Assembly: GCA_001797315.1 (NCBI GenBank)
Contig: MGPC01000018.1
Coordinates: 248,001-312,000 of the forward strand
From: Curvibacter sp. GWA2_64_110
GTDB taxonomy: Bacteria; Pseudomonadota; Gammaproteobacteria; Burkholderiales; Burkholderiaceae_C
DNA length: 64,000 nt
Direction of reading: 5' to 3'
The position numbers were made by a program, and so were the translations under genes. Below the pieces are notes generated by a model. That model made no database searches. It saw only the letters and a program-made list of their open reading frames with translations, and was not told the DNA's origin. The number at the start of each line of letters is the position of its first letter. Position 1 is the first letter of the stretch. Below are positions 1-64,000 of this stretch, one piece after another.

Positions 1-80
1 ACTTCGGGGAGAGTGTGTTGGCGTGTTTTCAAGATCGGGGCATTATCCCCAAACGCCGCCGCCCGCCTGCGCGGTGTGCT

Positions 81-635
81 TCAGACCAGACCGGCCTCGA
101 CCATCACCGCCCGCCAGGCGGCCAGCTTGCGCTCGAAACTCCAGCTCGCATTGGCCGGGCTGGTGGACGGCAGCTTCACCACGGCGAAATCCTCGATACC
201 GAGACTGTGTCGCACCAGCTTCGCATGCTTGAAGCTCTCGCCGCCGTTGTGCGCAATCATCCTCAGCTGCGGGCAATGCGCCTTGAGACTGGCAAAGTCG
301 TTGACCTGCGGGTTGCGGATGGCACTGTCCAGGCTGCCGCTGCGCTCGCAGCTGGCATAGACATCCCACAGCCCCAGACCCCGGTCGAGCAGCCAAGTGC
401 TACGTTTTTCATAGCTGTTGGTGCCCGTATCCATTGGCACAGAAGGCCAAATCGCTTGCAAAATCTTCCAGAACTGGTTGTGCGGGTGGCCGTAGTACTG
501 CTGCGCCCGCAACGAGGCCACACCGGGGAAACTGCCCAGGATCAGCAGGCGGGTGGTGGCCGAAACGATGGGCGGCAAGCCAAACAGCCGCTCGGCACCG
601 GCTTGCGGAACAACGGGTTGCGGCTTGCGCGTCAT
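81..635 (-). CDS. DNA-deoxyinosine (hypoxanthine-DNA) glycosylase, UDG superfamily
   Basis: A 184-residue protein of the uracil-DNA-glycosylase superfamily, closest to the hypoxanthine-DNA glycosylase (family 6) type. It would remove deaminated adenine (hypoxanthine) from DNA at the start of base-excision repair in the cytoplasm. The N-terminal water-activating motif reads GSFPG (residues 34-38), followed by YYGHPHNQFW (47-56). The C-terminal DNA-contact loop is LPSTSPAN (155-162). I chose the ATG at 635, which lies 4 nt after the TatD stop, over a much longer upstream reading that would run antisense-like through tatD. It is probably the last gene of a tatD-led unit. The 80 bases beyond its stop hold only a weak GGGG/CCCC hairpin (37-50). 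Confidence 0.85.
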   Translation of the reverse strand: MTRKPQPVVPQAGAERLFGLPPIVSATTRLLILGSFPGVASLRAQQYYGHPHNQFWKILQAIWPSVPMDTGTNSYEKRSTWLLDRGLGLWDVYASCERSGSLDSAIRNPQVNDFASLKAHCPQLRMIAHNGGESFKHAKLVRHSLGIEDFAVVKLPSTSPANASWSFERKLAAWRAVMVEAGLV

Positions 636-639
636 GGTG

Positions 640-1491
640 TCACGCCGGCAGCAAGGCTTGCAGGCGCGGCAGAGCCGCCATGGCATTGCGCGTGGTTGCC
701 GCGGCCAGCACCTCCGGCTCGATGCCGCGCAACTCAGCCAGCACCTGCGCGATGCGCGGCAGTTCGCCCGGCTCGTTTCGGCCTTGCGGCGTACCGGCAG
801 CCCGCGCTTCGGCCGTCTGGTACAGCCAGTGCGGCGGCATGTCGGGCGCATCGGTCTCCAGCACAAGCGCCTCCAGCGGCAGCGTGGTCGCCAGCCGGCG
901 CAGGTTCTCGGCACGCTCGTAGGTCAGCGCGCCGCCGAAGCCGAGCTTGAGCCCCAGGGCGATGAAAGCCTGCGCCTGCTGCGCGCTGCCGTTGAAGGCG
1001 TGGGCAATGCCCTGCCATTGATAGCCCCCATTGCCGACCGCGCGCAAGCCCTTGAGCAGCATGTCCGCCGAACGGCGCACGTGCAGGATGACCGGCAAGC
1101 CGTGCTGGCGCGCCAGCTTGAGCTGCTCGACATAGAAAAATTCCTGCCGCTCGCGCAGCGGGCTGGCGCAAAGCTCCGGCACGAAGTAGTCGAGCCCGAT
1201 CTCGCCCACCGCCACCAGGCGCGGGTCGTCGCGCTGTGCGGTCAGCGCGGCATCGAGCCGGGCCAGGTCGTCATCCTGCGCCTGCTTCACGTACAAAGGG
1301 TGGATGCCCAGCGCGTAGCTGTCGCCGGACTCATGGGCCAGCGTACGCACCCGCTCGAAGTCCTGCGCCTGCACCGCCGGCAGCACGCAGTGCGCTACGC
1401 CACGCGCCCGTGCACGTTCGCGTACGGCAGCCACGTCCGGGGCGAATTCCGGGGCGTCCAGATGGCAATGGGTGTCGATCCAGAATCGCAT
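640..1491 (-). CDS. TatD-family metal-dependent hydrolase/deoxyribonuclease
   Basis: A 283-residue TIM-barrel amidohydrolase of the TatD family, whose members are Mg-dependent 3'-5' exonucleases or related hydrolases. The metal ligands are recognisable: DTHCHLD at residues 6-12, the GEIGLDYF segment with the bridging Glu, HV after VIL, the HAFNG loop and the late LETDAP motif. Length is typical (about 260-285). It starts 14 nt after the lolD stop and is followed 4 nt later by the DNA glycosylase, so lolC-lolD-tatD-glycosylase look like one leftward transcription unit. The exact substrate cannot be told from sequence. Confidence 0.92.
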   Translation of the reverse strand: MRFWIDTHCHLDAPEFAPDVAAVRERARARGVAHCVLPAVQAQDFERVRTLAHESGDSYALGIHPLYVKQAQDDDLARLDAALTAQRDDPRLVAVGEIGLDYFVPELCASPLRERQEFFYVEQLKLARQHGLPVILHVRRSADMLLKGLRAVGNGGYQWQGIAHAFNGSAQQAQAFIALGLKLGFGGALTYERAENLRRLATTLPLEALVLETDAPDMPPHWLYQTAEARAAGTPQGRNEPGELPRIAQVLAELRGIEPEVLAAATTRNAMAALPRLQALLPA

Positions 1492-1505
1492 CGCCCCACC
1501 GCCGT

Positions 1506-2183
1506 TCAGGCGCTCAACCGCCCCTGCTCCAGTCGGAGCTGACGCTGGCAGCGCGCCGCCAGCGTCTCGTCGTGTGTCACCACGATGAAGGCCGTGCCCT
1601 GCTCGCGCGCCAGGCGCAGCATGAGTTCGAACACGCCGTCGGCCGTGCTGCGGTCCAGGTTGCCGGTCGGCTCATCGGCCAGCACGCAGGCCGGCTGCGT
1701 CACCAGCGCGCGCGCAATCGCCACGCGCTGGCGCTCACCGCCCGACAGTTCGGACGGGCGGTGCAACACGCGCTCGGCCAGCCCGACCGCCGCCAACATG
1801 CGCGCGGCGGTCTGCGCCGCTTCGGCGCGCTCCTGGCGCCGGATCCACAACGGCATGGCCACGTTGTCGAGCGCGCTGAATTCCGGCAACAGATGGTGGA
1901 ACTGGTAGACGAAGCCGAGGTGCTGGTTGCGCAACTGGCCCTGGGCCGCCGGCGACAGCGTGGACATCGCCTGCCCCATCAACTGGACCGAGCCGGTCGT
2001 CGGCGCATCAAGCCCGCCCAACAGGTGCAGCAGCGTACTCTTGCCGGAACCGGAAGCGCCGACAATGGCCAGCGTCTCACCGCGCTGCACCTGCAGGTCC
2101 ACCCCCTGCAGCACCGCGACATCAAGCCGTCCTTCGGTAAACCGTTTGCTCAGGCCACGGGCCTGCAAAACAATCTCACTCAT
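1506..2183 (-). CDS. lolD: Lipoprotein-releasing system ATP-binding protein LolD
   Basis: ABC ATPase of 225 residues that powers release of outer-membrane lipoproteins from the inner membrane to LolA. Walker A is GASGSGKST at residues 42-50, the signature is LSGGERQR, Walker B/D-loop is [10 protein letters not shown] and the switch His is in VVTHDE. I start it at the ATG at 2183 (MSEIVLQ). A longer upstream reading adds 21 residues with no family counterpart that overlap lolC. The start overlaps the lolC stop by 8 bp, indicating translational coupling. The pairing with lolC fixes the identity against other MacB-like ATPases. Confidence 0.95.
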
Positions 2184-3432
2184 AACGAAGGGCCTCGGCG
2201 GGGTTGACGCGGCTGGCGCGCCAGCTCGGGTAGATGGTGGCCGCAAACGCCAGCACCAGCGAAATGATGGCGATCGGCACGATGTCGCTGCTTTGCGGGT
2301 CGCTCGGCATGCGGCTGATCAGGTAGATGTCCTGCGGCAGGAAGCTGGCGTGGAACAGGTGCTCCAGCGCCGGCACGATGACGTCGATGTTGAAGGCCAC
2401 CCCCAGCCCCAGCAGCAGGCCGGCCAGCGTGCCGATCACGCCCACCATGGCGCCCTGCACCATGAAAACGCCCATGATGCTCTTTGGGCTGGCGCCCAGC
2501 GTGCGCAGGATGGCAATGTCGGCGCGCTTGTCGGTCACCGTCATCACCAGCGTGCTGACCAGGTTGAAGGCCGCCACCGCCACGATCAGGGTGAGGATGA
2601 TGAACATCATGCGTTTTTCCAGTTGCACGGCGGCGAACCAGTTGCGGTTCTGCCGTGTCCAGTCGCGGATCAGCAGGTCACCGCTCAGGCTGCGCGCCAG
2701 TTGCCCCGCCACCTCGCGGGCCTGGTGCAGGTCGCGGATCTTGAGGCGGATGCCGGTCGGCCCTTCCAGGCGGAAAATCCTGGCCGCGTCGTCCACATGC
2801 ATCATCACCAGGCCGGCGTCATACTCGTAATGGCCGGAATCGAAGGTGCCGACCACCGTCATCTGCTTCAGGCGCGGCACCACGCCGGCCGGCGTCACCT
2901 GGCCGCTGGGTGCCACCAGGGTCACATTGTCGCCCTCGCGCACACCCATGGCGCGCGCCAGGTCCACCCCCAGCACGATGCCGAATTCACCTGCCACCAG
3001 ACGGCTCAGCGCGCCGTTCTTCAAGGTCGCGGCCAAGTCGGTCACCTCGGGTTCACGCGCCGGGTCGATGCCGCGCACGATGGTGCCTTTCATGTCCTCA
3101 CCACGCGCCAGCAGGGCCTGCGTACCGATGAAGGGCGCAGCGCCGACCACCTGTGGGTTGGCACGCGCCTCGCGCAGGGTCAGGTCGACATCGGGCAGCG
3201 CCGCACCGTTGGGCGCGAAGATCTCGATGTGCGACACCACGCCCAGCATGCGGTCGCGCACCTCCTTCTGGAAGCCGTTCATCACGCTGAGCACGATGAT
3301 GAGCGCCGCCACCCCCAGTGCGATGCCCAGCATGGACACGCCCGAGATGAAAGAGATGAACCCGTTGCGCCGGGTGGCGCGGCCGGCACGGGTGTAGCGC
3401 CAGCCGAGAATGAGTTCGTAGGGGATTTGCAT
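2176..3432 (-). CDS. lolC: Lipoprotein-releasing system permease LolC/LolE
   Basis: Inner-membrane permease of 418 residues from the LolC/LolE branch of the FtsX/MacB superfamily. One transmembrane helix lies near residues 25-47, followed by a periplasmic MacB-like core and three C-terminal helices with an FtsX domain. The N-terminus ([13 protein letters not shown]) and C-terminus ([11 protein letters not shown]) are hallmark ends of this family. Only one permease gene accompanies lolD, so it is probably the single LolF/LolC type that works as a homodimer, as in many non-enteric proteobacteria. It is first in the leftward unit and divergent from the next gene at 3531. Confidence 0.93.
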
Positions 3433-3518
3433 GGTTTATTTGGGTTCCGGTCGCCATTATTCGCGATGAATGGCATCCGCCGTTCCGCACCCTGACACTG
3501 CGATGGAACATTTCCCCG

Positions 3519-3524
3519 GACAAT
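3519..3524 (+). promoter_or_regulatory. -10-like hexamer directly before an ATG (possible leaderless start)
   Basis: GACAAT ends 6 nt before the ATG at 3531, so a transcript starting at the usual distance would begin at or within one or two bases of the start codon. There is no Shine-Dalgarno sequence between. The -35 is weak. Confidence 0.4.
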
Positions 3525-3530
3525 AGCAGC

Positions 3531-4460
3531 ATGCATCTCCTGATTCCGTTCGCCGTCGGTGACGACCCGGCCAGCCGCCAGACCCTGCGCAACCTGCGCC
3601 TGCCCCATCTGACGCGACTGCTGGCCCGGTTGACACCGCAGCCGGCCGAAGCCGGCGCGGATGACTCTCCTGCCCTGCCGCACGAACGCGCACTGGCCAA
3701 GACGCTGGGGCTGGATCCGCTGGTGCCGCCCTGGGCGGCGCTGCAGGCCCATGACCTGGGCTTGGAAGACGCTCGCGAGGAAGCCTGGGCCTTCATCACC
3801 CCCAGCCACTGGCAGGTGAGGCAGGCGCAGGTCACGCTGCTGGCGCCCGAGGAACTGGCGCTGGCAGAAGACGAGTCACGCACGCTGCTGGCGGCCATGC
3901 AGCCCTACTTCGCCGAAGACGGCATCACCTTGATCTACGAAAGCCCGACGCGCTGGCTGGCACGCGGTGCCGCCTTTCGCGGCCTGGCCACCGCCGCACC
4001 CGAGCGCGCGGTCGGACGCGACGTGGCCCCCTGGCTCCCCGCTTCGCCCCTGCTGCGCCGGCTGCAGAACGAGATGCAGATGCTGCTCTACACCCACGCC
4101 GTCAACGAGGCACGCGCCCAGCGCCGTGCGCTGGCGGTGAACTCGTTCTGGATCAGCGGCAGCGGCGCCCTGGCGGCCGCACCCGTGGCGCCGGCCGAGC
4201 GTCCGCTGGTGCCGCAGACGCTGATGCAGGCCGCCCTGCGGCAGGACTGGTCGGCCTGGGGCCAGGCCTGGGAAGCACTCGATGCCACGCAGGGCGCCGC
4301 CTTGCTGGCAGCCCTGGAACAGGGCAACGCCGCGGTACGGCTGACGCTGTGCGGCGAGCGGCAGGCCCGGACCTTTGCCGTTGCGCCGCGCGGACTCTGG
4401 TCCAGGTTATCAAGTATTTTCGGGGCCCAACCCCTGTCGAACGTCGTGGATAAGCTATGA
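3531..4460 (+). CDS. Conserved protein upstream of recJ, phosphoglycerate-mutase-like
   Basis: A 309-residue soluble protein with no signal peptide or membrane segment. The opening MHLLIPFAV and the recurrent position directly before recJ match a conserved betaproteobacterial family that is usually annotated loosely as phosphoglycerate mutase-like (COG4255 type). I see no complete iPGM metal-site motif, so catalytic activity is doubtful. Its stop overlaps the recJ start by 4 bases (ATGA), which argues for co-translation and perhaps a role linked to RecJ or its expression. A -10-like GACAAT ends 6 nt before the ATG. Function unknown. Confidence 0.8.
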   Translation: MHLLIPFAVGDDPASRQTLRNLRLPHLTRLLARLTPQPAEAGADDSPALPHERALAKTLGLDPLVPPWAALQAHDLGLEDAREEAWAFITPSHWQVRQAQVTLLAPEELALAEDESRTLLAAMQPYFAEDGITLIYESPTRWLARGAAFRGLATAAPERAVGRDVAPWLPASPLLRRLQNEMQMLLYTHAVNEARAQRRALAVNSFWISGSGALAAAPVAPAERPLVPQTLMQAALRQDWSAWGQAWEALDATQGAALLAALEQGNAAVRLTLCGERQARTFAVAPRGLWSRLSSIFGAQPLSNVVDKL

Positions 4461-6166
4461 AAATCGTCGCAAGAGAGATTCCACCGCGCGCCGCCTGGGC
4501 GCTGGAACAGGCGGGCGTGCACCCGCTGCTGGCGCGGCTGTTTGCGGCCCGCGGCGTCGCGGCCAAGGACGAACTCGACGACGGCCTGGCGCGCCTGCTG
4601 CCGCCCGCCGGCATGAAGGGCACAGCCGAGGCAGCCGTGCTGCTGGCCGATGCCATGACACAGAACAAGAAACTGTGCATCGTGGCCGACTACGACTGCG
4701 ACGGCGCCACCGCCTGCGCCGTGGCCGTGCGCGGCCTGCGCCTGCTGGGCGCACAGAACGTGAGCTACCTGGTACCCGACCGCGTGGTGGACGGTTATGG
4801 CCTGACACCGCCGATTGCCCAGCGCGTCAAGGACAGCGGTGCCGACGTGCTGATCACCGTAGACAACGGCATTGCCAGCGTGGACGGCGTGCGCGTCGCC
4901 CGCGAACTGGGCCTGCAGGTGCTGGTGACCGATCACCATCTGCCAGCGGCGGAGTTGCCAAAGACCGATGTGATCGTCAACCCGAACCAGCCGGGTTGCA
5001 CCTTCGAGAGCAAGTCGATCGCCGGCGTCGGTGTGATGTTCTACGTGCTGCTGGCGCTGCGTGCCGAACTGCGCGCGCGGGGTGTCTTCACGGCGGACAA
5101 GCAGCCCAAACTCGACGCCCTGCTGCCGCTGGTGGCCCTGGGCACGGTGGCCGACGTGGTGAAGCTCGACGCCAACAACCGCCGCCTGGTGGCACAGGGC
5201 CTGAAGCGCGTGCGCGCCGGCGCTCTGCCGCCCGGCATGAGCAGCCTGTTTTCGGTCGCCGGCCGCAATGCCGCGGCGGCCACCACCTTCGACTTCGGTT
5301 TCGCTTTGGGCCCGCGCATCAATGCCGCCGGCCGCCTGTCGGACATGACGCTGGGCATCGAATGCCTGCTGAGCGATGACCCGGCGCGCGCCGAGGAACT
5401 GGCGCGCACACTCGACGGCATCAACCGTGAACGGCGCGAGATCGAAGGCGAGATGCGCGAGCAGGCGCTGGAGATCGCCGAATCGCTGTTCGACGAAGGC
5501 GATGAACCGCCGCCGGCCATCTGCGTCTTCGACCCCGACTTCCATGAAGGCGTGGTCGGCATCGTGGCTTCGCGCATCAAGGACAAGCTGCACCGTCCGA
5601 GCTTCGTTTTCGCCGCCAGCCAGGCGCCCGGCAAGGAGCACGAGCTCAAAGGTTCCGGGCGCTCGATTCCCGGCTTTCACCTGCGCGACGCACTCGACCT
5701 GGTGGCCAAACGCTACCCCGGCGTGCTGCTGCGCTTCGGTGGCCACGCCATGGCCGCCGGCTGCACGATTGCCGAAGAGCATCTCGACGTCTTCGAACAA
5801 GGTCTGAACGAAGTGGCGCAGGAATGGCTCGACACCGCCACGCTGACGCGCCGGCTCGACACCGACGGTGCTCTGCCGCCCGAGTACCGCCGCGCCGAGA
5901 TGGTCGACGTGCTGCACCGCGAGGTCTGGGGCCAGGGCTTTGCGCCGCCGACCTTCAGCGAAGAAGTGGAGGTGCTGTCCCAGCGCCTGGTGGGCGAGAA
6001 GCACCTGGCGCTGAAACTGCGGCACCAGGGCCAGCCGGTGGATGGCATCTGGTTCGGCCGCACCGAGCCGCTGCCGCAGCGCGTGCTGCTGGCCTTCCGG
6101 CTCGATGCCGACGAGTGGCAGGGTGTGCGCCGGGTGCGTTTCCTGGTCGAAGGCGCCGAGGTCTGA
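4457..6166 (+). CDS. recJ: Single-stranded-DNA-specific exonuclease RecJ
   Basis: 5'-3' single-strand exonuclease of the DHH phosphoesterase superfamily, acting in RecF-pathway recombination, base-excision and mismatch repair. Length 569 residues is normal. DHH motif I is DYDCDGAT (78-85) and motif III is VTDHHLP. The second half has the DHHA1 domain with GSGRSIPGFHLRDAL and FGGHAMAAG motifs, then the C-terminal OB-like domain. The ATG overlaps the preceding stop (ATGA at 4457-4460). The gene ends 6 nt from the convergent chemoreceptor gene, with no room for a terminator hairpin. Confidence 0.96.
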   Translation: MKIVAREIPPRAAWALEQAGVHPLLARLFAARGVAAKDELDDGLARLLPPAGMKGTAEAAVLLADAMTQNKKLCIVADYDCDGATACAVAVRGLRLLGAQNVSYLVPDRVVDGYGLTPPIAQRVKDSGADVLITVDNGIASVDGVRVARELGLQVLVTDHHLPAAELPKTDVIVNPNQPGCTFESKSIAGVGVMFYVLLALRAELRARGVFTADKQPKLDALLPLVALGTVADVVKLDANNRRLVAQGLKRVRAGALPPGMSSLFSVAGRNAAAATTFDFGFALGPRINAAGRLSDMTLGIECLLSDDPARAEELARTLDGINRERREIEGEMREQALEIAESLFDEGDEPPPAICVFDPDFHEGVVGIVASRIKDKLHRPSFVFAASQAPGKEHELKGSGRSIPGFHLRDALDLVAKRYPGVLLRFGGHAMAAGCTIAEEHLDVFEQGLNEVAQEWLDTATLTRRLDTDGALPPEYRRAEMVDVLHREVWGQGFAPPTFSEEVEVLSQRLVGEKHLALKLRHQGQPVDGIWFGRTEPLPQRVLLAFRLDADEWQGVRRVRFLVEGAEV

Positions 6167-6172
6167 GACTAC

Positions 6173-7777
6173 CTAGGCCAGCTGCAGGGCGGGCATGCAC
6201 GGTGCAGGCAGCCCGGCATAACCGTCCTGGCTGCCCACGTTGAAGACAGCGACCACCTGCGACAGGCGCTGCGCCTGGTCGCGCAAGGCCGCCGCGGCCG
6301 CGGCCGACTGCTCCACCAGCGCGGCGTTCTGCTGCGTCATCTGATCCAGCTGGGCCACGGCGTCGTTCACCAGCCCGATGCCGTCGCGTTGCTCCGTCGA
6401 CGAAACGGTGATTTCGCCGATCAGGGCCGTCACGCGCTGCACGCTGGTGACGATTTCGTCCATGGTCTGTCCGGCCTGCGCCACCTGCCGGGAACCCGAT
6501 TCGACTGTCTCTACCGACTCGCCGATGAGCGCCTTGATCTCCTTCGCCGCCTCGGCGGAACGCTGCGCCAGGCTCCGCACTTCGGAGGCCACCACCGCGA
6601 AGCCGCGCCCCTGCTCGCCCGCGCGGGCCGCCTCGACCGCCGCGTTGAGCGCCAGGATGTTGGTCTGGAAGGCAATGCCGTCGATGGTGCCGATGATGTC
6701 GGCGATCTTGCGCGAGGCATCGGTGATGTGCTGCATGCTGCTCACCACCTGCCCCACTACCTCGCCGCCGCGGCTGGCCACCTCGGCCGCCGTCGTGGCC
6801 AGCTGGTTGGCCTGGCGCGCCGTCTCGGCCGACTGGTTCACCGTGCCGGTCAGCTCCTCCATGCTCGAAGCGGTCTGCTGCAGGTTGGAGGCGGTCTGCT
6901 CGGTGCGGACCGACAGGTCATGGTTGCCGTTGGCGATCTCGGTCGACGCGGTGGACACCGCTTCGACGCCGCCACGCACTTCGGCCACCAGGCCGTTGAG
7001 CTTGCCCACCATCTCCGACAAGGCACGCGTGAGCGCGCCGAACTCGTCCTTGCGCTCATCGCCGCGGATCTGCTGCGTCAGGTCGCCGGCCGTGATGGCT
7101 TGGGCGACAGCCACCGCCCGCTCCAGCGGATGCGTGATCGAGCGCACCAGGAGCCGCGCCAGGACAACGCTGAGCCCGAACACCAGCGCCGCGCTGACGA
7201 AGGCGAACAGACGGACGTCGTTGCGGGCCCGCAATGCCCCCTGGCGGGCTTCGTCTCGCTGCTTTTCCTGCAGGGTGACGTACTTGTCGATGGCGGCGAG
7301 ATACTGCACCACCAGCGGGCGGAACTCCTTGTCGTGGAACTCCTGCCGGGACGCCGGATAACCGGAGGCCTTCAGTTCGGCCACCTTGTCGCCCACGCCG
7401 CGGACCTTGGCCCGCGTGCTGGCCACCAGCGCCAGCGCCTCCTTGTCGGCCGGCGTGGCCACACTGCGGGTGATGCGCTCCTGCACCGGCGTGATGCGCG
7501 CCGTCAGCGCCGCAACCCGGGCATCGAAATCCTGCTGCAGGGTTTCATCGATCGTGACCAGGCTGGCCATGGACAGGGAGACCGCCAGCTCGGCCAGGCC
7601 GCGCCATGTCACGGCATTGGTGATCGAGTCCTCGTAGTGCTGCACCTGCCGTTCGGCCTCGTCCGTCACCTGGCGGGTTCGTACCTGCATCCACAGCGCC
7701 GCCGTGAACATGAGCAACAGCAGGCCCAGGATGACACCCCACAGTTTGTGCGATACGCGCAGGTCATTGAATTTCAT
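6173..7777 (-). CDS. Methyl-accepting chemotaxis protein
   Basis: Transmembrane chemoreceptor of 534 residues. TM1 is near residues 12-31, followed by a periplasmic four-helix-bundle-type sensor of about 150 residues, TM2 near 190-210, a HAMP domain ([13 protein letters not shown]) and a cytoplasmic signalling domain with the conserved hairpin tip [20 protein letters not shown]. It would signal through CheA/CheW to the flagellar motor. No CheB/CheR-tethering pentapeptide is seen at the C-terminus. I start it at ATG 7777 ([13 protein letters not shown]), which begins right before the first helix and has an AAAGGG upstream. A longer reading from 7867 adds 30 unrelated residues. Ligand unknown. 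Confidence 0.92.
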
Positions 7778-7910
7778 GGGCGGCCCTTTCGTCTCCGTCT
7801 CAGGCCTGTCCCAGACCCCGCTCGTGTTCTCAGCGGGTCCGTCGGCCAATAGGTGTTCATCGGCCATTTTTTATCGTTACCCAAGCCAGGGGCTGACCAA
7901 TGCGCGACAC

Positions 7911-7928
7911 ACCCGGGTAATCCCGGGT
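7911..7928. other. Perfect 7-4-7 palindrome between two leftward genes
   Basis: ACCCGGG, a TAAT loop and CCCGGGT form a strong hairpin or dyad in the 220-bp gap between the cyclase stop (7998) and the chemoreceptor start (7777). No T-run follows on either strand, so it is not a classic terminator. It could be an operator or a Rho-independent-like pause. The rest of this gap shows nothing convincing. Confidence 0.4.
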
Positions 7929-7997
7929 CTTTGGCGAAAACACCCGAGAGAAGCGCGCTGCGGAGTAGCGCAGAGGCAGAAGAGCGCCGAAACGGTG

Positions 7998-9137
7998 CTA
8001 GATCACCGCGATGCGATTGCGGCCTTCAGCCTTCGCCTTGTAGAGTGCGCGGTCGGCCCGCCCCAGCAGGGCGTCGATCTGGGCGTCGTCAGGCCGGTTG
8101 CTGGCCACACCGATACTGACGCTGATCGGCGGCAGTCCAGCGACCGGCAACGCCACCGCAGCGCGGATGCGCTCGCCCACGACCATGGCATCCTCCTGTG
8201 TGGTCTCCGGCAGCAGCACGACAAATTCCTCGCCGCCGAAACGCCCCAGCTGGTCAGGGCTGCGCAACAGCGGTGTGATGCGAGCGACGAAGTCGACCAG
8301 CACGCGGTCGCCCATCTGGTGACCGTGGGCGTCGTTGACGGCCTTGAAGTGGTCGATATCCAGCATCAGCAGGGACATGCTGCGCCCATGGCGTCGGCAG
8401 CGCTCCAGTTCCTGTTCGCAGGCGCTGATCAGCGTCCGGCGGATCAGCGCATTGGTCAGCGAGTCGTGGGAAGAGGAATGCTCGAACACCTCGCGTAGCC
8501 GGTCACCGGCCATGAGGATGAGACCGACCACCAGTGCGACGGTGAACAAGGCATTCATCACGATGTACAGCGTCTGGATCCGCGAAGGATCGAGCAGGCT
8601 TTCCCCCGACAGCGGCAGCCAGGCTGACAGGAAACGCAGCAACAGCACGCTCGTATGGATCACCAGCACCACCACCGTGAAGCGGGTTGAAAACACCTCC
8701 GGCCCATGACGCCAGATCAGCAGCGTCAACGTCAGCTGCAAATAGGCCCAGAGCAGGGAAACCATCAGGACACGGGCCGTGAAACTGGGTTCGGCCAGGG
8801 TATACCAGGCCAGCACAGGAAGCAGCGCGAGGATCAGCCCCATGCGGGAGAGGTAGGCCGGTACCAGCCCGAAGAAATGCCGGGCCCCGAAATAAAACAT
8901 GGCAACGCCCGTCAGCAGCAGGAAGTTGGCCGCAACGACAGACACGGCATCGGGAATCTGGCCACGCATGGCAAACAGCAGGGCCGACACGAAGCTGACC
9001 ACCGGGGCCGCCGCCCACCAGCCCAGCCCCCGGATGGACTTGGGATAGCTCAGGCGCAGGAACAGCATCACCACCGACAGCAGCAAACCCATGATGCCGC
9101 TCATGAGGATGATGGAACGCAGATCGAGCCCCATCAT
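7998..9137 (-). CDS. Membrane-anchored GGDEF diguanylate cyclase
   Basis: A 379-residue protein that should make cyclic di-GMP. The first ~190 residues form about six hydrophobic helices without a recognised sensor domain. The C-terminal GGDEF domain has its active-site motif as GGEEF (301-305), with the product-inhibition I-site RSPD (292-295) at the canonical 5-residue spacing, so an active, feedback-inhibited cyclase is expected. There is no EAL domain. It lies upstream of and co-oriented with the chemoreceptor gene, 220 bp apart, so both may affect motility, but no shared promoter is evident. Confidence 0.92.
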   Translation of the reverse strand: MMGLDLRSIILMSGIMGLLLSVVMLFLRLSYPKSIRGLGWWAAAPVVSFVSALLFAMRGQIPDAVSVVAANFLLLTGVAMFYFGARHFFGLVPAYLSRMGLILALLPVLAWYTLAEPSFTARVLMVSLLWAYLQLTLTLLIWRHGPEVFSTRFTVVVLVIHTSVLLLRFLSAWLPLSGESLLDPSRIQTLYIVMNALFTVALVVGLILMAGDRLREVFEHSSSHDSLTNALIRRTLISACEQELERCRRHGRSMSLLMLDIDHFKAVNDAHGHQMGDRVLVDFVARITPLLRSPDQLGRFGGEEFVVLLPETTQEDAMVVGERIRAAVALPVAGLPPISVSIGVASNRPDDAQIDALLGRADRALYKAKAEGRNRIAVI

Positions 9138-9196
9138 GACGCCCCCACCTCAGCCAACCGTTTGACAGAGGCTGCCATTCTCCAGAATGCCATCGC

Positions 9197-9877
9197 TCAG
9201 CCCATCAGGTCCGAGTCACGGCGTGGCGCACGATCGAGGTGATAGAGAAAGAACAGCAGCAGTACCGTGGCCCCCACCATCCACAGCGGGCCGAACAGCC
9301 AGAGCAGCAGCGGCACGGTAACGTAGTAGGCCCGCATGCCGACGCGGTAGAAGATGGCAGCACGGTTGAGTTCCGCCGCCACATGCGCCGGCCGCGTGCA
9401 GTCGAGCCGCAGATCCTTCTGCACGTTGATCTGGTAGCCGATATGGTGGTACAGCCGCATCGACAGGCAAAAGGCGAAGAAGGCAAACAGCAGATCGAAC
9501 AGCATGATGAGCAGCTTGAACAGCCACATCTCCGAGCTGTCCGTCCCCAGCACGTTGAGCACATGCCAGGTGCCGGTCAGCTTGTCGCCCTGGGCGCTGA
9601 GGGTCAGCACACCGATGATGAGCAGAATGGCGGTGGAGGCCATGAAGCTCGATGTCATGGTGGAGTTGCGCAGGGTTTGCACCGCCAGGATGTCGCGGCC
9701 GTCGCGCATCACCCCCTCCACCCAGGCAGCGCGCGCCGCATGCATGCCGTACAGCGCGCTGGAAGCCGGGTCACGGCGGTTGCGCCTGCGCAAGTAAAGC
9801 TGATAGCTCGCCACGGCAGCGGCGCTCAGGGCAAAGCCGGCAAAGTCGTAGATGTGCGTCACGATGAAATCAACCAT
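9197..9877 (-). CDS. DUF599 family membrane protein
   Basis: A 226-residue inner-membrane protein with four or five hydrophobic helices (near 5-25, 75-95, 115-140, 185-225) and the conserved core of the DUF599 family. It starts with a short periplasmic segment and has a charged RRRNRRDP loop after the first helix. Function is unknown for the family. I chose ATG 9877 (MVDFIVTHIYDF) over a start 21 bases upstream because the helix begins at once. It is divergent from the PHP phosphatase gene, with 39 bp between starts. Confidence 0.8.
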   Translation of the reverse strand: MVDFIVTHIYDFAGFALSAAAVASYQLYLRRRNRRDPASSALYGMHAARAAWVEGVMRDGRDILAVQTLRNSTMTSSFMASTAILLIIGVLTLSAQGDKLTGTWHVLNVLGTDSSEMWLFKLLIMLFDLLFAFFAFCLSMRLYHHIGYQINVQKDLRLDCTRPAHVAAELNRAAIFYRVGMRAYYVTVPLLLWLFGPLWMVGATVLLLFFLYHLDRAPRRDSDLMG

Positions 9878-9904
9878 GCAGGCATTGTGCCACTGCACAC
9901 GGCC

Positions 9905-9910
9905 TAAAAT
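9905..9910 (+). promoter_or_regulatory. TAAAAT -10 box directly before a GTG start (leaderless candidate)
   Basis: TAAAAT is followed by 6 nt and then the GTG at 9917. A transcript from this -10 would begin about at the start codon. No Shine-Dalgarno sequence is present and the -35 region is poor. Confidence 0.5.
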
Positions 9911-9916
9911 GCCTTG

Positions 9917-10771
9917 GTGTCATCCATCCTCAACGCCGATCTGCACTGCCACTCCGTCGTCTCCGACGGCACCCTCACGCCCGAGGAACTGGCGGCGCGC
10001 GCCGCTGTCAATGGCGTCGAACTGTGGGCGCTGACCGACCATGACGAGATCGGCGGCCAGCACCGCGCCGCCGCCGCGGCGCACGCGCAGGGCATGAAGT
10101 ACCTGACCGGTACCGAAATCTCCATCACCTTCGCCGGCCAGACCGTGCACATCGTCGGCCTGGGCTTCGATGCCGATGACGAGCGCATGAAGCAGGGACT
10201 GCACCAGACCCGCGGCGGGCGTGGCCAGCGCGCCATGGACATGTCGGACAGCCTGGCCGCGGTCGGCATCCGCGGTGCTTATGAGGGCGCCCTCAAATAC
10301 GTGAGCAACCCCGAACTGATCTCGCGCACCCACTTCGCCCGCTTTCTGGTAGAGACCGGCGTCTGCCGCGACACGAGCGAGGTCTTTCGCAAATACCTGA
10401 CCGAAGGCAAGCCCGGTTTCATTCCGCACCGCTGGGCCACACTGCGCGATGCCGTGAGCTGGATCACGGATGCCGGCGGCATGGCCGTGATCGCCCATCC
10501 GGCACGCTACAGCTTCAGCGCCAACGAGGAATACGCCCTGTTCAGCGAATTCAAATCCCATGGCGGCCAGGCGGTCGAGGTGGTCACCGGCAGCCACACG
10601 GCGGCCGAGTACGTCAGATACGCCGACATGGCGCGCGAGTTCGGGCTGGCCGCCTCGCGCGGCAGCGACTTCCATAGCCCCGACGAATCCCACACGGATC
10701 TGGGTACCCTGCCCTACCTGCCCGGCGGACTGACCCCGGTCTGGGAACTGCTGGCGAACCGGATTCAATGA
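9917..10771 (+). CDS. PHP-domain phosphatase (3',5'-nucleoside bisphosphate phosphatase type)
   Basis: A 284-residue PHP hydrolase related to TrpH/YciV (RNase AM), which removes phosphate from 3',5'-bisphosphonucleotides and trims RNA 5' ends. Metal-binding motifs are visible: NADLHCHSVVSDG near the N-terminus, ALTDHDEIGG, GTEIS, a VIAHPAR His and the final GSDFHSP. The reading frame has no early ATG. GTG at 9917 (or TTG at 9914) is the only sensible start because the DLHCH motif follows within 10 residues. The gene leads a tight rightward unit, its stop overlapping the next ATG by 4 bases. Confidence 0.88.
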   Translation: MSSILNADLHCHSVVSDGTLTPEELAARAAVNGVELWALTDHDEIGGQHRAAAAAHAQGMKYLTGTEISITFAGQTVHIVGLGFDADDERMKQGLHQTRGGRGQRAMDMSDSLAAVGIRGAYEGALKYVSNPELISRTHFARFLVETGVCRDTSEVFRKYLTEGKPGFIPHRWATLRDAVSWITDAGGMAVIAHPARYSFSANEEYALFSEFKSHGGQAVEVVTGSHTAAEYVRYADMAREFGLAASRGSDFHSPDESHTDLGTLPYLPGGLTPVWELLANRIQ

Positions 10772-11658
10772 GGCAGGCGACCTTCCTCAGCGGCATGCTG
10801 CTGGCGCTGACGGCGCTGGCCTGTTTCGCCACGCTGGACACCACCACCAAATACATCACGCTCAGCGTGCCAGTGCTGCTGGCACTTTGGTTCCGTTATG
10901 TCTTTCAGGCCGTGGCCACCACCGTCGTCATGCTGCCGCAGCGTGGCCGTGCCTTGCTGCACACCGAACGCCTTTTTCTGCAGTGTCTGCGCGGCGTCCT
11001 GCTGCTTGTCACCAGCCTGTTCACCTTTCTCAGCGTCATGCACATGCCGGTAGGCGAGTTCACCGCCATTGCCATGATCACACCGCTGGTCGTCACCCTG
11101 CTGGCGGCCACGCTGCTGGGGGAGCGGGTATCCCGGCAGCGCTGGCTTCTGGTGGCCGGCGGTTTCGCCGGCACGCTGTTCATCATCCGGCCCGGTGGCG
11201 GCCTGTTCGGCTGGACCATGCTGCTGCCGCTGGGGCAGGTGGCAGCCTATTCGGCCTTCCAGATCCTGACCAGCAAGCTGGTGAAGACCGAAGACGCCGT
11301 GACCATGCACTTCTACACCGGCTGGGTCGGCACACTGCTGGCGTCGCTGGCGCTGCCTTTTGTCTGGACCCTGCCGCAAACCGCTGGTCAGTGGGCCGGC
11401 CTGCTGCTCATGGGCGCCATGGGTGCGATCGGGCACTTCCTGCTGATCCTGGCCTACCGCCGTACCGCGGCGGCCACGCTGACGCCGCTGCTGTACGCAC
11501 AGATCGCCTTTGCCATGCTGGGCGGCTGGCTGGTCTTCTCCCATGTGCCCGACGGCTGGGCCCTGCTTGGCATGACAATGATCGCTTTCTGCGGTGCCGC
11601 CAGTGCCTGGCTGGCCGTGCGCGAGAGCCGCCTGCAGTTGGAACCGATGGAGGTCTGA
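10768..11658 (+). CDS. EamA/DMT family transporter
   Basis: A 296-residue inner-membrane protein with ten predicted helices in two EamA repeats, the drug/metabolite-transporter superfamily (RhaT/YdcZ-like exporters). The N-terminus MRQATFLSGMLLALTALACF runs straight into helix 1. Substrate cannot be inferred. The ATG overlaps the upstream PHP stop (ATGA) and its own stop shares one base with the YrdC-like gene's start, so the three are translationally coupled. Confidence 0.9.
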   Translation: MRQATFLSGMLLALTALACFATLDTTTKYITLSVPVLLALWFRYVFQAVATTVVMLPQRGRALLHTERLFLQCLRGVLLLVTSLFTFLSVMHMPVGEFTAIAMITPLVVTLLAATLLGERVSRQRWLLVAGGFAGTLFIIRPGGGLFGWTMLLPLGQVAAYSAFQILTSKLVKTEDAVTMHFYTGWVGTLLASLALPFVWTLPQTAGQWAGLLLMGAMGAIGHFLLILAYRRTAAATLTPLLYAQIAFAMLGGWLVFSHVPDGWALLGMTMIAFCGAASAWLAVRESRLQLEPMEV

Positions 11659-12281
11659 TGGCCCAGTATTTCGAAGTCCACCCCGACAACCCGCAGTTGC
11701 GCCTGCTCAAGCAGGCCGCCGGCCTGCTCGAAAAAGGCGGCGTGCTGGCGGTGCCGACCGACTCGAGCTATGCCCTGGTCTGCCACCTCGACGACAAGGC
11801 CGCGTCCGACCGGTTGCGCAGCATCCGCGGCGTGGACGACAAGCACCACCTGACGCTGCTGTGCCGCGACTTGAGCGAACTGGCCAACTACGCGCGTGTC
11901 GACAACCGGCAGTACCGACTGCTCAAGGCTGCCACGCCAGGCCCGTTCACCTTCATCCTGGAAGCCACCAAGGAGGTACCAAGGCGCCTGAGCCATCCTT
12001 CGCGCAAGACCATCGGCCTGCGCGTACCGGAACATCCCGTGCTGCAGGCGCTGCTGGCCCTGCACAGCGAGCCCCTGCTGGCAACCACCCTGATCGCAGC
12101 CGGAGAGACCGACCCGCTCAACGACGCGCACGAGATCCGCGCGCGCTACGAGCACCAGATTGCCGCCGTGATCGACGCCGGCGCCTGCGCGCACGAGCCC
12201 ACCACGGTGGTCGATCTCACCGACAGCGAACCGGTGGTATTGCGCCAGGGCCGCGGTGACCCGGCCGCCATCGGCCTGTGA
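11658..12281 (+). CDS. YrdC/Sua5-like L-threonylcarbamoyladenylate synthase family protein
   Basis: A 207-residue YciO/YrdC/Sua5-fold protein. The family makes threonylcarbamoyl-AMP for the t6A modification of tRNAs that decode ANN codons, or (YciO branch) has a less defined role. Recognisable segments are GGVLAVPTDSSYALVC, KHHLTLLCRDLSELANYA, TPGPFTFILEATKEVPRR and TIGLRVPEHP. The pattern and length (about 207) fit the YciO branch better than canonical TsaC. The start is the ATG at 11658 inside a longer frame, overlapping the EamA stop as TGATG. Confidence 0.88.
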   Translation: MAQYFEVHPDNPQLRLLKQAAGLLEKGGVLAVPTDSSYALVCHLDDKAASDRLRSIRGVDDKHHLTLLCRDLSELANYARVDNRQYRLLKAATPGPFTFILEATKEVPRRLSHPSRKTIGLRVPEHPVLQALLALHSEPLLATTLIAAGETDPLNDAHEIRARYEHQIAAVIDAGACAHEPTTVVDLTDSEPVVLRQGRGDPAAIGL

Positions 12282-12310
12282 GCCGCTCCGGCGTCCCTTC
12301 ATCACTCTGA

Positions 12311-12316
12311 GACAAT
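12311..12316 (+). promoter_or_regulatory. -10-like hexamer 7 nt before a GTG start
   Basis: GACAAT ends 7 nt before the GTG at 12324, with no Shine-Dalgarno between. This is the same arrangement as before the genes at 3531, 9917 and 48527. Confidence 0.4.
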
Positions 12317-12323
12317 TGCGCCC

Positions 12324-12992
12324 GTGGAACTTTCCAAACTGATCCAAACCGTCCTCATCTACGCCCTGCCGGTGCTGTTTGCCATCACCGTGCACGAGGC
12401 CGCCCACGGCTATGCGGCGCGCCGCTTCGGCGACAACACCGCCTGGATGCTGGGACGCGTCACCCTCAATCCGATCAAGCACATCGACCCGGTGGGCACC
12501 ATCCTGATGCCGCTGCTGCTGTACTTCGCTACGTCAGGCGCCTTTCTGTTCGGTTATGCCAAGCCGGTACCGGTTCGCTTCGACCGCCTGCGCCATCCCA
12601 AGCGCGACATGGTCTGGGTGGCGCTGGCCGGCCCCGGCGCCAACCTGCTGCAGGCGCTGCTGTGGGGTGCCCTGATGTACATGCTGCTCGGGCTGGACGT
12701 CAACGAGCGCTTTTTCCTGGAAATGTGCAAGGCCGGCGTCCTGGTCAACGTGGTGATGTTTGCCTTCAACCTGTTCCCGCTGCCGCCGCTTGATGGCGGG
12801 CGCATCCTGGTCGGGCTGCTGCCCTGGCGCCAGGCTGCGTGGGTGGCACGCATCGAGCCCTGGGGCTTTTTCATCGTCATGGCGCTGGTCATTCTGGGCG
12901 TGGTCAGCACGCTGTGGATGCAGCCGGTCATGGCCCTGACCTATGGTCTGCTCGACCTGCTGCTGACCCCCTTGTCCTTCCTGATACGTTAA
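12324..12992 (+). CDS. Site-2 protease family (M50B) membrane metalloprotease
   Basis: A 222-residue polytopic membrane protein of peptidase family M50. The zinc motif HEAAHGY lies in the first transmembrane helix (about residues 23-29) and the second ligand motif appears as PLPPLDGGRILVG. It lacks a PDZ domain, so it is the small stand-alone branch and not RseP. It probably cleaves membrane-embedded substrates, which are unknown. GTG start at 12324 (MELSKLIQ). It sits just before trpS, a placement conserved in Burkholderiales to my knowledge. Confidence 0.9.
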   Translation: MELSKLIQTVLIYALPVLFAITVHEAAHGYAARRFGDNTAWMLGRVTLNPIKHIDPVGTILMPLLLYFATSGAFLFGYAKPVPVRFDRLRHPKRDMVWVALAGPGANLLQALLWGALMYMLLGLDVNERFFLEMCKAGVLVNVVMFAFNLFPLPPLDGGRILVGLLPWRQAAWVARIEPWGFFIVMALVILGVVSTLWMQPVMALTYGLLDLLLTPLSFLIR

Positions 12993-13003
12993 GACATTCC
13001 GCC

Positions 13004-14290
13004 ATGCCTTCCATTCGTGTTCTGACCGGCATCACCACTTCCGGCACGCCCCATCTGGGCAACTACGTCGGCGCCATCCGGCCGGCCATCGCCGCCAGCC
13101 GCACCAGCGGCGTGGAAAGCTTCTACTTCCTGGCCGACTACCACGCCCTGATCAAGATCGACGAGCCGGCGCGCATCCAGCGCTCGACGCTGGAGATCGC
13201 CGCCACCTGGATCGCCGCCGGCCTCGATCCCGAGCGCGTCACCTTCTACCGCCAGTCCGACATTCCGGAAATCCCCGAACTGACCTGGTTTCTGACCTGC
13301 GTCTGCGGCAAGGGCCTGCTCAACCGCGCCCACGCCTACAAGGCCTCGGTCGACAAGAACAACGCCGCCAACCTGGACCCGGATGCCGATGTGACCGCCG
13401 GTCTCTTCATGTACCCGGTGCTGATGGCGGCCGACATCCTGATGTTCAACGCGCACCGCGTGCCGGTCGGGCGCGACCAGATCCAGCACATCGAGATGGC
13501 GCGCGACATGGCCGCCAGCTTCAACCACCGCTACGGCGAGCATTTCGTGCTGCCCGAGGCGGACATTGAGGAGACCGTGGCCACGCTGCCCGGGCTGGAC
13601 GGGCGCAAGATGAGCAAGAGCTACGACAACACCATTCCGCTGTTCGCGCCGCGCGAGCAGTTGAAGAAGCTGATCGCCGGCATCAAGACCGACTCGCGCG
13701 CCCCCGGCGAGCCGAAGGACACCGAGGGCTCGGCCCTGTTCCAGATCTACCAGGCTTTCGCCACGCCCGACGAAACCGTCGCCCTGCGCCAGGCCTATGC
13801 TGACGGCATTGCCTGGGCCGAAGCCAAGCAGGTCCTGTTCGAACGCATCGACCACGAGATCGCGCCGATGCGCGAGACCTACGAAGCACTGATGCGCCAC
13901 CCGGAACGGCTGGAAGACCTGCTGCGTGCCGGCGCTGCCAAGGCGCGCGCCATCGCCACACCCTTCACCGCCAAACTGCGCCATGCCGTCGGCTTGCGCG
14001 ACCTGCGGGCGCAAGACGGCGGAAAACAGGCCAAAGCGGCCAAAGTGGCCCTGCCGTCCTTCAAGCAGTACCGCGAAAGCGACGGCCAGTTCTACTTCAA
14101 GTTCGTGGATGCCCAGGGCAGGCTGCTGCTGCAAAGTGCCGGTTATGCCAGTCCCAAGGACGCCGGCCAGGCCATCCGCGCCTTGCAGCAGGATGCCGGT
14201 GCCCTGGCCGGGCTGCAGCTGGCACCGGCCGAAGGTGCCAGCCGCGAAGACATCGCCCACGCCCTGCAACTGTTGCGCGACGCCGCCTGA
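13004..14290 (+). CDS. trpS: Tryptophan--tRNA ligase with C-terminal extension
   Basis: Class I aminoacyl-tRNA synthetase, charging tRNA-Trp. The HIGH-equivalent is PHLGN in GITTSGTPHLGNYVG and the KMSKS loop is intact (GRKMSKSYDNTIP). At 428 residues it is about 90 longer than the E. coli type. The extra C-terminus (residues ~357-397, from GQFYFKF to RALQQD) resembles a DUF1508/YegP repeat (FYFKxxxxxGxxLLxSxGYxS). ATG at 13004 is 11 nt after the protease stop. The catalytic part is certain. The domain name of the extension is by recall. Confidence 0.95.
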   Translation: MPSIRVLTGITTSGTPHLGNYVGAIRPAIAASRTSGVESFYFLADYHALIKIDEPARIQRSTLEIAATWIAAGLDPERVTFYRQSDIPEIPELTWFLTCVCGKGLLNRAHAYKASVDKNNAANLDPDADVTAGLFMYPVLMAADILMFNAHRVPVGRDQIQHIEMARDMAASFNHRYGEHFVLPEADIEETVATLPGLDGRKMSKSYDNTIPLFAPREQLKKLIAGIKTDSRAPGEPKDTEGSALFQIYQAFATPDETVALRQAYADGIAWAEAKQVLFERIDHEIAPMRETYEALMRHPERLEDLLRAGAAKARAIATPFTAKLRHAVGLRDLRAQDGGKQAKAAKVALPSFKQYRESDGQFYFKFVDAQGRLLLQSAGYASPKDAGQAIRALQQDAGALAGLQLAPAEGASREDIAHALQLLRDAA

Positions 14291-14309
14291 GCCGCCAGCG
14301 CAACGCTGC

Positions 14310-14315
14310 TACAAT
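14310..14315 (+). promoter_or_regulatory. Probable -10 element of the tRNA-Ser gene
   Basis: TACAAT lies 21 nt before the tRNA 5' end, which fits a short precursor leader. The matching -35 is not clear. Confidence 0.45.
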
Positions 14316-14336
14316 AGCGATCTTTCGAGACACCCC

Positions 14337-14429
<93 letters not shown>

Positions 14430-14434
14430 ACAGC

Positions 14435-14466
14435 AAACCCCGCCTCGTGCGGGGTTTTGTTTTTGC
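14435..14466 (+). terminator. Rho-independent terminator of tRNA-Ser
   Basis: CCCCGC-ctcgt-GCGGGG stem (14438-14454), flanked by AAA and followed by TTTTGTTTTT, 8 nt after the tRNA. Confidence 0.92.
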
Positions 14467-14479
14467 GGATGCGGCTGGC

Positions 14480-14501
14480 CCATCCCGAAAATAGGGGATG
14501 G
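14480..14501. other. Inverted repeat upstream of the CHAT gene
   Basis: CCATCCC and GGGATGG (7 bp) flank an 8-nt A-rich loop, 55 nt before the CHAT start codon and after the tRNA terminator. It may be an operator for the CHAT unit. No T-run follows. Confidence 0.35.
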
Positions 14502-14556
14502 TCGGCAAGCAGGAAGTAAGCTAGATTCCGAGGCATCGAGCCGAGCAAGGTGCCCC

Positions 14557-17500
14557 ATGAAGTCCAGATTCATCCCGTTTTCTCTCGCCTTCGCTGCATG
14601 GCTGGCAGTGTCGCCCTTTTTTGCCACCCCGCTCCACGCGCAAACCAGTGAAGCGGAGCTGGACACCACGCAGATCAAGCCGCCGCCGCGCGACGTCAAG
14701 GACATCCTGCGCGTGCTGGAACAGGGCAAGGTCGACCTGTCTGAGATCGAGCAGGCCAGAAAAATCCTGGCCACGCCCCGACCAGCCCAGGACGCGGACA
14801 ACTCGACCTGGAACGAGTTCCACTTCAAACGGGCCCTGGCACAGCAAAAACTGGGGCGGATCAGCGAAGCCGTCGTCGAGATGCGACTGGCCGCATTCGA
14901 TCGCCGTCAGAGCGACCCCAAGCTGGAAGCCAGGGATCTGATCGATCTGTCCGTCCTGGAGAGCTTCGCCGGCAATACGGCCAAGGCCATCGATGCGCTG
15001 GAAAAGGCCAAGAAAACCCTGCGCAGCGTGCCGCAGGCGGGGGGGTTCCTTTTAACGGTCAACCGCCTGCTGGTCATCAACTACTCGACGGTGGGCAACT
15101 TCGAAGCCGCCAAGACGACGCTGACGGAGATGGACAACCTGCTGAACCGTCTGCGCCGCGCCCCTTCGGTGGCCGAGTACATCTCGATTTGGGAAGCCAA
15201 TGTGGAAAGCGCGCGCGGCACCTTCCTGTGGCAACAGGGTTTGTGGGTCGAGAGCGAACGCTCGCTGCGCAAAGCCTTGCGCTTGCTGCACCAGAACTAC
15301 CAAGCAGCGAAGAACAGTTCAAGCAAAGTGGATGACCTGTCGACCAGTGGCCGCGCCTCCAGCGACGGCACCAACAACCCCCGGCTTCATTTGTCCCAGA
15401 TCATCCTGCGCGACATGAACCTGGCCGATGTCCTGCTGCAGCAGAGAAGGCTGATCGACGCTGAGTTCTATGCCCGCGAAGCGCTGCAACTGGCGTTGGA
15501 CAATTTCGGGCGCAATTCCACCGACGTGGGCAAGGCGCTGGCCACGATGTCGAAAATCGTCTCCGAACAGGGGCGCTTCGCCGAAGCCGTGCTGCTGGCA
15601 CGGGCTTCCCTGACAGCGCATCGCGAAAGCGGCATCACCGACGGCTCGCGCGTCATGGCGATGGCGCGAAAGTTCTATGCCACGGCCCTGGTGGCCGACG
15701 GCCAGTACCAGGAAGCCGACCAGACCTTCAACGAGATGATGGCCAGCGTGCGCCAGGATCCGCAACTGGCCAGCACCTTCCGGCCCGAGGACCTCGACTG
15801 GGTGCTGGCGATGCAGAAAATCGGCAAGCAGGCCGAGGCCCAGACCATGGCCGAACGGATGCTCAAACGGTCCGAGGCCCAGTCCGGCAAGAGTTCGCCA
15901 CGCACCGCTCTGATCGCCGCCTTTCATGCCGTCTCGCTGCAGAACCTGGGCAAATTGAAGGAAGCCCACGCGGCATTCAAAGAAGCCGCGCCAGTCCTGG
16001 TCGACCAGACCCGCAGCGATGCCGAAAACGACACCGCCAGCATCAAGCAGCAGCAACGCACCACCTACCTGTTTGAGAACTACGTCGCGCTGCTGGCCCG
16101 GATCGCCCAGAGTGATCCGGCTCAGGCGCAAGCCGCCGCCGCCGAAGCCTTCCGCGTCGCCGACCTGGCCAAGAGCAGCGGCGTGCAGCGCGCGCTCACG
16201 GCCAGCGCCGCACGTGCCAACATCAAGGATCCGCAGCTGGCCCAACTGGCACGCCAGGAGCAGGACCTGCAACGCCGCGTCAATTCACTGTCCGAGTTAT
16301 TGACCGGCCTGCTGGCCGCCCCGCCGGAGCAGCAGTTGCCTTCCGTGCAGGCCAAGATCCGGCAGGACATCACGACCTTCAAAGCCGAGCGCGAAAACCT
16401 GAAAAAGGAGATTGAGCGCAAATACCCGGACTACGCCGAGATGGTCGAACCCAAGCCCGCCACGGTGGAGCGTACACGCGCGCTCCTGCGCGCCGACGAA
16501 GTGCTGGTGTCCTGGTATTTCGCTGAGAAGGAGGCCTATGTCTGGGCCGTCAGCAAGCACGACATTCCCCTGTTCAAGGCCGTTGCGCTGGGTCGCAAAG
16601 AAATGGCCCGGCAGGTCAGCCACTTGCGCAAGGCACTTGACCCCGGCGTCTCGACCATCGATGAGATTCCGGCTTTTGACGTGAAAGCCGCTTTCCATCT
16701 GTACCAGCAGATCCTGGCGCCTGTGCATGAGAGCCTCAAGGACAAGAAAGTCCTGCTGGTGGTACCGCATGCCGAACTGGGGCAACTGCCTTTGTCGGTG
16801 CTGGTGACGAAGGACATGGCCGTGCCGGCCCAGCAAGCCGTGCCCTTTGCCGGCTATAAGGCGACGGCCTGGCTGGTGCGCGATATCGCCATTGCCCAGT
16901 TGCCCTCTGTCACCGCCCTGACGGCGTTGCGCAACACACCGCCCGGCAGCCCCAACCGCAAAAATTTCATCGGTTTCGGCGACCCCTATTTCAGCGCCGA
17001 TCAAGCCAGGAGCGCTGAGAAAGCCCAGGCCAAAGCAATGCAACTGGCCACACGCGGCCTGCCGCTGAAATTGCGCAGCGCCCCCAAGACCGCGAGCGTG
17101 AGTTCGGCTGAGTTGAGTCTGCTGCCGCGCCTGCCGGACACCAAGGAGGAAATCCTCGACATCGCCAAGGTTCTGACAGCCGAGCCCGCAGATGTCTACC
17201 TGAACAAGCAGGCCAGCGTTAAGGCTGTCATGGAAGCCGATCTTTCCAACCGCAAGGTGGTGATGTTCGCCACCCACGGCCTGGTACCGGGCGAACTGGA
17301 CGGCCTGAGCCAACCGGCCCTGGCCCTGACCTCGCCCGATGTCACCGGCGACAAGGACGACGGCCTGCTGACCATGGACAAGGTACTGACGCTGAAGCTG
17401 AATGCGGACTGGGTCGTGCTGTCGGCCTGCAACACCGCGGCAGGCGAAGGTTCGGGCTCGGAGGCGGTGTCCGGCCTCGGCCGGGCCTTCTTCTTTGCCG

Positions 17501-17736
17501 GCGCCCGGGCGCTGCTGGTATCGAACTGGCCCGTCGACTCGGTGGCCGCACGCCAGTTGATGACCGACCTCTTCAAGCGCCAGCAGACCGGCGACAAGGT
17601 TCTGGCCAAGTCAGAGGCCCTGCGTCAGGCCATGCTGCAGCAGCTCGACCACGGCGGCATGTCTGATGGCAAGGCTATGAAGTATTCTTATGCTCATCCT
17701 TTATTCTGGGCGCCTTTCATGGTGGTCGGCGATTAA
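14557..17736 (+). CDS. Secreted TPR-CHAT domain protein (caspase-like)
   Basis: A 1059-residue protein with a clear Sec signal peptide (first ~32 residues, ending LHA-QT), so it probably acts in the periplasm or at the cell surface. Residues ~40-600 are helical and TPR-like. The C-terminal ~330 residues form a CHAT domain (caspase-HetF-associated-with-TPR). The putative catalytic dyad is His907 in FATHGLVPG and Cys958 in VLSACNTAAG, followed by GLGRAFFFAGARALLVSNW, the usual CHAT C-terminal block. A protease role is inferred from the intact dyad. No substrate is known. It begins a unit with the two genes below and is insulated upstream by the tRNA terminator. Confidence 0.9.
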   Translation: MKSRFIPFSLAFAAWLAVSPFFATPLHAQTSEAELDTTQIKPPPRDVKDILRVLEQGKVDLSEIEQARKILATPRPAQDADNSTWNEFHFKRALAQQKLGRISEAVVEMRLAAFDRRQSDPKLEARDLIDLSVLESFAGNTAKAIDALEKAKKTLRSVPQAGGFLLTVNRLLVINYSTVGNFEAAKTTLTEMDNLLNRLRRAPSVAEYISIWEANVESARGTFLWQQGLWVESERSLRKALRLLHQNYQAAKNSSSKVDDLSTSGRASSDGTNNPRLHLSQIILRDMNLADVLLQQRRLIDAEFYAREALQLALDNFGRNSTDVGKALATMSKIVSEQGRFAEAVLLARASLTAHRESGITDGSRVMAMARKFYATALVADGQYQEADQTFNEMMASVRQDPQLASTFRPEDLDWVLAMQKIGKQAEAQTMAERMLKRSEAQSGKSSPRTALIAAFHAVSLQNLGKLKEAHAAFKEAAPVLVDQTRSDAENDTASIKQQQRTTYLFENYVALLARIAQSDPAQAQAAAAEAFRVADLAKSSGVQRALTASAARANIKDPQLAQLARQEQDLQRRVNSLSELLTGLLAAPPEQQLPSVQAKIRQDITTFKAERENLKKEIERKYPDYAEMVEPKPATVERTRALLRADEVLVSWYFAEKEAYVWAVSKHDIPLFKAVALGRKEMARQVSHLRKALDPGVSTIDEIPAFDVKAAFHLYQQILAPVHESLKDKKVLLVVPHAELGQLPLSVLVTKDMAVPAQQAVPFAGYKATAWLVRDIAIAQLPSVTALTALRNTPPGSPNRKNFIGFGDPYFSADQARSAEKAQAKAMQLATRGLPLKLRSAPKTASVSSAELSLLPRLPDTKEEILDIAKVLTAEPADVYLNKQASVKAVMEADLSNRKVVMFATHGLVPGELDGLSQPALALTSPDVTGDKDDGLLTMDKVLTLKLNADWVVLSACNTAAGEGSGSEAVSGLGRAFFFAGARALLVSNWPVDSVAARQLMTDLFKRQQTGDKVLAKSEALRQAMLQQLDHGGMSDGKAMKYSYAHPLFWAPFMVVGD

Positions 17737-17809
17737 GGTCCTTGCGCTTGTCGCATGGGTTGCTGGACACGATCGTTTTTTGACACTGTTGAATGACACG
17801 GAGGTAAAC

Positions 17810-18250
17810 ATGATTCGTTCTACCCTGGTTTCTGCGCTTCTGCTTGGTCTGCTCGCCCAAGGCGCGGCTCAGGCGGCGCCCTTGGTCACCGCCAAAGAGG
17901 CAGCCCTGCCTCCTGCCGCCGGCACGCTGGCGACGCGCGGCATCTCGCGCGGTCCCGCCATCAAGGTGGTTTCGCCCGAGCCCGACGCCGCTGTCAAGTC
18001 GCCTTTCAACCTCAAGCTCAACTTTGAAGCCCGTGGCGGCGAGAAAATTGACCCCAACTCGGTCAAGGTGGTCTACATGAAGTCGCCCTTCGTGGATCTC
18101 ACGCCGCGGATCCAGTCCGCCATCACCCCGACCGGCATCGACTTCCAGCAAGCCGAGGTGCCCCCGGGCGAACACACCTTCCGCGTCACCGTCAAGGACG
18201 GTGCTGGCCGCGAGACCAACAGCACGATGACCATCGTGGTTAACAAATAA
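17810..18250 (+). CDS. Secreted Ig-like-fold protein of unknown function
   Basis: A 146-residue exported protein. The signal peptide spans the first ~22 residues (LLLGLLAQGAAQAAP). The mature part from ~55 on reads like an Ig/fibronectin-type beta sandwich (IKVVSPEPDAAVKSPFNLKL ... VPPGEHTFRVTVKDGAGR), as found in bacterial adhesion or carbohydrate-related add-on domains. No cysteines and no catalytic motif. The ATG at 17810 has a strong GGAGGTAA site 4 nt upstream. The frame continues further upstream but overlaps the CHAT gene without a better start. The stop shares one base with the next ATG (TAATG). It is a likely partner of the CHAT protein. Confidence 0.8.
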   Translation: MIRSTLVSALLLGLLAQGAAQAAPLVTAKEAALPPAAGTLATRGISRGPAIKVVSPEPDAAVKSPFNLKLNFEARGGEKIDPNSVKVVYMKSPFVDLTPRIQSAITPTGIDFQQAEVPPGEHTFRVTVKDGAGRETNSTMTIVVNK

Positions 18251-19041
18251 TGAAGTGTCCCTGCTGCCTGAGCGAGATCGAAGACGAGGCACTGGTCTGC
18301 AAGGTCTGCAAACGGGACCTGTATCTTTTCAAGCCGCTGCTGGCCAAGATAGCTGCCCAGGAAGAGCAGCTCAAGGCCCTGGCCGACCGCGAGACCTATG
18401 AAGCCAGAATCCGTGAACTGGAGCAGCAGCTTGAGCGCGCACTGGAGCAACTGCATCCGCCCAAAGCCGCGCCCGTAGCCTTTGCGCTGAATCTGATCGG
18501 CTTCATCCTGCTGCCGCTGGGTCTGCTGCTGCTGGCTCATGCCGTCATCACGATTGCGCTCGACACCAATCTGCTCTACCTGCGCATCATCTCGATCGCC
18601 CTGCCGCTGCCGTTCGGCTTCTTTCTATTCAGACGCAGCAAGCGCTCGGTACTGCCCTGGTTCGTGGGGACCATGGTCCTGGCCATTGCCTCCGTCATCG
18701 GCATGAGCTGGATCACCAGCCTGGTGGACAGCACACCGGTGCTGCCGCAAAACGCCTTCGAATGGCGCGAGTACCTGGAATACGCGGCCAGCATCTCTTT
18801 CAGCTTCCTGACCGGCATGCTGCTGGGCGGCTTGGTCTATGCACGCAAGCACCGGCAACCGAGTAAATCCCGAGACTCATTACTCCAATCCGCCATCGCT
18901 CATCTGGTGGGCGGCAATCTGTCGCCCCAGCAACTGGGCACCCTCATCAAGAAGCTGGAGGAATACGGCGGTTCTGTCGTCGCCGTAGGCAGCACAGCGC
19001 TGTCGATCTACACGGGTCTGAAGGGTTTTCTGGGCACCTGA
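18250..19041 (+). CDS. Zinc-ribbon, coiled-coil, four-helix membrane protein of unknown function
   Basis: A 263-residue inner-membrane protein. It begins with a two-CxxC zinc ribbon (MKCPCCLSEIEDEALVCKVC), then a Glu/Leu-rich coiled coil (~30-75) and about four hydrophobic helices between ~77 and ~200. A soluble C-terminal tail follows (from RKHRQPSKSRD to the end) with a short Gly-rich hydrophobic stretch. It could anchor or signal for the secreted CHAT and Ig-like proteins, but this is inference from the 1-nt overlap with the Ig-like gene. I do not recognise the family. It ends 40 bp from the convergent peroxiredoxin gene. Confidence 0.8.
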   Translation: MKCPCCLSEIEDEALVCKVCKRDLYLFKPLLAKIAAQEEQLKALADRETYEARIRELEQQLERALEQLHPPKAAPVAFALNLIGFILLPLGLLLLAHAVITIALDTNLLYLRIISIALPLPFGFFLFRRSKRSVLPWFVGTMVLAIASVIGMSWITSLVDSTPVLPQNAFEWREYLEYAASISFSFLTGMLLGGLVYARKHRQPSKSRDSLLQSAIAHLVGGNLSPQQLGTLIKKLEEYGGSVVAVGSTALSIYTGLKGFLGT

Positions 19042-19081
19042 GCGACCGGGTCGTGCTGCAAACACTGCAAGCGCCCCTGGT

Positions 19082-19611
<530 letters not shown>

Positions 19612-19615
<4 letters not shown>

Positions 19616-19704
19616 GGCGTCAGGACTTGCAGTCCGCCCATATACGGTTGCAGTGCGGCCGGCACCTCGACGCTGCCGTCGGCACGCTGGTAGTTGTAGT
19701 TCCG
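19612..19704 (-). pseudogene. Remnant 3' end of a second serS
   Basis: About 30 codons on the minus strand read NYQRADGSVEVP...LQPYMGGLQVLTP-stop. This matches the intact SerS C-terminus ([12 protein letters not shown]...[14 protein letters not shown]) at most positions, with clear amino-acid and nucleotide divergence. No start or catalytic region is present. The stop (19612-19614) overlaps the peroxiredoxin ATG. Upstream the similarity ends and 56 bp carrying a hairpin separate it from the intact serS stop. It is best read as the tail of the former serS left after gene replacement, or as a diverged partial duplication. Confidence 0.8.
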
Positions 19705-19718
19705 GCGCGCTACGCTTA

Positions 19719-19737
19719 ACTTTCGCTTTGCGAAAGT
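19719..19737. repeat. Perfect 8-3-8 hairpin between the two serS ends
   Basis: ACTTTCGC, loop TTT, GCGAAAGT. It lies in the short insert between the intact serS stop and the remnant serS tail. It could be part of a mobile repeat or a junction sequence, and could also act as a weak terminator for serS. Confidence 0.55.
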
Positions 19738-19760
19738 GAGCCTGCACTGAAACCATCCGC

Positions 19761-21107
<1,347 letters not shown>

Positions 21108-22046
21108 TCAGAGCTCGGTCTTCAGGCCCTTGGGCAGGGGGAATTTGACCGTTTCCTCGATGCCGTCCATCTTGCGCACCGACACGGCGCCGAATGCCTT
21201 GATGCGGTCCACCACCTGGCGCACCAGGATGCTGGGCGCGGAGGCCCCGGCTGTCAGGCCGACGCGGCCCTTGCCTTCGAACCATTCGGCTTTCAGCTCG
21301 TCGGCGTTGTCCACCATGTAACTCTCGGTGCCCAGTTTTTCCGCCACTTCGCGCAGGCGGTTACTGTTGGAGCTGGTCGGGCTGCCGACCACGATGACGA
21401 TGTCGACCTGCGGGCTCAGCAGCTTGACGGCGTCCTGCCGGTTCTGCGTGGCGTAGCAGATATCCTGCTGCTTGGGTTCGCGCACGTTCGGAAAACGCGC
21501 CTTCACCGCCGCCAGGATGCCGGCCGCGTCGTCCATGCTCAGCGTGGTCTGCGTCACCACCGCCAGCTTCTCCGTCTGCACCGGCTGCACGCGCGCCACG
21601 TCGGCCACGTCCTCCACCAGGTGAATGCCACCGTCATCGAGTTGGCCCATGGTGCCTTCCACCTCGGGGTGGCCCTTGTGGCCGATCATGATGAATTCGT
21701 AGCCTTCCTTGTGCAGCTTGGCCACTTCGATGTGCACCTTGGTCACCAGCGGGCAGGTGGCATCGAACACATGGAAGCCGCGCTCGGCAGCCTCCTGCTG
21801 CACCGCCTTGCTGACGCCGTGGGCCGAAAAGATCAACGTCGCGCCAGGCGGCACGTCGCTCAGTTCCTCGATGAAGATCGCGCCCTTGGCCTTCAGGTCG
21901 TTCACCACATAGGTGTTGTGCACGATCTCGTGCCGCACGTAGATCGGTGCGCCGAACTTGTGCAGCGCGCGCTCGACGATCTCGATGGCGCGATCGACAC
22001 CGGCGCAAAAACCGCGCGGTTCCGCGAGGATGATCTCGTCCAGCAT
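21108..22046 (-). CDS. ispH: 4-hydroxy-3-methylbut-2-enyl diphosphate reductase
   Basis: IspH (LytB), the last enzyme of the MEP isoprenoid pathway, converting HMBPP to IPP and DMAPP with a [4Fe-4S] cluster. Three conserved cysteines are seen in [13 protein letters not shown] (N-terminus), DATCPLV and [10 protein letters not shown]. The E/H residues of the active site ([15 protein letters not shown]) are present. 312 residues, normal length. ATG 22046 shares one base with the FKBP gene's stop (TGATG). The codon before it is GTG, an alternative start one residue earlier. This fkpB-ispH pairing is common in proteobacteria. Confidence 0.97.
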
Positions 22047-22501
22047 CACAGCACCCCCAGCAGGTGCACTTCAAACGTCACCGGCTGGCCAGCCAGCGGG
22101 TGGTTGAAATCGAACAATACGGCGCCGTCTTCGCGCACCTGCAGCACCACGCCGGCAAAGCGGCCCTGACCATCGGGCGTGGGGAACTGCACCACGTCAC
22201 CCAGGCTGTATTGCTCCAGCGGATCGCCCATGTCGGTCAGCACCTTGCGCGCCAGCCACTGCTGCATGTCGGGGTTGCGCTCACCGAAGGCGGCACCGGC
22301 CGGCAGCTCGAAGATCTGGCGCACGCCCTCCTCCAGGCCCAGCAGGCATTGCTCCACCGCCGGCGAGAGTTCACCCGTACCGAGCGACAGCGTGGCCGGC
22401 TTGTCCCCGAAGGTGTTGATGATGTCGCCGGCAGGGCCGGCCAGGCGGTAATGCAGGGTCAGGAAGGAGCCGGCCTGGACGCGGGGAAGGGTGGAGGTCA
22501 T
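22046..22501 (-). CDS. FKBP-type peptidyl-prolyl cis-trans isomerase, SlpA/FkpB type
   Basis: A 151-residue cytoplasmic prolyl isomerase/chaperone. It has the FKBP fold interrupted by an IF (insert-in-flap) chaperone domain, as in SlpA. Visible blocks are [36 protein letters not shown] and the C-terminal [15 protein letters not shown]. The NHPLAG stretch is diagnostic. I start at ATG 22501 ([11 protein letters not shown]); upstream extension reads into the divergent radC region. It forms a two-gene unit with ispH. Confidence 0.93.
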
Positions 22502-22556
22502 AAAAGTCCCTATAAACTGGCCTCCATTGTAAAAACCTTGGGTCAACCAGCCTCTG

Positions 22557-23240
22557 ATGCCGCTCAAAGACCTTCCACCCGACGCCCGCCCGCGCGAGAA
22601 GCTGCTGGCCCGCGGCCCCGGCGCCCTGAGCGACGCCGAGCTGCTGGCCCTGCTGCTGCGCACCGGGCTGGCCAGCAAGGGCGTGCTGCAGCTGGCGCAG
22701 GAACTGCTGGATGAGCAGACCGGTTTCGGCGGCATGGCCGGCCTGCTGCATGCCACGGCCGACGATCTGAAACGCATCAAGGGCCTGGGGCCGGCCAAGC
22801 GGGCCGAGCTGGTGGCCGTGCTGGAGCTGGCGCGGCGTGCCATGGCCGAGCAGTTGAAGGAACGCGCCGCGCTGGACACACCGGAAGCCGTCAAGCATTA
22901 CCTGCAGCTGCACCTGGGCGCCAAGAAGCATGAAGTGTTTGCCGTGCTGTTGCTCGACAGCCAGCATCGCCTGCTGGCGCTGGAAGAGCTGTTCCGCGGC
23001 ACCCTGAGCCAGACCAGCGTCTACCCACGCGAGGTGGTGCTGCGCGCCCTGCACCACCATGCCGCCGCCGTGGTGCTGGCACACAACCACCCCAGCGGCA
23101 CGGTGTTGCCCTCGCGCGCCGACGAGGCGCTGACGCAGGCATTGAAGGCCGCGCTGGCACTGGTGGATGTGCGCGTGCTCGACCATGTGATCGTGGCACC
23201 CGGCCAGGCGCTGTCGATGGCGGAGCAGGGACTCGTGTGA
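22557..23240 (+). CDS. radC: RadC family JAB-domain protein
   Basis: A 227-residue protein with an N-terminal helix-hairpin-helix UPF0758 region (residues ~1-100) and a C-terminal JAB/MPN metal-binding domain. The zinc motif is LAHNHPSG, with the upstream Glu of the EVFAVLLL strand and a downstream SxxD-type segment. Despite its historic name the family is not firmly tied to DNA repair, and a nuclease or deubiquitinase-like role is unproven. Divergent from the FKBP gene. The stop overlaps the next ATG (TGATG). Confidence 0.94.
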
Positions 23241-23881
23241 TGGTGAAAGTGAAGTCCCTCGCCGACCTCAAGCAGGTGAAGAAGGCCATCGAAGTGCAGG
23301 CCAAGCTGGAGGCCGAACGCAAGGCGGAAGCGGAACGCATGGCGCGTCAAACCACGGCTGACAAGGACCTGTTCATCAAGGCCGCTGGCGCCGTCCAGCC
23401 CTTGACCGACAAGCGCCAGGCGCTCTTAAAAAAAGAGCAACCGAAACCCGTCCCGGTGCAGCGTGAGCGCGACGAACAGGCAGCGCTGGTGGAAGCCATC
23501 AGCGACGAATTCGACGTCAGCACCCTGCTGGATGCCGACGAGCACATGAGCTTTCGCCGCCCCGGCATCGGCCCGGACGTGACGCGCAAACTGCGCCGCG
23601 GCGACTGGGCCATCCAGCGCGAGATCGACCTGCACGGCCTGCGCACCGACGAAGCGCGCAACGCGCTAGGCCAGTTCATCCGCGACGCCCGCAAGCACGG
23701 CATCCGCTGCGTGCGTGTGGTGCACGGCAAGGGCCTGGGCTCGCCAGGCAAGACGCCGGTGCTGAAAAGCCGCGTGCACAGCTGGCTGGTGCAGAAGCAG
23801 GAAGTGCTGGCTTTTGTGCAGGCGAAGCCGGCCGAGGGCGGTGCGGGAGCGCTGATTGTGTTGCTGCAACCCGCTGGCTAG
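23240..23881 (+). CDS. Smr domain protein (MutS2 C-terminal-like)
   Basis: A 213-residue protein with a charged, helical N-terminal half (Lys/Glu-rich to ~residue 80) and a C-terminal Smr domain. The Smr core shows EIDLHGLRTDEAR and the VVHGKG loop, features of small-MutS-related nucleases that nick DNA or cleave RNA on stalled ribosomes. Start at ATG 23240, coupled to radC by one shared base (a GTG one codon upstream is less likely). Its 3' end overlaps the convergent haemoglobin gene by 4 bp. Confidence 0.9.
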   Translation: MVKVKSLADLKQVKKAIEVQAKLEAERKAEAERMARQTTADKDLFIKAAGAVQPLTDKRQALLKKEQPKPVPVQRERDEQAALVEAISDEFDVSTLLDADEHMSFRRPGIGPDVTRKLRRGDWAIQREIDLHGLRTDEARNALGQFIRDARKHGIRCVRVVHGKGLGSPGKTPVLKSRVHSWLVQKQEVLAFVQAKPAEGGAGALIVLLQPAG

Positions 23882-24282
23882 ATCGGTGTATTACGCATCC
23901 AATCCGCCGTGCCGAAGAACGACTCGCGCAGCCGCGCGCGCAGCGCCTCATTGATCCCCACCTCCCCCATGGCCTGGTCCATGCAGGCCAGCCACTGGTC
24001 GCGTTCCAGGATGCCGATCTTGAACGGCATGTGCCGTGCGCGCAGGCGCGGGTGGCCGAAGCGTTCGATGTAGTGGTTGGGGCCACCGAGCCAGCCGCAG
24101 AGGAACCAGAACAGTTTTTCGCGTGCGCTGGCCAGATCGCTGCCATGCGCGGCGCGCAGCTCCTTGTAGGCCGGCTCCAGGTCCATCAGGTCATAAAAGC
24201 GCTCCACCAGCGCCTTGACGTGTGCTTCGCCGCCGATCCAGTCAAAGGCCGTGGCCGGCTCCGGCTTCTCTTCTGTATTCAT
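23878..24282 (-). CDS. Group II truncated haemoglobin
   Basis: A 134-residue 2/2 globin of the trHbO (group II) type, implicated in oxygen, NO or redox chemistry. The core shows FYDLMDLEPAYKELRAAHG, FWFLCGWLGGPNHYIERFGHP and RLRARHMPFKIG, with the proximal haem His in ARHMPF and the group II Trp near position 124 (TADWM). The two-turn ARH-PF signature and length are standard. ATG at 24282 (MNTEEKPEP). A 44-nt dispersed repeat lies between its start and the upstream permease stop. Confidence 0.93.
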   Translation of the reverse strand: MNTEEKPEPATAFDWIGGEAHVKALVERFYDLMDLEPAYKELRAAHGSDLASAREKLFWFLCGWLGGPNHYIERFGHPRLRARHMPFKIGILERDQWLACMDQAMGEVGINEALRARLRESFFGTADWMRNTPI

Positions 24283-24297
24283 GGTAAAAATGGCATC

Positions 24298-24341
24298 CAG
24301 CCCTTATCAAATATGCGCCAACAGCTATTAAATCAATAGCA
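24298..24341. repeat. 44-nt dispersed palindromic repeat, copy A
   Basis: Starts CAGCCCTTAT, includes TGCGCCAACA and ends with the hairpin GCTATT-aaatc-AATAGC plus A. Aligned without gaps it matches 32 of 44 bases at 51780-51823 (inside metG) and 28 of 44 at 62582-62625. It sits in the gap between the permease stop and the haemoglobin start. Confidence 0.75.
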
Positions 24342-24345
24342 AAAA

Positions 24346-26865
24346 TCACTGCGCGGCACGGCGCAGCGTCTCCACCACCGGCCGGCGCAGCACGTCGCGC
24401 AGGCCCCACCAGCCGGCTGCCAGCGCCAGCACGGCCCCGGCCAGCGCCCCAAGCAACGGCACCCACAAGGAAACACTCCAGTCGAATTCGAAGACAAAAC
24501 GCGCCAGTGCCCAGCCCACGGCGGCGGCCACCATCGACGCTAAAAAGCCGGCCAGCAGGCCGACACCCAGCAGCTCGGCGCGTTGCACCTGGCGCAGCAG
24601 GCCGGCGCTGGCGCCGACGGCGCGCATGATGGCGAACTCGCGTGCCCGATCCTCGCGCGTGGCCGTCACTGCGGCCAGCAGCACCACCAGGCCGGCGGCG
24701 AGCGTGAAGCCGAACAGGAACTCCACCGCGCGGATCACCTGGTCCAGCACACGCTGCACCTGCAGCAGCGTGGTGCTCATGTCCACCACCGTGATGTTGG
24801 GAAAGTGCCGCACCAGCGCATTGTCAAAGCCTTTGACGTCCGGTGCGCGGAAGGCCGTCATGTAGGTGCTGGGCACCTCGGGCATGCGGCTGACCGGGTA
24901 GATGGCAAAGAAGTTGGCGCGCATCGAACCCCAGTCCACCTTGCGCAGCGAGGTGATGGTGGATTCGGTCGGCACGCCGGCGATGTCGAAACGCAGGCGG
25001 TCGCCCAGCTTCAGGCCCAGCGTCTTGGCAATGCCTTCCTCCATGCTGATGGCACCCTCTTCTTCTGCCGTCCACTGCCCGGCCACCACCGGGTTGTGCA
25101 TGGGCAAGGCGGCGCTGTGCGACAGGTTGAACTCACGGTCCAGCAGCCGGCGCGCGCGGTCTTCGGCGTAGTCCTCCGGCTTCACGTCGCGGCCGTTCAC
25201 CGCCACCAGCCGGCCGCGGATCATGGGGTACCAGTCGTAGCCGCTGATGCCAGCGTTCTTCAAGGCCTGCTGGAAGGCATCGCCCTGCTCGGGCTGGACG
25301 TTGATGACAAAACGGTTCGGCGCATCGGCCGGCGTGGCCTGGCGCCAGCCGGCAATCAGGTCGGTGCGCAGCAGCACCAGCAACACCAGCGCCAGCAGGC
25401 CCACCGCCAGGCTGCTGACCTGCACCACGGTGTAGGCCGGCCGGGCCGCAATCTGGCGCGTCGCCAGCACCAGCCAGCGCGGGGCGCTGGCCTCGTTCAC
25501 GGCACGTCGCAACAGCCATACCGCCAGCCAACTGGCCGCAGCGAACAACGCCACCGCGGCAGCAAAACCACCGACGGCGATCAGCCCCAGCTTGAGGTCA
25601 CTGCTCACGGCCAGCAGCAAGGCGGCAAAACCGGCGACACCGAGCGCCAGCACGCCGAGCGAGGCCGGCCGCAGGTTGCCCACATCGCGCCGCAGTACGC
25701 GCAGCGCCGGCACTTGGGCCAGCTGCAGCACCGGCGGCAGGCCGAAGGCGACGAGCAGCGTCTGCCCCATGCCGAGGCCGAACAGCACCGGCCAGACGCT
25801 CGGTGCCGGCAAGGCGGTTTCCACCAGGCCGGCCAGCAGCAGCACAAAGACATGGTGCACCGCATAGCCCAGCAGCACACCCACCGTGCTGGCGGCCAGA
25901 CCGGCGAGCACGAACTCGAAGGTGTAGCTCCAGGCAATGGTGGCGTGGCCCAGCCCGAGCACGCGCAGCATGGCGCAGTCGTCCAGGTGGTTGCTGGCAA
26001 AACCGCGCGCGGCCAGGGCCACCGCCACCGCACTGAGCAGGGCCGCCAGCAAGGCCACCAGGTTGAGGAATTTCTCGGCCCGGTCTAGCGTCTGCCCCAT
26101 CTCGGGCCGCCCGCCCTGCAGCGATTCGACGCGCAGGCCACGCAGGCTGCGCTGGGCGATCTCGTCGGTGGCCCACTTCACGTAGCGCGCCACCGCTCGG
26201 TCGGCACCGGCCACGGCCAGCCGGTAGCTGACGCGGCTGGCCGGCTGGATCAATCCGGTGGCGGCAATATCGGCCTCGCGGATCATGGCGCGCGGCGCAA
26301 AGTTGATGAAGCCGGCACCGCGGTCGGGCTCCAGCACGATGACGCGGCTGATGCGAAAGCTGCGTTCGCCCAGCAACAGCGCGTCACCCGCCTGCAGCCC
26401 GAGCGCCTCCAGCAGCGGCGCATCGACCCAGACTTCGCCCGGCGCCGGGATGGCGTCGGTCTTCTCGCCGGCCGCGGTCGGGTCGCTGGCCACGGTCAAC
26501 TGACCGCGCAGCGGGTAGCCATCTTCCACCGCCTTCAGCGCCACCAGCCGGCTGCCGCCGCCGCGTTCATCTGTTGCGCGTGCCATGGTGGGGAAACTCA
26601 GCGAAGTCGACACCTTCAAGCCCAGCGCGCGTGCCTGTTTGGCAAAGGCCTCCGGCGCCGGGTTGTCGCTCGCCACCACGGCGTCGCCGCCGAGCAGCTG
26701 GCGCGCGTCGCGCTGCAGGCCGCCCTTGAGGCGGTCGGCGAAGAAACCCACCGCGGTGAGCGCCGCCACCGCCAGCGTGACGGCCAACAACAGCAGGCGC
26801 AGTTCGCCGGAGCGCAGATCGCGCCACAGCGTACGCCAGCCAAGTTGCCAGAAAGTGATGTTCAT
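24346..26865 (-). CDS. FtsX-type ABC transporter permease (YbbP-like)
   Basis: An 839-residue inner-membrane permease with two FtsX domains, one in the middle and one at the C-terminus, about ten helices in total, and large periplasmic MacB-like segments. It begins with a cytoplasmic MNITFWQLGWRTLWRDLRSGE stretch and one helix. The architecture matches YbbP-type permeases that pair with a YbbA-type ATPase, possibly exporting lipids, lysophospholipid or peptides. The ATPase is not next to it here, so it must be supplied from elsewhere. ATG at 26865, 47 bp from the fdhD stop. Confidence 0.9.
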   Translation of the reverse strand: MNITFWQLGWRTLWRDLRSGELRLLLLAVTLAVAALTAVGFFADRLKGGLQRDARQLLGGDAVVASDNPAPEAFAKQARALGLKVSTSLSFPTMARATDERGGGSRLVALKAVEDGYPLRGQLTVASDPTAAGEKTDAIPAPGEVWVDAPLLEALGLQAGDALLLGERSFRISRVIVLEPDRGAGFINFAPRAMIREADIAATGLIQPASRVSYRLAVAGADRAVARYVKWATDEIAQRSLRGLRVESLQGGRPEMGQTLDRAEKFLNLVALLAALLSAVAVALAARGFASNHLDDCAMLRVLGLGHATIAWSYTFEFVLAGLAASTVGVLLGYAVHHVFVLLLAGLVETALPAPSVWPVLFGLGMGQTLLVAFGLPPVLQLAQVPALRVLRRDVGNLRPASLGVLALGVAGFAALLLAVSSDLKLGLIAVGGFAAAVALFAAASWLAVWLLRRAVNEASAPRWLVLATRQIAARPAYTVVQVSSLAVGLLALVLLVLLRTDLIAGWRQATPADAPNRFVINVQPEQGDAFQQALKNAGISGYDWYPMIRGRLVAVNGRDVKPEDYAEDRARRLLDREFNLSHSAALPMHNPVVAGQWTAEEEGAISMEEGIAKTLGLKLGDRLRFDIAGVPTESTITSLRKVDWGSMRANFFAIYPVSRMPEVPSTYMTAFRAPDVKGFDNALVRHFPNITVVDMSTTLLQVQRVLDQVIRAVEFLFGFTLAAGLVVLLAAVTATREDRAREFAIMRAVGASAGLLRQVQRAELLGVGLLAGFLASMVAAAVGWALARFVFEFDWSVSLWVPLLGALAGAVLALAAGWWGLRDVLRRPVVETLRRAAQ

Positions 26866-26911
26866 GACGCAAGCTTAGGGCAAGTACCGCCCGCTTGCCC
26901 GACCAAGGGTT

Positions 26912-27769
26912 TCACGCCGCCGCGCGCAGCTTGGGGCCCGCCAGTTCCGGCTGCAGTTGCAAGCGCTGTGCGCCGGTATAGCAAAGGAAGTGTTTGTTGG
27001 TGGCCCGGCCGATGGTGCACAGGCCGACACGCTCGGCCACCGCATGTCCCATCTGCGTGATGCCGCTGCGCGACACCACAATCGGCACGCCCATCTGCGC
27101 CGACTTGATGACCATCTCGCTGGTCAGGCGGCCGGTGGTGTAGAACACCTTGTCGGCCCCACCCATCACCTCAGAGTCTTGCAGCCACATCCAGCCGGCA
27201 ATGGTGTCGATGGCGTTGTGACGACCGACATCCTCGACAAAGAGCAACATCTCCTCGCCGCGGAACAGGGCACAGCCATGTACCGAGCCGGCCGACTTGT
27301 AGGTGCTCTCCTGCAGGCGGATGGCGTTGACGATGCCATACAGCTGGCTCTGCGTCAGCGTAGCCTCGGGCAACACGATGCTGTCGACTTCGTCCATCAG
27401 GTCACCGAACACACTGCCCTGGCCACAGCCGGTCGTGACGACACGTTTGGACGTTCGTTCCTCCACGTTGGTTATGCCTTCGCGCGTCTTGACGGCCGCA
27501 GCACCAACCTCCCAATCCACCGTGATGGACTCGATCTCCTGCACCGAGCGCACCAGACGCTGGTTGCGCAGGAAGCCCAGCACCAGCAGTTCGGGATGGG
27601 CTCCCAGCGTCATGAGCGTCACCAGTTCGCGCTTGTCGACGTAGACGGTGAGCGCCCGCTCCGCCGGGATGGACACGGTGGTGCGCTCGCCGAATTCGTT
27701 GACGGCCGACACCTCGCGCGTCAGCGGTGCGCTGACCCGGGTCAGTTCAGGCAGGGGGAAGGAACTCAT
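26912..27769 (-). CDS. fdhD: Formate dehydrogenase accessory sulfurtransferase FdhD
   Basis: FdhD (285 residues) passes sulfur from IscS to the Mo/W-bisPGD cofactor, which formate dehydrogenases need for activity. Family blocks are NEFGERTTVSIPAERALTVYVD, LGFLRNQRLV, SAGSVHGCALF, EDVGRHNAIDTI, FYTTGRLTSEMVIK and SRSGITQMGHAVAERVGLC. The usual mobile-loop CxxC is reduced to a single Cys in VVTTGCGQGSVF, so only one of the two loop cysteines remains. It follows the formate dehydrogenase operon but lies beyond a terminator-like hairpin, and no Shine-Dalgarno site is seen before the ATG. Confidence 0.95.
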   Translation of the reverse strand: MSSFPLPELTRVSAPLTREVSAVNEFGERTTVSIPAERALTVYVDKRELVTLMTLGAHPELLVLGFLRNQRLVRSVQEIESITVDWEVGAAAVKTREGITNVEERTSKRVVTTGCGQGSVFGDLMDEVDSIVLPEATLTQSQLYGIVNAIRLQESTYKSAGSVHGCALFRGEEMLLFVEDVGRHNAIDTIAGWMWLQDSEVMGGADKVFYTTGRLTSEMVIKSAQMGVPIVVSRSGITQMGHAVAERVGLCTIGRATNKHFLCYTGAQRLQLQPELAGPKLRAAA

Positions 27770-27781
27770 GGCAACAGACTA

Positions 27782-27815
27782 CAACAAAAAGGCCCGGACT
27801 GCGGCAGGCCGGGCC
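27782..27815 (-). terminator. Rho-independent terminator after the periplasmic FDH operon
   Basis: On the minus strand GGCCCGG and CCGGGCC (7 bp, 11-nt loop) are followed by TTTTTGTTGT. It lies between the 112-residue exported protein and fdhD, so fdhD is expressed by read-through or its own promoter. Confidence 0.8.
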
Positions 27816-27838
27816 CATGTCCACGAAGCCGGAAGGCG

Positions 27839-28177
27839 TCAGGACTTCTTTTTCTTCTTGTCGGCAGCGACCGGTGCAGCAGGCGCCGGCGCGGCAGCAG
27901 CCGGGGGCGCACCGGCCGGGGTGTAGACGAAGGGGCCGGGATCGGCGCAGGGCGGCGTGGCCATCGCCGGCTTGGCCGCCTTGTTGCCCTTGCGGTAGTG
28001 CGCCGCCGCCTTGTCCTGCGACTTGCACAGCTGGAAAGCACCAACCTTGCCGGTATGCGCGGTCTTGGCCGCCGTTTCGGCCGCCTTGGCCTTGGCTTCG
28101 TCGCTCGGTGGGGGCAGCTTGGCCAGGGCCGTCAGGCCGAGCGAGCAACCCAGAACAAAAACAGCTATCGATTTCAT
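27839..28177 (-). CDS. Small exported protein of the formate dehydrogenase operon
   Basis: A 112-residue protein with a signal peptide (MKSIAVFVLGCSLGLTALA). The mature part is Lys/Ala-rich, has two cysteines (QLCKSQDK, TPPCADPGPF), a Pro/Ala tract (~80-105) and a DKKKKKS C-terminus. I do not recognise a domain. It is the last gene of the formate dehydrogenase operon, 19 nt after the gamma subunit stop, so a periplasmic assembly or stability role is plausible. ATG at 28177 chosen because the signal peptide starts there. Confidence 0.75.
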   Translation of the reverse strand: MKSIAVFVLGCSLGLTALAKLPPPSDEAKAKAAETAAKTAHTGKVGAFQLCKSQDKAAAHYRKGNKAAKPAMATPPCADPGPFVYTPAGAPPAAAAPAPAAPVAADKKKKKS

Positions 28178-28196
28178 GTGCGCCTCTTTCTCGTGC

Positions 28197-29342
28197 TTAG
28201 GCTTGAACAGTGGGCGCAGGTGCCGCCTCGGCGCTGCGCTGGGCCGGGATCTTGCCGGCCTTGATGTCGTCGTACCAGAGCTCATGGTGCTCCTTGGCCC
28301 AGGTCTCGTCGACGTAGCCGGTCTTCATGGCATCGTAGGCACCAGCCATGCCGACGGTGCCCATGTAGATGTGGCCCATGAACATGGCCATCATCAGCAC
28401 GGTGGCCACGGCATGAACCATGTGCGCGATCTGCATGGTGCCGCGTTCGTAGATCAGGCTGGGAATCAGCTTATCGAGCACCAGGCCCGAGCCGACCACG
28501 ATCAGGCCGAGCAGGAACACGCCGCCCCAGAACAGCACCTTCTCGCCGGCATTGAAGCGGTGCGAAGGAATCTCGTGTTCCGAGACCAGGCCGCCACCCT
28601 TGACCAGCCAGGTGATGTCTTCCTTGCGCGGCAGGTTGTCGCGCACGAAAGTGATGATGACGATCACCAGCGACACGGCGAACACCGGACCGGCGAAGTT
28701 GTGCAGGTTCTTCAGCACATAGGTCAGCCAGCCGAACAGCGTGCCGCCGATGACCGGATGAATGAAGAACTTGCCGAAGGCCATCACGAGGCCGGAGACG
28801 GCCAGGATGGTGAACGCAATCGCGTTGGCCCAGTGGGCCGAGCGCTCAAACGGCGTGAAACGCTCGATCTTGCGACCGGTTTGCGCGCCGTGCAATTGCA
28901 ACGTGCCTTTGCGCCAGTAGAACAGGACAATGGCACCGAGCACGATCAGCAACAAGGCGCCGCCGTAGGGAATAAGCCAGTTGTTGCGCACCTGGCGCCA
29001 GGCTTCGCCGGCATTGGTGAACATCGAGCCCGGGTATTGCACAAAAGGCTGTATCAGGTTGCCGGCCTCAGGCGCCTGGGTCTTGGGCAGGCTGCTGTAG
29101 CCGGTGACGCCGGCGCCGACCTGGCGCCACATGGGGGCGTTGTTGCCGGGCTGGACCTTGGCCCGCTCGGCATTGCTCTGTTGGGCGTAGCCGGGGTCCG
29201 AACTGGCATCCGGCCTGACATCCATGATGTTCTGGCTCTTGATGCCGCCGGTCTCGGCAGGCGCCGTGGGTTTGTCCTGCGCCAGGACCAGGTTGCCCCA
29301 GCCCAGAGCCAGCAGCAGGACGGCAGCAAGCGCTTGTTTCAT
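28197..29342 (-). CDS. Formate dehydrogenase gamma subunit, cytochrome b556
   Basis: A 381-residue diheme cytochrome b that takes electrons from the beta subunit across the membrane to quinone. It has a signal peptide (KQALAAVLLLALGWGNLVLAQ), a ~90-residue periplasmic segment, one extra helix, then the four-helix Ni/Fe-hydrogenase/FDH cytochrome b core with ERFTPFERSAHW (haem His), NLHNFAGPVF and HMVHAVATVLMMAMFMGHIY. I prefer ATG 29342, which has AGGA 7 nt upstream, to ATG 29351. The extended periplasmic N-terminus is typical of the FDH3-type found in Methylobacterium and Burkholderiales. Confidence 0.93.
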   Translation of the reverse strand: MKQALAAVLLLALGWGNLVLAQDKPTAPAETGGIKSQNIMDVRPDASSDPGYAQQSNAERAKVQPGNNAPMWRQVGAGVTGYSSLPKTQAPEAGNLIQPFVQYPGSMFTNAGEAWRQVRNNWLIPYGGALLLIVLGAIVLFYWRKGTLQLHGAQTGRKIERFTPFERSAHWANAIAFTILAVSGLVMAFGKFFIHPVIGGTLFGWLTYVLKNLHNFAGPVFAVSLVIVIITFVRDNLPRKEDITWLVKGGGLVSEHEIPSHRFNAGEKVLFWGGVFLLGLIVVGSGLVLDKLIPSLIYERGTMQIAHMVHAVATVLMMAMFMGHIYMGTVGMAGAYDAMKTGYVDETWAKEHHELWYDDIKAGKIPAQRSAEAAPAPTVQA

Positions 29343-29357
29343 GCGGGCCATCCTGTC

Positions 29358-29579
29358 TCAGTTGGTCTTGGTGTATTCGTTCTGGCTGTTCTGTCCGCGC
29401 GCCTTCAGGTGCGACTCCCAGCTGGTCTTGTCGCCCTGCTTCCAGCCGGCATCGACAAAAGGCTTGCCGGTGCCGCTGTAGGCAGAGGCATCCTGCCTGG
29501 CGCCGCCGATCGTCTGCGGCTTCTCGCCGCAGGCGGACAGCAAGGCCATGGCTGCGATCAACATCAGCGTTTTTTTCAT
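29358..29579 (-). CDS. Small lipoprotein of the formate dehydrogenase operon
   Basis: A 73-residue predicted lipoprotein: MKKTLMLIAAMALLSACGEK has a lipobox LLSAC with Cys17. The mature part is hydrophilic, with SGTGKPFVDAGWKQGDKTSWE and a QNEYTKTN end. No known domain. It overlaps the beta subunit stop by 4 bases and sits 15 nt before the gamma subunit, an unusual place for a lipoprotein. A role in holding or assembling the periplasmic enzyme is inferred from position only. Confidence 0.78.
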   Translation of the reverse strand: MKKTLMLIAAMALLSACGEKPQTIGGARQDASAYSGTGKPFVDAGWKQGDKTSWESHLKARGQNSQNEYTKTN

Positions 29580-30211
29580 GACTTCGCTCCTTTGGCAGGT
29601 GCGGCGGCTTCCGGTTGACCGGCCTGGCGCGAACCGTAGGCAGTACCCCAGCCCCAGACTTCGGCACCCTTGCCGCGCTTGAGCACGCGGTTGCGGAAGA
29701 TGTCGGCCACCATGTCGCCGTCACCGGCCAGCAGCGCCTTGGTCGAGCACATCTCAGCGCAGGCCGGCAGCTTGCCTTCGGCCAGGCGGTTGCGACCGTA
29801 TTTCTCGAACTCGGCCTCGCTGCCATTGGCCTCCGGGCCGCCGGCGCAGAAGGTGCACTTGTCCATCTTGCCGCGTACCCCGAAAGTGCCCTGCGAGGGG
29901 AACTGCGGCGCGCCGAAGGGGCACGCATAGGAGCAGTAGCCGCAACCGATGCAGATGTCCTTGTCGTGCAGTACCACGCCTTCGTCGGTGCGGTAGAAGC
30001 AGTTGACCGGGCAGACCGCCATGCAAGGCGCGTCGCTGCAGTGCATGCAGGCCACCGAGATGGATTTCTCGCCGGGCACGCCGTCATTGAGCGTGACCAC
30101 GCGGCGGCGGTTCACCCCCCAGGGGACTTCGTGTTCGTTCTTGCAGGCGGTGACGCAGCCGTTGCACTCGATGCAGCGCTCGGCGTCACAAACAAATTTC
30201 ATTCGTGCCAT
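29576..30211 (-). CDS. Formate dehydrogenase beta subunit, four [4Fe-4S] clusters
   Basis: A 211-residue iron-sulfur protein that relays electrons from the Mo/W subunit to cytochrome b. Four cysteine groups are present: CIECNGCVTACKNEH, CMHCSDAPCMAVCPVNC, CIGCGYCSYACPFG and a later CTFCAGG/CAEMC pair. It is shorter than E. coli FdnH and lacks a C-terminal membrane helix, matching the FDH3-type beta subunit. It would be carried across the membrane as a complex with the TAT-bearing alpha subunit. ATG 30211 is 11 nt after the alpha stop. Confidence 0.94.
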   Translation of the reverse strand: MARMKFVCDAERCIECNGCVTACKNEHEVPWGVNRRRVVTLNDGVPGEKSISVACMHCSDAPCMAVCPVNCFYRTDEGVVLHDKDICIGCGYCSYACPFGAPQFPSQGTFGVRGKMDKCTFCAGGPEANGSEAEFEKYGRNRLAEGKLPACAEMCSTKALLAGDGDMVADIFRNRVLKRGKGAEVWGWGTAYGSRQAGQPEAAAPAKGAKS

Positions 30212-30222
30212 GACGTTTCTCC

Positions 30223-33177
30223 TCAGGCTTTCTCGATGTTGCAGATCGTGGTCTTGGTTTCTTGCATCATGGTCACGCTGTCATAACCGTAGGTGGTGGC
30301 CGTGTTCACGGCTTCGCCGCGTACCACCGGTGCGGCACCGCTGGGGTAGTAGGCCAGCATGTCGGCCCCCTGCCAGCGACCCGAGAAGTGGAACGGCATC
30401 CAGCAGGTGTCGGGGCCGACGCGTTCGGTCACCAGCGCCTGCACGTTCAGGCGCGCGCCCGTCGGGCTGAGCAGCCAGACACGCTCGCCGTTGCGGATGC
30501 CACGGTCAGCGGCCGCCTTCGGGTTGATTTCGACGAAGGCCTCCTGCTGCAACTCGGCCAGCCAGGGGTTGGAGCGGGTCTCCTCGCCACCGCCCTCGTA
30601 CTCGACCAGACGGCCGGACGACAGGATGAGCGGGAACTTCTCGTACAGCTTGTCGGCGATGTTCTTCTGCTGCACGCTCTTGTACAGCGTGGGCAGGCGC
30701 CAGAAAGCCTTCTTGTCGTCGTGCGTCGGGTACTTGGCCGCGAGTTCGGGCTTGGTGCCGTACAGCGGCTCGCGGTGCTGCGGCACCGGATCCGGGAAGT
30801 TCCAGACCAGGGCGCGTGCCTTGGCGTTGCCAAAAGGATGGCAACCGTGCTTCATCACCACGCGCTGAATGCCCCCCGACAGGTCGGTCTTCCAGTTCTT
30901 GCCTTCGGCGGCAGCCTTCTCGGATTCAGTGAGATCGTCCCACCAGCCCAGCTTTTTCATCAGCACATGGTCGAACTCTGGATAGCCGGTGGTGATCTCG
31001 GCACCCAGCGAATGCGAGCCGTCCTCGGCCAGCAGGCTCTTGCCTTCGCGCTCGACACCGAAGTTGGCGCGGAAGTTGCCACCGCCGTCCATCACATGCT
31101 TGGAGGTGTCGTACAGGTTGGGTGAACCAGGGTGCTTGAGTTCGGGCGTGCCGTAGCAGGGCCAGGGCAGGCCGAAGTAGTCACCGGTGAAGTCGTAGCC
31201 GGTTTCCTTGTCCTTGCCGCCCTTGGCCTTGAGGGTCTTCACATCGAACAGATGCATGTTCTTCATGTGGGCCTTCAGGCGCTCCGGGCTCTGGCCGGTG
31301 TAGCCGATGGTCCAGACCGAGCGGTTGATCTCGCGCAGGATGTCTTCCGGCATGGGCTCGTCCATGCCCTTGACCTTCTGCAGCTTGTAGTTCTTGACCA
31401 GTTCCTTGCCGAAGCCGAGCTTGTCGGCCAGCTGGTACATGATCATGTGGTCGCTGCGGCTCTCCCACAGCGGCTCGATCACTTTCTCGCGCCACTGGAT
31501 GGAACGGTTGGAAGCGGTGCAGGAGCCGCTGGTCTCGAACTGGGTGGCGGCCGGCAGCAGGTAGACCGCCCGGTTCGGATTGAGGTCTTCAGCCTTGCCG
31601 GGCATGGCCGCCATGGCGGCGGTGGCCGACGGATAGGGATCGACCACCACCAGCAGGTCCAGCTTGTCCATGGCACGCTTCATCTCCAGACCACGGGTCT
31701 GCGAGTTGGGCGCATGGCCCCAGTAGAAGACGCCGCGCAGGTTGGAATCCTGGTCGATCAGTTCGTTCTTCTCCATCACGCCGTCGATCCAACGTGAGAC
31801 GGTGATGCCGTTCTTGCCCATCATCGCCGGCGTTGCATAACGCCCCTTGATCCAGTCGAAGTCCACGCCCCAGACCTTGGCGAAATGCTTCCAGGAACCT
31901 TCGGCCAGGCCGTAGTAACCCGGCAGGGAATCGGGGTTGGGGCCGACGTCGGTGGCGCCCTGCACGTTGTCGTGGCCGCGGAAGATGTTGGTGCCGCCTC
32001 CGCTCTTGCCGACGTTGCCCAGCGCCAGCTGCAAGATGCAGGAAGCGCGCACCATGGCGTTGCCGATGGTGTGCTGGGTCTGGCCCATGCACCAGACGAT
32101 GGTGCCGGGGCGGCTGTCGGCCAGCATCTTGGCGACCTTGTACATCTGCTCTTCCTTGACGCCGCAGGCCTCTTCCACGGCAGCAGGCGCCCACTTGGCC
32201 AGCACGTCTTCCTTGACCTTGTCCATGCCGTAGACGCGGTCGTTGATGTACTTCTTGTCTTCCCAGCCGTTCTTGAAGATGTGGTACAGCAGACCGAAGA
32301 GGAAGGGAATGTCGGTACCGGAGCGGATGCGCACGTACTCGTCCGCCTTGGCTGCGGTACGCGTGAAGCGCGGATCGACCACGATCATCTTGGTGCCGGT
32401 TTCCTTGGCATGCAGCATGTGCAGCAGGCTGACCGGGTGGGCCTCGGCGGCGTTGGAGCCGATGTACAGGGCGACCTTGCTGTTCTGCATGTCGTTGTAC
32501 GAGTTGGTCATGGCGCCGTAGCCCCAGGTATTGGCCACACCGGCCACCGTGGTGGAGTGGCAGATACGGGCCTGGTGGTCGCAGTTGTTGGTGCCCCAGA
32601 AGCTGACGAACTTGCGCATCAGGTAGGACTGCTCGTTGCTGTGCTTGCTGGAGCCGACGAAGTACACGCTGTCAGGGCCGCTGGCCTTGCGCAGCTCCTG
32701 CATCTTGGCGCTGATCTCGGTGAGCGCCTGGTCCCAGCCGATACGCTCGTATTTGCCGTTCACCAGCTTCATCGGGTAGCGCAGACGGTATTCGCCGTGG
32801 CCGTGCTCGCGGATGGACGCGCCTTTGGCACAGTGGGCACCGAGGTTGATCGGGGAGTCGAACACCGGCTCCTGTCGTACCCAGACGCCGTTTTCCACCA
32901 CGGCATCGATGGCACAACCCACCGAGCAATGCGTACAGACGGTGCGCTTGACTTCAATCTTGCCGTCGCCGACCGCCACACCCTGGGCGGCACGCGCCTT
33001 CTTCACCAGTGTGAGCTGCGAAGCTGCCATGCCGACACCGAGGCCAAGGCCTGAGCGGCGCAGGAAAGCGCGGCGATCCATGGTGGGCAGCGCCTGGGCC
33101 AGGCCGCGGCGCAGGCTGTGAACAAAGGGAGACCGTGCGGCCGTGTCTGTGGCTGCGGTTTTTTTGGTCAATAGCAT
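30223..33177 (-). CDS. Periplasmic formate dehydrogenase alpha subunit (Mo/W-bisPGD)
   Basis: Catalytic subunit, 984 residues, oxidising formate to CO2 in the periplasm. A twin-arginine leader (MDRRAFLRRSGLGLGVG, residues ~33-49) sits after a basic N-terminal extension. The proximal [4Fe-4S] motif is CTHCSVGC (81-88) and the metal ligand is Cys206 in ARICHSTTVAG, so this is a cysteine, not a selenocysteine, enzyme, followed by the essential His. Later blocks include CMGQTQHTIGNA and FRGHDNVQGATD. I prefer ATG 33177 with GGAGAG upstream to a TTG at 33189. It follows the small TAT protein by 21 nt. Confidence 0.96.
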   Translation of the reverse strand: MLLTKKTAATDTAARSPFVHSLRRGLAQALPTMDRRAFLRRSGLGLGVGMAASQLTLVKKARAAQGVAVGDGKIEVKRTVCTHCSVGCAIDAVVENGVWVRQEPVFDSPINLGAHCAKGASIREHGHGEYRLRYPMKLVNGKYERIGWDQALTEISAKMQELRKASGPDSVYFVGSSKHSNEQSYLMRKFVSFWGTNNCDHQARICHSTTVAGVANTWGYGAMTNSYNDMQNSKVALYIGSNAAEAHPVSLLHMLHAKETGTKMIVVDPRFTRTAAKADEYVRIRSGTDIPFLFGLLYHIFKNGWEDKKYINDRVYGMDKVKEDVLAKWAPAAVEEACGVKEEQMYKVAKMLADSRPGTIVWCMGQTQHTIGNAMVRASCILQLALGNVGKSGGGTNIFRGHDNVQGATDVGPNPDSLPGYYGLAEGSWKHFAKVWGVDFDWIKGRYATPAMMGKNGITVSRWIDGVMEKNELIDQDSNLRGVFYWGHAPNSQTRGLEMKRAMDKLDLLVVVDPYPSATAAMAAMPGKAEDLNPNRAVYLLPAATQFETSGSCTASNRSIQWREKVIEPLWESRSDHMIMYQLADKLGFGKELVKNYKLQKVKGMDEPMPEDILREINRSVWTIGYTGQSPERLKAHMKNMHLFDVKTLKAKGGKDKETGYDFTGDYFGLPWPCYGTPELKHPGSPNLYDTSKHVMDGGGNFRANFGVEREGKSLLAEDGSHSLGAEITTGYPEFDHVLMKKLGWWDDLTESEKAAAEGKNWKTDLSGGIQRVVMKHGCHPFGNAKARALVWNFPDPVPQHREPLYGTKPELAAKYPTHDDKKAFWRLPTLYKSVQQKNIADKLYEKFPLILSSGRLVEYEGGGEETRSNPWLAELQQEAFVEINPKAAADRGIRNGERVWLLSPTGARLNVQALVTERVGPDTCWMPFHFSGRWQGADMLAYYPSGAAPVVRGEAVNTATTYGYDSVTMMQETKTTICNIEKA

Positions 33178-33198
33178 GGAGCTCTCCAACGGTCGGCG

Positions 33199-33405
33199 TT
33201 AAATGAGGGTCGTCTTGTAGTAGCGCTTGACGTGCTCGGTCAGGCTGTAGCCACCCCCTTTGGCAGGGGCAACCTTGGGTTCCTGTCCAATCGGTGTGAC
33301 CGGCTGCACGGCCGGCATCAGACTGGCGACCGTGGCAACGGCGCCAACGGTACCGGCGCCCGCAAACAGGGTGCGCCGCGACAACTTGCCCGGGGATTGA
33401 CTCAT
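33199..33405 (-). CDS. Small formate-dehydrogenase-region TAT protein
   Basis: A 68-residue protein dominated by a twin-arginine signal (KLSRRTLFAGAGTVGAVATV, residues 7-26), then a short tail ending YSLTEHVKRYYKTTLI. It belongs to the 'formate dehydrogenase region TAT target' family, always found just before the alpha subunit gene. It is the first gene of the operon, with AGGAGAC before ATG 33405 and a sigma-70-like promoter about 60 bp upstream. The tail may dock onto the formate dehydrogenase complex, but the function is unknown. Confidence 0.9.
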   Translation of the reverse strand: MSQSPGKLSRRTLFAGAGTVGAVATVASLMPAVQPVTPIGQEPKVAPAKGGGYSLTEHVKRYYKTTLI

Positions 33406-33462
33406 GTTGTGTCTCCTGAAAGGTTCCACCTAGGAACTCAAATGCATAACAAAGCTCGTTCG

Positions 33463-33491
33463 AATGTAGCAACCCCGGACTGTTTCAGCAA
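33463..33491 (-). promoter_or_regulatory. Sigma-70-like promoter of the periplasmic FDH operon
   Basis: On the minus strand TTGCTG, 17 nt, TACATT. Transcription would start near 33456, giving a ~50-nt leader with AGGAGAC before the TAT protein's ATG. Confidence 0.6.
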
Positions 33492-33624
33492 GTGAATGCA
33501 AGCGTGCCGGTCAAGAGAGCGCTCACAAGCTGACCATGGACACGCACACTTTCGAAAAACCGCCGGGCTACGCACTGATACATCGGTCATGACCACATCT
33601 AGAGAAATCAATGACTTGCATCAA

Positions 33625-33639
33625 TGCTGCGACGCAGCA
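33625..33639. promoter_or_regulatory. Perfect 7-1-7 palindrome (operator candidate)
   Basis: TGCTGCG-A-CGCAGCA, in the divergent region, about 155 bp upstream of the FDH promoter and 185 bp upstream of the regulator start. Confidence 0.45.
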
Positions 33640-33660
33640 CTCTCCGCAATATCGCCAACC

Positions 33661-33691
33661 TGTCGCAAATCACAAGACAAGTTGTCGCAAA
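33661..33691. promoter_or_regulatory. Direct repeat TGTCGCAAA spaced two helical turns
   Basis: TGTCGCAAA occurs at 33661-33669 and 33683-33691, 22 bp apart, putting both on the same DNA face. The small palindrome GACAA-G-TTGTC overlaps the second copy. It is the kind of arrangement used by enhancer-binding proteins. Confidence 0.45.
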
Positions 33692-33732
33692 AAGCCAGTT
33701 TGACGCAGCCAACGCACGCGATTGAAGCCTAG

Positions 33733-33748
33733 GTATGCAGTTGCATAC
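33733..33748. promoter_or_regulatory. Perfect 7-2-7 palindrome (operator candidate)
   Basis: GTATGCA-GT-TGCATAC, about 80 bp before the regulator GTG. It fits a dimeric regulator site, possibly autoregulation. Confidence 0.5.
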
Positions 33749-33825
33749 GTGCCGAAAACCCCCATTACCCGAGTAAATCAGTCAAACGCGTCGATAGAAT
33801 CGACTCCTCATCTACCGTTCATACC

Positions 33826-35217
33826 GTGACTCAAGCACCCACTTTTCCTGCACATGGCAAAGCCACCGAGGGTTGGCCGCTCTGGTCCATTCTGGTCGTG
33901 GATGACGAACCCGGCATGCGCAACTTCCTGGTCAAGACGCTGGCGCCGCGCTGCCAGACCGTCCTGGAAGCCGGCAGTGCCGAAGAAGGCGCCCGCCTGC
34001 TGCGCAGCCATCATGTCGACCTCATCATCCTGGATATCGCCCTGCCCGGCCAGAACGGCGTGAACTGGCTCAAGGACTTGCGCGAACAGGGCTTCTCGGG
34101 CCAGGTGATCCTGATCACCGCCTTTGCCGATCTCGATACCGCCATTGAGGCCCTGCGCGCCGGCGCCTCGGACTTCATCCTCAAACCATTTCGCGTGCCG
34201 CAAATCCTCAATGCCGTACGGCATTGCTATGAGTCCGCCCGGCTGGCACGCGAGAATTTCGTGCTGCGCCATACGCTCTCCAGCAGCCAATGCACCGGCA
34301 ACGGACTGGTGGGGCACTCCAATGCCATCACCCTGCTCTCGCAGACGCTGCGGCGCGTGGCGGTGGTCAACAGCACGGTACTGCTGCAGGGGGAGTCCGG
34401 TACCGGCAAGGAACTGGTGGCGCGCGCGCTGCACGCTTTGAGCCCACGGGCACAAGGACCGTTCGTGCCGGTGAACTGCGCTTCCATGTCGCCCGAGCTG
34501 ATCGAACGTGAGTTGTTCGGTCATGCCAAGGGCGCCTTCACCGGTGCCACCAAGGCGCGCGACGGCCTGTTCTACTACGCTCAGGGCGGCACGCTGTTTC
34601 TCGACGAAGTGGCCGAACTGCCCTTGCCGCTGCAGGCCACGTTGCTGCGCGCGCTCGAAGACCTGAGGATCCGCCCCTTGGGCAGCGAGCAGTTGCTGCC
34701 GGTCGACGTGCGCATCATCGCCGCCACCAACCGTTCGCTGCAGGAGGAAGTGGCCGCCGGACGTTTCCGCAAGGACCTGTACTACCGGTTGCAGGTGGTG
34801 GAGATCACGCTGCCGCCGCTGCGCGAGCACAAGGAAGACATCCCGGACCTGGTGCAGCACTTCATGGCTCAGCTGGCACCCGTCCTCGGCGCCACTCCGC
34901 TGGAGATCACGCCCGCCGAGATGGACTACCTGATGCAGTACGATTGGCCCGGCAACGCGCGCGAACTGCGCAACCTGATCGAACGCTCGCTCATTCTGGG
35001 CTCGCTCAACGTGTCGGCGCTCTATGCCATGGACAAGCGCCAGGCCAGCGCAGCCGGCACCATGCCGCCGGCCACCACCGATCTGCATACACTGGAGAAG
35101 CAGCACATCCGTGCCATCCTCGATTCGGTGCAAGGCGACAAGACCCAGGCCGCCCAGTTGCTGGGCATCTCGCGCCGCACGCTGGAGCGGCGTTGCGCCG
35201 AGTGGGCCCTGCCGTGA
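33826..35217 (+). CDS. Sigma-54-dependent response regulator (NtrC family)
   Basis: A 463-residue two-component activator. The receiver domain (21-140) has phospho-acceptor Asp70 in LIILDIALPG. The AAA+ domain has Walker A GESGTGKE (189-196), the sigma-54-contact loop GAFTGA (236-241) and GTLFLDEVAELP. The C-terminal Fis-type helix-turn-helix (~425-460) reads KTQAAQLLGISRRTLERR. The GAFTGA loop means it should activate RpoN promoters. GTG start at 33826. The stop overlaps the kinase GTG start, so the two are a pair. Its position between two formate dehydrogenase operons suggests it controls formate metabolism (inference). Confidence 0.93.
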   Translation: MTQAPTFPAHGKATEGWPLWSILVVDDEPGMRNFLVKTLAPRCQTVLEAGSAEEGARLLRSHHVDLIILDIALPGQNGVNWLKDLREQGFSGQVILITAFADLDTAIEALRAGASDFILKPFRVPQILNAVRHCYESARLARENFVLRHTLSSSQCTGNGLVGHSNAITLLSQTLRRVAVVNSTVLLQGESGTGKELVARALHALSPRAQGPFVPVNCASMSPELIERELFGHAKGAFTGATKARDGLFYYAQGGTLFLDEVAELPLPLQATLLRALEDLRIRPLGSEQLLPVDVRIIAATNRSLQEEVAAGRFRKDLYYRLQVVEITLPPLREHKEDIPDLVQHFMAQLAPVLGATPLEITPAEMDYLMQYDWPGNARELRNLIERSLILGSLNVSALYAMDKRQASAAGTMPPATTDLHTLEKQHIRAILDSVQGDKTQAAQLLGISRRTLERRCAEWALP

Positions 35218-37331
35218 GGCCTGCCGCCACGCTGCCGGCCTGGCGCACCCCACGCTGGATCAGCGGCTCGATCCGCAACAAGCTGCTGGCCATGGCACTG
35301 CTGCCGCTGCTGGTGGTGCTGCCGCTGCTGGTGGGTGCGCTCGTCGTCTGGGGCAACGCCGCCTACGACCGGTTGCTCATCACCAAGGTACGCAGCGATC
35401 TGGCCGTGGCACGCGGCTATTTCGAGCAGGTACTGAGTGAAGTCGGCTCCGGCACGCAAGGCGTGGCCGCCTCACATGCCCTGTACCGGGCGCTGGCCCA
35501 CCACGACCGGCCCGGCATGCAAGGACTGCTGGCGCGCGAGCGTACCCGCCTGGGCTTCGACTTCATCAACCTCTACCAGCCGGACGGCCGTCTGATCACG
35601 GCGGACTGGCTCACGGCGCAGACAGCGCCGGCGACAGCAGTCCCCCTCCGCAAAGCGGCCGTCATCAGCACAGTCGCCGGCACCGGCCAGGCCAGCCTGG
35701 CCCGGCTCGAAGCCAGCGAGCTGCTGGCGCTGGCCCCTCATCTGGCCGAACGCCTGAACATTCCGCTGATCGCGACCCGCGGCGCCGCCCCCACCACGCG
35801 CAGCATCGAGGACCGCGCCCTGGTCATGCTCTCCACCACGCCGGTCTACGGACCTGATGGCGACATCCAGGCACTGCTGCGCGGCGGCGTGCTGCTCAAC
35901 CAGAACCTGCCGCTGATCGATCACATCAACCGCATCGTCTACCCGGACGGATCGTTGCCCTTTGACAGCAACGGCACCGCAACGCTGTTCATGGACGACG
36001 TGCGCATCACCACCAACGTGCGCCTGTTCCAGGACCAGCGCGCCATTGGCACACGCGTCTCACAGGCGGTACGCGATGCCGTTCTGGGCAGCGGCGAAAC
36101 CTGGCTCGACCGCGCCTTCGTGGTGAACGACTGGTATGTCTCGGCTTACGAGCCCTTGCTCGACGGCCGCGGCGAACGCGTCGGCATGCTCTATGTCGGC
36201 TATCTGGAGCAGCCGTTTCGCTACGTCAAGTACGGCATGCTGGCGCTGATCGTGGGCATCTTCATGATCGTCATGGTGCTGGCGGCGCTGTTTTCGGTGC
36301 GCTGGGCGCGCAGCATCTTCCGTCCGCTGGAACGGATGAATCAGACCATGCAGCGCGTTGAAGACGGTGACGCCAGCGCACGCGTCGGCCCGGTGACGGC
36401 GCGCGACGAGATCGGCGCGCTGGCCAGCCACTTCGACCAGCTGCTCGACGTCATCGACGAGAAGACGCGCGCCCTGCAACGCTGGGCCGGAGAACTCGAC
36501 GCCAAGGTGATCGAGCGCACGCGCGAACTGGCGCTAAGCAATGCCTCACTGCAGCAGGCACAGCAGCAGCTCGTCAAATCGGAAAAACTGGCGGCCATCG
36601 GCCAGCTCACTGCCAGCGTGGCGCATGAGATCAACAACCCGATCGCCGTCATCCAGGGCAACCTCGACCTGATGCGCGAGACCCTGGGGACACAAGCCAT
36701 CCCGGTCAGCGCCGAGTTGCAACTGCTGGACCAGCAGGTCGACCGCATGCGCCTGATCGTCACCCAGCTGTTGCAGTACGCGCGGCCGACCGAATACGCC
36801 GGCTACGTCGAGGCCGTGGACGTGAACCGCGCGCTGGAAGATTCGCTGGTGCTGGTAGCCCATCTGCTGGCGCACACTCATATCGAGGTCGACCGTGACC
36901 TGCAAGCCACGGCACTGGCCGGCATCAACCGCCAGGAACTGCAGCAGGTGGTGATCAACCTGCTGATCAATGCCATCCAGGCCATGCCCGAAGGTGGTCG
37001 GCTGCGGCTGCGCACACGCAACCGCAGCGATCTCGTCGCGGACGGCCGCGCCGGCGTACTGGTGGAGATCAGCGACACCGGGCCGGGCCTGAACCCGAAA
37101 GTCCGTGAGCGCCTGTTCCGTCCCTTCTTCACCACCAAGAACGATGGCAACGGCTTGGGCCTGTGGATCAGCGTGGGGCTGGTGGAACGCTACGGCGGCA
37201 GCATCGAAGGCCTGAACCGCCGCGAACTGGGCGAGGACACGACGGGTGCCACCTTCCGCGTCTGGCTATTGAGCGAGCCCGTGGCGCCACAAGAGCCCAG
37301 CAGCGGACCGATGGAAGGGCGTCAGGCCTGA
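35214..37331 (+). CDS. Cache-domain sensor histidine kinase
   Basis: A 705-residue membrane kinase partnered with the regulator just upstream (GTG at 35214 overlaps its stop). TM1 is near residues 25-48, then a ~290-residue periplasmic Cache-type sensor (with LYQPDGRLITADWL), TM2 near 345-367, HAMP (~370-420), a short coiled coil, HisKA with phospho-acceptor His471 in SVAHEINNPIAVIQGN, and an HATPase with N box INLLINAIQAMPEGG and DTGPGLNPKVRERLF. The periplasmic sensor could bind a small carboxylate such as formate, but no ligand residue can be named. Confidence 0.92.
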   Translation: MRPAATLPAWRTPRWISGSIRNKLLAMALLPLLVVLPLLVGALVVWGNAAYDRLLITKVRSDLAVARGYFEQVLSEVGSGTQGVAASHALYRALAHHDRPGMQGLLARERTRLGFDFINLYQPDGRLITADWLTAQTAPATAVPLRKAAVISTVAGTGQASLARLEASELLALAPHLAERLNIPLIATRGAAPTTRSIEDRALVMLSTTPVYGPDGDIQALLRGGVLLNQNLPLIDHINRIVYPDGSLPFDSNGTATLFMDDVRITTNVRLFQDQRAIGTRVSQAVRDAVLGSGETWLDRAFVVNDWYVSAYEPLLDGRGERVGMLYVGYLEQPFRYVKYGMLALIVGIFMIVMVLAALFSVRWARSIFRPLERMNQTMQRVEDGDASARVGPVTARDEIGALASHFDQLLDVIDEKTRALQRWAGELDAKVIERTRELALSNASLQQAQQQLVKSEKLAAIGQLTASVAHEINNPIAVIQGNLDLMRETLGTQAIPVSAELQLLDQQVDRMRLIVTQLLQYARPTEYAGYVEAVDVNRALEDSLVLVAHLLAHTHIEVDRDLQATALAGINRQELQQVVINLLINAIQAMPEGGRLRLRTRNRSDLVADGRAGVLVEISDTGPGLNPKVRERLFRPFFTTKNDGNGLGLWISVGLVERYGGSIEGLNRRELGEDTTGATFRVWLLSEPVAPQEPSSGPMEGRQA

Positions 37332-37344
37332 GCCAGGCTCCGTC

Positions 37345-37420
37345 CGTTCGCGTTCAGCTTGTTGAAACGCTCCCTGCCCATCAACAACGCGGCAAGGCTT
37401 CAACAGGCTCAGCCCGAACG
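37345..37420. repeat. REP-like inverted pair between convergent genes
   Basis: Two 25-bp arms (37345-37369 and the reverse complement of 37396-37420) match at 19 of 25 positions. They are variants of the common CGTTCGGGCTGAGCCTGTTGAAG repeat. They lie exactly in the gap between the kinase stop (37331) and the TorD-like stop (37429) and can fold into a long hairpin that may terminate both. Confidence 0.65.
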
Positions 37421-37428
37421 AGACTCCC

Positions 37429-38067
37429 TCACGTGAGCATGTCGAAACCCTGCATTTCCACGCTCAAGAAGGCACGCGTGAACTCGGCCAGAGCCGCGTA
37501 AAAACGGGCCTTGGGGTGCTGGGCAACGGCATCGCACAGCTGGTTGGCCCATGGCTGCAGGTGCTCGGCAAAAAACTCGCGCTGGCGTGTCAGGTTGGCT
37601 ACCGCCACATCGTCACCGGCAATCAGGTAGCGCATCACTTCGCACAAGTAGGCGATGTGGTCCTCGGTTTCCGGCATGGTCTCGTCACGCGCCAGTCCGA
37701 GCGCAGTCAGGGCATCGCGCAGCTTGGCCAGCGGCTTTTCGTTGAGAAAGCCACTGAGGTAGTGCGAGCCGAACAGGTAGACCTCGGGTTTGCCGACACC
37801 GCCGAACAAGGCGTTGTACTCCTGGTGGATGGCCGCGTCATCGAGTGCGCGGCTTGCCGCCACCAGACCACGCCAGGGTTCTTCCAGGAAACCGCCGGCC
37901 GCCGGTGCTTCCGTGGCGGCCACGCGCAGTTGCGCCAGCAGCTCAGGTTCAGGCGGGGCGTAGTACAACATGGCCAGCAGGCCATAAAGTTCGGCGCGCG
38001 CGGTTTCCTCGTCGAGCGCCGCGCTCTGTGCGAGAGCGGCAGCGTTGGAATCGGGTTGAGTGGTCAT
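37429..38067 (-). CDS. TorD/DmsD-family molecular chaperone for formate dehydrogenase
   Basis: A 212-residue all-helical redox enzyme maturation protein. Such chaperones bind the TAT leader of Mo-enzymes and guard cofactor insertion. Family blocks are RAELYGLLAMLYYAPPEPELL, EYNALFGGVGKPEVYLFGSHYLSGFLNEKPL (its FGG-P-Y-S pattern) and EDHIAYLCEVMRYLI. The likely client is the TAT-bearing alpha subunit at 30223-33177. ATG 38067 preferred; the frame extends to 38106 with less family-like residues. Follows the polyferredoxin gene by 35 nt from its stop. Confidence 0.88.
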   Translation of the reverse strand: MTTQPDSNAAALAQSAALDEETARAELYGLLAMLYYAPPEPELLAQLRVAATEAPAAGGFLEEPWRGLVAASRALDDAAIHQEYNALFGGVGKPEVYLFGSHYLSGFLNEKPLAKLRDALTALGLARDETMPETEDHIAYLCEVMRYLIAGDDVAVANLTRQREFFAEHLQPWANQLCDAVAQHPKARFYAALAEFTRAFLSVEMQGFDMLT

Positions 38068-38102
38068 GGGCAGGTTCCGTCGGTATGCAAAGTGCACGGC
38101 CA

Positions 38103-40190
38103 TCAAAGGTCGGTGATGCGGGATTCGTTGGGGTCGGTGTAGAGGTCGATCACACGGCAGTCACCGCACATCTTGAGTCGCTCCAGCGCTGCGCCCTGGA
38201 ACATGGCGTGGCCGGCCAGCTTGCCGAGCATGGCCTCGATGGCCTTGAGCGTGCCGAAAGGCTTGCCGCAGCGCACGCAGGCGTAAGGCTGCATCTCGTT
38301 GAGCACCACGGCTTCCTTGCGCTGCGGCGTGAGGCGCAGCTGAGGAACGAGTGACAGTGCCTTCTCCGGACAGGTCTTGACGCACAGGCCGCACTGCACG
38401 CAGTTCTTCTCGATGAACCTGAGCTGTGGCGCCTGCGGGTTGTCCTGCAGCGCGCTGGCCGGGCAGGCGTTGACGCAGCTCAGGCACAGCGTGCAGGCGT
38501 CCTTGTCGATGGCCAGCGCCCCCAGCGGCGATCCCTGCGCCGGCAGCGCAATGACCTCGGGCCGCTGTACGGCCTGCTCGGCCAGGTGGTCGAGCACCAG
38601 CTCCAGCGTGGCGCGCTTGTCGGCCTGCACGGCAAAGCCGGCCACCTTGGCAACACCTTGTGCGGCCGGTGCCTGCAGATCGGCATCGAGCGCGGCCAGG
38701 TCGCGGGCATCGCGTGCATGCAGGATGCGGAAATGCTCACCCTGATAACCCAGGCCGCTCAGGATGGCTTGCGCCACATTCATCTGTGCACGCACGGCCT
38801 CCAGATACTGCGGCGCTTCCTCGCCGGTCATCAGCACCCAGACGTTGGTGGCACCATAGGCAACGGCCGACAGCCAGACATCCAGGCCGAGCGAGGCGGT
38901 ATGCCACAACGGCACCGGCAACACGCGCGCCGGCACGCCGCGGGTGGCCGGGTCAATGCGGGCAGCACGCCCCAGGTCGCCGAGCAGGCGCGCCCCCGCT
39001 TCCTGACTGTGCAGCAGCAGGGCCGGCTGCTTGCCGCCGGCGCGCGCATAGGTGGCCAGCAGGGTCTTGAGCTTGACGCCCTGTTCAGGCGCGCGCGGAT
39101 AGGCGAAACTCAGCGCCCCGCTGGGGCACACCGTGGTGCAGGCGCCGCAGCCGACGCACAGGTTGGGATTGACCTTGATCTGCTGTCGTTCGCGCTCAGA
39201 ACTGATGGCCGAGGCCGAACAGACGTCGATGCAGGCATGGCAGCCGGTCTTTTCGTTGCGGCTGTGGGCGCAGAGCTTCTGCTTGTAGACAAAGAACTTG
39301 GGCTTTTCGAATTCGCCCACCAGCCCACGCAGCTCGATCAGGACGCGATGGTCCTGGCCATCCCACTGGAAGTAGCCCTGGGGCTTGGCATGCTGGCTGA
39401 AAGCCGGCGCGACACGCAGATCCAGCACCAGATCGAAAGTCTCGCTCTCGGTCTGCGGCTCGCGCGCGAAGTCGATCGCACCGGCGATGCCGCAAACCTT
39501 GACACAGGCCCGGTGGGACCTGCACAGGTCGCTATCAATTTGATAGTCGAAACCGATCGCACCTTCCGGACAGGCTGCGATGCAGGCATTGCAGCGCGTG
39601 CACAGGTCGAGGTCGATCGGGTTGTTGCGTTGCCACGTCAACGCGAAGGCACCGAGCCAGCCGCTCAAGGTTTCCATCTTGCCGGTCAGCACCGGGTAGC
39701 GCCGTTCCTGCCGGCCGCCATCCTCACCGGCACCGAGGCTGAAGATCGTCACATCCAGCGCATCGGCCAGCAGATCGGCGGCACGCTCGGCCGCATCCAG
39801 CGCGCCGATGATGAGCAGCCGGCCTGCACTCTTGTACGTGACCGTGGGCACCGGCTCGGGATCGGGCAAGTGCGCCGCGGCCAGCAGGGCGGCCATTTTG
39901 GCCGTGGCCTTGGCTGCGTCCTTGCTCCAGCCGCCGGTTTCGCGGATGTTGACGAAGTGGATCGGCACGCCCGCGGCGCCTGGGGTCTGCGCCGCGATTT
40001 CGCCAAACAGACGGCGTTCCTGGGTGCAGGCCACCACCACCTCGTCGCCCTTGGCCAAGGCCTGCTCGAAAGCGCCGGCCTCGCGACGGCACAAGGTGGA
40101 ATGCAGCGTCAGCGGTTCATTCAGCACCGCTCCCAGAGCCTTGGGCTCCAGCGGCATGGTCTTGTTGCAGTCGCAAATCAGTGTCGTCAT
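38103..40190 (-). CDS. Multi-[4Fe-4S] polyferredoxin of the formate dehydrogenase region
   Basis: A 695-residue soluble iron-sulfur protein. Four canonical CxxCxxCxxxC groups are seen (CTRCNACIAAC, CVGCGACTTVC, CTLCLSCVNAC, CVQCGLCVKTC) plus two variant groups (CRSHRACVKVC; CAHS..GCHACIDVC). N-terminal ICDCNK and C-terminal CVRCG/CGDC pairs may bind other metals. Five or six clusters make it an electron wire. It is always found with DUF3305/DUF3306 and TorD-like genes near FDHs, as far as I recall, but its donor and acceptor are unknown. ATG 40190 lies inside the end of the DUF3306 gene (74-bp overlap). Confidence 0.88.
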   Translation of the reverse strand: MTTLICDCNKTMPLEPKALGAVLNEPLTLHSTLCRREAGAFEQALAKGDEVVVACTQERRLFGEIAAQTPGAAGVPIHFVNIRETGGWSKDAAKATAKMAALLAAAHLPDPEPVPTVTYKSAGRLLIIGALDAAERAADLLADALDVTIFSLGAGEDGGRQERRYPVLTGKMETLSGWLGAFALTWQRNNPIDLDLCTRCNACIAACPEGAIGFDYQIDSDLCRSHRACVKVCGIAGAIDFAREPQTESETFDLVLDLRVAPAFSQHAKPQGYFQWDGQDHRVLIELRGLVGEFEKPKFFVYKQKLCAHSRNEKTGCHACIDVCSASAISSERERQQIKVNPNLCVGCGACTTVCPSGALSFAYPRAPEQGVKLKTLLATYARAGGKQPALLLHSQEAGARLLGDLGRAARIDPATRGVPARVLPVPLWHTASLGLDVWLSAVAYGATNVWVLMTGEEAPQYLEAVRAQMNVAQAILSGLGYQGEHFRILHARDARDLAALDADLQAPAAQGVAKVAGFAVQADKRATLELVLDHLAEQAVQRPEVIALPAQGSPLGALAIDKDACTLCLSCVNACPASALQDNPQAPQLRFIEKNCVQCGLCVKTCPEKALSLVPQLRLTPQRKEAVVLNEMQPYACVRCGKPFGTLKAIEAMLGKLAGHAMFQGAALERLKMCGDCRVIDLYTDPNESRITDL

Positions 40191-40815
40191 AGTCTTCTGT
40201 CGTTGGCTGGGGACCGGCGGCCTTCTGAATGGCAGACGCCTGGGCCTGGCTGGCGTGGGGCAGACCTGCGCACGGAGCTGCCGGGTGTGGCGGGGTACTG
40301 GCCGCATCTGCCGTCACAGGGGCAGACGGTGTCGCTTGATCGTGGCGCGCTTGTGGCGTTGGCGCCTGCTCTTCCGGTGCCACCAGATTGAGAAACTGGG
40401 CGCTGGCCATCTTGCGCAGCATGGCCAGCGGCAGCGGGTCGGGCTGGGAGTAGTCGTCGATGTAGATGTCCAGACCGTCCATCACATTGAAATGCGGATC
40501 GGCAAACAGCTTTTTCACGGCCGCATTGCGCACCTGAGGATCCACATCACGTGCCACGAAGCGCTTGAAATCAGATTCGGGGGTGAGCACCTGCACCTCG
40601 TCCAGCGTCGGTGGCGGCGCAGATGTGGCAGCAGAATCCAACACAGGAGCCGTCGATGATGCCCCCGGAGCACCCTTGCTGGACGGCGCTGGTACTGTTT
40701 TCGGTGCAGGCCAGCGGGGGGCCGGATCAACGTTCTCCGGTTTATCCTCCAGCGGCACGCCTTCGCGGGCGCCCTGCTTGCGGCGCGACCAACGGCCCAG
40801 GAAACCGTCACTCAT
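40117..40815 (-). CDS. DUF3306 family protein
   Basis: A 232-residue protein with a conserved N-terminus (MSDGFLGRWSRRKQ), a Pro/Ala-rich low-complexity linker (~25-75), a conserved central block (ESDFKRFVARDVDPQVRNAAVKKLF ... YIDDYSQPDPLP) and a disordered tail. No membrane helix, cysteine motif or catalytic site. The family is known only from this formate dehydrogenase-linked neighbourhood. It overlaps the DUF3305 gene by 8 bp and the polyferredoxin gene by 74 bp, so its last ~24 codons share DNA with the next gene. Confidence 0.85.
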   Translation of the reverse strand: MSDGFLGRWSRRKQGAREGVPLEDKPENVDPAPRWPAPKTVPAPSSKGAPGASSTAPVLDSAATSAPPPTLDEVQVLTPESDFKRFVARDVDPQVRNAAVKKLFADPHFNVMDGLDIYIDDYSQPDPLPLAMLRKMASAQFLNLVAPEEQAPTPQARHDQATPSAPVTADAASTPPHPAAPCAGLPHASQAQASAIQKAAGPQPTTEDYDDTDLRLQQDHAAGAQGSGSGAE

Positions 40816-41365
40816 GCCCGCCCCCGAATTTCTTCTCGGTGCTCACCGAGACCGGGTTGCCGAAGCGGTCGGTCAAGGGCTTGAAACTCTCGGGCCGCTT
40901 GCGCCGTTTCGGCTCGACCACGTAATGTTCACGCGCAAAAGCGAGCATCCACTCGACGATCTCGGGCGCCACCGGGACCTGCTCCACCGTTTCCTGCGCA
41001 TCGAGCCAGCGGCCGGCATCGTGGTAACTCAGGGACACCTCCAGGGGCAGGGCCATCGGCTCGTCAGCCACCGAGGCGTCCTCCTCCATGCGCCAGTGCA
41101 CGAACCAGCCGGGCGCCGGCGTGGTGGCATTGAGGTAGTAACCCTCGGCATCATCCTTGAAGAGCGCCACGGTGAAGCCGGGGTGCAGCCAGCGCTCCTC
41201 GCTGTCGGTCTTGTGCAGCAGCGACGGCTGGTCGCCGAAGCTGGCTTGGTGGGCGATCACTTCGGCCAATACCCATCGCCAAGGCTGCCAGCGGCTCATG
41301 GCGCCGTCGATGCGCTCCTTGCGCATCACCACGGCGACTTCAATGGCAGGCTTGTTGGTAGTCAT
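40808..41365 (-). CDS. DUF3305 family protein
   Basis: A 185-residue soluble protein. The N-terminal IEVAVVMRKERI and WQPWRWVLAEV blocks and the middle WFVHWRMEED...LPLEVSLSYHDAGRWLDAQE block define DUF3305. No known activity. It leads the DUF3305-DUF3306-polyferredoxin-TorD unit and overlaps DUF3306 by 8 bp. The strong terminator of the NAD-linked FDH operon lies just upstream, so this unit needs its own promoter in 41366-41440. A TACAGT at about 20 nt before the ATG is the only -10-like element I see. Confidence 0.87.
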   Translation of the reverse strand: MTTNKPAIEVAVVMRKERIDGAMSRWQPWRWVLAEVIAHQASFGDQPSLLHKTDSEERWLHPGFTVALFKDDAEGYYLNATTPAPGWFVHWRMEEDASVADEPMALPLEVSLSYHDAGRWLDAQETVEQVPVAPEIVEWMLAFAREHYVVEPKRRKRPESFKPLTDRFGNPVSVSTEKKFGGGHE

Positions 41366-41440
41366 GACATCCGCACTGTACAGGATAGGAAAACCCCTGC
41401 ATAACACCTGCCTGCATCGCGGGCAACAAGGTGAGCAGCA

Positions 41441-41473
41441 GGAAAAAGGGCTTGCCGTTCCCCGCAAGCCCTT
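41441..41473 (-). terminator. Rho-independent terminator of the NAD-linked FDH operon
   Basis: On the minus strand, a perfect 10-bp stem AAGGGCTTGC/GCAAGCCCTT (41446-41473, 8-nt loop) followed by TTTTTCC. A second perfect hairpin (CCCGGCTCCC-atcc-GGGAGCCGGG, 41487-41510) lies between it and the stop codon. Confidence 0.9.
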
Positions 41474-41524
41474 GCCTTCCTTCAGACCCGGCTCCCATCC
41501 GGGAGCCGGGCGTGAACGGCCCGC

Positions 41525-44401
41525 TCAGCCGAGCATGGCCTGCGCCGCGCCGAAGCCTTGGGCCGCGGGCGGCGTACCGCCACGGCGGATGGCGACGGCA
41601 CAGTACTTGAACTCGGGAATCTTGCCGAAGGGGTCGAGCGCCGCATTGGTGATCAGGTTGGCCGCCGCCTCGTAATAGGCAAACGGGATGAACACCGCAC
41701 CGCGCGGTGTGCCGTCGTCGCGCCGCAGGTGGATGGCCACCTGGCCGCGGCGCGACGCCACCGTCACCACGTCGCCCGGCTGCAGGCCCATCTCGGCCAT
41801 GTCGGCCCCGCACATGGAAGCCGTCGCCATGGGCTCGATGGCATCGAGCACACCCGAGCGGCGCGTCATGCTGCCGGTATGCCAGTGCTCCAGCTGGCGA
41901 CCGGTGATGAGCACGAAGGGGTACTGCGCATCGGGGCGCTCGTTGGCCGGGATGATGTCGGCCGGCACCAGCCTGACACGGCCGTCGGCCGTGGGGAAGC
42001 TGTCGATGAACACCGTAGGCTGGCCCGGATCATCGGCGCTCAGGCACGGATACGTCACGCTGGACTCGCGCTCCAGCCGCTCCCAGGTGATGCCGGAGAT
42101 GGCGGCGTGCATGGCCTGGCGCATTTCCTCGTAGACCGCCGCCACGCCATCGAACGCGCCGGCATAGTTCCAGGCCAGGCCCATGCGTTGGGCGATCTGC
42201 TGGATGATCCACAGGTCCGGCTTGGCCTCGCCCGGGGGCGTAACGGCCTGCTTGCCGAGCTGCACCATGCGGTCGGTGTTGCTGACGGTGCCGGTCTTCT
42301 CGGGCCAGGCGGTGGCGGGCAGCACCACGTCGGCCAGCCAGGCGGTCTCGGTCATGAAGATGTCCTGGACCACCAGGTGCTCCAGCGCCGCCAGCGCGTG
42401 GCGCGCGTGGTTCAAATCCGGATCGCTCATGGCCGGGTTCTCGCCCTCGATGTACATGCCGCGGATCTTGTGCGGGTCGCTGTCGTCCGCCAGCGCCTTG
42501 TGCATGATCTCGACCACGGTGTAGCCGGGCTTGTCGTCCAGCTTCGTGCCCCAGAAGTGCTCGAACCACTGGTGCACGCCCGGATTGTCCACACGCTGGT
42601 AGTTGGGGAACATCATGGGAATCAGGCCGGCGTCGCTGGCGCCCTGCACATTGTTCTGGCCGCGCAGCGGGTGCAGGCCGGAGCCGGGCTTGCCGATCTG
42701 GCCGGTCACGGTGCACAGCGCGATCAGGCAGCGCACATTGTCGGTGCCGTGCACGTGCTGGCTCACGCCCATGCCCCACAGGATCATGGCTGCCTTGGCC
42801 TTGGCGAACTCGCGTGCCACCTCGCGCAGCGTGGTGGCCGGGATGCCGCAGATCGGCTCCATGGCCTCGGGGCTGTAGCCCTTGACGTTGGCCTTGAGTT
42901 CCTCGAAGTTGTTGGCGCGCTTCTTCACGAAGTCCTGGTCCACCAGACCTTCCTCAATCACCGTGTAGATCATGGCGTTGAGCATGGCCACGTCGGTGTC
43001 GGGCTTGAACTGCATCGTGCGCCAGGCGTGCTTGCCGATGTCGGTGATGCGCGGGTCGGCCAGCACCAGGCGCTTGCCCTGCTTGACCGCGTTCTTCATC
43101 CAGGTCGCGGCCACCGGGTGGTTGGCCGTCGGGTTGGAGCCGATCACCAGGATCAGATCCGAATGTTCGACGTCGTTGACCTGGTTGCTCACCGCACCCG
43201 AGCCCACACCTTCGAGCAGCGCGGCCACGCTGGAGGCATGGCACAAGCGCGTGCAGTGGTCCACGTTGTTGCTGCCAAAACCGGTGCGCACCAGCTTCTG
43301 GAACAGATAGGCCTCTTCGTTGCTGCCCTTGGCCGAGCCGAAGCCGGCCAGCGCCTTCTTGCCATGCGTATCGCGCAGGCGCTTGAGGCCGCCGGCAGCG
43401 AGGTCCAGCGCCTCGTCCCAGGTGGCTTCGCGGAACACCGCCGACCAGTCGGCCGTGTCGCGGTTGAGCTCGTTCAGCGCCTCCGGGTCCTTGGGCACGC
43501 CCGCCTTGCGGATCAACGGCACGGTCAGGCGCTGCGGGTTGTGGGCGTAATCGAAACCGAAACGGCCCTTGACGCACAAGCGCTTGTGGTTGGCCGGCCC
43601 ATCGCGACCATCGACACTGATGATCTTGTTGTCCTTGACGTTGTAGGTCAGCAGGCACCCGACGCCACAGAAGGGGCAGACGGAATCGACCTTTTTGTCC
43701 ACCACCTGTGAGCCGATGCGGGTTTTCGGCATCAACGCGCCGGTCGGGCAGGCCTGCACGCACTCGCCGCAGGCGACGCAGGTGCTCTCGCCCATGGGGT
43801 CATTCAAGTCGAACACGATCTCGCTGTGACTGCCGCGCAGCGCGTAGCCGATCACGTCATTCACCTGTTCCTCGCGGCAAGCGCGCACGCAGCGGTTGCA
43901 CTGGATGCAGGCGTCCAGGTTCACGGCCATGGCCGGGTGCGAGACGTCGGCGGCGGGCTGCTCACGGCGCAGGGCCTTGAGTTCAGGACGCACCGTCACG
44001 TCCATGTGATCGGCCCACTGCGACAGTTCGCCGTGCTGCAGCGACTCGTCCTGCTCATCCCACTTGTAGCCCTGATCGGGCATGTCGGACAGCAGCATCT
44101 CGAGCACCATCTTCTGGCTCTTGACGGCACGCTCACTGGTGGCTTGCACTTCCATGTTCGGCGTCACGCTGCGGCAACAGCTGGGGGCCAGCGTGCGCTC
44201 GCCCTTGATCTCGACCACGCAGGCGCGACAGTTGCCGTCGGGCCGCATGCCATCCTTGTAACAGAGGTGCGGGATCTCGAGTCCGACGCGCTTGGCGACG
44301 CTCAGGATGGTTTCACCGCTGTAGGCGTTGACCTTCTTGCCGTCGAGCATGAACTCGATGGTCTGCGGCATGACTTCGTTGAGTTTGGCGGGTGCGTTCA
44401 T
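41525..44401 (-). CDS. fdsA: NAD-dependent formate dehydrogenase alpha subunit (Mo/W-bisPGD)
   Basis: Cytosolic catalytic subunit of 958 residues. Order of domains: N-terminal [2Fe-2S] ferredoxin (C-rich HLCYKDGM, NCRACVVEIKG, SCCRSV), a NuoG-like His/Cys segment, two [4Fe-4S] motifs (CIQCNRCVRAC, CVACGECVQAC), the FDH [4Fe-4S] motif CPFCGVGC and the molybdopterin domains. The metal ligand is Cys387 in TRLCHASS. This FdsA/Fdh1A type oxidises formate and can reduce CO2. There is no TAT leader. I start at ATG 44401, which overlaps the beta subunit stop by 4 bases. A longer upstream frame reads into that gene. Confidence 0.96.
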   Translation of the reverse strand: MNAPAKLNEVMPQTIEFMLDGKKVNAYSGETILSVAKRVGLEIPHLCYKDGMRPDGNCRACVVEIKGERTLAPSCCRSVTPNMEVQATSERAVKSQKMVLEMLLSDMPDQGYKWDEQDESLQHGELSQWADHMDVTVRPELKALRREQPAADVSHPAMAVNLDACIQCNRCVRACREEQVNDVIGYALRGSHSEIVFDLNDPMGESTCVACGECVQACPTGALMPKTRIGSQVVDKKVDSVCPFCGVGCLLTYNVKDNKIISVDGRDGPANHKRLCVKGRFGFDYAHNPQRLTVPLIRKAGVPKDPEALNELNRDTADWSAVFREATWDEALDLAAGGLKRLRDTHGKKALAGFGSAKGSNEEAYLFQKLVRTGFGSNNVDHCTRLCHASSVAALLEGVGSGAVSNQVNDVEHSDLILVIGSNPTANHPVAATWMKNAVKQGKRLVLADPRITDIGKHAWRTMQFKPDTDVAMLNAMIYTVIEEGLVDQDFVKKRANNFEELKANVKGYSPEAMEPICGIPATTLREVAREFAKAKAAMILWGMGVSQHVHGTDNVRCLIALCTVTGQIGKPGSGLHPLRGQNNVQGASDAGLIPMMFPNYQRVDNPGVHQWFEHFWGTKLDDKPGYTVVEIMHKALADDSDPHKIRGMYIEGENPAMSDPDLNHARHALAALEHLVVQDIFMTETAWLADVVLPATAWPEKTGTVSNTDRMVQLGKQAVTPPGEAKPDLWIIQQIAQRMGLAWNYAGAFDGVAAVYEEMRQAMHAAISGITWERLERESSVTYPCLSADDPGQPTVFIDSFPTADGRVRLVPADIIPANERPDAQYPFVLITGRQLEHWHTGSMTRRSGVLDAIEPMATASMCGADMAEMGLQPGDVVTVASRRGQVAIHLRRDDGTPRGAVFIPFAYYEAAANLITNAALDPFGKIPEFKYCAVAIRRGGTPPAAQGFGAAQAMLG

Positions 44402-46218
44402 GCCTGGCCTCCCAGTTCTTGGGGGAAATATTTCTGAATGCAACGGATCGGGTTCGGCGCGGCCTGACCCAGGCCGCAGATGGAGGCATCGCCCATCACC
44501 TGGCACAGGTCTTCGAGCAGGACGTTGTCCCACTCGTCAGCCTCCATCAGCTTGGCGGCCTTGGCGGTACCGACGCGGCAGGGCGTGCACTGGCCGCAGC
44601 TCTCATGCGCGAAGAAGCGCATCATGTTCAGCGCGGCTTCGCGTGCCGAGTCCTTCTGCGACAGGACAATGACGGCGGCCGAACCGATGAAACAGCCATA
44701 GGGCTGCAGGGTGTCGAAATCCAGCGGGATGTCGCCCATGCTGGCCGGCAGGATGCCGCCCGAGGCGCCACCCGGCAAGTAGGCGTAGAGTTCATGGCCG
44801 TCGAGCATGCCGCCGCAGTACTGGTCCACCAGCTCGCGGATGGTGATGCCGGCCGGGGCCAGCTTGACGCCCGGGTGCTTGACCCGGCCGCTGACACTGA
44901 AGGAACGCAGGCCCTTGCGGCCATTGGCGCCGAAGCTGGAGAACCAGGTGGGGCCCTTCTGCACGATGTCGCGTACCCAGTAGAGGGTCTCGAAGTTGTG
45001 TTCCAGCGTGGGCCGGCCGAACAGGCCGACCTGCGCGATATAGGGCGGACGCATGCGCGGCTCGCCGCGCTTGCCCTCGATGCTCTCGATCATGGCGGAC
45101 TCTTCGCCGCAGATGTAGGCACCGGCGCCGCGGCGCAACTCGATCTGCGGCAGCGGGCACGGCGGGTTGGCCTGCAGCGCGGCCAGTTCGGCTTCCAGCA
45201 AGGCACGGGCGCCATGGTATTCATCGCGCAGGTAGATGTAGCAAGCCCCCACACCCACGGCATAGGCGGCAATGAGCAGCCCCTCCAGGAAACGGTGCGG
45301 ATCGCGCTCCAGGTAAGTGCGGTCCTTGAACGTGCCGGGCTCGCCTTCGTCAATGTTGACCGCCATCACGCGCGGCGCCGGCTGGTCGCGCACGATGCGC
45401 CACTTGCGGCCGGCCGGGAAGCCGGCGCCGCCCAGGCCGCGCAAGCCCGAGTCTTCCATGGCCTTGATGACCGGTTCAACTTCCTGCTTGCCACTCAGCA
45501 GGTCTGCCACGAGTCGGTAGCCGCCCTGGGCCTTGTAAGCCTCAAAGCCGACGAAGTCGGGCGAGACCTGCTGCTGGCTGGGCGCGGGGGAAACGGATTT
45601 GAGCGCCAGCGCCGCCGGCTCGAAAGCCGCCTTGCCGCTGGACTTCGGGTGCGTGCTGACGCCAGCCTTCACCGCCTTGGCCACGCTCTCGGGCGTGGCG
45701 CGCAACACCGGGTTCTGATGCACCACCGCCACCGGCGCCTGCTCGCAGCGGCCGACGCAAGGGGCTGCCACCACGCGCACGCCATTGCCGGTGAGTGTGG
45801 CTTGCAGCTTGGTCATCAGGCTCTTGGCGCCACCCATCTCGCAGCTCAGGCCATCGCAGACGCGCACGGTCAGCCCGGGTGCGGGTTCGTCGCCCTTGAC
45901 CACCTCGAAGTGGTGGTAGAAGGTCGCGACCTCGTAGACCTCGGCCATGGGGAGATTCATCTCCTTGGCCAGCGCCACCAGATGCCGGTCTTGCAGGCAG
46001 CGGTAGGCATCGTTGAGCTTGTGCAACTGCTCGATCAGCAGGTCGCGCCGGTGGCCCCCCTCGGGGCGAGGTCCGATCAGGGCCACCACCTCGGCCAGAG
46101 ATTGGGCGTCCGGCTGGCGGCCCTTGAGCTTGCTTTTGCGCCGGATCCGCTCGCGCAGATCATCGACGGTGGCAACAGCCACGACCTGCACTTCGCCTTG
46201 ACGGCCTGGGTGGTTCAT
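44398..46218 (-). CDS. NAD-dependent formate dehydrogenase beta subunit, fused NuoE-NuoF type
   Basis: A 606-residue diaphorase subunit that carries electrons from the alpha subunit to NAD+. Residues ~50-190 are a NuoE/FdsG thioredoxin-like [2Fe-2S] domain with Cys121, Cys126, Cys154 and Cys158. After a Pro/Ser-rich linker (~190-225) comes a NuoF/FdsB part: FMN site GLRGLGGAGFPAGRKW, NADH-binding DEGEPGTFKDR and RRGAGAYICGEESA, and a [4Fe-4S] motif ESCGQCTPCRVG near the C-terminus. In Cupriavidus-type Fds enzymes these are separate genes. The fusion matches the two-subunit FDH1 of Methylobacterium. No fdsC/fdsD genes follow. Confidence 0.94.
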   Translation of the reverse strand: MNHPGRQGEVQVVAVATVDDLRERIRRKSKLKGRQPDAQSLAEVVALIGPRPEGGHRRDLLIEQLHKLNDAYRCLQDRHLVALAKEMNLPMAEVYEVATFYHHFEVVKGDEPAPGLTVRVCDGLSCEMGGAKSLMTKLQATLTGNGVRVVAAPCVGRCEQAPVAVVHQNPVLRATPESVAKAVKAGVSTHPKSSGKAAFEPAALALKSVSPAPSQQQVSPDFVGFEAYKAQGGYRLVADLLSGKQEVEPVIKAMEDSGLRGLGGAGFPAGRKWRIVRDQPAPRVMAVNIDEGEPGTFKDRTYLERDPHRFLEGLLIAAYAVGVGACYIYLRDEYHGARALLEAELAALQANPPCPLPQIELRRGAGAYICGEESAMIESIEGKRGEPRMRPPYIAQVGLFGRPTLEHNFETLYWVRDIVQKGPTWFSSFGANGRKGLRSFSVSGRVKHPGVKLAPAGITIRELVDQYCGGMLDGHELYAYLPGGASGGILPASMGDIPLDFDTLQPYGCFIGSAAVIVLSQKDSAREAALNMMRFFAHESCGQCTPCRVGTAKAAKLMEADEWDNVLLEDLCQVMGDASICGLGQAAPNPIRCIQKYFPQELGGQA

Positions 46219-46319
46219 CTTATGTCCCTCAATTCATACCAATGCAATGCGCGCAGTGTCGGCCACGGCCACCCCGGGGTCAAATTGCATCAAAACATGT
46301 GGATATTCAAAAAATAAAT

Positions 46320-46332
46320 GCTGCATTGCAGC
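46320..46332. promoter_or_regulatory. Perfect 6-1-6 palindrome after the LysR gene
   Basis: GCTGCA-T-TGCAGC, about 100 bp upstream of the FDH beta subunit start and 21 bp beyond the LysR stop, within the 134-bp gap. It is an operator candidate for the NAD-linked FDH operon. A TTGACC on the minus strand nearby has no convincing -10 partner. Confidence 0.35.
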
Positions 46333-46352
46333 AGGCCGCACTACTGAATGGC

Positions 46353-47297
46353 TCAGGCGTGCAGCAAACCGCTGTGGGCCGCCGCATGGCGCAGCCAGGA
46401 GGCGTCCTGCGCCAACGTGAGGGCCGCGTCCAGCGTACGCGACATGCGCTCGGAGGCCAGCACCATGAAGCCGATCGGCGTGTGCACCTCGGGCCCGGCC
46501 AGCGGGCGCACCTCGAGTTCGCCATAGGCCCGCACCGCGCCCACCAGCGCCCCCGGCATGACACTGCAGACCGCACCACTGACAGCGCTCAAGGCCAGCG
46601 TCAGCAGGGAGTTGGTCTCCAGCACCGGGCGCACTGTCACACCAGCCTTGGCAAAGGCGGCATCGACGATGCGGCGGTTGTGCATCTCCGAGGTCATCAG
46701 GCACAGCGGCAGCGCCGCCGCCTCCTGCCACGGCATCGGTTCACCGAACTGGATGCCATGGGCAGCCGGGCTCGGCGCCTTGCGCACCAGAAAATAGTGC
46801 TCGGTGTACTGCGCCAGCGTGCGCAGCGAAGCGGCACCGGGCCGCACGCGTTCGATGAAACCCAGCCCCATGTCGAGCGAGAGTTCCTCCAGGCCGGTTT
46901 CGATCTCCTGTGAACTCATGGAACGCACCACCGGCGTGATGCCCGGGTACTTGGCATGCAGCATGGCGGCAAAGCGCGCGGCGATCGGCTCCGCCGAGGG
47001 CACCACGCCGATGCTCAGGCGCCCCTGCGGCTGCCCGCTGACGCTGCTCAGGTCCTGCTTGAGCAGCTGCTCCTCGTGCAGCATGCGCCGTGCGCTGGCC
47101 AGCAGGCGCTCCCCTTCGTTGGTGAAGCCGACAAAGGTGCGGCCGCGCTTGACGATGGCAGCGCCGAACTCCTCTTCCAGCGCCCGCAGGGCATTGGAAA
47201 GGGCCGGCTGCGTGACGAAGCAGGCCTGGGCGGCGCGCGCAAAGTGCTTGTGCTCGTCCAGAGCGACCAGGTAGCGCATCGAGACCAGCAGGTTCAC
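46353..47297 (-). CDS. LysR-family transcriptional regulator of the FDH operon
   Basis: A 314-residue LysR regulator with an N-terminal winged helix (residues 1-65: HFARAAQACFVTQPALSNALRALEEEFG) and a periplasmic-binding-like effector domain (~95-290). Immediately upstream of and co-oriented with the NAD-linked FDH genes, it is the likely regulator (FdsR-like role, inference). The only start fitting the family is GTG 47297 (MNLLVSMRYLVAL), with an ATG seven codons in as an alternative. The effector may be formate or a metabolic signal; sequence cannot tell. Confidence 0.9.
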   Translation of the reverse strand: MNLLVSMRYLVALDEHKHFARAAQACFVTQPALSNALRALEEEFGAAIVKRGRTFVGFTNEGERLLASARRMLHEEQLLKQDLSSVSGQPQGRLSIGVVPSAEPIAARFAAMLHAKYPGITPVVRSMSSQEIETGLEELSLDMGLGFIERVRPGAASLRTLAQYTEHYFLVRKAPSPAAHGIQFGEPMPWQEAAALPLCLMTSEMHNRRIVDAAFAKAGVTVRPVLETNSLLTLALSAVSGAVCSVMPGALVGAVRAYGELEVRPLAGPEVHTPIGFMVLASERMSRTLDAALTLAQDASWLRHAAAHSGLLHA

Positions 47298-47317
47298 GGC
47301 TCAGGCCCTCAATGGTT

Positions 47318-48409
47318 TCAGGTCTCTTTCGAGATCTTGATGCTCGGGAACTTGCTGGAGAAGTCCTTGTTCTTGGCGGCGATCGCCACCGCCACCTGGC
47401 GCGCCAGCGCCTTGTAGATGCCGGCCACTTCGCCGTCGGGGTCGGCCACCACGGTCGGCTTGCCGCTGTCGGCCTGCAGGCGGATCTGCATGTTCAGCGG
47501 CAGGGCGCCCAGGTAGGGCATGCCGTACTCGGCCGCCATCTTCTTGCCGCCGTCGACACCGAAGATGTGCTCGATGTGGCCGCAGTTGCTGCACACGTGC
47601 ACCGCCATGTTCTCCACGATGCCGAGGATCGGCACGCCGACCTTCTCGAACATCTTGATGCCTTTCTTGGCGTCCAGCAGGGCAATGTCCTGCGGCGTGG
47701 TGACGATCACCGCGCCGGTCATGGGCACGCGCTGGCTCAGGGTGAGCTGGATGTCGCCGGTACCGGGCGGCATGTCGACAATCAGGTAATCGAGGTCTTT
47801 CCAGTTGGTCTGGCGCAGCAGTTGCTCCAGCGCCTGGGTGGCCATGGGGCCGCGCCAGATCATGGCCTCGTCCTGTCCGACCAGGAAACCGATGGACATG
47901 ACCTGCACGCCATAGTTCTCCAGCGGCTCCATGGTCTGCCCGTCTTCGCTCTCGGGCCGGGCGTCGATGCCCATCATCATGGGCTGGCTCGGACCGTAGA
48001 TGTCGGCATCGAGCAGGCCCACACTGGCGCCTTCGGCGGCCAGAGCCAGCGCCAGGTTGACGGCCGTGGTGCTCTTGCCCACACCGCCCTTGCCGGAGGC
48101 CACCGCCACGATGTTCTTCACGCGCGGCAACAGCTGCACACCGCGCTGCACCGCGTGGGCCACGATGTGGGTGGTGACGTTGACCGATACGTTGGCCACG
48201 CCGGCCACGCCCTTGGCGGCCGCAATCAGTGCCTTGCGAAAACCCGCCACCTGGCTCTTGGCCGGGTAACCCAGCTCGACATCGAACGACACATCGCCGT
48301 CCTGGATGCTGAGGTTCTTGATCGTCTTGGCGGACACGAAATCCCGCCCGGTATTGGGATCGACCACTGCCTTGAGGGCGTCCATCAGCGCTTGTTCTGT
48401 CACCGTCAT
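47318..48409 (-). CDS. apbC: Iron-sulfur cluster carrier protein ApbC/Mrp
   Basis: A 363-residue P-loop ATPase that carries and delivers [4Fe-4S] clusters. An N-terminal MIP18/DUF59 domain (~1-85) precedes the NTPase with deviant Walker A GKGGVGKST (106-114), DADIYGPSQP and VDMPPGTGD. The CxxC that bridges the cluster in the dimer is VCSNCGH. Its placement before the Fe-S-rich FDH region fits cluster supply, although it is a general housekeeping gene. ATG 48409 has AGGAG 6 nt upstream. Divergent from the patatin-like gene. Confidence 0.95.
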   Translation of the reverse strand: MTVTEQALMDALKAVVDPNTGRDFVSAKTIKNLSIQDGDVSFDVELGYPAKSQVAGFRKALIAAAKGVAGVANVSVNVTTHIVAHAVQRGVQLLPRVKNIVAVASGKGGVGKSTTAVNLALALAAEGASVGLLDADIYGPSQPMMMGIDARPESEDGQTMEPLENYGVQVMSIGFLVGQDEAMIWRGPMATQALEQLLRQTNWKDLDYLIVDMPPGTGDIQLTLSQRVPMTGAVIVTTPQDIALLDAKKGIKMFEKVGVPILGIVENMAVHVCSNCGHIEHIFGVDGGKKMAAEYGMPYLGALPLNMQIRLQADSGKPTVVADPDGEVAGIYKALARQVAVAIAAKNKDFSSKFPSIKISKET

Positions 48410-48492
48410 CGAATACTCCTGAAGAGCTGCGTAGTCTAGCGAAGGCCGGCTTAACCTTGCCGGCGCGGGTAAATACGGTGCTTTTCAGCGCA

Positions 48493-48520
48493 TTGCCAGC
48501 CTGGATCGTCCACCCATAAT
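48493..48520 (+). promoter_or_regulatory. Promoter placing the transcription start at the patatin ATG
   Basis: TTGCCA, 16 nt, CATAAT, then 6 nt to the ATG at 48527. This is the best of the leaderless candidates because both boxes are recognisable, and there is no Shine-Dalgarno. Confidence 0.55.
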
Positions 48521-48526
48521 CAGCGC

Positions 48527-49795
48527 ATGGACATCACCACCCGACCGCCACCGACCACCGGCCTGCTGCTGACCGGCGGCGGTGCGCGTGCCGCTTACCA
48601 GGTCGGTGTGCTGGAGGCGCTGGCCGATTTGCGGCTGGCCAGCGGTGCCAGCCGGGAGCGCAACCCGTTTGCCATCATCACCGGGACTTCGGCCGGCGCC
48701 ATCAACGCCGCCGCCCTGGCCTGCGGCGCCGACGACTTCGACCTGGCGGTGCGGCGCATTGTGGGGGTCTGGCAGGATTTCGAGGCGCATCAGGTCTACC
48801 AGTCCGACGTGCTGAGCGTGATGCGCAGCGGTGCGAAATGGCTGGGCCTGCTGTCGCTGGGCTGGCTGATCGCCAAGTGGCGCCGCCTCAAGCCGCGTTC
48901 GCTGCTGGACAACTCGCCGCTGGAAGAACTGCTACGCACCATGGTACCGCTGGAACGCCTGCCCGGCCTGGTGACGCAAGGCCATCTGCAGGCCTTGGCT
49001 GTCACGGCCTCCAGCTACAGCTCCGGCCACCACGTCACCTTCTTCGAGGGCGACGAGCAGTTGCAGCCCTGGGTGCGCTCGCAGCGCCTGGCCGTGCGCC
49101 AGAGCATCACCTACGAGCATCTGCTGGCCTCCTCGGCGATTCCCTTCATGTTCCCGGCCATGCCGCTGGACATCCAGGGCCGCACCGAGTATTTCGGCGA
49201 CGGCTCCATGCGTCAGACCGCCCCCGTAGCCCCCGCCATCCACCTGGGTGCCGAGCGCATCCTGGTCATCGGCGCCGGCCGCATGCACGAGCCGCGCGGC
49301 ACCACCGAGGCCGGCGCCAGCCACGGCTACCCCTCGCTGGCCCAGATCGCCGGCCACGCCATGTCCAGCATCTTCCTCGACGCCCTGTCGGTGGACATCG
49401 AGCGCATGCGGCGCATCAACCAGACTCTTTCGCTGGTACCGCCCGAAGCGCGGCAGGCCAGCGCCCTGCGCCCGGTCGAACTGCTGGTGATCTCGCCCTC
49501 CGAACGGCTGGACCGGCTGGCGGCCCAGCACATCGGCGCCCTGCCGGCCGCGGTGCGCACGCTGCTCGGCGGCATCGGCGTGTCCTCCAGCGCCAACGAC
49601 ATCAAGGGCGGCGCACTGGCCAGCTACCTGCTGTTCGAATCGGTCTACACGCGCGAGCTCATGAAGCTGGGTTACGCCGATGCACTGAAGCAGAAAGAGG
49701 CGATCCTGCACTTTTTCGGCTGGCCCGCCCCGGTGCCGGGGCATGACGCGGCGCCCGGCCGCATCGAGCGGCGACGCGACCCGCTGCGCCTGTAA
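48527..49795 (+). CDS. Patatin-like phospholipase
   Basis: A 422-residue patatin-family lipid acyl hydrolase. The oxyanion-hole glycine motif GGGARAAYQVGVLEAL lies near residues 15-30, the nucleophile elbow is GTSAGA (serine near residue 61) and the catalytic Asp is in FGDGSMRQ. A hydrophobic stretch (WLGLLSLGWLIAKW) in the first third could lie on the membrane. No signal peptide, so cytoplasmic or peripheral. There is no adjacent regulator. A promoter with a start site at the ATG is predicted. Confidence 0.92.
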   Translation: MDITTRPPPTTGLLLTGGGARAAYQVGVLEALADLRLASGASRERNPFAIITGTSAGAINAAALACGADDFDLAVRRIVGVWQDFEAHQVYQSDVLSVMRSGAKWLGLLSLGWLIAKWRRLKPRSLLDNSPLEELLRTMVPLERLPGLVTQGHLQALAVTASSYSSGHHVTFFEGDEQLQPWVRSQRLAVRQSITYEHLLASSAIPFMFPAMPLDIQGRTEYFGDGSMRQTAPVAPAIHLGAERILVIGAGRMHEPRGTTEAGASHGYPSLAQIAGHAMSSIFLDALSVDIERMRRINQTLSLVPPEARQASALRPVELLVISPSERLDRLAAQHIGALPAAVRTLLGGIGVSSSANDIKGGALASYLLFESVYTRELMKLGYADALKQKEAILHFFGWPAPVPGHDAAPGRIERRRDPLRL

Positions 49796-49809
49796 GGCCG
49801 GGGCCGACC

Positions 49810-50076
49810 AGGGCCTGTTCACACTCATTTCACAAGATGCGTTGCGGATCAAAAAGGTCATGCGCAAGGCGCGAAACGCCGCCGGGGTCGCCCCCGGCAA
49901 GGCTTCGCAACGCCGCGCATGGCCTTTTTGGCCGCAACCCGAAGGGAACGGGGAGAAAACCGCCCCACTCGTTGTTGCGTTCCTAGCCCAGGCGGCTAGC
50001 CTGGGCGTCGTCGCGCGCCTAGATTGGCGCGGTTTTCTGCTCGTTCGCACTTGTGAAATGAATGTGAACAGGCCCT
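49810..50076. mobile_element. 267-bp MITE-like element with 27-bp terminal inverted repeats
   Basis: The ends (49810-49836 and 50050-50076) are inverted copies with 26 of 27 matches, beginning AGGGCCTGTTCACA. Inside are a nested 10-bp inverted pair AGAAAACCGC/GCGGTTTTCT (49954-49963, 50029-50038) and a perfect hairpin GCCCAGGC-ggcta-GCCTGGGC (49986-50006). No coding potential and no obvious target duplication. It fills the gap between the patatin gene and metG. It is probably a non-autonomous insertion whose termini match an IS elsewhere in the genome; the ends look IS5-like by recall only. Confidence 0.8.
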
Positions 50077-50081
50077 AGAAT
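50076..50081 (+). promoter_or_regulatory. -10-like TAGAAT at the MITE right boundary, before metG
   Basis: TAGAAT begins on the last base of the element, 26 nt before the metG ATG. A TTGTGA inside the terminal repeat lies 19 nt upstream as a poor -35. metG expression may therefore use the element's end. Confidence 0.35.
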
Positions 50082-50107
50082 CTCGGGTTCCCTTTCGGAA
50101 GAACCCC

Positions 50108-52186
50108 ATGTCACGCAAGCTCTTCGTCACCACCGCCCTGCCCTACGCCAACGGCAACTTCCATATCGGCCACATCATGGAGTACATCCAGGCCGATATC
50201 TGGGTGCGGTTGCAGCGCATGCTCGGCCATGAGGTGAACTTCGTCGGTGCCGATGACACCCACGGCGCGCCCATCATGATCGCCGCCGAGAAGGCCGGCA
50301 AGACGCCGCAGCAGTTCGTGGCCGACATCGCCGCCGGCCGCAAACCCTACCTGGACGGTTTCCACATCGCGTTCGACAACTGGAGCTCGACCGACAGCCC
50401 GGACAACCACCAGCTCGCCAAAGCGATCTATCTCGACCTGAAGGCCGCCGGACTGATCTCCAGCAAGGTGATCGAGCAGTTCTTCGATCCCGAGAAGGCC
50501 ATGTTCCTGCCGGACCGCTTCATCAAGGGCGAGTGCCCGAAGTGCGGCACCAAAGACCAGTACGGCGACAACTGCGAATCGTGCGGTGCCGTGTACGCGC
50601 CGACCGACCTGCGCAATCCCTACTCCACCCTGTCGGGCGCCAAGCCGGTGCTCAAGAGCTCCGAGCACTTCTTCTTCAAGCTGTCCGACCCGCGCTGCGT
50701 GGCCTTTCTCGAAGAATGGACGCAGGACGGCCGCCTGCAGCCCGAGGTGGCCAACAAGGTCAAGGAATGGTTCACCGTGCGCACCAACCCGGACGGCAGC
50801 ACCAGCGAAGGCCTGGGCGACTGGGACATCTCGCGCGACGCGCCCTACTTCGGCATCGAGATCCCCGATGCGCCCGGCAAGTACTTCTATGTCTGGCTTG
50901 ACGCCCCGGTCGGTTACCTCGCCTCGCTCAAGAACCTGCTCGACCAGCGCGGCCAGAGTTTCGAGGCCTACATGGCCGACCCGCAGCTGGAGCAGTACCA
51001 CTTCATCGGCAAGGACATCGTGACCTTTCACACGCTGTTCTGGCCCGCCATGCTGAAGTTCAGCGGCCGCAAGACGCCGGACAAGATCTTCGTGCACGGC
51101 TTCCTCACCGTGAACAACGGCGAGAAAATGAGCAAGAGCCGCGGCACCGGCCTGGACCCGCTCAAGTACCTGGGCCTGGGCATGAACCCGGAATGGCTGC
51201 GCTACTACCTGGCCGCCAAGCTGAGTGGCCGCAACGAGGACATCGACTTCAACGCCGACGACTTCATGGCCCGCGTCAACAGCGATCTGGTCGGCAAGTA
51301 CGTCAACATCGCCTCGCGCGCGGCCGGTTTCCTGGCCAAGCGCTTCGGCGGCAAACTGGGTGATATCTCGGGCGACGGCGACGCCCTGTTGGAACACCTG
51401 CGCGACGCATCCGCCAACTTGGCCGAGTTGCTGGCCGAACGCGAGTACGGCAAGGCACTGCGCGAGATCATGTTGCTGGCCGACCGCGTCAACGAGTACG
51501 TCGACCAGAACAAGCCGTGGGAGCTGGCCAAGCAGGAAGGCATGGACAGCCACCTGCACGACGTCTGCACCGTCTGCATCGAGGCCTTCCGCCTGCTGAC
51601 CATTTATCTCAAGCCGGTTCTGCCCGCCTTGGCAGCGCAGGTCGAGACCTTCCTCAAGGTCAGCCCGCTGCAATGGCACGACGCAGCCAAGGCGCTGGGT
51701 GCCGGCCACACCATCGGTGCCTACCAGCACCTGATGCAGCGCGTGGACGTCAAGCAGCTTGATGCATTGTTTGAGCCTTCAGCCCCTGTGGAGGCTGCGC
51801 CAATCGCTACAGAATCAATAGCACCCGGCGGCGAAGACATCGCACCGGTGATCGGCATCGACGACTTCGCCAAGATCGACCTGCGCATCGCCAGGATCGT
51901 CAACTGCGAAGCGGTCGAGGGCTCGACCAAGCTGTTGCGTCTGACGCTGGACGTGGGTGAAGGCAAAACGCGCAACGTGTTCAGCGGCATTGCCAGCGCC
52001 TACCAACCGGAAGACCTAGTCGGCAAGCTCACGGTGATGGTGGCCAATCTGGCGCCGCGCAAGATGAAGTTTGGCGTCTCGGAAGGCATGGTGCTGGCCG
52101 CCAGCCACGCCGATGAGAAAGCCCAGCCCGGCATCTACGTGCTCAACCCCTGGCCCGGCGCACAGCCCGGCATGCGGGTGCACTGA
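50108..52186 (+). CDS. metG: Methionine--tRNA ligase
   Basis: Class I synthetase of 692 residues for initiator and elongator tRNA-Met. The HIGH motif is in [14 protein letters not shown], the zinc knuckle is [18 protein letters not shown] and the KMSKS loop is GEKMSKSRG. After the anticodon-binding helices, residues ~565-580 are a short Pro/Ala linker encoded by an inserted 44-nt repeat, followed by the C-terminal tRNA-binding (Trbp111-like) dimerisation domain ([19 protein letters not shown]). Length and architecture are normal apart from the linker. It lies directly after the MITE-like element. Confidence 0.96.
51780..51823. repeat. 44-nt dispersed repeat, copy C, in frame inside metG
   Basis: Gapless match of 32/44 bases to copy A at 24298-24341, sharing CAGCCC at the start, TGCGCCAA in the middle and AATCAATAGCA at the end. 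It encodes the interdomain linker (about [15 protein letters not shown]), where insertion is tolerated. Confidence 0.7.
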
Positions 52187-52222
52187 CAAACGGAAGCCCC
52201 TGCCTGGGCCGCGGCCACGCGT

Positions 52223-53824
52223 TCAGGCCGACACCACCTCGAAGCGGGCCCGGCCGGACCCCTTGGTGCGGTAGAGCGCCGCATCGGCGCACTGGATCAG
52301 GCTCTCGGGCATCAGGTTCTGGTCGGCCACGGCCGTGGCTACCCCGATGCTGATGGTGAGCCAGGGTGCCACCGGCGAGTTGGCATGCGGGATTGCTGCC
52401 TTGCCCAACTCGTCCATGCAGCGCTGCGCCATGATCTTCGCCATCTCGATATCGGCGCCCGGCAACAGCATGGCGAACTCCTCGCCACCGTAGCGCGCGA
52501 CCACTTCACCGGAGCGCTGGGCGCAATCGAACAGGACACCGGCGATCTGGCGCAGGCAGGCGTCACCCGTCAGATGGCCATAATGGTCGTTGTAGCGCTT
52601 GAAATAATCGACGTCGATCATCAGGAGCGAGATCGGCTGCTGATTGCGCGCGCTACGCAGCCATTCGGTCTGCAAGCTTTGGTCGAACTGGCGCCGGTTG
52701 GCCAGGCCCGTCAGGCTGTCGGTGGTGGACAGGCGTGACAGCAGTTCATTGGCCCGCTCCAGTTCCAGACTCTTCTCCACCAGGTCCGTCACATCCAGCC
52801 GCACCATGATCAGACTGCCCGAGGGTGCGCGGGTTTCGTGATAGTGCATCCAACGGCCATCGTTGGAGCGGCGCAGCACCGGCACCTTGAGCAGGCCGCG
52901 CGCGGCCAGACGCTGGCGCAGCCACTCGTCCTCGCGGCCCTGCGCCTCGATGATGTCGCCCTGCGCCAGACTGCGGCGCAGCAGGGCCTCGTAGGTTTGC
53001 CCGATCAGCTCCCCGCCCACGCCATAGGGCGGCATGTCCACGGCTTCGCGGTTGTACATCACCAGCCGGTCCGCTTCGTCATAGATGGCCACGCCGGCCG
53101 GCATGGCGTCGATGGCCTCATGCAGGCGCACACGGGCCGCCTGCGCCTCGGCCCGGGCCGCGCTCAGCACCTCACGCTGGTGCACCGATTCGGTCACGTC
53201 CACTCGCACCGCAACGATGCAACCGGAAGTGGTGCGCGCCTCGTAGAGATGGGCCCAGCCGCCGTCGGGCAAACGCCGCAACTGGGGCGCATTGCTGCGA
53301 CCACGCCCGGCCAGACGCAGCGCAACCCACTCCTCCTCCTGGCCCACCGGTGCATCAATCAGCATGCCTTGCTGCTGGGCCCGGCGCAGCAACTCCTCGT
53401 AGCGCATGCCCACGCCCCGGGTGCGGGCGCTGTCCGGGTACAACTGCTCCATGCGCTGGTTGCAAATGATCAGCCGGTCCTGCGGGTCATACAGCTCGAT
53501 GGCGGCCGGCATTTCCTCAATCGCTTCGCGCAGGCAGGCATAGGCCTCTTGCGCCTGCTGGCGCGACGCTTCAAGCCGGGATATCTGGTGCCAGAGAACA
53601 TAGGCCAGGCCAAGCACCAGCAGCATGCCGGCCAGCGCCAGGCCGGCGACCGCCGACACCATGGCGAGCAGATCCCCGTGCAGCACGAAGGCCAGTTGCG
53701 CTGCCTGAATCAGCAGTAGCAGCACAAGAGTAATGAGCCACCCGGGGGCAGCGCGGAAGCGTTTCACGGACGATTTCCCGATGACGGCGATACTCGCGGA
53801 ATCCCAACACCCTGTTGGGCGCAT
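52223..53824 (-). CDS. PAS-PAS-GGDEF diguanylate cyclase
   Basis: A 533-residue membrane protein that should make c-di-GMP. Two helices lie near residues 20-40 and 48-72, then two PAS-like domains (~85-205 and ~215-340) each starting with an AIxxMPAxxxxYD motif, and a GGDEF domain with GGEEF (446-450). At the I-site position it has RSGE in place of RxxD, so product inhibition is probably lost. The two tandem PAS units are similar to each other, suggesting internal duplication. I use the ATG at 53824. A longer frame reaches 53866. Divergent from the DUF1275 gene. Confidence 0.92.
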   Translation of the reverse strand: MRPTGCWDSASIAVIGKSSVKRFRAAPGWLITLVLLLLIQAAQLAFVLHGDLLAMVSAVAGLALAGMLLVLGLAYVLWHQISRLEASRQQAQEAYACLREAIEEMPAAIELYDPQDRLIICNQRMEQLYPDSARTRGVGMRYEELLRRAQQQGMLIDAPVGQEEEWVALRLAGRGRSNAPQLRRLPDGGWAHLYEARTTSGCIVAVRVDVTESVHQREVLSAARAEAQAARVRLHEAIDAMPAGVAIYDEADRLVMYNREAVDMPPYGVGGELIGQTYEALLRRSLAQGDIIEAQGREDEWLRQRLAARGLLKVPVLRRSNDGRWMHYHETRAPSGSLIMVRLDVTDLVEKSLELERANELLSRLSTTDSLTGLANRRQFDQSLQTEWLRSARNQQPISLLMIDVDYFKRYNDHYGHLTGDACLRQIAGVLFDCAQRSGEVVARYGGEEFAMLLPGADIEMAKIMAQRCMDELGKAAIPHANSPVAPWLTISIGVATAVADQNLMPESLIQCADAALYRTKGSGRARFEVVSA

Positions 53825-53909
53825 CACCCTGTGATCGGCTGATTGCACCCCTTTTCCCGATGGCATGTGACAGCAGGCAGGTGAATGTAAGCCTTATGCA
53901 AGTTCCGGG

Positions 53910-53931
53910 CTATCCCCCAAACGGGGGATAG
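53910..53931. promoter_or_regulatory. Perfect 9-4-9 palindrome between divergent genes
   Basis: CTATCCCCC-aaac-GGGGGATAG, 86 bp before the cyclase start and 76 bp before the DUF1275 start. It is a likely dyad operator, of the CCCC/GGGG type often bound by LuxR-family response regulators. The remaining intergenic DNA holds a TAGAAT (53944-53949) that could serve DUF1275. Confidence 0.5.
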
Positions 53932-54006
53932 GGTTACGAGGAGTAGAATTCCTGCTTTTCGCCCTTTCCTGACGCATCCGCGCTGCCGGGGCAACACCGC
54001 CAACCC

Positions 54007-54798
54007 ATGTCCGGATCCAAGCAGCCGACGCATCCGCCCAGCCACCCCCACTGGTGGACCGATATCCACCGCTCGACGGCGGTCAACCTCCGGCTTGGCA
54101 TTTCACTGTGTTTCATCGCCGGGGCCACCAATGCGGGGGGCTTTCTCGCTGTCGGCCAATACACCTCTCACATGACGGGACTGCTGTCCTCGATTGCCGA
54201 CAACCTCGTGCTGGGCCAATTCGGGCTGATCACGGCCAGCCTGGCGGCGATTGCGGCATTCCTGGGCGGCGCCATGACGACGGCCTGGATGGTGAACTGG
54301 AGCATGCGCCGGCACCTGCGTAGCGCTTTTGCCCGCCCACTCGTCGTCGAGGCGGGTCTACTCCTGCTGTTTGGCCTATTCGGTGCGGCGATCAACCTGT
54401 TCGCCGATTTCTTTGCCCCGCTGACCGTGCTGATCCTGTGCTTCATCATGGGCCTGCAAAACGCCGTCATCACCAAGATCTCGAATGCGGAAATCAGGAC
54501 CACACACGTCACGGGCTTGATCACCGACATTGGCATTGAGATCGGCAAGCTGCTTTATTACCACCGCTCTGAGTCACCGATCAAGGTCATTGCCAATCGT
54601 CGGAAGCTGAAGATTCACCTGTCGCTGACCTCGGCGTTCCTGGCTGGCGGCCTGATAGGCGCTTTCGGCTTCAAGTTCTGGGGCTACATCACGACGGTGC
54701 CGCTGGCCTTGCTTCTTGTGCTGCTGGTCTGGGGGCCCATCAGCGATGACATCCGCTCGGGCAGGATAGCACCCCTGCCGCCCAGACATCAGCCTTGA
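54007..54798 (+). CDS. DUF1275 (YoaK-family) membrane protein
   Basis: A 263-residue inner-membrane protein with about six helices, belonging to the DUF1275/YoaK family. The diagnostic first helix CFIAGATNAGGFLAVGQYTSHMTG is clear, with the second motif LQNAVITKISNAEIRTTHVTG. Function unknown; a transporter or channel is guessed in the literature. The N-terminal ~25 residues are hydrophilic and His/Pro-rich. Convergent with the hydrogenase-like operon, 34 bp from its last gene. Confidence 0.88.
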   Translation: MSGSKQPTHPPSHPHWWTDIHRSTAVNLRLGISLCFIAGATNAGGFLAVGQYTSHMTGLLSSIADNLVLGQFGLITASLAAIAAFLGGAMTTAWMVNWSMRRHLRSAFARPLVVEAGLLLLFGLFGAAINLFADFFAPLTVLILCFIMGLQNAVITKISNAEIRTTHVTGLITDIGIEIGKLLYYHRSESPIKVIANRRKLKIHLSLTSAFLAGGLIGAFGFKFWGYITTVPLALLLVLLVWGPISDDIRSGRIAPLPPRHQP

Positions 54799-54832
54799 GC
54801 TGGCTGCTTTGAGGCTTTGAGATCACCCGCAT

Positions 54833-55375
54833 TCATCTCTGCGTCTCATCCCCTGCAGAAACAGACCGGCAACGGCGCACCGCCGTCAGGATGCCGCGCA
54901 GTATGTCAATCGGAGCCGGCGGGCAGCCCGGCACCACAAGATCCACCGGAATGACATTGGAGACGCGGCCGCAGCTGGCGTAACTCTCGCCAAAAATGCC
55001 GCCATCCCCGCCGCAATCCCCCACGGCAACGACCAGTTTGGGTTCGGGCGTGGCATCGAAGGTGCGTTTCAAGGCGAGCGCCATGTTTCGGGACACCGGC
55101 CCGGTCACCAGCAGCATGTCGGCATGGCGCGGACTCGCAACGAACTTGATACCCAGCCCTTCGATGTTGTAGTACGGATTGCCCAGGGCATGGATTTCCA
55201 GTTCGCAGCCATTGCAGGACCCTGCATCCACCATGCGGATGGTCAAGGCCTGCCCCAGAATGTCGAGCAGGTCGCGCTGGATACGTTCGCTCTCGACACG
55301 CAACGCGTCGCTGCTCACGGGCGCCGCTTCGGTACGAATCCCGTTGCGGGCAATCTGTTTGATGATGTTCCACAT
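54833..55375 (-). CDS. Hydrogenase-4-like small subunit (HyfI/NuoB type)
   Basis: A 180-residue homologue of NuoB and HyfI, the subunit holding the proximal [4Fe-4S] cluster nearest the catalytic or quinone site. All four cluster cysteines remain: Cys54 and Cys57 (GSCNGCE), Cys121 (VGDCGGDGG) and Cys151 (VVPGCPPAP). It is the last gene of the operon; its start is 72 nt after the large-subunit stop. The intact cluster site beside a large subunit that has lost its Ni ligands is the notable contrast. ATG 55375 is chosen from a longer frame. Confidence 0.92.
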   Translation of the reverse strand: MWNIIKQIARNGIRTEAAPVSSDALRVESERIQRDLLDILGQALTIRMVDAGSCNGCELEIHALGNPYYNIEGLGIKFVASPRHADMLLVTGPVSRNMALALKRTFDATPEPKLVVAVGDCGGDGGIFGESYASCGRVSNVIPVDLVVPGCPPAPIDILRGILTAVRRCRSVSAGDETQR

Positions 55376-55447
55376 AAGCCTACATCCGGTGGAGAGAATT
55401 GCCGCAGTGCAGCCCAAGCGGATACGTCGTCATGGTCGGACCCAGGT

Positions 55448-57031
55448 TCACAGGTCGTGCCCCGAATAACTGAGGTTGAAGGACTTGTTGATGAGCGGAA
55501 AATCAGGAACGATATTTCCGATCACCGCATGCTCAATCACCGGCCAGTTCTGCCATGAAGGATCATGGCAGTGGCAGCGGCGGATGCGGTGATGGTTCGC
55601 CTCACCATCGAGTTCCAGCGCAACAAGAATTTCACCGCGCCAGCCCTCGACCCAGCCGGCACCGCGCGCGGCACGGGTGGGCAGGCTCAGTTCGCGACGG
55701 GTCTGCCCCGCCGGCAGATCGGCAGCCATGGCACGCATCAGCCGCAGCGACTCCAACAGCTCCTCGAAACGGACGGCCACCCGGGCCGCAACGTCGCCAT
55801 TGCGGTGGGTTGCCATCTTCACATGCAGACTGTCATAGGGCGACCACGGATGGTCACAGCGCAGATCCACCGCCTGGCCGCCGGCGCGGCCGGCAAGTCC
55901 CGTCAACCCCAGTTGCGCTGCCAACTCCGGACTCACACGCCCGGTATTGATGAAACGATCCTGCAAGCCGGCATGCTCCTCGTACACCGTCCGCAGGGTT
56001 TGTACCTCGCGCTCGATGGCATCGCATTGTCGGCGCAGCCGATCCATGGCTGTGCGATCCACGTCACACGCCACGCCGCCGGGTATCACGCCGTCCATCA
56101 TCAGGCGGTGGCCGAAGATGTCTTTCGAAAGGCGCAACCAGTCCTCCCGCAGGCGGGAGAACTGGGCCAGACCAAAGGCCAATGCCACATCGTTGCCAAG
56201 CGCTCCCAGATCGCCCAGATGGTTGGCGACGCGTTCGCGCTCCAGCATGAGCGCGCGCAGCCACCCGGCACGTGGCGGGATATCGCAGGCCGCCGCCGAC
56301 TCCAGCGCCATGCAATAGGCCCAGGCATAGGCAACCGTCGAATCCCCTGAAACCCGCCCCGCCAAACGGCAGGCTTGCAAGGGTGGGAGTTGCGTGAAGC
56401 GCTTTTCAATCCCCTTGTGGGTATAGCCCAGGCGCTGCTCCAGACGCAGCACCTTTTCGCCAACGACGGAGAAACGAAAATGGCCCGGCTCGATGATGCC
56501 GGCATGCACAGGCCCCACCGCGATCTCATGCACCCCATCGCCTTCGACCCGGACAAACGGGTAATCGGCCACCTGGGCGTCCGGGAATAGCTGCTGCGCG
56601 GACACGCCCGGTTCCAATGGGAAATGATCCGCTGGCCACGCGCCATGGTTCAACCACGGACGGTGATCCTGGCCGCCCTCGGCGTGAATGCCCGACAGAT
56701 CGGCGGCGGCGCGCTGCATCCGCAGGCCCGCCGGAAAAATCGACGACAGATCAGGGTAGGCCGGCGGATCGCCAGCCAGCGGCAGTTCAAGCCAGATCAG
56801 GCCCTCGGGCACCGCATACGCCGCACAGACAGAGCGACCGCCTGCTTCAGCAAGCTGCCCTGCCGCTACGGCTTCCTGGCTGGCACGGTCCGAGCCCCAC
56901 AGCGAAATCAGCCGCCCCCCCGCCTTGCGCACGGCAACGGCCGCTTCCTGCCAATCGTCGAGCACGATACGGCCATGCCAGATCGGCACCGGAGCGCTCA
57001 GACGTTCAAGATTCAATCCGGCCATCAGCAT
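55448..57031 (-). CDS. Hydrogenase-4-like large subunit (HyfG type) without Ni-Fe ligands
   Basis: A 527-residue fusion of a NuoC-like N-terminus (~1-180) and a NuoD/HyfG-like domain (GYTHKGIEKRFTQLPP onward). In real group 4 hydrogenases the next motif is RVCGICxxxH. Here it is RVSGDSTVAYAWAY, with Ser228 and Ser231 where the cysteines should be. The C-terminal DPCxxC is HDPSWQNWP (Ser492, Asn495). So no [NiFe] centre can form and it is not a hydrogenase. It resembles Ehr-type complexes. ATG 57031 has GGAGGG 7 nt upstream and lies 5 nt after the HyfF-like stop. Confidence 0.9.
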   Translation of the reverse strand: MLMAGLNLERLSAPVPIWHGRIVLDDWQEAAVAVRKAGGRLISLWGSDRASQEAVAAGQLAEAGGRSVCAAYAVPEGLIWLELPLAGDPPAYPDLSSIFPAGLRMQRAAADLSGIHAEGGQDHRPWLNHGAWPADHFPLEPGVSAQQLFPDAQVADYPFVRVEGDGVHEIAVGPVHAGIIEPGHFRFSVVGEKVLRLEQRLGYTHKGIEKRFTQLPPLQACRLAGRVSGDSTVAYAWAYCMALESAAACDIPPRAGWLRALMLERERVANHLGDLGALGNDVALAFGLAQFSRLREDWLRLSKDIFGHRLMMDGVIPGGVACDVDRTAMDRLRRQCDAIEREVQTLRTVYEEHAGLQDRFINTGRVSPELAAQLGLTGLAGRAGGQAVDLRCDHPWSPYDSLHVKMATHRNGDVAARVAVRFEELLESLRLMRAMAADLPAGQTRRELSLPTRAARGAGWVEGWRGEILVALELDGEANHHRIRRCHCHDPSWQNWPVIEHAVIGNIVPDFPLINKSFNLSYSGHDL

Positions 57032-57035
57032 GGCT

Positions 57036-58490
57036 TCACCCTCCGAGCATCCGTGCCGCCTGGACGTACCAGCCGTCCAGGTAGCGCGGGATGTACAGGC
57101 CCAGCGCCAACGCCAGCCCCAGGTGGACAAACACGGGCACCAGGGCGGGCGGGTGCGCCAGGCGCCTGAGCGAGGTTTCGCCGAAAACCATGGGCAGCAC
57201 CCGGCTCAGCATCGAGGCGAAAGCCACACCCAGCGCCAGCAGCAGAAACGGCGTGGCCCAGGGTTGTTCTCGCATGGCCGTGGTGAGAATGAGGAACTCG
57301 CTGGCGAAGACGCCGAACGGAGGCATGCCCAGGATCGCCATCACTCCCAGGATCATTCCCCAGCCGACCGCCGGGTTGACCTTGATGAGGCCGCGAATCT
57401 CGCTCATGAGCTGCGTTCCAGCCTTCTGCGTGGCATGGCCGACCGTAAAGAAGATGGCGGACTTGGTGAGGGAGTGCACCGTCATGTGCAACAGGCCGGC
57501 AAAGTTGGCGACCGGCCCGCCCATCCCAAAGGCAAATGTGATCAAACCCATGTGCTCGATGGACGAGTAGGAGAACATGCGCTTCACGTCCTTCTGCCGC
57601 GACAGGAAAAACGCCGCCACCACCACCGACAACAGGCCAAAACCCATCATGAGCTGACTGGCCAGCGCACTGTTCAGGGCACCGTCCGTCAGCACCTTGC
57701 AGCGCAGGACGGCATACATCGCCACATTGAGCAGCAAACCCGAAAGGACAGCCGAGACCGGGGTCGGGCCTTCGGCGTGGGCGTCGGGCAGCCAGTTGTG
57801 CAGCGGCACCAAGCCGACCTTGGTGCCGTAGCCGATGAACAAAAAGGCAAACGCGAGCGTGATGATGTTGGGATCAAGCCGCGTCTTGATGATATCCAGA
57901 TTGGTCCACAGCAACGTCGCCCCTTCGGTGCCCAGCACCTTGTCGGCCGCCATGTAGAGCAGCACCGTGCCAAACAGCGCCTGGGCGATGCCTACCCCGC
58001 ACAGGATGAAGTATTTCCAGGCCGCCTCCAGGCTCGCCGCCGTGCGGTACACGCTGACCAGCAGCACCGTCGTCAGCGTGGCCGCCTCCATGGCCACCCA
58101 CAGAATGCCCATGTTGTTGGTCGTAAGGCCCACCAGCATCGTGAAGCTGAACAACTGGTACATGCCGTGGTACAGACGCATGCGCGGCGGCGTCATCTTG
58201 CCGTGGTCCTGCTCGACGCGCATGTAGGGGCGGGAGAAGATGGCGGTGGTGAGCCCCACAAAGGCTGTCAGAGTGACCAGAAACACATTGAGCGGGTCAA
58301 CGAAGAACTGCTGGTTCCAGACAAGAAGCGACCCGCCGGAAATGACCTGGACCGTCAGTGTGCAGGCCGCCAGAAAAGTTCCCAGGCTGAAGCCCACGTT
58401 GATGTCGCGTGCGTAGCTCCGGTGTCCGGTGAACGCCAGGACCGCGCTGCCGAGCAGGGGGATGCCGAGGACAAACAAAAGCGCCTGCAC
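57036..58490 (-). CDS. HyfF-like antiporter-type membrane subunit
   Basis: A 484-residue polytopic protein of the Mrp/NuoL-M-N antiporter family, about fourteen helices. The key proton-path residues are kept: the TM5 Glu in ILWVAMEAATLTT, the broken-helix Lys in GYGTKVGLVPLHNWLPDAH and the Lys/His of SLTKSAIFF. It could translocate H+ or Na+ if the complex does redox work. The start is a GTG at 58490, 2 nt after the HyfE-like stop with GGAAG upstream. A longer frame to 58889 overlaps the HyfE gene in another phase and is rejected. Confidence 0.9.
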   Translation of the reverse strand: MQALLFVLGIPLLGSAVLAFTGHRSYARDINVGFSLGTFLAACTLTVQVISGGSLLVWNQQFFVDPLNVFLVTLTAFVGLTTAIFSRPYMRVEQDHGKMTPPRMRLYHGMYQLFSFTMLVGLTTNNMGILWVAMEAATLTTVLLVSVYRTAASLEAAWKYFILCGVGIAQALFGTVLLYMAADKVLGTEGATLLWTNLDIIKTRLDPNIITLAFAFLFIGYGTKVGLVPLHNWLPDAHAEGPTPVSAVLSGLLLNVAMYAVLRCKVLTDGALNSALASQLMMGFGLLSVVVAAFFLSRQKDVKRMFSYSSIEHMGLITFAFGMGGPVANFAGLLHMTVHSLTKSAIFFTVGHATQKAGTQLMSEIRGLIKVNPAVGWGMILGVMAILGMPPFGVFASEFLILTTAMREQPWATPFLLLALGVAFASMLSRVLPMVFGETSLRRLAHPPALVPVFVHLGLALALGLYIPRYLDGWYVQAARMLGG

Positions 58491-58492
58491 GT

Positions 58493-59149
58493 TCAGTCTT
58501 CCTTCAGCGTTTCCAGATTGTGGATGTCCAGACTGTCGAACTGCTCGCGAATCTGGAACATGAACACGCCGAGGATCAGAACGCCGACCAGCACATCGAG
58601 GGCAATGCCGAACTCCACGATCATGGGCATGCCATTGGTGACGGCCGTGGCTGCAAAGATCAGGCCGTTTTCCATCGAGAGAAAACCGATGACCTGGGGC
58701 ACGGCCTTCGAGCGGGTGATCATCATCATGAACGAGAGCAGCACGCAGGCCAGCGCAATGCCGAGCGAGCCGCTGGCCATCGCGGTGGACAAGCGTGAAA
58801 TCGGCAAGGCCAGGCTGAAGGAAAAAATCACCAGGCCGATGCCGACCAGCATCGTGGTCGGTATGTTGATGAGCGTTTCCACGTCCCACCGCACATTCAA
58901 CCGTTCAATGACACGGTACAGCAGCCAGGGAATCAGGACCACCTTCAGAACGAAGGTCAGACCGGCGGAGACGTAGAGATCGGTTTGATGTGTCGCATAG
59001 CCGACCAGCACCGATGCAGCCACCAGGGCGGCACCTTGCAATGTGAACAGATTGATCAAGGAGACAATGCGCCGCTGGGAGATCATGGCGAACGACAGCA
59101 TCAGGATCATGGTCGCGAACAAATTCGTCAACTGCGGGACCAATTGCAT
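58493..59149 (-). CDS. HyfE-like membrane subunit
   Basis: A 218-residue inner-membrane protein with about six or seven helices. It matches HyfE of hydrogenase 4, whose C-terminal part is NuoK/MrpC-like. The start is ATG 59149 (MQLVPQLTNLF), with a GTG one codon before. It begins 4 nt after the HyfC-like stop and ends 2 nt before the HyfF-like GTG, so all are coupled. It has no cofactor motif, as expected. Confidence 0.88.
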   Translation of the reverse strand: MQLVPQLTNLFATMILMLSFAMISQRRIVSLINLFTLQGAALVAASVLVGYATHQTDLYVSAGLTFVLKVVLIPWLLYRVIERLNVRWDVETLINIPTTMLVGIGLVIFSFSLALPISRLSTAMASGSLGIALACVLLSFMMMITRSKAVPQVIGFLSMENGLIFAATAVTNGMPMIVEFGIALDVLVGVLILGVFMFQIREQFDSLDIHNLETLKED

Positions 59150-59153
59150 CACG

Positions 59154-60101
59154 TCAGACCCCCAACAAGATGTTGACCAGCAGGCCGATCACCGCCAGCA
59201 AGAAGGCCGTCGCAAGGAACTCCGGCACGCGGAAAATGCGCATTTTGGCGCTGACCGTCTCCACGAAGGCCAGCGCTATCCCGCCGATGGCCAGCTTGAC
59301 GATGAGGACCGGCAGGGCCAGCACCAGCGCCATCGGGGCATCCGCCTCAGCCACGCCCCACGGAAAGAACAGCGCCAGACCCACGCAGGAATAGGCGAAC
59401 AGCTTCAGGCTCGCCGCCCACTCGAGCAGCGCCAGATGGCGGCCCGAATATTCCAGAATCAGCGCCTCGTGAATCATCGTCAGCTCAAGGTGCGTTTCCG
59501 GGTTGTCCACGGGAACCCGCGCATTTTCGGCCAGCGACACCATGGTGAAAGCCACCCCCGCCACCAACAGGCTGGGGTAAATCGCCAGTTCACGGTGTGC
59601 CAGCGTCTCGACGATGGTGGTGAGCGAGGTGGACCTGGAAATCAATGACGCACAGAAAAGCACCATCAAGAGCGCCGGCTCGGCCAGAAACCCGATGAGC
59701 ATCTCGCGCCGGGCCCCGAGTGTTCCGAAAGCCGTGCCGACATCCATCGCGGCCAGCGAGATGAACACGCGCGCCAGGGCGAACAGGCCCACCAGTGCAA
59801 TCGCATCCGCGGCCGACGACAGCGGCAGATCGGTCGACAGCGTCGGGATGATCGCGCTGGCCAGCGCCATGCAGCCAAAGACGATGTAAGGCGCCATGCG
59901 GAACAGCGGCGAGGCGTGCTCGGCCACCACCGACTCCTTGTTGAACAGCTTGTGCAGGACCCGGTAGGGCTGCAGCAGCGCAGGCGCCGACTTGTTCTGC
60001 ATTTTGGCCCGCCACTGATTGACCCAGCCCGTCAGCAGCGGCGCCAGCAGCAGCGCCGCGACAATCGCCAGCAGTTGGGACACGGCACCGAGCACGCTCA
60101 T
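59154..60101 (-). CDS. HyfC-like membrane subunit (NuoH type)
   Basis: A 315-residue eight-helix protein homologous to NuoH and HycD/HyfC, which joins the hydrophilic arm to the membrane arm. Conserved loop residues are present: QPYRVLHKLFNKESV (near 45), LAENARVPVDNPETHLELTMIHEA, the acidic funnel loop, and FVETVSAKMRIFRVPEFL at the C-terminus. Its start overlaps the HyfB-like stop by 4 bases (ATGA). Confidence 0.93.
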   Translation of the reverse strand: MSVLGAVSQLLAIVAALLLAPLLTGWVNQWRAKMQNKSAPALLQPYRVLHKLFNKESVVAEHASPLFRMAPYIVFGCMALASAIIPTLSTDLPLSSAADAIALVGLFALARVFISLAAMDVGTAFGTLGARREMLIGFLAEPALLMVLFCASLISRSTSLTTIVETLAHRELAIYPSLLVAGVAFTMVSLAENARVPVDNPETHLELTMIHEALILEYSGRHLALLEWAASLKLFAYSCVGLALFFPWGVAEADAPMALVLALPVLIVKLAIGGIALAFVETVSAKMRIFRVPEFLATAFLLAVIGLLVNILLGV

Positions 60102-62122
60102 TGTTTCACCACCAGAAGAACGACGATGAGCGTGACGAAGCTGTACAGCAGATAGACCGCGATGCGCCCCCGCTGCAGCAAGCCGATCAGCCTGGACAAG
60201 CGTTCGACGACAGTGGCCACCGGCAAATACAACCCGTGCCAGAGCGGGTCTTCCACCACCACGCGGTAGCGCGGCTCAGCGTCGAAGGGCGTGGGCAGTT
60301 CGCGCTGCATGCGGAACATGGGCTCGAATATCTGCCGGATCGGCTGTCCAAAACCTTCCGCCGTGTCCTGCATGCGCGCGTTCTGCCACGGGAAACCGCA
60401 GTCCCAGGGCGCCGAGCGCCGCAGGCGGCCGTGGTACAGCCGGTGCACCAGCAAGTAGGCCAGTGCAAAGCTGGTCACCACCCCCAGCAGGAAGATGGCC
60501 GGCGCATAGCTGGCGCGTTCGATGCTCACCGGCACCAGCAGCCAGCCCTGTCCGGCCACCTTGTCGGCCAGCCCCGCGGACACCAGCATCCGGGTCACGG
60601 GATCGATGAAGGCGATGACCTGGTTGGGGAAAAGCCCGAGCACCACGCAGCCCAGCGTGAGCCAGAGCATGCCGGAGCGTTCCCAGGCGCCGGCATCGTG
60701 TGCCTGGGAGATTTTTTCTTCACGCGGCTGGCCCAGGAAGACAACGCCAAAGTACTTGACCATGGTGTAGCCGGAGAGTGCGGCCACCAGAGCGATCAGC
60801 GCCGCCATCACCGGAATCAGCATATTGAGGAATGAGCTCGGCAGCCCGGCCGTGAACAGGAAACTTTGCAGCAACAGCCACTCTGAAACGAAGCCCCCTA
60901 ACGGCGGCAGGCCAGCACAGGCCAGCACCCCGATCAAGGTCGGCCAGGCGACCCAGGGCATGTAGCGGATCAAGCCGCCCAGCTTGCCCAGGCTGCGCTC
61001 GCCCGTGGCATGCATCACTGCGCCCGTGCTGCAAAACAGCAGGCTTTTGAAAAAAGCATGGCTCACCAGGTGGTACAGGGCGGCTGTCAGGGCCAGCCCC
61101 GCCAGACTCTTCATGCCGTAGGACGAAAACAGCAGGGACAGGCCGAACCCCGCACACATCAGCCCGACGTTCTCGATCGAGGAGTAGGCCAGCAGCCGCT
61201 TCATTTCGACTTGCACGGTGGAGAACACCACACCAAACAGCGCCGTCAACAAGCCAATCGCCATGAGCAGCGCACCCCACCACCAGATGCGCGTTTGCAG
61301 CAGATCGAACGAAATCCGCAGTACGCCGTACAGGGCGATCTTCAGCATCACACCGCTCATCAACGCCGAGACCGGCGACGGTGCCGCCGGATGCGCCTCG
61401 GGCAGCCAGGCATGCAGCGGCAAGATGCCCGCCTTGGCACCGAAACCGAACACCGCGAGCACGAAGGCCACCGAGCCCCAGAAGGCGCTGAGATGCTGGG
61501 CTCGCATGTTGGCAAAGGTGTAATCGCCGGTATTGGCCTGCAAGACACCGAAACAGAGCAGGATGCCCAAGGCACCGATGTGCGCCACCAGCAGGTACAG
61601 GTAGCCGGCTTGCCGGATTTCGGGCAGGCGATGGTTGGCGATGACCAGGAAGAACGACGCCAGGGCCATGGTCTCCCACACCACCATGAAGAAGTAGGCA
61701 TCGTCGGCGACGACGACCAGGGCCATGCTGGCCAGAAACAGGTGGTACTCAAGGCAAAGCAGGCCGGGCGGGGTGCCCTCACCCCGGCGGAAATAACCGG
61801 CAGCAAAAGCAGAGACGCCGGCCGATGCACCGCCGATCACCATCAGGAAGAAGGCCGAGAGGCTGTCCAGGCGCAGATGAAACGGCAACTGGGGAAGACC
61901 GATCGGCAGCACGGCCACCTCGGGAGCGTTCAACGCCGCACTGAGGGCCACCCCGAACAGCGCAAGGGCAATCAGTCCTCCGGCGGGGAACAGGAGGGTG
62001 GCCACAACCCTGAACTGGCGCAAGGCGAGCACACCTGCCAAGCCGATCAGCAGCCACCCGACGACAAGCGCCAGGACCCAGTCCAGATGGATCCATGTGG
62101 CAGGATCGGAAATACCGTTCAT
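60098..62122 (-). CDS. HyfB-like antiporter-type membrane subunit
   Basis: A 674-residue polytopic protein with sixteen or more helices, of the NuoL/HyfB antiporter group. The TM5 Glu is in VVWETMALASFF and the central Lys in GFGAKAGILPLHAWLPEAH. The C-terminal part has a long soluble stretch and a final helix. It is the first gene of a B-C-E-F-G-I operon. HyfA, HyfD and HyfH equivalents (polyferredoxin, a third antiporter-like subunit and a NuoI-like ferredoxin) are absent. The promoter lies in the divergent gap with DUF3460. Confidence 0.92.
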   Translation of the reverse strand: MNGISDPATWIHLDWVLALVVGWLLIGLAGVLALRQFRVVATLLFPAGGLIALALFGVALSAALNAPEVAVLPIGLPQLPFHLRLDSLSAFFLMVIGGASAGVSAFAAGYFRRGEGTPPGLLCLEYHLFLASMALVVVADDAYFFMVVWETMALASFFLVIANHRLPEIRQAGYLYLLVAHIGALGILLCFGVLQANTGDYTFANMRAQHLSAFWGSVAFVLAVFGFGAKAGILPLHAWLPEAHPAAPSPVSALMSGVMLKIALYGVLRISFDLLQTRIWWWGALLMAIGLLTALFGVVFSTVQVEMKRLLAYSSIENVGLMCAGFGLSLLFSSYGMKSLAGLALTAALYHLVSHAFFKSLLFCSTGAVMHATGERSLGKLGGLIRYMPWVAWPTLIGVLACAGLPPLGGFVSEWLLLQSFLFTAGLPSSFLNMLIPVMAALIALVAALSGYTMVKYFGVVFLGQPREEKISQAHDAGAWERSGMLWLTLGCVVLGLFPNQVIAFIDPVTRMLVSAGLADKVAGQGWLLVPVSIERASYAPAIFLLGVVTSFALAYLLVHRLYHGRLRRSAPWDCGFPWQNARMQDTAEGFGQPIRQIFEPMFRMQRELPTPFDAEPRYRVVVEDPLWHGLYLPVATVVERLSRLIGLLQRGRIAVYLLYSFVTLIVVLLVVKQ

Positions 62123-62208
62123 TCGGCTCCTGGGCGGCTACGCTGAAGCGGCAAGCCCTGTGCGCCGCAAACAGCAACTGAGGGGACAACACGCAAGCAC
62201 ATGCGCAA

Positions 62209-62238
62209 AGTATCGTCCACATCGGCCCCTCAAAGCAA
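62209..62238 (-). promoter_or_regulatory. Possible promoter of the Hyf-like operon
   Basis: On the minus strand TTGCTT, 18 nt, GATACT, giving an ~80-nt leader before the HyfB-like ATG. TGAGGGG (62179-62185) and CCCCTCA (62226-62232) form an inverted pair around it, possibly regulatory. Confidence 0.4.
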
Positions 62239-62330
62239 TCGCCGCCCCTGCATTTTCGGCTGTCCATCCCGGTTGACGCCTGAAACCAGCCCCCTTGGAT
62301 GCCGGTCACGGCCGGAAACGCCGGGGCCGG

Positions 62331-62336
62331 TAAAAT
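62331..62336 (+). promoter_or_regulatory. TAAAAT -10-like element before the DUF3460 gene
   Basis: TAAAAT lies 21 nt before the ATG at 62358, with an AAAGGGGA ribosome-binding site between. No good -35 at normal spacing. Confidence 0.4.
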
Positions 62337-62357
62337 CGGCCAAAGGGGATTTTGTCC

Positions 62358-62564
62358 ATGAATATCTTTCGCCGTCCTGATTACCAGTCTGACGCCACCC
62401 GATTTATTGAGCAGCTCAAGGCCAACCAGCCGGAGCTGGAAGCCCGCCAGCGCCAGGGCCGTGAACTGCTGTGGGACAAGGCCGTCGATCGCGATGCCTG
62501 GGCCGGCTATTCGGCCGCCCGCGTGGCGCAAAAGCCCTACGTCTACCAGACCGAAGGTAAATAA
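62358..62564 (+). CDS. DUF3460 family small protein
   Basis: A 68-residue soluble protein: MNIFRRPDYQSDATRFIEQL at the start, a Glu/Gln-rich middle and a WAGYSAARVAQKPYVYQTEGK end. This matches DUF3460, a small betaproteobacterial family next to scpA. Function unknown. ATG 62358 has AAAGGGGA 8 nt upstream. A TTG two codons earlier is less likely. Confidence 0.88.
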   Translation: MNIFRRPDYQSDATRFIEQLKANQPELEARQRQGRELLWDKAVDRDAWAGYSAARVAQKPYVYQTEGK

Positions 62565-62581
62565 ACCATCAAATCGCGCTT

Positions 62582-62625
62582 GGGCCCTTTAAAAACGGGC
62601 ACAGACAGCTACTGATTTGATAGCA
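62582..62625. repeat. 44-nt dispersed repeat, copy B
   Basis: Aligns without gaps to copy A at 28 of 44 positions, including GCCCTT near the left end and ACAGCTAxT...ATAGCA at the right. It lies between the DUF3460 stop and the scpA ATG, 5 nt before it, so it overlaps where a ribosome-binding site should be. Confidence 0.6.
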
Positions 62626-62630
62626 TACCC

Positions 62631-63488
62631 ATGAGCACCCCCCACGACAACGCCGGCCTGGAAGCGCCCGAGGCGACGCTCACGCCGGACATGCCCGAGG
62701 TCGTCGACCACGTGGCCGTGGCCCGGCTGTACGGCGAGCCGCTGTTTGCGATGCCGCAGGACCTGTACATCCCGCCGGATGCGCTGGAGGTGTTCCTGGA
62801 GGCCTTCGAAGGCCCGCTCGACCTGCTGCTGTACCTGATCCGCAAGCAGAACTTCAACATCCTCGACATCCCGATGGCGGCAGTCACGCGCCAGTACCTG
62901 GTCTATGTGGAGCAGATCCGCAACCGCAACCTGGAGCTGGCGGCCGAGTACCTGCTGATGGCGGCCATGCTGATCGAGATCAAGTCGCGCATGCTGCTGC
63001 CGCCCAAGAAAACGGCTGAGGGCGAAGAGGCCGAGGACCCGCGCGCCGAACTGGTGCGCCGCCTGCTGGAATACGAGCAGATGAAGCTGGCCGCCATGCA
63101 GCTGGGCACCCTGCCGCACTACGGGCGCGACTTCCTCAAGGCGCAGGTCTACATCGAGCAGTCGCTGCAGCCGCGCTTCCCCGACGTGCATGTGGTCGAC
63201 CTGCAGGAGGCCTGGGCCGACATCCTCAAGCGCGCCAAGCTGGTCCAGCACCACAAGATCACGCGCGAGGAACTTTCGGTGCGCGAGCACATGAGCATCG
63301 TGCTGCGCCAGCTGCAGGGCCACAAGTTCGTCGAGTTCGAGCAGCTGTTCGACCCCGAGAAGGGCACACCGGTGCTGGTGGTGACCTTCATCGCCCTGCT
63401 GGAGCTGGCCAAGGAATGCCTGATCGAAATCACCCAGGCCGAGGCCTTCGCCCCGATCTACGTCCGGCTGGCCTATTCACCCGTCTGA
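62631..63488 (+). CDS. scpA: Segregation and condensation protein A
   Basis: A 285-residue kleisin subunit that binds SMC and ScpB to form the bacterial condensin-like complex for chromosome segregation. After a ~45-residue acidic lead-in, the conserved N-terminal block is FEGPLDLLLYLIRKQNFNILDIPM, followed by ITRQYL-like (VTRQYLVYVEQIR), LAAEYLLMAAMLIEIKSRMLLP and a C-terminal winged helix (KFVEFEQLF...VVTFIALLELAKE). scpB is not in the window. No Shine-Dalgarno is obvious because the repeat fills the upstream region. Confidence 0.94.
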   Translation: MSTPHDNAGLEAPEATLTPDMPEVVDHVAVARLYGEPLFAMPQDLYIPPDALEVFLEAFEGPLDLLLYLIRKQNFNILDIPMAAVTRQYLVYVEQIRNRNLELAAEYLLMAAMLIEIKSRMLLPPKKTAEGEEAEDPRAELVRRLLEYEQMKLAAMQLGTLPHYGRDFLKAQVYIEQSLQPRFPDVHVVDLQEAWADILKRAKLVQHHKITREELSVREHMSIVLRQLQGHKFVEFEQLFDPEKGTPVLVVTFIALLELAKECLIEITQAEAFAPIYVRLAYSPV

Positions 63489-63524
63489 GACGGTCGGCCC
63501 GCTCTCCGTCCTGAGAACCATCCC

Positions 63525-64000
63525 GTGACCTCCCCTCATCATTTCGACGTCCTCATCGTCGGCAGCGGCCTGGCAGGCCTGAGTGCCGCATTGCACCTGG
63601 CGCCCACCCACCGCGTGGCCATCCTGACCAAGCGCGAGCTCAACGACGGCTCCAGCCGCTATGCCCAGGGCGGCCTGGCCGCCGTCATGAGCGACGGTGA
63701 CACGCTCGCATCCCATGTGCAGGACACCCTGGTGGCCGGCGCCGGCCTGTGCGACCCGCAAACGACCCGCTTCGTGGTCGAGCATGCCCCCGAAAACATC
63801 CGCTGGCTGCAGCAGTTGGGCGTGCCGTTCTCGCAGGAAGAGGGGCACCTGCACCTCACGCGCGAGGGCGGCCACAGCGAGCGGCGCGTCGTGCACGTGA
63901 CCGACGCCACCGGCGCCGCGGTGCAGGACACGCTGATGCAGAAGGTGCGCGCCACGCCCAACATCACGCTGTTCGAGCACCACATGCTGGTGGACCTGAT
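63525..64000 (+). CDS. nadB: L-aspartate oxidase, 5' part (runs off the window)
   Basis: The first ~158 residues of a flavoprotein of the fumarate reductase/succinate dehydrogenase family, continuing past the window edge. The FAD dinucleotide-binding motif is FDVLIVGSGLAGLSAAL, followed by LTKRELNDGSSRYAQGGLAAV (SxYAQGGLA is typical of NadB) and HLTREGGHSERRVVHVTDATG. NadB oxidises L-aspartate to iminoaspartate in NAD biosynthesis. The start is a GTG at 63525, 36 nt after the scpA stop. Nothing shows whether nadA/nadC follow. Confidence 0.93.
   Translation, partial: MTSPHHFDVLIVGSGLAGLSAALHLAPTHRVAILTKRELNDGSSRYAQGGLAAVMSDGDTLASHVQDTLVAGAGLCDPQTTRFVVEHAPENIRWLQQLGVPFSQEEGHLHLTREGGHSERRVVHVTDATGAAVQDTLMQKVRATPNITLFEHHMLVDL

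Follow-up and report, generated by a model that had tools for sequence, protein, structure and literature searches.

The six-gene operon described here encodes a complex of the known Ehr class, whose large subunit HyfG has lost every ligand cysteine of the Ni-Fe site, and this complex is almost certainly not a hydrogenase. It lies in the window, by which we mean the whole stretch of 64,000 nucleotides of Curvibacter sp. GWA2_64_110 that was analysed. The gene for HyfG is under purifying selection and is intact rather than decayed. As the best explanation overall we tentatively put forward an Ehr complex that would function as a six-subunit, complex-I-related membrane oxidoreductase and neither make nor use H2; that it works as a redox-active ion pump is probable.

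Ehr complexes, i.e. energy-converting or Ech hydrogenase-related complexes, are described in several studies (PMC6349859, PMC10284858, PMC7304191, PMC7894505). As far as the available parts of these papers go, their likeness to the present complex lies in a group-4-like large subunit without Ni-Fe cysteines (PMC10284858, PMC7304191), accompanied by small, NuoL-like and HyfE-like subunits (PMC7894505), and their reaction is left unassigned. The preliminary description of the window, which had termed the complex Ehr-type with no assigned reaction, is in line with these accounts. Geobacter sulfurreducens possesses EhrL, EhrS, EhrA-1 and EhrC (GSU0739-45), and the role of Ehr in this species 'has never been investigated', in the words of the excerpted text (PMC7894505). 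Indeed, no tested function for Ehr was found in the open-access literature searched. Marreiros 2013 is reportedly the Ehr work cited within later papers on the class.

Operon layout and class membership

The operon consists of six close-packed genes, hyfB-C-E-F-G-I, which run on the minus strand from 62122 down to 54833 (Table 1). Its large subunit is HycE/NuoD-like and devoid of the Ni-Fe cysteines, and the remaining genes provide the small, NuoH-like, HyfE-like and antiporter-like subunits that characterise Ehr operons. The profiles matched by hyfE and hyfF are those of the hydrogenase 4 membrane subunit (NF008556) and hydrogenase 4 subunit F (NF005045). The length given for hyfF counts from a TTG start that was picked by its overlap with hyfE, and for hyfI the alignment points to the ATG at 55375 as the likely start, which would give 180 aa.

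Table 1. Operon genes, large-subunit motifs and a nearby formate dehydrogenase, in positions of the window
Feature	Position	Strand	Evidence or remark
hyfB, antiporter-like membrane subunit, 674 aa	60098..62122	-	NCBIfam NF005086 hydrogenase 4 subunit B, 915.6 bits, cut-off 667
hyfC, NuoH-like membrane anchor, 315 aa	59154..60101	-	Pfam PF00146, E 1.9e-36
hyfE, small membrane subunit, 219 aa	58493..59152	-	NCBIfam NF008556, 92.1 bits, under cut-off 136
hyfF, second antiporter-like membrane subunit, 486 aa	57036..58496	-	NCBIfam NF005045, 888.8 bits, cut-off 543
hyfG / EhrL-like large subunit, NuoC-D fusion fold, without Ni-Fe ligands, 527 aa	55448..57031	-	
SGDS, codons 228-231, replaces first CxxC (HycE C241-G-I-C244)	56339..56350	-	Alignment
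DPSWQN, codons 490-495, conserved, aligns with HycE AATYANWP (no Ni-Fe ligand)	55547..55564	-	
SYSG, codons 521-524, replaces second CxxC (HycE C531-Y-S-C534)	55460..55471	-	Alignment
hyfI / EhrS-like, NuoB-like small subunit, one [4Fe-4S] site	54833..55417	-	Pfam PF01058, E 3.4e-28
NAD-type formate dehydrogenase, alpha and fused NuoE/F-like subunit	41525-46218		Pfam/NCBIfam; ~9 kb from operon

Genes for HyfA, HyfD, HyfH and HyfJ were not found in the operon among its open reading frames or by Pfam and NCBIfam profiles, nor does it hold a gene for a ferredoxin-type subunit. When the operon spans were scanned in six frames, no locus had more than one ferredoxin-type cysteine motif, and one was present in 7 of 76 and 2 of 33 spans; three of these nine stray matches are interrupted by a stop, and the E. 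coli control regions carry three motifs each. Compared with E. coli hydrogenase-3/4 (HycE, HyfG; formate hydrogenlyase), the window's operon shares the HyfB, F and G folds and the proton-path residues and lacks the CxxC pairs, HyfA/D/H/J and a formate dehydrogenase within the operon. With complex I (NuoB/C/D/H/L/M) it has the core fold, the cluster at the N2 position and the ion-path residues in common, and it differs in the absence of the quinone-binding His/Tyr, in a CxxC instead of adjacent cysteines, and in having no NADH/NuoI modules.

For comparison, 80 loci were kept from a genome scan with at least 589 relatives. Homologues of all six genes are present in 71 of them (in the same order in 69) and in 31 of 35 loci of a wider set (in order in 30), where many of the fetched stretches stop at contig ends. 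The wider set comes from a sample of the phylum, in which 120 of 398 genomes gave a match at E 1e-25 and 63, the window's own genome included, held an Ehr-like one (62 scoring at least 329 bits, and a fragment scoring 228 bits). These scores stand apart from those of HycE-like matches (150-197 bits) and of NuoD-like or more distant ones (~90-117 bits). Of the forty places fetched, five were chosen to represent other groups and 35 were Ehr-like; in one Ehr-like locus HyfF and HyfG share a reading frame, and it was left out of the wider alignment (n = 34).

In the tree, which holds GTDB sequences, unnamed relatives and E. coli and no named EhrL, group 4f, Ech or Mbh references, a 100/100 branch parts the HycE-like and NuoCD rows from all Ehr rows. 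It was computed without L129 and the NuoD of the window's own genome, and the program flagged long branches, chiefly that of NuoCD. Genomes of one family (L157, L158) have a large subunit of a third kind, distant and group-4-like, which lacks CxxC and carries the motifs RINAVD/RINALD and SSFG/ASFG; this pair falls on the Ehr side of the 100/100 branch.

Loss of the Ni-Fe ligands in HyfG

HyfG is encoded by an open frame and is homologous to HycE (7z0s_E, E 1.1e-56), which is also its best Foldseek match, complex I being the next; among solved proteins, E. coli HycE is the best match in both sequence and fold. The Pfam families detected are those of the complex I 49-kDa and 30-kDa subunits, and the [NiFe] hydrogenase family was matched only under its cut-off. 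The preliminary description had stated that all Ni-Fe ligand cysteines are lost, and both the alignment with HycE and the homologue counts bear this out. HycE CGIC aligns on S228-G-D-S231, exactly where RVSGDS (Ser228, Ser231) had been proposed as the remnant of the first motif. The second motif, by contrast, had been sought at DPSWQN (Ser492, Asn495) and was misplaced: HycE DPC531-Y-S-C534 falls on L520-S521-Y-S-G524, at the C-terminal end of HyfG. Since Ser521 and Gly524 are not cysteines either, the conclusion stands despite the wrong placement. No CxxC, at these sites or elsewhere, was found in the whole 527-aa protein. The conserved stretches GYTHKGIEK and LINKSFNLSYSGHDL are present as had been noted, and HyfG differs from HycE in ending 3 residues past Gly524, without the C-terminal extension.

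The loss is general among the relatives. In an alignment of 80 HyfG sequences (the window and 79 fetched loci, the 80th having been dropped for coverage below 70%), 77 carry no cysteine at any of the four ligand sites and three carry one, always at position 228. This position is Ser in 72, Ala in five and Cys in three sequences, and position 231 is Ser in 72 and Thr in eight; position 521 is occupied by Ser (70), Asn (5), Ala (3) or Gly (2), and position 524 by Gly (78) or Ala (2). Similarly, 33 of 34 wider Ehr loci across the phylum have no cysteine at the four sites, and one has a single cysteine. At position 520, just before a lost Ni ligand, 27 of the 34 wider homologues have Cys, and 80/80 of the window's group have Leu.

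The earlier view that the gene is not decayed is confirmed by five pairwise comparisons of hyfG, with dN of 0.16-0.22, dS of 1.1-1.7 and dN/dS of 0.12-0.15. Together with the kept residues, this purifying selection makes HyfG look like a working protein.

A hydrogenase that holds its metal on altered (Ser) ligands would agree with the HycE-like fold and proton path of HyfG. The four ligand positions, however, vary to Ala and Gly, the C-terminal extension is missing, and neither HypD nor a further hydrogenase is found in the genome, which leaves such an enzyme scarcely credible. HypD is the host factor for making the Fe(CN)2CO unit. Its profile (PF01924) had no match in the window's own genome, which is 95.6% complete, and the search control was positive in 4 of 14 genomes. 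The sole PF00374 match in this genome is the present hyfG, under cut-off, and no other [NiFe] hydrogenase was found there at the same completeness. A metal site on the substituted residues was rejected, as the four positions vary among homologues; that variation (S/A/C, S/T, S/N/A/G and G/A) also weakens the former suggestion of another cofactor bound by the same ligands.

Retained residues and candidate mechanism

The cysteines C68, C71, C135 and C165 of HyfI (194-aa numbering) are invariant in 81/81 aligned sequences, and in the wider small-subunit alignment all four occur in 39/39 rows (the window, 33 Ehr loci and five other-group loci). Their spacing is of the hydrogenase type, CxxC (CNGC), in contrast to the adjacent CC of NuoB. 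Likewise, HycE E193, H284, R395, E437 and R478, which have proton-path roles according to the available text of PMC9474812, correspond to E181, H271, R382, E424 and R465 of HyfG, conserved in 80/80 sequences and, in the wider set, in 33-34 of 34. The canopy residue Asp529 of HycE is reported there to be strictly conserved in the superfamily (PMC9474812, in part), whereas HyfG has Asn519 in 80/80 and in 34/34 sequences of the wider set. Two further residues, Lys516 and Asp230, the latter between the lost cysteines, are invariant in the same 80/80 and 34/34 sequences.

In the membrane arm, HyfB E150, K230, K261 and E414 are the equivalents of NuoM E144, K234, K265 and E407. E150, K230 and E414 are invariant in 65/65 sequences, and K261 is kept in 51 of 65, with Asn in the other 14. 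HyfF has E137 in 75 of 76 sequences (one reads X) and K226, N257 and E400 in 76/76; the position of NuoM K265 is thus Asn throughout in HyfF, as it is in E. coli HyfF. These residues show that the Ni-Fe site is lost and that the HycE proton pathway, the ligand set of a single proximal [4Fe-4S] cluster and most ion-path residues of the two antiporter-like subunits are retained.

In the favoured reading of the Ehr complex as a membrane oxidoreductase, a soluble low-potential carrier, either ferredoxin or flavodoxin, would deliver electrons to the single HyfI cluster and may dock at the place where hydrogenases have their ferredoxin subunit. Such direct feeding of HyfI, which we infer from the missing wire subunits, is conceivable and somewhat doubtful. 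The former Ni-Fe pocket, with an expected lining of Glu181, Asp230, Arg465, Lys516 and Asn519, would be the proton-loading site, and a small acceptor would be reduced in it; charge and loop movement in the pocket would then push ions via HyfC, HyfB and HyfF. In an AlphaFold model of HyfG alone, residues 157-205 and 509-527, i.e. the walls of the pocket, have pLDDT below 50.

A point in favour of a redox-active pump is the small subunit of a related Ehr type (C type, see below), which in the three aligned copies has a ferredoxin domain with two cluster motifs fused to its N-terminus. Against it counts that Asn519 in place of the canopy Asp could mean altered or lost proton chemistry; the canopy position is Asp in four aligned C-type copies. 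Moreover, pumps of this superfamily seldom have just one cluster and no wire subunit. Alternatively, the complex could be an ion transporter without redox activity, in which the peripheral arm is merely a structural or regulatory attachment to the antiporter-like membrane arm. This would suit an operon without a donor subunit and the largely retained antiporter-like residues, but it leaves the invariance of the four cluster cysteines and of the whole proton path against it, and we consider it quite unlikely. The same invariance of the small-subunit [4Fe-4S] cysteines (81/81, and 33/33 wider Ehr loci) weakens the earlier idea of a purely conformational element.

The pocket had also been suggested to bind quinone, and a quinone oxidoreductase would use it for ubiquinone or menaquinone as complex I does, the quinone entering past HyfC. 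Complex I is the fold match next to HycE and has itself lost all four Ni-Fe cysteines (PMC7684303, as excerpted), and His205 and the canopy Arg are kept in HyfG. Yet the complex I headgroup is held by a His and a Tyr (His38 and Tyr87 in T. thermophilus Nqo4, PMC7684303; see also PMC9474812, both in part), and these are missing from HyfG, where positions 180/181 are I/E and position 229 is G in 80/80 sequences. In addition, the HyfC loop, PVDNPETHLELTMIHE, is not of the NuoH type and differs from the PFD..EAEQEL of HycD/NuoH. A complex-I-type quinone site was rejected on the missing His/Tyr pair, and the suggestion of complex-I-like binding is weakened accordingly; binding by another mode could occur, and a quinone reaction is on the whole unlikely.

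Pyrococcus MBS, a sulfane sulfur reductase, is likewise derived from group 4 and without a working Ni-Fe site, and like the present complex it lacks the quinone residues, according to part of PMC7684303. An enzyme of this kind would reduce polysulfide at the cluster itself. MBS, however, is described in the same text as keeping two of the four Ni-Fe cysteines, as requiring for catalysis a three-cysteine cluster from a shorter motif, and as having no hydrogenase proton path (PMC7684303), whereas HyfI has four cysteines in hydrogenase-type CxxC spacing and HyfG retains the path. MBS-type chemistry was rejected because cluster motif and proton path differ from those of MBS, and we regard this reading as very improbable, also in view of the SoxB counts below.

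Partner genes and genomic setting

Co-occurrence was assessed in 200 genomes of the order, 56 of which are Ehr-positive (E <=1e-80) and 144 negative. RuBisCO is present in 37/56 Ehr-positive and 36/144 negative genomes (odds ratio 5.8, P 1.8e-7), after 17 of 90 matching genomes had been dropped (below 240 bits, RuBisCO-like or fragments; four of them Ehr-positive); with all 90 the counts are 41/56 and 49/144. The nifH gene exceeds its cut-off in 19/56 versus 8/144 genomes (odds ratio 8.7; two weaker of 29 matches, both Ehr-negative, were dropped), and a [NiFe] hydrogenase occurs in 22/56 versus 21/144. Six gene families were tested, and the P values are uncorrected: shuffling within families gives 0.044 for RuBisCO, 0.033 for [NiFe] hydrogenase, 0.10 for nifH, 0.41 for formate dehydrogenase (FDH), 0.70 for SoxB and 0.99 for DabA. 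When family majorities are counted, RuBisCO keeps P 0.034, while neither [NiFe] hydrogenase (0.16) nor nifH (0.11) is remarkable; with families bootstrapped in a joint logistic model, the intervals of RuBisCO (0.27 to 2.52) and nifH (0.10 to 2.62) both lie above zero. Ehr co-occurs with RuBisCO and nifH, weakly after family control, which is an association with lifestyle and not proof of function. None of RuBisCO, nifH and [NiFe] hydrogenase is present in 18/56 Ehr-positive genomes and at least one of them in 46/144 Ehr-negative ones, so no single metabolism accounts for the presence of Ehr. The window's genome has RuBisCO, SoxB and FDH, and profile searches found in it no nifH, [NiFe] hydrogenase or DabA. 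Physical linkage to RuBisCO was seen in 0/80 loci and in two of 45 others, at 5.3 and 14.4 kb, both being regions chosen for their nearness to RuBisCO.

In autotrophic and diazotrophic Proteobacteria the Ehr complex might also run backwards, with membrane potential pushing electrons onto ferredoxin or flavodoxin via the exposed HyfI cluster. This is improbable; if true, the complex would supply low-potential electrons for CO2 or N2 fixation and be a complex-I-like counterpart of Rnf.

SoxB is found in 40/56 Ehr-positive and 58/144 Ehr-negative genomes (from 98 genomes, one below the curated cut-off), as an MBS-like sulfur reductase might lead one to expect. Within families, however, the link is gone (P 0.70), and genomes with SoxB but no RuBisCO are no commoner among the Ehr-positive ones (9/56 versus 35/144).

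Formate is another conceivable electron source, by way of an NAD-type FDH like that of the window (Table 1), whose homologues also lie near the operon in L046. An FDH-Ehr pairing has been proposed for Riflemargulisbacteria and Saganbacteria (PMC6349859, in part), and in Geobacter sulfurreducens all Ehr subunits are, according to the available text, highly abundant with formate versus hydrogen-containing conditions (PMC7894505). The latter observation speaks most strongly for a formate link; it comes from another lineage and runs counter to the co-occurrence result. The FDH alpha subunit exceeds its curated cut-off in 29/56 Ehr-positive and 78/144 Ehr-negative genomes (odds ratio 0.91), and a close FdhA (>200 bits) lies in the fetched flanks, many of which are cut by contig ends, in one of 80 loci and none of 45 others; weaker molybdenum-enzyme matches occur near the operon in three more of the 80. 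An FDH partnership as a general rule in the order was rejected on this lack of co-occurrence (200 genomes) and linkage (1/80 and 0/45), and electron supply by such an FDH seems to us a poor prospect. A DabA partnership was rejected as well (9/56 Ehr-positive versus 30/144 Ehr-negative genomes). Genes for this inorganic-carbon transporter were observed in the fetched Ehr flanks of L017 and L051.

The surroundings of the operon vary among loci; neighbouring genes were called by codon scoring, which miscalled some frames, and the counts that follow cover the flanks as fetched. A second, different Ehr operon adjoins the first in at least 8/80 loci, flanks being cut. Three are of a B type with the motifs SGDS or SGDC, and SYSG (L026, L032, L054), and five of the C type (L040, L041, L042, L045, L063). 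A SpeE or spermidine-synthase-like gene, with PF01564 in the members scanned, lies near the operon in 14/80 and 1/45 loci, in several directly upstream of hyfB (the loci include L031, L032, L042, L057, L063, L078 and L080). A DUF1275 membrane protein, encoded in the window at 54007-54798, was seen in varied arrangements in 10/80 and 2/45 loci (among them L004, L005, L016, L080, L122 and L152). Regulator types differ by lineage and stand mostly upstream of hyfB. An RHH gene, RHH_9 by Pfam in L042 and by similarity to L042 elsewhere, is near the operon in 23/80 and 2/45 loci (including L042 and L063). XRE regulators, called by eye, lie beside the operon with a C-terminal domain in L126, L142, L145-L147 and L149-L151, and in a short form in L128, L130, L132, L137, L138, L139 and L141. 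L145 and L146 have a tandem pair of hyfB-like genes, and in L145 hyfF and hyfG form one frame of ~1005 aa.

Ehr shows the machine parts of complex I, namely cluster, proton path and ion channels, staying after the loss of Ni-Fe. Asp230 and Asn519 are new parts, which offer clear mutants for probing the coupling between redox chemistry and ion pumping. Finally, the tendency of Ehr to occur together with RuBisCO and nifH points to growth conditions under which to look first for a phenotype.
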